Assembly: GCA_030615745.1 (NCBI GenBank)
Contig: JAUWYR010000044.1
Location: 1 to 20,963, forward strand
Reading direction: 5' to 3'
Length of the DNA: 20,963 bases
From: Candidatus Zixiibacteriota bacterium
GTDB taxonomy: Bacteria > Zixibacteria > MSB-5A5 > SM23-73-2
The translations under genes and the position numbers were made by a program. Numbering within the stretch: the first letter of the stretch is position 1; every line of letters begins with the position of its first letter. Shown here one piece after another: positions 1 to 20,963 of the stretch. A model generated the notes under the pieces. That model had not been told where the DNA came from. It made no database searches and worked only from the letters and a program-made list of their open reading frames with translations.

Positions 1-14
1 TAAAGAGTTCAAGC

Positions 15-1049
15 TTGGGCTTTATCTTGGGAAAAAGCTGGGTTCAGGCACTCCTGATTTTTTTAATCTTTTTATTACTATCTAAATTAGTTGTTTTGAT
101 ATTTAACAAAATACTTAAAAGACTTACCGAAAAGACCAAGACTAAATTAGATGACCAAATAATACAGATATCGAAAAAACCATTGCAGGTGATTTTCATT
201 TTGATAGGAGCCCTTTTAGCCCTCCTTCCACTCAAGCTTGCGGAAAGCTCTTTTCAGATCTTTAAAAACATCATTGTGTCGATTATCATCTATCTCGCCT
301 GTGTATTCACCGTTCAAACCACCCATATTCTTGTAGCAGACTTCTCTGAGAAATTGACCGGGAGAAAAGATTCCACTTTTGGCAAGGGTGTTGTTCCATT
401 GATGGATAAACTTGTTGGGGTTTTAATCGCCATCATAGGATTTTTGCTGATCCTATCTCAATGGGGAGTTCATATTGGTCCTTTTCTTGCCACTTTAGGA
501 ATAGCTGGAATAGCAATAGCTTTAGCACTTAGAGAAAGTTTAGCTAACATCTTCGGTGGAGTATCGGTCATTTTGGACAAGAATCTAAAAGTGGGGGATA
601 AGGTGAAGCTTGACACAGGGGAGTTCGGTATTATTCATGATGTGGGACTGCGTTCTACCAAATTAAGAACCTTTGATAATGAGATCATTATAATTCCCAA
701 TGGGCAATTGTCCAATACCAGAATCAAAAATTACGGTCTACTTGACCCTAAGATAAGGGTAGTGATTAACTTCGGAGTAGCTTATGGAACCGAAGTTTCT
801 AAGGTGCAAAAGGTGGTTTTAGATGTAATAAAAACCATTGATAAAACTTTGGATGACCCAAAACCCTCTGTTGAATTTCTTGAGATGGCTGATTTCTTTT
901 TAAAATTTGTGGCTAAGTTCTGGATAGCTAACTACAACGACCAATATGGGTGCATGCTCGAGGCAACAAGAAAAATCTATGATGCTTTAAACAAAGAGAA
1001 AATAACCATCCCCTTCCCTACTCGGACAATTCATATGGCTAAAGAATAG
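15..1049 (+). CDS. MscS-family mechanosensitive ion channel
   Basis: Membrane channel of the small-conductance mechanosensitive (MscS) family, which opens under membrane tension to release solutes during osmotic downshock. About 344 residues. Hydrophobic segments lie near residues 10-32, 55-76, 83-107 and 130-150. The pore-lining helix (about 153-185) is rich in Gly and Ala (GIAGIAIALALRESLANIFGG), as expected for MscS TM3. The cytoplasmic beta domain follows (VGDKVKLDTGEFGIIHDVG, then IIIPNGQLSNTRIKNY), a very typical MscS signature. The start used is TTG at 15 with a weak AAAGAG seven bases upstream. The frame stays open to the window edge, so the real start may lie outside. The family is certain; the gated solute and the start are not. 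The gene is separated by about 245 bases from the cassette that follows. Confidence 0.9.
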   Translation: MGFILGKSWVQALLIFLIFLLLSKLVVLIFNKILKRLTEKTKTKLDDQIIQISKKPLQVIFILIGALLALLPLKLAESSFQIFKNIIVSIIIYLACVFTVQTTHILVADFSEKLTGRKDSTFGKGVVPLMDKLVGVLIAIIGFLLILSQWGVHIGPFLATLGIAGIAIALALRESLANIFGGVSVILDKNLKVGDKVKLDTGEFGIIHDVGLRSTKLRTFDNEIIIIPNGQLSNTRIKNYGLLDPKIRVVINFGVAYGTEVSKVQKVVLDVIKTIDKTLDDPKPSVEFLEMADFFLKFVAKFWIANYNDQYGCMLEATRKIYDALNKEKITIPFPTRTIHMAKE

Positions 1050-1134
1050 AAAGTAGGTCGAGAGTGTAATCTTTGCAAAGTCAGGAAAAGATTTACGCCA
1101 TAGAGCAGCTCGTTCTGGCTTCTTTTTATTTTCC

Positions 1135-1162
1135 TTGACAATATGTTTATTTTTATTATCAT
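1135..1162 (+). promoter_or_regulatory. Putative sigma70-type promoter for the 1295-2642 cassette
   Basis: A perfect -35 TTGACA (1135-1140) is followed after 16 bases by TATCAT (1157-1162), a 5/6 match to the -10 consensus. It lies upstream of the gene at 1295 with a leader of about 125 bases. It is seen by consensus only. Confidence 0.45.
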
Positions 1163-1294
1163 TCTTAAACTTAGACAGAGTTCCAAAATGCCGTAGTAAC
1201 AGAGGCGTAGATGCACAGTCGATGAACAAGTCATTACGCTGGAAATTAGAGAACAATTAATGTAAACCAACACTGAACTTAAAGGAGTATATAA

Positions 1295-1870
1295 ATGAGC
1301 AACAAGGCTAGAGGTTTTAAGATCAAAATAGGACCACAAGGACTAGAAATTGAAGGAGATCATAAAAAAGTCACCGAAGAATTTAAGAGGCTACAAAAAG
1401 AAGGACTTGGGGAACTAAACGTTTTAGTTACTCAACCATTGGTCGAAGAGTCTAAAGACAAGGGGTTGGAAAAAAAAGAGACTAAATCTGAAAAGGACAA
1501 AATCGGTGCTACACTATCAGACTTAGCAGTTCGAGATATCTGCACGAGTGAAAAAGAATGGATTCTTTTATATGCATGGTGGTTAACCGAAAAAGAAGGA
1601 AAGAATACATTTGGTTGGAAGGATATTAAGGACAAGTATAGCGACTCAGGTCGATGGACTAAATCAAGGGGCAGCAATATTACAACAAATATAAAAGGCT
1701 GTGTAACAAAAGTCTGGTTTACCAAGCTAAAGGAAGACACTTACGCCTTAACCGAGTTTGGTCGAAAAGAAGCTTTGGGAATTACAGAACGTTCATCAAA
1801 GCCTGGCTCAGTAATTAAAAAACGAAAAACAAAGAGCAAAATGCAGAAGAAAGAAAAAGGCGATAAATAG
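1295..1870 (+). CDS. Hypothetical protein with winged-helix-like C-terminal half (cassette gene 1)
   Basis: 191 residues, not recognised as a named family. The ATG follows a good ribosome site (AAAGGAG, eight bases upstream). The N-terminus (about 8-36: FKIKIGPQGLEIEGD then VTEEFKRL) looks like a small beta-hairpin plus helix module. A charged Lys/Glu linker follows (about 50-70). Residues about 84-157 (EWILLYAWWLTEKEG through YALTEFGRKEAL) have the pattern of a winged helix-turn-helix with a beta wing ending in a G-R-K-E-A helix. The tail is very Lys/Arg-rich, which suggests nucleic-acid contact. The next gene starts ten bases downstream on the same strand, so the two are probably co-transcribed. 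A regulatory or sensing role is inference; no catalytic motif is visible. Confidence 0.7.
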   Translation: MSNKARGFKIKIGPQGLEIEGDHKKVTEEFKRLQKEGLGELNVLVTQPLVEESKDKGLEKKETKSEKDKIGATLSDLAVRDICTSEKEWILLYAWWLTEKEGKNTFGWKDIKDKYSDSGRWTKSRGSNITTNIKGCVTKVWFTKLKEDTYALTEFGRKEALGITERSSKPGSVIKKRKTKSKMQKKEKGDK

Positions 1871-1880
1871 GGGTATGTAA

Positions 1881-2642
1881 TTGAAACAAGAAGTTATAGG
1901 TGTACTAGCTTCAAAATTCAAAATACAACAAGTAAAGGCGCTTCTTAAACATTTCAATGACGCAAGGACATTTTATTCTAGAAGAGATTGGGAACATGCA
2001 ATTTCCAAAACTGGTAAATTTGTCGAGGTAGTTCTTAAGTGTATACATTATTTTACTACTGGTAATTATATAACTACTGTAAACGTTGGAAAAGAAATAG
2101 ATCGTTTACAAGGTTTACCTAAGCAATCCTTCGATTCTACATTTAGATTATTAATTCCAAGGGTATGTCGAGTGATATATGCCATAGCAAGTAACCGAGG
2201 AGCTAGGCATGATAAATCAGACTTCGATCCCAATCCAATGGACGCTTCTTTATCAGTAACAAACATGAGCTGGATTTTGGCAGAACTTGTACGATATTTT
2301 CATCCGGGTCAACTATCTGCTACGGCTGCAAAGGATATTGTGGATTCTCTAGTTGAACGTAAAATGCCTTTAATTGAGACGGTGGATGGTCTTACGTACA
2401 TTCATAAAAAGGGAATAAAACCGCGCGAAATATTATTATTAAGACTTACAATGATATACCCGAAGCGCCTTACTCGTCAACAGTTAGTGGACACAGTAGA
2501 GGCACATGGATTTTCAAAGCAAAATGCACGAACTACACTAAATCTTTTAAAAAAGAATCTTTATGTACATGAAAACCAAAATAATGAATTAAGGCTGTTG
2601 CAGCCTGGGTTAATTGAAGCAGAAGATATTATGAAGGAGTAA
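1881..2642 (+). CDS. HEPN-like plus winged-helix protein of unknown function (cassette gene 2)
   Basis: 253 residues with a TTG start (1881-1883). GGGG at 1870-1873 is the only ribosome-site candidate, and the ATG at 1875 runs straight into a stop, so TTG is the best choice. The N-terminal two thirds is all-helical. It carries a motif around residues 109-121 (SNRGARHDKSDFDPN) followed by MDASLSV and a long helix. An Arg-x3-His or similar motif between two long helices is reminiscent of HEPN domains in abortive-infection proteins, where the Arg/His pair cuts RNA. Residues about 178-245 (REILLLRLTMIYPKRLTRQQL onward) look like a winged helix. The pairing with the preceding winged-helix gene suggests a two-component accessory or defence cassette; this is inference. 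It could instead be a regulator without nuclease activity. Confidence 0.6.
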   Translation: MKQEVIGVLASKFKIQQVKALLKHFNDARTFYSRRDWEHAISKTGKFVEVVLKCIHYFTTGNYITTVNVGKEIDRLQGLPKQSFDSTFRLLIPRVCRVIYAIASNRGARHDKSDFDPNPMDASLSVTNMSWILAELVRYFHPGQLSATAAKDIVDSLVERKMPLIETVDGLTYIHKKGIKPREILLLRLTMIYPKRLTRQQLVDTVEAHGFSKQNARTTLNLLKKNLYVHENQNNELRLLQPGLIEAEDIMKE

Positions 2643-2691
2643 CGCGCCTACCATAAGATATTAAGAGGGCAATTGCGTTCATTCTTCGTTA

Positions 2692-2893
2692 TCAACTACT
2701 TAGCTTGAGTATTAGCCAAGCAGTCACCAAACCCAGAATCTCACCAATCAATAATAGTTTAAACTTCATCCAAAAATCTTGATTCTTCCGTTTCTCTTGT
2801 TTCATTTCTTCAACGCTTTTTTCCAGATGGCGTAGGTCGTTTTCGATTAGTACTATCTTGGTCTCAAAGCTAGTTCTATTTTTTTTTGGTCAC
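2692..2893 (-). pseudogene. Small coiled-coil plus membrane-anchor protein, frameshifted in an A9 run
   Basis: Read on the minus strand from GTG at 2893 (GAGGAA lies upstream), the frame breaks inside nine A residues (2879-2887). Dropping one A gives a continuous 66-residue protein. Its first part is helical and charged (KIVLIENDLRHLEKSVEEM, then KQEKRK). Its end is one membrane segment (KLLLIGEILGLVTAWLILKL) before TGA at 2692-2694. This is the build of small holin-accessory or XhlA-like proteins, but the resemblance is only architectural. It is either a broken gene, an assembly error in the homopolymer, or a site of slippage. It converges on the cassette at 1295-2642. Confidence 0.4.
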
Positions 2894-3059
2894 AAGTATC
2901 ACTTCCTCAATTCGTAACCTTATGCTATTTAAAAGATTAGTTAACTACTTGGAAGAATGACACGAAGGCAAAAATCTTTCGAAAAGTCTCTTAATTGACT
3001 AAAGTTTTTCTTTAATATGCCAATACTAAAAATAGACGGTATTACGTGTCTATTCTTCC

Positions 3060-3091
3060 AGAAGGTTTTGGTTTTTACACCAGAACCTTCT
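3060..3091. repeat. 12-base-pair hairpin
   Basis: AGAAGGTTTTGG (3060-3071) pairs with CCAGAACCTTCT (3080-3091) with one G-U pair and an eight-base loop. There is no T run on either strand directly after the stem, so it is not a clear terminator. Confidence 0.55.
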
Positions 3092-3248
3092 ACTTGTTAT
3101 ATCGGCAAAGTCATAAAAGGCATTACACCTTTACCAATTCACTCTTTAAAAAGCTATTTGCTAATATTTAGAAGAATTTTTTAGAGAGGAATTATTAGAG
3201 ATAAAACCCCGCCTTTTTGAGGACAATTTTTTTTGAAAGAGATTTTTT

Positions 3249-4043
3249 TTATTCTTTAATCTTAAATTTCTCATCCAACTTTTTCATCTTCTCAACAATC
3301 CCGCCGTACTCAAGCTCAGAGTAAGGAAGCATTGCGCATCCGGAAAACCCTTGACGCCTTAAATCTATAGCCTTTTGAGAAACCTGGTCTCTTACATGAT
3401 CCCAGAAAGGATGGTCAAAGCAATCCGCTGGCTCGGTGAACTTCCCCTCTCTCATTGAAAATGCCTGAGCAGTCACAACCGGTGGTCCATCAAAAAAGGA
3501 GATAGTGGTATTAGCTTTCGACGGCATCAAAGGTCCGTTATGGCTACCTCTCATAAATCCAGCCACAAAATGTCCGATGTTGTAAGGAGAAAGAACCTCA
3601 CCTATAGCTGGAAATCCACCCTGGACTCGCACCAGTGCAACAGGGTCATCCTTTCCTGTGTATTTCCCTGCGATATTGTGCAGTTTATAGAGCAAAAGGA
3701 CTACGATATCGCAAATATCCTGAGGAGACGAAAGCATTATTATCCTGTCAGCCTCGGTGTGGGCAACGTCCATTATAACGAACTTGAATCCTGCTTCCAT
3801 TTTGGGGAAAAGCATAAGTCCAGCATTATATATAGGGTCTGCAAATGCCAAATATAATGGTAGATTGTAAGCGCCTGACTCAGTTTTATCAGCGGCGAAG
3901 AAGATAAATGACTCATTTGGTCTTTCCTCAAACTTGATCTCAGCCACAGCAGGACCCATACCCTTGACATTTCCTGAGAAAGCATCTTTTAAAAGATCCT
4001 GCCCAGTTCCGTACAAATGTTGCATTTTTCTAACCTCCGTCAC
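3249..4043 (-). pseudogene. Fructose-1,6-bisphosphate aldolase/phosphatase, C-terminal part (copy B)
   Basis: This 264-codon frame matches the archaeal-type bifunctional FBP aldolase/phosphatase (class V FBPase, gluconeogenesis) from about residue 82 to the end. Recognisable pieces are LYGTGQDLLKDAFSGN, ADKTESGAYNLPLYLAFADP, and AGKYTGKDDPV with the Schiff-base Lys and metal-binding Asp pair. Then come MRGSHNGPLMP and the C-terminal LEYGG with the catalytic Tyr. The N-terminal metal ligands (the Asp and His near residues 11-18 and the Asp pair near 52) are absent. From memory of the family, about 27 residues are also missing between DIVVLLL and YKLHNIAGKY. The GTG at 4043 has no proper ribosome site. 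A working enzyme is unlikely from this frame alone. Confidence 0.8.
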
Positions 4044-4202
4044 CTAATTTCCTAACAGAAATTGTATAATAATAAAAATAAGAAAAGCCAGAGCGTAAGG
4101 AAGCCCAATCTCTATTTCTTTCAACCGCAAGCCGCCGTTTGCATAATGCTCAATCTTATATTTAAATATAAGGCCTTTAAATATATTCTCTGGTAACTTC
4201 AT
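4044..4202 (-). CDS. Possible 52-residue single-span membrane protein
   Basis: The ATG at 4202 is preceded by AAGGAGG at seven to eight bases, the strongest ribosome site in this area. The product is 52 residues: a basic/polar first half (MKLPENIFKGLIFKYKIEHY), then LRLKEIEIG and one membrane segment (LPYALAFLIFIIIQFLLGN) ending in TAG. It replaces codons about 28-81 of the second aldolase/phosphatase remnant and shows no likeness to that enzyme in any frame I read. It may be a genuine small gene inserted in the pseudogene, or chance. I do not recognise a family. Confidence 0.35.
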   Translation of the reverse strand: MKLPENIFKGLIFKYKIEHYANGGLRLKEIEIGLPYALAFLIFIIIQFLLGN

Positions 4203-4282
4203 AGCTTTTCCTCCTTGCTTGGTTTGATATGACCTTCGATACTGCCGATGTCTTCTTTGATTATATTTTAGGTTATTTTCAT
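4200..4282 (-). pseudogene. Second FBP aldolase/phosphatase N-terminus with a stop at codon 5 (copy B)
   Basis: On the minus strand from ATG at 4282 the frame reads MKIT, stop, then NIIKEDIGSIEGHIKPS. It is plainly the same N-terminus as at 4757 (MKIT-LSIIKTDIGSIGGHIQPS). By eye 52 of the first 66 bases match, and many differences are silent third-base changes. Codon 5 is TAA (4268-4270) against TTA in the other copy. The ribosome-site region upstream is also similar. The likeness stops near codon 23. Its spacing to the C-terminal part at 4016 is 266 bases against 267 in the other copy, so this start and the frame at 3249-4043 probably belong to one dead gene. Confidence 0.75.
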
Positions 4283-4429
4283 TTTCAATCCTTCCACTTA
4301 TTTTTTTATTAATTCTATATCCATAATTGCTACGTGAAAAATTTTCACCTTTATATTTTCCTCTTATGTATTCAATCACGAACCTCTGATTGTCTCGTAA
4401 AAGTGCGCTGATATCATAGAGGATAAACC

Positions 4430-4757
4430 CCACGTTTCTCTCATTACATAGGAAAGTATTCTTTAAAAGGTCCTGCCCTGCTCCATAAAGCCCTTGGATT
4501 TTTGCAACCTCAGTTCCCTTAATGAAAGCGTCCCAGGCTAACTTGTGAATGTCAGAGTCGAGCTTTCCCTTTTGATGGGACATAAGAATAGCAACGTCAT
4601 CCCCGGTCGAACTTGTGTAAAAATCCTTAATCAGACCTTTGCCCAGCCCTTCTGTTTCAACATGCTCCTGCACAGCCTCTTTCAATTTACGGCTGGGCTG
4701 GATATGACCCCCAATACTACCAATGTCTGTCTTGATTATACTTAAGGTAATTTTCAT
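4430..4757 (-). pseudogene. FBP aldolase/phosphatase N-terminal fragment (copy A)
   Basis: The frame opening at ATG 4757 (AAGGATT upstream) encodes the first 105 or so residues of the archaeal-type FBP aldolase/phosphatase. It has the Asp and His metal ligands (KTDIGSIGGH), STGDDVAILMSH with the Asp pair, HKLAWDAF and LYGAGQDLLKNTF. After about 4440 the likeness ends and the open frame drifts through unrelated sequence into the second start region and the small membrane ORF, ending at 4044. The full enzyme is about 360-380 residues, so this copy lacks roughly 70 percent. It retains the residues that the fragment at 3249-4043 lacks. A split functional enzyme is conceivable but less likely than decay. 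Confidence 0.8.
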
Positions 4758-5022
4758 TTCAAATCCTTCTTTAAATGTTTACCCTTTAAAAGTTGACTTA
4801 ATGTTACGCACTAATCACAAATATATTGCAAAAGTTATCTTATCGGATTTTTACGAAAAAATAAAACAACTGGTATAAAAATAAAAATCCCCCATGATCT
4901 TCCTTTAGAAAATTACATCCGAAATTCGGTGATCTTAAATTATGTCAGAACGAACTCCATTCGTGCATTTTTAATAATTAATTTTAACCCTTTTAATATC
5001 AATTAAAGAACCATTAGATTTT

Positions 5023-5289
5023 TCATTTCAAAAGTCTTTTGCACCTCTCGCAGAAATCGTGACTTTTAATATCCGTATCGCGCAGGCTATTTGAAAAATG
5101 CATCACACATTTTGGATCAGGACAATGAGAAAGACCAAAAGTATGCCCCAGCTCATGAACTGCCTCCTTCAAAACCCTATGTTCGAATAATTTTTGATCT
5201 TCAGGTAAACCGTAAAAGCCTTCCCTTAACCGAAAAACAGAGATAACACAAGCTTGTCCATCAGTATAAGCCTCTCCAAAAACAAAGTA
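5023..5289 (-). pseudogene. amzA: Archaemetzincin zinc metalloprotease, 5'-truncated
   Basis: The C-terminal 88 residues are an excellent archaemetzincin. They start at YFVFGEAY and continue through [10 protein letters not shown] to the zinc site [11 protein letters not shown] (three His, catalytic Glu). Then come the family cysteines: Cys directly after the third His, Cys five further on, Met two after that, and a C-x2-C pair near the end (CERC). Normal members are about 160-190 residues, and the N-terminal half is absent here. The frame continues upstream only through a palindromic repeat (5287-5338) and then antisense to the larA promoter and start, ending at an ATG at 5457 that is unlikely to be used. 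The remaining part keeps all zinc ligands, so fold and activity of a short product cannot be excluded. Confidence 0.75.
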
Positions 5290-5338
5290 TTTCTTTCGCC
5301 AGGTCAGCCTGCCCGGCCAGGAGGGACCTGGCGAATAC
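5287..5338. repeat. Palindromic repeat with CCTGCCCGGCCAGG core, copy 1
   Basis: TTCGCCAGGTC (5295-5305) pairs perfectly with GACCTGGCGAA (5325-5335), 11 base pairs. The 19-base interior contains GCCTGCCCGGCCAGG, itself able to form CCTG/CAGG. Flanks are GTATTTC and AATAC. A second copy at 19456-19500 has the same core but a different, equally well-paired stem. This copy sits exactly where archaemetzincin homology ends. Confidence 0.75.
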
Positions 5339-5352
5339 AAGTTGTTCAACTT
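5339..5352. promoter_or_regulatory. Inverted repeat upstream of larA (possible operator)
   Basis: AAGTTG-TT-CAACTT is a perfect 14-base palindrome 24 bases upstream of the putative larA -35 box. It could be a regulator site, for example for a lactate-responsive factor; no such regulator is in the window. Confidence 0.3.
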
Positions 5353-5375
5353 TGTTAAAAATTTCACAAAAAAAC

Positions 5376-5404
5376 TTGCTTTTCTATTCTCTTCCTCATA
5401 TATT
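5376..5404 (+). promoter_or_regulatory. Putative larA operon promoter
   Basis: TTGCTT (5376-5381), a 17-base spacer and TATATT (5399-5404) place a start site near 5411, about 20 bases before the larA GTG. The same TTGCTT -35 is found before murB. Confidence 0.45.
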
Positions 5405-5431
5405 AGATTTGTCCAAATAAAAGGAGTTGAA

Positions 5432-6703
5432 GTGAAAATAGATTTAAAATATGGCAACTCCCATAAAACCTTAAACTTACCTGATAAAAACCTTTTAAAA
5501 GTCCTGGAATTAGAGAAAGTTTCAGGGTTTGCTGACGTTACTAAAGAAACGATCGAGGCTTTGAATAATCCAATCGGCTCAAAAAAATTAGGCGATTTAG
5601 CAAAGAATAAAAGAACAGCAGTTATAATAGTTTCAGACTACACCCGTGGCACTCCATATAAAAGAGAAAATTACAACATCCTTTTGACTTTAACAGAGGA
5701 ACTTCATAAAGCTGGAATAAAAGGTGAGGACATAAAGTTTTTGGTCGGAACAGGTGCTCATAGACCACATACAGAAAAGGAGAACCGGGATAATTTTGGA
5801 GATGAGATCGTTAAAAATTTTGAGGTTATCTCTCATGAGTGTGATAAAGACTACGTCTCATTAGGGAAACTCTCCACAGAAAATGAGCTTTTGATTAACA
5901 AAATAGTTTTTAAGTCAGATTTAGTAATCCTCACAGGACTTATCACCACCCACTATTTTGGAGGATATTCAGGTGGAAGAAAAGGGATCTTGCCTGGTGT
6001 TGTCGGAAGGGAGACTATAAGGAAAAATCATGCTATGGTGTTAAGGGATGGAGTGGGTTTGGCTAAGATAAAAAAAAGCCCGATCTCTGAGGAGATGGAT
6101 GAAGCAGCAAAAAAAGCCGGGGTTGATTTCTTGTTAAATGTAGTGATAAATGATAAAAAGGAGATCGTTAAAATTGTCGCAGGGGATTTAGAAAAAGCTT
6201 TTCTTGAAGGGGTTGAAGCTTGTAACAATCTATATGAAGTTGTGGTTGAACATCCCTCCGATGTAACCTTTGCCTGCGCTGGAGGTTATCCCAAAGATGT
6301 TAATCTTTATCAGACAATGAAGACTCTAAACAACGCAAAGCAAATTACCAAACCAGGTGGCACCATTGTCATAATCGCAGAGGCAAAGGAGGGAATCGGC
6401 TCTGAGACTTTTGACCAATGGCTTTATGATGCCTCTTCCTTAGATGAGCTTCTTGCCACTCCAGAAAAGGATATAACAGTGGGTGGACATACCGCAGTAA
6501 TAAATTCTAAAAATTTAAAGGAGTTTGATGTCTTAGTTGTATCAGAAATGGATAAAGAAACGTTGGAACAGAGGTTTTTCGGATATGCTAAAAGCTTAGA
6601 TGATATAGTAAAAAAAATCAAAGCTAAGCATGGAGAAGATTTCAAATCTTATGTTTTACCTCAGGCAGGTTTGATCTACCCTGTCTTGAAAGGGAAAAAA
6701 TAA
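5432..6703 (+). CDS. larA: Nickel-dependent lactate racemase (LarA family)
   Basis: LarA interconverts D- and L-lactate (some relatives act on other 2-hydroxyacids) using a nickel-pincer cofactor made by LarB, LarC and LarE, none of which are in this window. The chosen start is GTG at 5432 with AAAAGGAG nine bases upstream. It gives 423 residues, the usual length; the longer open frame to 5342 adds no family sequence. With this start the key residues fall almost at their Lactiplantibacillus plantarum positions: His110 (GTGAHRPH), His174 ([12 protein letters not shown]), Lys184 (GGRKGILPG) that tethers the cofactor, and His200 (IRKNHAMV). SDYTR (68-72) is the other conserved substrate-site motif. 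The gene heads a three-gene lactate module and is followed after 24 bases by the Ldh_2 dehydrogenase. Confidence 0.93.
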
Positions 6704-6727
6704 AAAAATTAAAAAAGGAGTAGAGCT

Positions 6728-7819
6728 ATGCCGGAAGTCGTGGTCAATGATGAAAAGTTGAAAAATTTTACCTCCCAGGTTTTTCAAAAGCTTGGGGTAT
6801 CCAAAGAGGATGCAGATATTACTGCGGAGATTTTGGTGGAGTCAGATTTAAGAGGAATTCCCTCCCATGGAGTAGCAAGACTATTAAGGTATGTTAATGG
6901 AATCAAAAACGGTCTTATGATTCCAGATGCAAAGCCAGAGATTGAGAAGGAGACCCCTTCCACTGCTGCGATTAATGCTAATAACAGCTTAGGACAGCCA
7001 GCCGGGTATTTCGGAATGAATTTAGCTACCCAAAAAGCCAAAAAAACAGGATTGGGTTTTGTGACAGTTCACAACTCTAATCACTATGGTATCGCAGGAT
7101 ATTATTCAATGATGGCTTTGAAAGAGGGAAATCTAATCGGTATCTCCATGACCAATTCTGCTCCTCTGGTTGTCCCAACCTTCTCCAGAGATATGATGAT
7201 CGGGACCAATCCTATATCAATTGCTACACCTTGCAACAAGGAAAGACCTTTTGTCCTCGATATGGCAACCTCAGTTGTTCCACGTGGGAAGTTTGAAGTA
7301 TATGAAAGATTAGACAAACCTGTTCCCTTAGGCTGGGCTGTGGATGAACATGGAGTTCCGTCAACTGAGACCAAAAGAATCATAGAGAACATGGCAAAGA
7401 CTCTGGGAGGAGGTATTCTTCCCTTAGGAGGAGCAGGTGAGCTTTTGTCCGGGCATAAAGGATATGGACTTTCTGTGATGGTCGATATCCTCAGCGGTGT
7501 CTTATCTGGAGCAAAGTATGGTCCTAATATTAAAGCAAATGCTGGTGGAGAGAAATATATAAACGTGGGTCATTTCTTTGGAGCGATAAAAATAGATAAT
7601 TTCATTGAGCTGGACAGGTTCAAAAAGACCATGGATGAGATGCTCCAGACTTTGAAAAATTCCAACAAAGCTGAAGGAGAAAAAAAGATCTATATTCACG
7701 GAGAAAAGGAATTCGAGAAATGGGAGGAATATAAAAAAAGTGGAGTTCCTCTACAGGAGAAGGTGGTTGAAAGTCTGAAAAAGATCGCTGAGGAAACAGG
7801 GGTAAAATACGACCTCTAA
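6728..7819 (+). CDS. Malate/L-lactate dehydrogenase family (Ldh_2) NAD(P)-dependent oxidoreductase
   Basis: 363 residues, normal for the Ldh_2 family, whose members oxidise (S)-2-hydroxyacids such as L-lactate, L-malate or ureidoglycolate with NAD(P). This fold is unrelated to classical lactate dehydrogenase. Seen motifs: SHGVARL (46-52), VHNSNHYGIAGYY with the catalytic His119, GTNPISIATP (159-168), and HKGYGLSVMVDILSGVLSGA near the C-terminal third. The ATG follows AAAAAGGAG with seven bases. It lies 24 bases after larA, so the substrate is probably lactate, but the family is broad and specificity cannot be read from sequence by eye. No frameshift or truncation is seen. Confidence 0.88.
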   Translation: MPEVVVNDEKLKNFTSQVFQKLGVSKEDADITAEILVESDLRGIPSHGVARLLRYVNGIKNGLMIPDAKPEIEKETPSTAAINANNSLGQPAGYFGMNLATQKAKKTGLGFVTVHNSNHYGIAGYYSMMALKEGNLIGISMTNSAPLVVPTFSRDMMIGTNPISIATPCNKERPFVLDMATSVVPRGKFEVYERLDKPVPLGWAVDEHGVPSTETKRIIENMAKTLGGGILPLGGAGELLSGHKGYGLSVMVDILSGVLSGAKYGPNIKANAGGEKYINVGHFFGAIKIDNFIELDRFKKTMDEMLQTLKNSNKAEGEKKIYIHGEKEFEKWEEYKKSGVPLQEKVVESLKKIAEETGVKYDL

Positions 7820-7839
7820 AAATTACAATTAAAATCGTG

Positions 7840-7897
7840 GCAGTCAGGTCCCCTGACCTGACTGCGTTCTTCCAGCCAAGTCAGGGGACGTGGCTGG
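7840..7897. repeat. Two hairpins with complementary loops between ldh and glcD
   Basis: Hairpin 1: GCAGTCAGGT (7840-7849) pairs with ACCTGACTGC (7856-7865), loop CCCCTG. Hairpin 2: CCAGCCA (7872-7878) pairs with TGGCTGG (7891-7897), loop AGTCAGGGGACG. The second loop contains CAGGGG, the exact complement of the first loop. Extended, GTCCCCTGAC (7848-7857) and GTCAGGGGAC (7880-7889) are perfect complements. There is no T run, so it is not an obvious terminator. It may be a repeat element or an RNA structure acting within the operon. Confidence 0.65.
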
Positions 7898-7959
7898 CAC
7901 TCGGCAATATTAATTTATTTCGTTGCAAAACATAAGAGGTTAACTACTGTTGATTTCAA

Positions 7960-9333
7960 ATGAAAAAAAATCTTATAAAAGATTTAGAAAACTTGGTAGG
8001 CAAAGATAAAATTTTCTCACATATTGAAGACCGCTTTTGCTATGCTTACGATGCTACCAACAACTTCTATTTGCCCGATGCTGTGGTGATTCCAAAAAGC
8101 ACAGAGGATGTAGTTAAAGTTGTTAGATATGCTAATCAGAACAAAATCCCTGTGGTATCGAGAGGATTAGGATCTGGATACACCGGAGGGTCTGTTCCGA
8201 TAAAAGGAGGAATAGTTGTTAGCCTCGAGCAGATGAATAAAATCCTGGAGATTAACAAGGAAAAAAAATATGGTATAGTTGAATCAGGTGTTATTGCATC
8301 TGACTTTGCGGATGAGGTAAAAAAGGAAGGTCTATACTATCCACCTGACCCCACCAGCCTGGAATACTCTACCTTGGGTGGAAATGTAGCTGAGTGCGCT
8401 GGTGGATTAAGAGGCAGAAAATATGGGACAACTAAAAACTATGTTTTAGGATTAGAATTTGTCTTATCCGAAGGTGAGGTTATAAAAACAGGTCTTCTGT
8501 CTTCTCTTGATGACGATTTATATGATCTTGAGGGGCTTCTTATCGCCTCAGAGGGAACTTTAGGTATTATCACTAAGATAGCCTTCAGGCTTACCCCTCT
8601 GCCATCCTATAGTGAAACTGTGCTCGCAGGATTTGACCGGATGGAGGATGCAGCTCAGGTCGTTTCAGATATCACTAAGGCTGGGATTGTGCCATCTGCA
8701 CTGGAGTTCATCGATGGGGACACTCTCGATTGTGTGCTTGAGTATATCTCAGTTGATTTCGTTCAGAAATCAGACGCGGTTTTGCTCATAGAACCAGAAG
8801 GTGAAAAAGATGAGGTTCAAAAGGAGATGGAAATGGTTAGAAAGATATGTGAAAAGAACAATGCGAAAAGTATTAAGTCAGCTGAAACAGAGGATGAAAA
8901 AGAAAAACTATGGGAGGTAAGAAGAGCCTCCTCAGGCGCTCTTCTTCGCTTGGCACCTACAAAGGTTAATGAGGACGTCTGTGTTCCACCCAGCCAGTTG
9001 CCTAATCTGGTTAAGGGCTTAAAAAAGATAGGTCAGGATTATAGAGTCACTATAAACACATTTGGACACGCAGGAGATGGAAATCTGCACGTTAATATAA
9101 TGTGTGATAGAACAAACTCTGAGCAGATGGAAAGGGTAGATCAGGCAGTAGAAAAACTTTTCGATTTAACCTTGAAATTAGGTGGAACCTTATCCGGTGA
9201 GCACGGAATCGGAATAACCAAATCTAAATTTCTTGAAAATGAGGTCGGAAAATTAGGGATTGAGTTGATGAAAAAAATAAAGAAAGCCTTTGACCCCCAG
9301 GGAATATTAAACCCAGGAAAGATATTTATATAA
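7960..9333 (+). CDS. glcD: FAD-linked D-lactate/glycolate dehydrogenase, GlcD type
   Basis: 457 residues, typical for the GlcD/D-lactate dehydrogenase family, which oxidises D-2-hydroxyacids and passes electrons to quinone or a partner iron-sulfur protein. The N-terminal FAD-binding domain (about 38-215) shows VVSRGLGSGYTGGSVP and PPDPTSLEYSTLGGNVAE. The C-terminal FAD-oxidase domain has GHAGDGNLHVNI (near 370) and GGTLSGEHGIGITK (near 410), both diagnostic. There is no C-terminal iron-sulfur extension and no GlcF partner in the window. The ATG at 7960 lacks a close ribosome site (AAGAGG lies over 20 bases upstream), so translation may depend on the structured 140-base spacer before it. Context with larA and ldh favours D-lactate as substrate. 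Confidence 0.9.
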   Translation: MKKNLIKDLENLVGKDKIFSHIEDRFCYAYDATNNFYLPDAVVIPKSTEDVVKVVRYANQNKIPVVSRGLGSGYTGGSVPIKGGIVVSLEQMNKILEINKEKKYGIVESGVIASDFADEVKKEGLYYPPDPTSLEYSTLGGNVAECAGGLRGRKYGTTKNYVLGLEFVLSEGEVIKTGLLSSLDDDLYDLEGLLIASEGTLGIITKIAFRLTPLPSYSETVLAGFDRMEDAAQVVSDITKAGIVPSALEFIDGDTLDCVLEYISVDFVQKSDAVLLIEPEGEKDEVQKEMEMVRKICEKNNAKSIKSAETEDEKEKLWEVRRASSGALLRLAPTKVNEDVCVPPSQLPNLVKGLKKIGQDYRVTINTFGHAGDGNLHVNIMCDRTNSEQMERVDQAVEKLFDLTLKLGGTLSGEHGIGITKSKFLENEVGKLGIELMKKIKKAFDPQGILNPGKIFI

Positions 9334-9343
9334 AAGCAAAAGA

Positions 9344-9369
9344 TGTAGCGTCGGGCTTCATGCCCGACG
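9344..9369 (+). repeat. TGTAG leader plus 8-base-pair hairpin
   Basis: TGTAG (9344-9348) is followed by CGTCGGGC (9349-9356), loop TTCAT, GCCCGACG (9362-9369). It lies just after the glcD stop but has only a short A run afterwards, so termination on the plus strand is uncertain. Confidence 0.65.
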
Positions 9370-9376
9370 TTAAAAA

Positions 9377-9425
9377 GGAATGCAAAAACTTGTTTTTGCA
9401 AAGCAATCCATATGGATTGCACTCC
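9377..9425. repeat. Composite double palindrome
   Basis: TGCAAAAAC-TT-GTTTTTGCA (9381-9400) and the perfect 18-base palindrome GCAATCCAT-ATGGATTGC (9403-9420) sit side by side. The edges GGAATGCA and TGCACTCC pair with one G-U, so an outer stem can close over both. The minus strand starts this unit with GGAGTG, the leader also seen at 9623 and 9730. Confidence 0.6.
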
Positions 9426-9450
9426 AAAATAAAAACTTCTTTTATGATAA

Positions 9451-9540
9451 TGTAGGGGAGCCCCTTGTGGACTCCCTTAGGACGGGAGGGGACCCCGATA
9501 AATCGGGATTTCGCCAGACTCAACAAGCCCCTCCCCTACA
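9451..9540. repeat. 90-base element with 20-base imperfect terminal inverted repeats
   Basis: TGTAGGGGAG (9451-9460) and CTCCCCTACA (9531-9540) are perfect complements, and the inverted repeat extends to 20 bases with 16 matches. Inside is CCCGAT-AA-ATCGGG (9494-9507). It is miniature-transposon-like in build, but no coding partner or clear target duplication is seen. Confidence 0.55.
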
Positions 9541-9556
9541 CAGTCTCCTTTTACTG

Positions 9557-9619
9557 ATAGCCCATGTTGCCCCCAACCTGGGTAAAAAAAATCCCACCTT
9601 GAGGGCAAGGTGGGAATAC
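9557..9619 (-). repeat. Repeated terminator module, copy 1
   Basis: Matches 19242-19313 along its length: a CCCATGTTG...CAAC-TGGG hairpin, an A-rich run, then a CCCACCTTG/CAAGGTGGG hairpin. Read on the minus strand it is a strong hairpin, a T run, then a second hairpin. Both copies stand downstream of minus-strand genes. Confidence 0.7.
9584..9614 (-). terminator. Rho-independent terminator after coaD
   Basis: On the minus strand CCCACCTTG (9614-9606), loop CCCT, CAAGGTGGG (9601-9593) is followed by A and eight T. It is a 9-base-pair GC-rich stem with a proper T tract, about 210 bases beyond the coaD stop, and probably ends the murB-to-coaD operon. Confidence 0.7.
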
Positions 9620-9620
9620 T

Positions 9621-9679
9621 CTGGAGTGTCAAGCTTCAGCTTGACTTCTTTCGCAGTGTGGGGAGTTTCCTCCCGACAC
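9621..9679. repeat. GGAGTG-leader hairpin and neighbouring 10-base hairpin
   Basis: CTGGAGT then GTCAAGCT (9628-9635), loop TC, AGCTTGAC (9638-9645). Next, GTGTGGGGAG (9656-9665), loop TTTC, CTCCCGACAC (9670-9679), with one mismatch. The minus-strand loop is GAAA, a stable tetraloop. Confidence 0.55.
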
Positions 9680-9687
9680 CAAACGAA

Positions 9688-9711
9688 TTGTCAGGAGGTA
9701 ACTCCTGACAA
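9688..9711. repeat. Perfect 10-base-pair hairpin with GTAA loop
   Basis: TTGTCAGGAG (9688-9697), GTAA, CTCCTGACAA (9702-9711). GTAA is a GNRA-type tetraloop on the plus strand. Confidence 0.65.
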
Positions 9712-9727
9712 CATTTGAAAAAATCTT

Positions 9728-9747
9728 CTGGAGTGTAAAGCTTTACA
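9728..9747. repeat. GGAGTG-leader palindrome, second copy of leader
   Basis: CTGGAG at 9728 leads into the perfect palindrome TGTAAAG-CTTTACA (9734-9747). The 16 bases from 9728 match those from 9621 at 15 positions, after which the stems differ. Confidence 0.6.
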
Positions 9748-9762
9748 GATAAATCCCAGTTC

Positions 9763-9813
9763 AACGGGGATGTTATCATCCCCGTTGTTTTCTCTTGTGG
9801 ATGATAACATCCC
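9763..9813. repeat. Hairpin with competing downstream partner
   Basis: AACGGGGATG (9763-9772), TTAT, CATCCCCGTT (9777-9786) is a perfect 10-base-pair hairpin followed by GTTTTCTCTT, so it could end plus-strand transcription. GGGATGTTATCATCC (9767-9781) is also the exact complement of GGATGATAACATCCC (9799-9813), a longer alternative pairing. Confidence 0.6.
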
Positions 9814-9825
9814 TATCTTATAATT

Positions 9826-10314
9826 TCACGCAAACCCGAACTTTTTCTTCAACTCCCTCTTCACTACCTCAGGCACGAACTCAGAAATATCCCCGTTAAA
9901 ACGGGCGATGTCTTTGATCAAAGATGAACTCAAATAGGTATACTTCTCTGAGGGCGTCAGAAAAAACGTCTCGCAGGAAGGAGCGAGATTACGGTTCATC
10001 AATGCCATCTGAAACTCGTATTCGAAATCGGAAACCGCTCTTAAACCTCGCAGGATCGAACAGGCGCCGATTTTTTTCACAAGATCAGCTAAAAGCCCTT
10101 TGAATCTCAAAACCTCTACCTTATCCATATCCTTTAAAGTCTCTTTAACCATCTTTTCCCTTTGTTCCATTGTGAAAAGACATTCCCTTTCCTTCTCAAC
10201 GTTATCAGCTATTGCCACCACAATCTTGTCGAAAATACTTAAGGCTCTTTTTATCAAGTCTATGTGCCCATTGGTTATTGGGTCAAAACTTCCAGGATAA
10301 ACAGCTATTTTCAT
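9826..10314 (-). CDS. coaD: Phosphopantetheine adenylyltransferase (CoaD)
   Basis: Transfers AMP from ATP to 4'-phosphopantetheine, the fourth step of coenzyme A synthesis, in the cytoplasm. 162 residues, the normal length. Motifs: YPGSFDPITNGHIDLI (6-21) with the nucleotidyltransferase T-x-G-H site, ILRGLRAVSDFEYEFQMALMNR in the middle (adenine and pantetheine site), and YLSSSLIKDIA (the ISSS-type motif). The ATG at 10314 has AAAAAAGGAG upstream, and that ribosome site lies inside the end of rsmD; the rsmD stop is two bases before this ATG, so translation is probably coupled. It is the last gene of the minus-strand run and is followed by hairpins and a terminator at 9584-9614. Confidence 0.97.
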   Translation of the reverse strand: MKIAVYPGSFDPITNGHIDLIKRALSIFDKIVVAIADNVEKERECLFTMEQREKMVKETLKDMDKVEVLRFKGLLADLVKKIGACSILRGLRAVSDFEYEFQMALMNRNLAPSCETFFLTPSEKYTYLSSSLIKDIARFNGDISEFVPEVVKRELKKKFGFA

Positions 10315-10316
10315 TT

Positions 10317-10886
10317 CTACTCCTTTTTTATAAAAAAGGAAACGACTGTGTCACCTACTCTTTTTTCCTTTATTAAAACTAAATTCTTTTTTTCTTGTAA
10401 TATCTCCTTTTTATGATGCTCTAAGATAAAAATTCCATTTTTTTCCAAAACATCTTTTTCTGAGATTAAATCTAAGACTTTCGTAACAATCTCCTTCTGA
10501 TATGGTGGATCGCAAAAGATTATATCGTATCTCTTGATGCATACGCACTCTTCTTTTTCCAAACTTTCCCTTCTGATAAATTTTAAACTATCCAGCTTGA
10601 AAGTTTTCGTTTTGTCCTTGAACTTCAACTCCTCTAAATTCTTTTTGATAATTTCAATACTTTTATGTGAAGAATCGACAAATGTGACAAAATCTGCACC
10701 TCTTGACAGAGCTTCTATTCCCAGAGCTCCTGTTCCAGCATAAAGGTCTAATATCTTTTTACCCTTGATTTCATCTTTTAAAATATCAAAAATCGAGGTC
10801 TTAACCCTAACTGAGGTAGGTCTGATTTTAGCCTTTTTTACAGATTTTAGTTTTTTCCCTTTAAACTCCCCACCGATGATTTTCAA
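10317..10886 (-). CDS. rsmD: 16S rRNA (guanine966-N2)-methyltransferase (RsmD)
   Basis: Class I S-adenosylmethionine methyltransferase that modifies G966 of 16S rRNA in the assembling small subunit. 189 residues, typical. It starts MKIIGGEFKGKKL and RPTSVRVKTSIFDIL, both characteristic of RsmD. The SAM-binding loop is ILDLYAGTGALGIEALSRGA (about 44-63), followed by VDSS and the catalytic FCDPPY (near 129-134). The start is TTG at 10886 with AAAGGAG nine bases upstream; no ATG fits. rsmD next to coaD is a common bacterial arrangement and supports both calls. It lies 19 bases after the ComEA-like gene. Confidence 0.95.
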   Translation of the reverse strand: MKIIGGEFKGKKLKSVKKAKIRPTSVRVKTSIFDILKDEIKGKKILDLYAGTGALGIEALSRGADFVTFVDSSHKSIEIIKKNLEELKFKDKTKTFKLDSLKFIRRESLEKEECVCIKRYDIIFCDPPYQKEIVTKVLDLISEKDVLEKNGIFILEHHKKEILQEKKNLVLIKEKRVGDTVVSFFIKKE

Positions 10887-10905
10887 TAATGCTCCTTTCC
10901 AAAAG

Positions 10906-11292
10906 TCAATCTATTTTTATATAATCTTTGATCAGCTTAAATTTTTTCTCTCCAATTCCCTTTATCCTTTTAAGCTCCTCAATTTTTTTAAACTTTCCAT
11001 TCTTTTGTCTATATTCTATTATCCTTTTGCTCAAGAACGGACCTATACCGGGCAAAAACTCTAACTCTTTTTCGGTAGCATAATTTATGTTAATTTTATC
11101 CTTTAAAGAACTTCGCTTATTAGTTGAATCATAACCGCTTACGGAATCAACTAAGTCCCCTATAACCAGCTCCGGGGCAAAGGAAGGATTTTTGCTTTGG
11201 TATAAGGTTATAAGACCACCGATTAGCAGTGCGGAAAGCAAAAATAAAATCGCTTTGAGCTCTCTTGGATTGAAACTCGGAAATCTAATCAT
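10906..11292 (-). CDS. ComEA-like helix-hairpin-helix DNA-binding protein, membrane-anchored
   Basis: 128 residues. One membrane segment (about 12-31: LKAILFLLSALLIGGLITLY) is followed by a short linker and a C-terminal ComEA-type double helix-hairpin-helix domain (about 67-126). Motifs are ININYATEKELEFLPGIG, then IIEYRQKNGKF and IKGIGEKKFKLIK. Such proteins bind double-stranded DNA; in naturally competent bacteria ComEA pulls incoming DNA through the envelope. No other competence gene is in the window, so a role in DNA uptake is only suggested. The start overlaps the end of the upstream glutaminyl cyclase gene by eight bases (ATGATTAG), so the two are translationally coupled. Confidence 0.88.
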   Translation of the reverse strand: MIRFPSFNPRELKAILFLLSALLIGGLITLYQSKNPSFAPELVIGDLVDSVSGYDSTNKRSSLKDKININYATEKELEFLPGIGPFLSKRIIEYRQKNGKFKKIEELKRIKGIGEKKFKLIKDYIKID

Positions 11293-12175
11293 ACAAAATT
11301 TTCAATAGAACCTTGCCCACCTGCTCCAAACTTTTAGGACTGCATTTATCCGGGGTATCTTTTGTGGTGTGCCAATAAGGGTAGTCAAAATCTATTAAAT
11401 CAACACAAGGGATCCCTGCGGAGATCAAAGGAAGATGGTCATCGACCATAAAGTATTTCACCGAATCTTTGAAGCATTCCACTTTCAGTTTTTTAGCTAA
11501 ATCCCAGATCAAATCGACTATATCCCTGGCATAGAGGTCAGAATAACCCTCCTTATAGATGTTTAAATCCTTATCACCAATCATATCTAAAAGGATGCCG
11601 AATTCCGGACGATAATTTCCCAAATTTTTAGCAAAAAATTTTGAGCCAACACAGAATTCAACACCTCTTTGTTCTGACCCATAATCCTCTGCATCAAATA
11701 ACACGATGTCCACTCCCCATTTGGGTTCTTTTTTGCTGATAATAGAGGCGATTTCCAAAAGAACAGCAACACCGGAAGCGCCATCATTCGCTCCTAAGAT
11801 CGGCAGTTTTTTCAATTCCGGATCAGTCTCTTTATCTGCAAAAGGCCTTGTATCCCAGTGCGCGCATAAAAGAATCCTTCTGGTCTTTTCCGGATAAAAA
11901 GAAGCAATTATATTAGTTGAGTTCAAATCCAATCTTTTAAGAGAATCGTAAAAAGAAAACTTTTGTTCTTTTACTAAATTAGTGTAGCTTCTCAAAATGT
12001 CAAGTAAATATTCTTTTGACATCTCGTGAGCTTCTGAGCCAGGATATCTTGGACCAAAAAGACACTGTTTTTCAAGATACTTAAAGGCGTCCTCACCATC
12101 GAATTCAGGTGAAAAAGACTTTTGACAGCTAAATAAAAAAATTAGGAAAAAAAGGAAAAAAAAGTTTTTTTTCAG
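11285..12175 (-). CDS. M28-family glutaminyl-peptide cyclotransferase-like lipoprotein
   Basis: M28 zinc enzyme resembling the type II glutaminyl cyclases of Bacteroidota, which convert N-terminal Gln of exported proteins to pyroglutamate. Motifs after the ATG at 12022: LCAHWDTRPFADKE (zinc His and Asp), ILGANDGASGVAVLLEIA, LFDAEDYG with the catalytic Glu, LLDMIGDKDL, VDDHLP and PYWHTTKDTPDKC. In-frame sequence upstream of that ATG clearly belongs to the protein: a hydrophobic signal with lipobox LFSC, then FDGEDAFKYLEKQCLFGPRYPG, which is family-typical. The frame opens at CTG (12173-12175), six bases after an AAGGAG at the sprA stop, giving 296 residues. CTG as start is unusual; a sequencing error is the alternative. 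A plain M28 aminopeptidase is less likely but possible. Confidence 0.8.
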   Translation of the reverse strand: MKKNFFFLFFLIFLFSCQKSFSPEFDGEDAFKYLEKQCLFGPRYPGSEAHEMSKEYLLDILRSYTNLVKEQKFSFYDSLKRLDLNSTNIIASFYPEKTRRILLCAHWDTRPFADKETDPELKKLPILGANDGASGVAVLLEIASIISKKEPKWGVDIVLFDAEDYGSEQRGVEFCVGSKFFAKNLGNYRPEFGILLDMIGDKDLNIYKEGYSDLYARDIVDLIWDLAKKLKVECFKDSVKYFMVDDHLPLISAGIPCVDLIDFDYPYWHTTKDTPDKCSPKSLEQVGKVLLKILYD

Positions 12176-12187
12176 TTTTTACTCCTT

Positions 12188-15100
12188 TTAAAACTTGAAG
12201 TAAATCCAGATACCCAATCCCCGAGTATGTCGCTTCAGATCAGTCTTTTTGTCATGATAATCTATCCAGGTGAACTTCAAACCACCATTGACCTGATTTG
12301 AGAAACTATAACCAGCATTTCCTTGTATGGTTAAAGTGTTTTGATCGTTTTTTGTATTAAAACCATGAGGTGGAATTGCGCTTTCTTCCTTCGAAACCTT
12401 TTTGGAAATATCGAGATTTAAAGTGACGCTGCTTCTGAATTTGATCTTTTTTAATAATGGAATCTTTAATCCATAAGGTGCTGAAAAAGAATATTTTGTG
12501 TTAAGGCTGTAGGAGGTCTCATAGTTTTTAGTTGTGGTATTTGACCCGCCCGTTTGTCTTAAATCTTTATCCTCGGTGATGGTTTTGTCTATTTTTATAG
12601 TTGTATTTATTCCATTTTTCCAGTTCAAAGTCAAAGATACTAATGGATAAAATCTAAGATATGTTTTTTTCTTAATTGGAGATTTTGTCCTTGCCTCCTC
12701 TTCTTTATCTATTTTTTTTGAAAAGCTTGTGCTAAAAGAAGAGGTTGAGATGAATTTCTGGAATAACTTAATTCTTTCAACGTTGCTTACTCTCAAGGTG
12801 AGATCTGGGAAAGTTTGAGTTATCTTCCTGGTTGGAGTTGTGGATGACGAGGCTCCTCCAATCTGCTTGAAATAACTGAAGCTAAGTTTTACACCTCGAT
12901 AGAGACTAACACCGCTTTTAGCACTGTAACTTTTGTTGGTGCTCGAAGCATCTCGAATTCCCTCAAGTGAGCCGGAAATTAAAGGAACTCCGATCTTATC
13001 GGTTAATCCAAACTGATAGGCTAAAGAAGGACGGAAAAATAGTCCGCTCACAGTAGACGTTGTTTTACGGGTATGATTGAAAACTGGAGAATCAATTTTT
13101 TTCATCAAACCGCTAAACAGATTAAAAGGCTTAAATAATCCCTTTTCGGTTTTAAGGCTTCCAAAAAGCTTGTTCAGATTGAGGGTGAAATCGAACTTCC
13201 TTGTGTTGGAGTTCTGGACCGTGAGAGTATAATTTTTCTGGGGATCTGTTTTTTCATTATAAGTTGACGTAAATGAAAATTTGTTTGTAAGAAAACCAAG
13301 GATTTGAGGAGAATAATCGAATTTAAAATTCTGAGACCTTCTCAATTCTATTCCAAGCTTTGCCTCTTTAGGGCTAAGTGAGAATTTCAAATCTTCGTCT
13401 TTTCTTATATCTCTGGTTGTATTAAAACTATAGTTAACATTTGAATTATTTAAAGGGTTCATGGAAAGGTTTACATTTCCAATAAAATCACGGTTATACT
13501 TCGAAGTTATATTCCCTCCACTATTTAAAGAATAAGATTTGCTTCCCTTCACATCTCCACCGACTTTAAAAGTTTTTGGTAAAAAACTTAGTTGGAGCTG
13601 GGTAAAATATTTGGGTATAAAGAAAAGGGTTGACCAACCAAAAGGTTTTACTGAGATTTGTTTTCCCGGTGAAAGATCATAGCTTGCTCCAAACCCATAA
13701 TTCTCAGTCCAGGAAACAGGCACATTGGGAGAGGTGCTCTCAGTCTTTTGATAAGTTATCCGGTTAATGTTAAGCCTTTTTAAAGTCAGTTTTAAAAACC
13801 AATTGTCTGTTTTTTTATTAAACCTCGGACCAAATCCAATCGATTTTCTGACAGACTTAGTCTGGTAATCTTTTCTTCTTTGTTCTGGTAATTCAATATC
13901 CGAGCCAGTCTTGAACTTCGGCAACGAAAGATCCTCTGACCAGCTTAATGAGAGAGGCAAAGAGGTCTGCCAGGAGGGTGGTATAAATTTATGTAAACTT
14001 ATAGTTCCACTAATTCCTAAAGAAGAACGATAATCTTTACTTATATACCCCTTTTTCTCCATATCTGTTAAACTTTTGAATTCGGAATCATATCTGGAAA
14101 AACTTATATTCCCACCGGTAACGAGATCAGCTAAGTTAAATGAAATGGAGCCTTGTGTAGCAAAACCTGGTTTTTTGCGCACATCTGCCACCCCAAGTTC
14201 ATCCACCCAGATCTCGCCATAAGCAGGATTTGAATCTTTATTGATTATACCCATAGCAAAATAACTTACCTTGGAAAGAGTTGGGTTCCCTCTGATTCTA
14301 TAAGGCATCTGAGAGATTGTATCTGAACCTTCAGGCATCTCGAGCTTGAGCACAGTTATTTTGTCGAAATCGATCTCCATCTCATTCCAACCAGGTAAAA
14401 CTTCAGAGAAGTATTCGTAATAGTTGGTGGAATCAGTTCCCATCTTGAAGAAAAACTCTAGATCAGAAATATTCTCAGGTCCGTGGATCCACAACTTAAT
14501 CTTTTCATAATTAGTGTAATTCTCAGCTTTATGCCTCAAGATCCTTTCAGCTATTCCCATATGATTGGGTTTAAGATTCTCAAACCTTAAAACCAAAGAC
14601 TGCTCTTTTGCTCGCACCTTGGTTGTTCGATCCAAGACACCTGCAACACCTGGAGGAGGGTCATAACCGAGATTTTCATGGGTGTTGATAACGTAGATCT
14701 CGAATGACTCATCAGTTTCAATTGAATCATCAGCAAAGCTGTCAGCCTTAAAAACACCCAACGGCTCCCATCTATTACCTACTAGCTGAATTGAGGCAAG
14801 TTGGATCACACAGGAATCTTTATGACCAGAATAGCTAATCCACATTCTGGCAAACTGAATATTATTCCAATCAGGTGAACCCGCCACAGAATCTGGAAGA
14901 TCGAGTGGAAGTCTATAAAGTCTCCAACCATTGCTATAGGTGCCCTTCACATACTTAGATTCAATAGCTGTATCAGCTGATAGATCAACTGTAAACTCAA
15001 AATAGTTGTTAGTCTGATCTAAACTTCCGTTGTAGTTTATATCCTCAGTATCAGGGCGCCTCCCCCGATCAGGATCATCTCTGTTCCCCTCAGTGCCGCT

Positions 15101-18100
15101 AATATGGGTGTAATCCTTTCTTTGGTCCCTTGTGTCACTATACCTCCAATCATCGCCCGAAGGGTCATCGTAGTCAGGGAAACTCTCTTTTTCCTCAGAG
15201 TTAAACATTCCATCCAGTCCAGTGTCTTCATCTTCATCCAAAATCCCATCCCTCTGTCCAAGCCTCAATTTATCCTCTGTATCAAAATTTCCATCTGAAT
15301 CTATATCCTCGGAGATCTGACCCAGATCAATATGTAATTTTGCGCCATCCCCTCTCACCCATATCTCTAAAAATCTTGCTCTGGTCTGATCATAGTTTCC
15401 ATAAGAAAATGCCCTCATCACACCGTTGCAAGAGCTTTCAGGTTGATTTGGGTCAAATTTTCCTGTGGCGCTATCTATTGGTGAGTGAGATCTTTTTGGA
15501 AAGAAAACCATACTAAGCACATTGGTTCTATCCTCACCTCTGCGAGCCTCCTTATTAGGCCAGATCTCCTGAATTAGAACTTGCTCATAGGGATTATACC
15601 AATACATCCTTCCCCTCTGCCATAAAGAGGTATCCGGAAGGGAGGAGAGAGTCCAAACTCCTCTTCTTATGCTCAGATCTGTGTATTCCAATGCTCCCTC
15701 AAAATCGTCAATAAATGCTTTGTTTCTCACATTTGGATTAGGTAAAGAGCCCGCCATCTGAGCGTTTACTCTAATATTAGAAGGACTTTCGGCTTCAACT
15801 AAGGGGAGCGCATCCACTAATTGGGTCAAAATAGGTGGAGACAAAGAAAAGGAAAAATCGGTTCCCCAGACAAAATTCTTCACTGGCTCTTCACCCACCC
15901 TTGGCTTCTCATCCTGAGACCTTTCAGATTTATATAAAGCGATAGCACCAATTCTTGTGTTTTCACCAAGGCTATAATCTCCTTTTAAACCGAAAAGGCT
16001 TTTTTTCTCTGGCATGAAAAAAGGCTCATACTCAAAATCAACAGTGATCTGAGCATTTGGATCTAAAGCCTCATTTGTCAAAAATCTTATCTGACCAAGC
16101 TCGTAGTAAATATCATAATCTTCACCTTTTGTAAGCTTACGCCCATTTAAAGTAACAACCTCAGACCCCTCAATGATATTGGTCTGACCTAAAGAATACT
16201 CTGTTTTTCTTGTTGTTGACTCAACATATATATAATACTTGCTTGCCTGACTTATTTCTCTGTCGTTATTACTTGTATATATTTCTCTAACTTGAGGAGC
16301 AAGAGTATCCCCTGGTCCTGTGGTAAAGCTTCGGTCTGTTGCGAAGGGATGTCTATCAGGAAAGACCAAATATCCGCGCACAAAATCTATCTGGCGGATG
16401 TCCAGAATTCCATCTGCTCCAGGATTTCCTCTGGTATCTATTTGGTCTAAACCCAGAATCTCGATATATCTTTTCCCCTCTTGATAGTTTTTGTCCTCGT
16501 TAATTCTCTCCGCACCTTTAACCCCCTTATAAATATCTATGACCAGACCATCAGGATCAATGTTTCTTGTTCTCAAAGAGTAGACATTTCTCCACTCATA
16601 CTCCCAGGTGATATGCTTGGGCGAAGAGATAGATGGCTTTAAAAGCTTTAAAAGAAAAGATGTGTCCTGGTCTGTGCTTCCGGTGTTACGGTGCTCCAAG
16701 TTCCCAACTGTGTGAGTATCGCCATTAGCGCGCAGAACCTGGTAGTAGACAGCTAGGACATCATATTTACCAAGACTTGTGGATAATTGTATATATGGTA
16801 AAGTTGTCCCAATCAAGCCCGAACCTAATGTCAGTGTATCCTTTGTCCGATGCACAAAATATTGGTCAGATTCCAAGGGTTTAAATCTTTTATATTCGAA
16901 CTCCGCTCCACTTGTGTCGCACTCGCATTTTCCAAAAGTAGTGTCACAATTATCAGGGTTAACCACTGCCAAGCCATGGCGATAATCGGAGTTGGAATTA
17001 ATACTATTATTAGATACATAAACCGCGATATTGACAATGCTGTCTCCATCTTGAAAATCATTGGGCAACCATTTTATTTTTTCATATAAGTTCGGGTCGC
17101 ATAATGAAGGTTCATATAAGGATTGCTCGAAGCCCAAAAAATAGAAGGTCCTTGCAATGTAGTTATAATCTCTAATAGGGTCCATTTCTTTGGTCTCTGC
17201 ACCTGCTGCAAACTCAGACTTTTTTGTAGCCCCTTTCTCCTGGCTGGTTATCAAAGTCAAATCGAACCCTCCTATCTTTGCCTGAGCTTTTATACCAAAA
17301 AGTCCCTGGACCTTCTCGCTATAACCAACAAGTCCACTATTAATTGCTAAGCTCACGTTTCCTGCCTCGATACTTTGAATTATCTCATCCTCATCACCAG
17401 TGTATTTCAAATGTAATCTATTGGAAAGGTCGGTCTCCCTTTTAGAGTCCTGGTCTACCTGAACTGAGATTTTGCTACCTATGGTTCCTGAGATTGTAAA
17501 TTTAGATTGTTGCTCCATTTTAAGTGAGGGAAATTTAGTTTGCTTTGAGGTGGCTGTGCTTTTAATTCCCTCCTCCCAGGTGGAGGCGCCTGAGAACTCA
17601 ATTTTTCGATAGCCCGAAACCTTAAGCCCTGGTCCTCCTTCCCCTATTATTTTCGAGACCAAAGGTGGAAATTTAATAGGAATCTCAAACTCAAAAGGTC
17701 CACGAGATCTTCTCTGACCACCCTTTGTTGTAAAGGAATTCAGGTTTGACCCGAAGCTTGAATCAAGTTTAGTTTTACTATTTTCAAGAACGTATTTATC
17801 CAAATCCATGCTAAAATCAGAAATTGTGGAGAAAGAACCGATCTTTCCCTCTAAAAAGACTCTGCGATTATCATAGTCAATCCCTACACTTTTTGTAAAA
17901 GTGAACTTGGATTTGAGCAAGGGTAAAAATGGGTTTGATATAGATAAGCCTTTTTCTTTGGGGGGATTAAAAATAAACCAGCGCATCGATTTGACCGATA
18001 AATCGGTCCTTAAAGCCTGGGCTATTAAGGGGGTTTTAGCTAAAAAACAAACCGCTAAGGATAATGCAAAAATAAGTCTTTTAGCGGCTTTTAAACTTCG

Positions 18101-18115
18101 CCAAGAGTGAAGCAT
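12188..18115 (-). CDS. sprA: SprA-family type IX secretion translocon / gliding motility outer-membrane protein
   Basis: 1975 residues, the largest gene here. SprA (Sov) forms the giant 36-strand outer-membrane barrel through which type IX cargo leaves the cell; it is also needed for gliding in some Bacteroidota. The start MLHSWRSLKAAKRLIFALS gives a signal peptide to about residue 33-35. The N-terminal region has the repeated SprA-type segments (FEFEIPIKFPPLVSKIIGEG, KFTISGTIGSKISVQVDQDS, IIQSIEAGNVSLAINSGLVG). Near 935-1025 is an Asp/Gly-rich stretch with DSDGNFDTED and DTGLDGMFNSEE loops, plausible calcium sites. The rest alternates as beta strands and ends WIYFKF, a typical barrel C-terminus. 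Bacteroidota members are usually 2300-2500 residues, so this is a shorter form. No other secretion component is in the window. AGAGGTG precedes the ATG; an in-frame stop upstream fixes it. Confidence 0.92.
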   Translation of the reverse strand: MLHSWRSLKAAKRLIFALSLAVCFLAKTPLIAQALRTDLSVKSMRWFIFNPPKEKGLSISNPFLPLLKSKFTFTKSVGIDYDNRRVFLEGKIGSFSTISDFSMDLDKYVLENSKTKLDSSFGSNLNSFTTKGGQRRSRGPFEFEIPIKFPPLVSKIIGEGGPGLKVSGYRKIEFSGASTWEEGIKSTATSKQTKFPSLKMEQQSKFTISGTIGSKISVQVDQDSKRETDLSNRLHLKYTGDEDEIIQSIEAGNVSLAINSGLVGYSEKVQGLFGIKAQAKIGGFDLTLITSQEKGATKKSEFAAGAETKEMDPIRDYNYIARTFYFLGFEQSLYEPSLCDPNLYEKIKWLPNDFQDGDSIVNIAVYVSNNSINSNSDYRHGLAVVNPDNCDTTFGKCECDTSGAEFEYKRFKPLESDQYFVHRTKDTLTLGSGLIGTTLPYIQLSTSLGKYDVLAVYYQVLRANGDTHTVGNLEHRNTGSTDQDTSFLLKLLKPSISSPKHITWEYEWRNVYSLRTRNIDPDGLVIDIYKGVKGAERINEDKNYQEGKRYIEILGLDQIDTRGNPGADGILDIRQIDFVRGYLVFPDRHPFATDRSFTTGPGDTLAPQVREIYTSNNDREISQASKYYIYVESTTRKTEYSLGQTNIIEGSEVVTLNGRKLTKGEDYDIYYELGQIRFLTNEALDPNAQITVDFEYEPFFMPEKKSLFGLKGDYSLGENTRIGAIALYKSERSQDEKPRVGEEPVKNFVWGTDFSFSLSPPILTQLVDALPLVEAESPSNIRVNAQMAGSLPNPNVRNKAFIDDFEGALEYTDLSIRRGVWTLSSLPDTSLWQRGRMYWYNPYEQVLIQEIWPNKEARRGEDRTNVLSMVFFPKRSHSPIDSATGKFDPNQPESSCNGVMRAFSYGNYDQTRARFLEIWVRGDGAKLHIDLGQISEDIDSDGNFDTEDKLRLGQRDGILDEDEDTGLDGMFNSEEKESFPDYDDPSGDDWRYSDTRDQRKDYTHISGTEGNRDDPDRGRRPDTEDINYNGSLDQTNNYFEFTVDLSADTAIESKYVKGTYSNGWRLYRLPLDLPDSVAGSPDWNNIQFARMWISYSGHKDSCVIQLASIQLVGNRWEPLGVFKADSFADDSIETDESFEIYVINTHENLGYDPPPGVAGVLDRTTKVRAKEQSLVLRFENLKPNHMGIAERILRHKAENYTNYEKIKLWIHGPENISDLEFFFKMGTDSTNYYEYFSEVLPGWNEMEIDFDKITVLKLEMPEGSDTISQMPYRIRGNPTLSKVSYFAMGIINKDSNPAYGEIWVDELGVADVRKKPGFATQGSISFNLADLVTGGNISFSRYDSEFKSLTDMEKKGYISKDYRSSLGISGTISLHKFIPPSWQTSLPLSLSWSEDLSLPKFKTGSDIELPEQRRKDYQTKSVRKSIGFGPRFNKKTDNWFLKLTLKRLNINRITYQKTESTSPNVPVSWTENYGFGASYDLSPGKQISVKPFGWSTLFFIPKYFTQLQLSFLPKTFKVGGDVKGSKSYSLNSGGNITSKYNRDFIGNVNLSMNPLNNSNVNYSFNTTRDIRKDEDLKFSLSPKEAKLGIELRRSQNFKFDYSPQILGFLTNKFSFTSTYNEKTDPQKNYTLTVQNSNTRKFDFTLNLNKLFGSLKTEKGLFKPFNLFSGLMKKIDSPVFNHTRKTTSTVSGLFFRPSLAYQFGLTDKIGVPLISGSLEGIRDASSTNKSYSAKSGVSLYRGVKLSFSYFKQIGGASSSTTPTRKITQTFPDLTLRVSNVERIKLFQKFISTSSFSTSFSKKIDKEEEARTKSPIKKKTYLRFYPLVSLTLNWKNGINTTIKIDKTITEDKDLRQTGGSNTTTKNYETSYSLNTKYSFSAPYGLKIPLLKKIKFRSSVTLNLDISKKVSKEESAIPPHGFNTKNDQNTLTIQGNAGYSFSNQVNGGLKFTWIDYHDKKTDLKRHTRGLGIWIYFKF

Positions 18116-18180
18116 AAAGATTTACACCTCTTTTTCTTCTCCTTAGATATCCTCGATAGGCAACCTCCTTTGGTTAAACT

Positions 18181-19095
18181 TTAACTTAAGTAAATAACTT
18201 CTTCTTCTAAATCTACATTAAATTTTACTTTAACCTTCTTCTTTAAGATACGGGCTAATCTCTTTACCTCTTTGGCTTTTGCATTCTTAGAATTTATTAT
18301 TATATTGGCATGTTTTGAAAAAACTTTAGCATCTCCAACACTTAAATTTTTTGCGCCAACCTGGTCTAAAAGATAACCGGCTGAAAGGCTTTTATTTTTT
18401 ATATTTTTAAAGAAACATCCGGCAGATGCCTTATCATAGGGTATTGATTTTTTCCTTTTCGTCAGGTTCTCCGCAATTTTTTTAACGATTTTATCTTTTC
18501 CCCCTTTTTTAAGCTTGAAAACAGTCGATAGCAAAACATCCTTTGTTTTTCTCAATTTACTCTCTCTATAATCGAATTCAAAATATTCCTTTTCCACAAT
18601 CTCAATATTGCCAGAAGAAGTCAATATAACAGCTTCCTCCAAAAGCTCTCCTATAGATTTTCCAAATGCGCCTGCATTTCCAAAAACCGCACCACCTACT
18701 GTTCCAGGGATACCAGCACAAAACTCAAAGCCCTGAAGTGAGTTTTCCTTTGACAGATTCACCAGATCTTCTAACCAAGCTCCTGACAGGCAGGAAATCT
18801 TAGTGTCAATCACGTCTATTCTCCTACAGTCATTTTTAATCACCAGTCCTCTGAAACCTTCATCACTTACCAGAATATTACTCCCGTTTCCTAAAACAAA
18901 ATATGGCATATTAAGCTCTCTTGCAACTAAAACAGCATTGACCAACTCATCAATTCTTTCAGCTCTGAGGAAAAAGTCCGCTTCTCCTCCGATTTTAAAA
19001 GTGGTGTAAGGTGCTAAAACCTCCTTTTCCTTTAAGTTTTCGCCTAAGATACTTTTGAGTTCTTTCCGAATCTTTTTTGTTTTAGTATCAAGCAT
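18181..19095 (-). CDS. murB: UDP-N-acetylenolpyruvoylglucosamine reductase (MurB)
   Basis: FAD enzyme that uses NADPH to reduce UDP-GlcNAc-enolpyruvate to UDP-N-acetylmuramic acid, the second committed step of peptidoglycan synthesis. 304 residues, a short type II MurB. Motifs: YTTFKIGGEADFF (30-42), VLGNGSNILVSDEGF (67-81), GIPGTVGGAVFGNAGAFG (128-145), DYRESKLRK (176-183), SAGCFFKNI (224-232) and VDLEEEV near the end with the catalytic Glu. The proton-donor position normally Ser is Cys227 here. The ATG at 19095 has only a weak ribosome site, and a putative promoter lies close upstream. It is followed after 65 bases by sprA, so the cell-wall gene leads the run down to coaD. Confidence 0.95.
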   Translation of the reverse strand: MLDTKTKKIRKELKSILGENLKEKEVLAPYTTFKIGGEADFFLRAERIDELVNAVLVARELNMPYFVLGNGSNILVSDEGFRGLVIKNDCRRIDVIDTKISCLSGAWLEDLVNLSKENSLQGFEFCAGIPGTVGGAVFGNAGAFGKSIGELLEEAVILTSSGNIEIVEKEYFEFDYRESKLRKTKDVLLSTVFKLKKGGKDKIVKKIAENLTKRKKSIPYDKASAGCFFKNIKNKSLSAGYLLDQVGAKNLSVGDAKVFSKHANIIINSKNAKAKEVKRLARILKKKVKVKFNVDLEEEVIYLS

Positions 19096-19110
19096 TATTT
19101 CGCTCTATTT

Positions 19111-19138
19111 AAGATATAAAAAAATGAGAAAAAAGCAA
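19111..19138 (-). promoter_or_regulatory. Putative murB promoter
   Basis: Minus strand: TTGCTT (19138-19133), a 16-base spacer, TATCTT (19116-19111). The start site would be near 19104, leaving a leader of about nine bases before the ATG. The -35 box equals that proposed for larA. Confidence 0.4.
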
Positions 19139-19241
19139 GGGAAAAATGAAGGTTTTTTCTGTCTTTTTAAACCAGTAATGGGCAGGCTCGAATTGATTCA
19201 TCCTCTTTTTTGCACAGATAGAATATGTGTGTACATAGATC

Positions 19242-19313
19242 AGTAGCCCCATGTTGCCCTCAACGTGGGGTAAATAAAAAAAAAAACCCACCTTGCGGGC
19301 AAGGTGGGATTAC
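19242..19313 (-). repeat. Repeated terminator module, copy 2
   Basis: Same layout and largely the same sequence as 9557-9619. CCCCATGTTG (19247-19256) pairs with CAACGTGGGG (19261-19270) with one G-U, then an A-rich run, then the CCCACCTTG hairpin. Confidence 0.7.
19276..19308 (-). terminator. Rho-independent terminator between the TolC-family gene and murB
   Basis: Minus strand: CCCACCTTG (19308-19300), loop CCCG, CAAGGTGGG (19295-19287), then eleven T. It is a strong 9-base-pair stem with a long T tract, about 410 bases past the TolC-family stop and upstream of murB. Confidence 0.75.
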
Positions 19314-19339
19314 GATTTCTATGAAGATTCTATACAATC

Positions 19340-19386
19340 GGAGCTATAAAGGCTCCTCTACGCGTGGCAGAGGGTTTATCCCTCTG
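19340..19386. repeat. Two short hairpins with TATAAA/TTTAT loops
   Basis: GGAGC (19340-19344) pairs with GCTCC (19352-19356) across TATAAAG. CAGAGGG (19368-19374) pairs with CCCTCTG (19380-19386) across TTTAT. Confidence 0.5.
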
Positions 19387-19455
19387 TTAAATTTTAAGCC
19401 TCAGGAGTATAGTTTCGACACAACTAGTTAGCAAAAAGATTATTTTGCGTAAATG

Positions 19456-19500
19456 AGTATTTCGCAACCTGCCTGCCCGGCCAGGGAAGGTTGCGGCTAC
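19456..19500. repeat. Palindromic repeat with CCTGCCCGGCCAGG core, copy 2
   Basis: CGCAACCT (19463-19470) pairs with AGGTTGCG (19488-19495) around GCCTGCCCGGCCAGGGA. The core is shared with 5287-5338, as is the GTATTTC left flank, but the stem sequence is different and still fully paired. On the minus strand the unit begins GTAG. Confidence 0.75.
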
Positions 19501-19516
19501 CTATTAAATTTTTGGT

Positions 19517-19574
19517 GTTGTTGCTGCATTTTGAATGCAGCAAGGAATTGCCGAATTACAAATTCGGCAACAAC
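19517..19574. repeat. Composite double hairpin with shared outer stem
   Basis: TTGCTGCATT-TTG-AATGCAGCAA (19521-19543) and TTGCCGAATT-ACA-AATTCGGCAA (19548-19570) are two perfect 10-base-pair hairpins. GTTGTTGC (19517-19524) and GCAACAAC (19567-19574) can close an outer stem, giving a three-way junction like the unit at 9377-9425. Confidence 0.65.
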
Positions 19575-19592
19575 AAATCGGAAAATTAAGAA

Positions 19593-19611
19593 GCAAGGAT
19601 AAAGTCCTTGC
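19593..19611. repeat. 7-base-pair hairpin with TAAAG loop
   Basis: GCAAGGA (19593-19599), TAAAG, TCCTTGC (19605-19611). The minus strand starts TAGGCAAGG, close to the TGTAGGCACGG unit next to it. Confidence 0.5.
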
Positions 19612-19639
19612 CTATTATTATGGATGGAAACGAGAAAAA

Positions 19640-19662
19640 GCACGGATAAATCCGTGCCTACA
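19640..19662 (-). repeat. TGTAG leader plus 8-base-pair hairpin
   Basis: Minus strand TGTAGG (19662-19657), then GCACGGAT (19657-19650), TT, ATCCGTGC (19647-19640). The leader is shared with 9344 and 9451; the stem differs. Confidence 0.6.
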
Positions 19663-19664
19663 AA

Positions 19665-19727
19665 CCTACCACCTACAACCTATTACCTACAACCTATCAC
19701 CTATCACCTATTACCTACTACCTCCCA
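19665..19727. repeat. Heptamer tandem repeat CCTANNA, nine units
   Basis: Nine consecutive 7-base units: CCTACCA, CCTACAA, CCTATTA, CCTACAA, CCTATCA, CCTATCA, CCTATTA, CCTACTA, CCTCCCA. The last ones overlap the stop and final codons of the TolC-family gene. Confidence 0.85.
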
Positions 19728-20963
19728 ATAGCTTTATAATACTTCGCTTTGGCAATCAGATAATCTGTCAAAGCAGAAAGATAATTTGTCTGAGCTAAGG
19801 TTAAAGCAAGCTGGGTGTCCATCTCCTCTAAGCTGGTGAGCAAACCTTCTGCATACTGGATTTTGGCAATCTCCAAAGCTTTTTTTGCCTGATTGACATT
19901 TTCTTTTTGAGTAAGTATGTTCTCTTTAGCCAAATTTAAATCTGATATAGCCTGCCTCACCTCAAGCTTTATCCCTTCCTCCATCTGTTTTTGTAAAATA
20001 TCCAACTCAGCTAAATCTGATTTAGCTTGCTCGATTCTTGACCTTGTCGAAAACCCATCGAACAAAGGCATACTAACTGATAAACCAACTTTCCAGTCAT
20101 AATCCCATTCCTGCACACTGTAAAAAGGATTCATATATTGGAATGTTCCAAATCCTGCTAAGGTAGGTTTATTTGTTGCGCGCACAATATTCAAAGCCAC
20201 TGAGGCAACATTTTTTTGTAAATTAAAAGATGAAATCTCCGGTCTTTGCTTTAAAGCATAATCCTCAGCTTGAGAAAGATTAAGTTGAATCGGCTCAAAA
20301 GAAAGTTCGCCCTGAAGCTCAATCGGGGTTTTTAGGTCTATTCCTAAGAGATTTTTAAAAGCATTTGTTCCTAAATCCAACATATTTTTAGCCTGAATAA
20401 AAGGAGGATAAGCATTGGACAACTGAACCTTCGCCCTCAAAAGCTCAAATTCTGATGCCTGACCAGCATAAAATCTTGCCTCAACTGTTCTCAAATGTTC
20501 CTTTAGGTTATCTATTGCCTCCTCTCTGACCCTTATCAATTCCTTGGCTAAAAGTAGTTGATAGAAAGAAGTTGTTACCTCAAATTCTATCTGTTGCTTA
20601 GCTCTTTTATATTCCTGTTTAGAAGCTTTATGAGAAATAACTGATATATCATAACTATTTCTTATCTTACCCCAGGTAAATATGGGTTGGGTTAAGGATA
20701 AACCAAGATTATAGTTGTCGTTAAATCCTATCTCTACTTTTTCAGACATTTCAGGCGTTTCAATCTGAAAACTTGGGATAACACCAAACCTGGTGTAACT
20801 TCCCTCAAATGAAAGCCTTGGGAAAAAGCCTGAGCGTGCTTCATCTATCTGATATTGTGCTTTCTTGATTTTTTGTCTTGACTGAAGAAGGCTTTTGTTA
20901 TTCTCTTGTGCGAACTTTAAACTCTGCTTTAGAGTTAAAAAGAGTGTGTCTTTAACCTGTGCA
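19718..20963 (-). CDS. TolC-family outer-membrane efflux protein (partial, N-terminus outside window)
   Basis: Outer-membrane factor of tripartite efflux or type I secretion: a trimeric beta-barrel with a long periplasmic alpha-helical tunnel. The frame stays open from 20963 to the stop at 19718, about 415 residues, and sequence before the internal ATG at 20749 is family-like (LKQSLKFAQENNKSLLQSR, then ARSGFFPRLSFEGSYTRFG). Later pieces are LGLSLTQPIFTWGKIRNSYD, ARFYAGQASEFELLRAKVQL, VGLSVSMPLFDGFSTRSRIE, and the C-terminal helix pair with YAEGLLTSLEEMDTQLALT. The two halves repeat each other, as in TolC. The true start and signal peptide lie beyond the right edge. No inner-membrane pump or adaptor is visible. 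The last codons overlap a heptamer repeat. Confidence 0.92.
   Translation of the reverse strand, partial: AQVKDTLFLTLKQSLKFAQENNKSLLQSRQKIKKAQYQIDEARSGFFPRLSFEGSYTRFGVIPSFQIETPEMSEKVEIGFNDNYNLGLSLTQPIFTWGKIRNSYDISVISHKASKQEYKRAKQQIEFEVTTSFYQLLLAKELIRVREEAIDNLKEHLRTVEARFYAGQASEFELLRAKVQLSNAYPPFIQAKNMLDLGTNAFKNLLGIDLKTPIELQGELSFEPIQLNLSQAEDYALKQRPEISSFNLQKNVASVALNIVRATNKPTLAGFGTFQYMNPFYSVQEWDYDWKVGLSVSMPLFDGFSTRSRIEQAKSDLAELDILQKQMEEGIKLEVRQAISDLNLAKENILTQKENVNQAKKALEIAKIQYAEGLLTSLEEMDTQLALTLAQTNYLSALTDYLIAKAKYYKAIGR

Follow-up and report, generated by a model that had tools for sequence, protein, structure and literature searches.

REP elements are among the commonest repeats of bacteria, i.e., short DNA hairpins that are thought to be copied around the genome by RAYT enzymes. 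It is an open question in the field how REPs spread and by what means an enzyme selects the set that it acts on. By published definition, a REP combines a conserved 5' tetranucleotide GT[A/G]G with a palindrome 'with variable base composition' (PMC3686654), and several REP classes with different stems commonly share one genome (PMC3686654; PMC6006769; PMC3733652). The palindrome cluster described here resembles the GTAG REPs, BIMEs, REPINs and REPtrons (Nunvar 2010, 2013; Di Nocera 2013; Corneloup 2021) in that a perfect hairpin of 7-10 bp with a short loop has a tetranucleotide at its foot, copies are dispersed between genes with inverted neighbours, clusters and several stem classes per genome, and, as in REPtrons, a RAYT gene is flanked by inverted copies. 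It differs in that GGAG and GTTG occur as leaders in addition to GT[A/G]G, that its mosaics mix leader classes and that its host lineage is uncultured.

Three further described systems are relevant for the leaders. The TnpA-Y1 subclass 2.8 (PMC6006769) shows the signature NHYH, W[YH], YIHYNP, which resembles the NHYH, W[YWFH], YI..NP of the RAYT clade associated with GGAG (see below). Subclass 2.8 was reported from Cyanobacteria only in that sample (8 sequences) and with GT[AG]G REPs, whereas GGAG units flank the genes of the clade described here. TnpA-Y1 class 3 with its CnGA foot (PMC6006769) is a precedent for a non-GT[A/G]G leader in a different RAYT class, but both its leader and its Y-motif (YV[VI]..EQ, not YI..NP) are different. 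The idea of other leaders is thus not wholly new. CGTC-tagged repeats (PMC3733652) are likewise leader-tagged palindromes, and CGTC follows GTAG in unit 1 of the cluster; here, however, CGTC is paired stem, while it is an unpaired tag in the published repeats, which are without associated transposase. A GGAG leader is not mentioned in the open-access papers on REPs or RAYTs that were searched.

The cluster lies in a 20,963-nt stretch (the window) of the genome of a Candidatus Zixiibacteriota bacterium (G000; 2.28 Mb, 74 contigs). It fills the 492 bases (9334-9825) between a glcD-like gene (7960-9333, plus strand; TIGR00387 match with a score under the curated cut-off), which stops at the cluster, and the convergent coaD (9826-10314, minus strand; TIGR01510). 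Here, eight hairpins pair perfectly over 7 bp or more, 7 of them over at least 8 bp; in 200 dinucleotide shuffles of the region, hairpins of 7 bp or more number 0.275 on average, with a maximum of 3. About 13 palindromes become readable once one mismatch or a long loop is tolerated. No Rfam RNA family matches at curated score within the window. A 112-aa ORF (9380-9718, plus strand) crosses the palindromes and is most likely spurious. We consider it very probable that the cluster is a BIME-like mosaic of REP units of at least three classes between the 3' ends of convergent genes, copied by RAYTs whose clades each read their own guide.

A previous sequence-only reading of the window had reported this cluster, which is real given the shuffles, and the leaders TGTAG (9344-9348, 9451-9455) and GGAGTG (9623-9628 and 9730-9735 on the plus strand, 9425-9420 on the minus strand), all of which are in place. 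Their identity needs to be refined: TGTAG holds GTAG, i.e., the standard REP guide, and GGAGTG is GGAG plus TG, of which the G (sometimes the T) is already paired stem. The reading had also set the cluster apart from REPs because these would keep their stem sequence. This contrast fails since REPs, as defined in the literature, already have stems that vary (PMC3686654); given this and the several classes per genome, the cluster is a set of REP classes and not something other than REPs. Its statement that the stems differ completely was too strong as well, i.e., of the GGAG stems, GTCAAGCT at 9628 and TGTAAAG at 9734, the latter from a shortened GTAAAGCT unit, are one base pair apart in their shared part, and the first G-C pair of the stem is common to all GGAG units. 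It is by a GGAG or GTTG leader, not by variable stems, that units deviate from the published definition, a point that the sequence-only reading had not singled out. A variable-composition palindrome beside a leader and many dispersed, mainly intergenic copies are found, and the GTAG units at 9345, 9452 and 9539 (minus strand) carry the defining GT[A/G]G tetranucleotide. The GGAG and GTTG units do not, and we therefore call them variant, RAYT-associated classes rather than canonical REPs.

The left half of the cluster is made up of five units. Unit 1 (9345-9369, plus strand; leader GTAG at 9345-9348, stem CGTCGGGC, loop TTCAT) belongs to class GTAG-CGTC, which is also found at L012 17905, L026 10769 and L031 15114. 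Unit 2 (9377-9400, plus strand; stem TGCAAAAAC, loop TT) is led by GGAA, a mutated GGAG, and is present with the unmutated leader at L017, L027 and L012. Unit 3 (9403-9424) lies on the minus strand with leader GGAG (9424-9421) plus T and palindrome GCAATCCAT/ATGGATTGC. Unit 4 (9452-9476, plus strand) has a GTAG leader, the stem GGGAGCCC with one A-C mismatch and loop CTTGT, and represents class GTAG-GGGAG. Unit 5 (9484-9539, minus strand) has leader GTAG at 9539-9536 and stem GGGAGGGG; a 36-nt stretch with a second hairpin (CCCGATAAATCGGG) replaces the usual 5-nt loop.

The right half starts with a degenerate palindrome CCCATGTTGCCCCCAACCTGGG (9561-9582, plus strand), of which an undamaged, GTAGC-led copy exists at L016 17684, and a 10-bp hairpin TCCCACCTTG...CAAGGTGGGA (9592-9615, minus strand), after which eight T follow on that strand. 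Two GGAG-led units on the plus strand, namely 9623-9645 (GGAG plus T, stem as given above, loop TC) and 9730-9747 (shortened palindrome TGTAAAGCTTTACA; common form GTAAAGCT tc AGCTTTAC), enclose two minus-strand units of GTTG type. The first of these (9656-9679) shows a degenerate leader TTTG and the stem GTGTCGGGAG with one mismatch; its relatives flank the RAYTs L184, L197 and L205. The second (9688-9712; GTTG plus TCAGGAG, loop TTAC) shares an identical 22-mer with L027 at 7347 and 9888. The inverted doublet of palindrome GGATGATAACATCC at 9762-9813 (members 9762-9787 and 9799-9813) is a different, fixed-stem repeat beside the variable-stem ones: GGATGATAACATCC has 50 exact copies genome-wide, frequently in inverted pairs with a spacing of about 30 bases, and no constant leader was seen among the copies compared.

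Leader usage was evaluated in stretches covering about 630 kb of the genome. The first sample (381 kb, window included) was picked partly around TCTGGAGTG sites and thus overstates GGAG; among its 272 intergenic hairpins, the top 5' neighbours were GTAG (50) and GAGT, the latter nearly always as GGAGT (29). The second sample (249 kb) was picked without regard to leader-palindrome sites and contains 144 intergenic hairpins compared to 32.8 in shuffles. Here, the excess of leader-palindrome units over shuffled intergenic DNA that the sequence-only reading had proposed to test for was found to be strong, with 37 hairpins following GTAG (shuffled mean 0.35), 5 following GGAG (0.7) and 7 following GTTG (0.7). 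Genome-wide, GGAGTGTCAAGCTT, taken for the unit at 9623-9645, occurs with at most 2 mismatches at 97 places and its reversed control at 12; the number of GGAG units in the genome is about 100. Relatives of the same order are rich in the GGAG sequence class as well, e.g., G002 with 161 occurrences vs. 23 for the control; the class shows no excess over the control in most of the taxonomic class.

Units of the window are found elsewhere joined in the same order, and entire units are present or missing at several loci. In L012 and L027, for instance, unit 2 runs straight into unit 4; the window, L026 and L017 have the inverted GGAG unit 9403-9424 in between. Unit 5 comes in two forms, i.e., with a 5-nt loop (L012, L027) or with the 36-nt insert bearing another hairpin; the long form recurs at L026 10595-10683 with 91% identity.

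Next to leader and joining, we studied the pairing of the arms. Sites were chosen by leader and first stem bases, ignoring palindromicity. For class GTAG-GTCG, 93% of the free positions are paired in register and at most 56% when slid; respective in-register values are 89% for GTAG-CGTC, 68% for GTAG-GGGAG and 59% for GTAG-GCAC, with 8-56% across classes for registers slid by 1-3 bases. For all GGAGTG sites, chance sites included, 42% are paired in register vs. 24-28% slid, and 38 GGAG units show at least 6 of 7 free pairs compared to 1 in the control register. Changes on both sides are seen in the GGAG class at position 3 (A-T to C-G) and position 6 (G-C to C-G to A-T). Thus, within classes the arms change in pairs and the foot of the stem is retained, which bears out the view of the sequence-only reading that leader plus pairing is what is shared and that arms have been rewritten in pairs.

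Such paired changes could also stem from template-switch correction of imperfect palindromes in replication rather than from selection by RAYTs. Quasi-palindrome correction is a known mutational process; it fits the paired changes observed and needs no enzyme-specific selection. It leaves, however, the conserved leaders, the dispersal and the RAYT flanks unexplained. We consider it an unlikely cause, albeit one that is compatible with a RAYT-copied mosaic. For the latter, studies of perfect-palindrome REPs found that pairing is needed and the loop matters, while most stem letters matter little, and that the guide sets the cleavage site (PMC8266576). Paired drift would thereby be explained, with no new principle needed. 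In a RAYT-copied mosaic, each unit is a perfect hairpin with GTAG, GGAG or GTTG as guide tetranucleotide at its foot; it would be bound single-stranded by RAYT (TnpA-REP) HuH endonucleases, with the guide choosing the cleavage site. The RAYTs probably copy the units into intergenic DNA, where they would pile up end to end, and copying would select for guide, loop and pairing over most stem letters, such that the arms drift in pairs. Different RAYT clades would read different guides.

RAYT homologs are present in 56 of the 59 genomes searched, G000 included. The latter contains three RAYT genes above the NF047646 cut-off (145, 103 and 128 bits; cut-off 80), of which two have leader-tagged hairpins on their flanks, in line with the RAYT-type gene the sequence-only reading proposed to look for. 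The assignment as RAYTs follows from matches to the REP-associated tyrosine transposase model (for L206 of the GGAG clade with 106 bits) and the HuH and YI..NP motifs; RAYT1 also matches 4er8 (E 3e-27). RAYT1 (C17) has GTAG-GTCAGGAGC on both sides in inverted orientation, and RAYT2 (C25) is flanked by GTTG-GTGCTGGATT, i.e., both classes show the arrangement of a REPtron (a RAYT flanked by copies of the same class) in this genome. RAYT3 shows no REP flanks here; its ortholog in a sister genome is flanked by GTAG-GTCGAGATT, that is, by the GTAG-GTCG class common in G000. For the GGAG class, this arrangement is found only in relatives (L185, L194, L198, L206 and L276; L213 and L229 by a relaxed reading). 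In a tree of 42 proteins, the four same-order RAYTs flanked by GGAG hairpins (L185, L194, L198, L206) form one clade (support 100/99), and in a larger tree 7/7 GGAG-flanked RAYTs share one clade (SH-aLRT 96), which also holds the unlabelled long-branch L226. In the genomes searched, GTTG-led palindromes flank a separate RAYT clade. When plasmids were searched for relatives of the GGAG-clade RAYT, be they cyanobacterial or other, only distant transposases (22.7-33.3% identity) were returned.

The search of this assembly for a RAYT of the GGAG type was negative despite about 100 GGAG units, such that these are either orphans or their gene lies in an assembly gap. The lack would also fit a mobilisation of the GGAG units by a resident GTAG or GTTG RAYT, i.e., a leader-RAYT match that is not strict, as would the GGAG units near RAYT1 at +70 and +123. 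The hairpins that directly flank RAYT1 are nevertheless GTAG-GTCAGGAGC on both sides, and a GGAG-clade RAYT flanked by GGAG-GTCAGCCT exists in the sister genome. We consider mobilisation by a resident enzyme unlikely. That the palindromes are unrelated intrinsic terminators ending two convergent genes is highly improbable and rejected as a general explanation: although the site is intergenic between convergent genes, shows six terminator-like matches vs. 1.1 in shuffles and has the eight T of 9592-9615 on the coaD side, most units miss a T tract, and shared leaders, dispersed leader-tagged copies (97 vs. 12; 50 exact) and modular joining are not properties of terminators. Single units may double as such. 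Only 9592-9615 is clearly terminator-like, and even this hairpin is a repeated module (also in L016, L018 and L019); it is plausibly the intrinsic terminator of coaD, which would make it a co-opted repeat.

Within the RAYT-copied mosaic, we compared leaders with the residues of the enzymes, numbered through alignment to 4er8. Residues discussed for GTAG contact in E. coli TnpA-REP include Q95, D/E100, H101 and R104 (PMC6006769; PMC8266576). Q95 and R104 are retained in 42/42 readable GTAG RAYTs. In all 7 GGAG RAYTs, position 95 is taken by an aromatic residue or by His, and one residue next to it is deleted. In the 3 GTTG RAYTs, position 95 is E, K or M and position 104 is Y. That is, neither clade keeps Q95, and the GTTG clade has lost R104 as well. 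In a second set of 80 further RAYT loci, leaders were called by a rule without any leader list; where a locus had several automatic candidates, the label was picked by reading, as were some training labels. This yielded one automatic GGAG call (L276), the protein of which bears the GGAG motif. L213 and L229 encode GGAG-motif proteins without an automatic GGAG call; the relaxed reading gave GGAG palindromes on both sides and, as it was done knowing the expectation, is weaker evidence. The change of leader is thus matched, by clade, by a change of the enzyme at leader-contact residues, a correlation that rests on few independent changes since GGAG and GTTG each arose about once on the tree. The altered residues may take part in reading the guide. 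More tentatively, with somewhat less than even confidence, we propose a RAYT guide code in which the tetranucleotide (GTAG, GGAG, GTTG; perhaps also GTGC, GTAC, GTCG and ATAG in other families of the class) would be predictable from a few residues near 95-104, such that every clade would be a single-strand endonuclease that is orthogonal to the others, takes its programme from a four-base leader and has a REP population of its own.

New, compared to the described systems, is that some REP-like units are led by GGAG or GTTG and that the matching RAYTs are altered at leader-touching residues. This matched change is a natural experiment on what RAYTs read, and it suggests that searches limited to GT[A/G]G would miss whole REP classes.

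Some side observations were made. RAYTs of other families in the class (L217, L254, L255, L260, L265, L268, L278, L281, L288, L290) appear flanked by GGTA-, GTGC-, GTCG-, GTAC- or ATAG-led hairpins and show yet other residues at the guide-contact positions. Elsewhere in the window, two adjacent ORFs at 3249-4757 (minus strand) resemble, by eye, pieces of one fructose-1,6-bisphosphatase-like gene with an internal part repeated, possibly a broken or rearranged gene copy. The 1975-aa protein encoded at 12188-18115 (minus strand) would be a pointer to the lineage of the host in that it resembles, also by eye, SprA of the FCB group.
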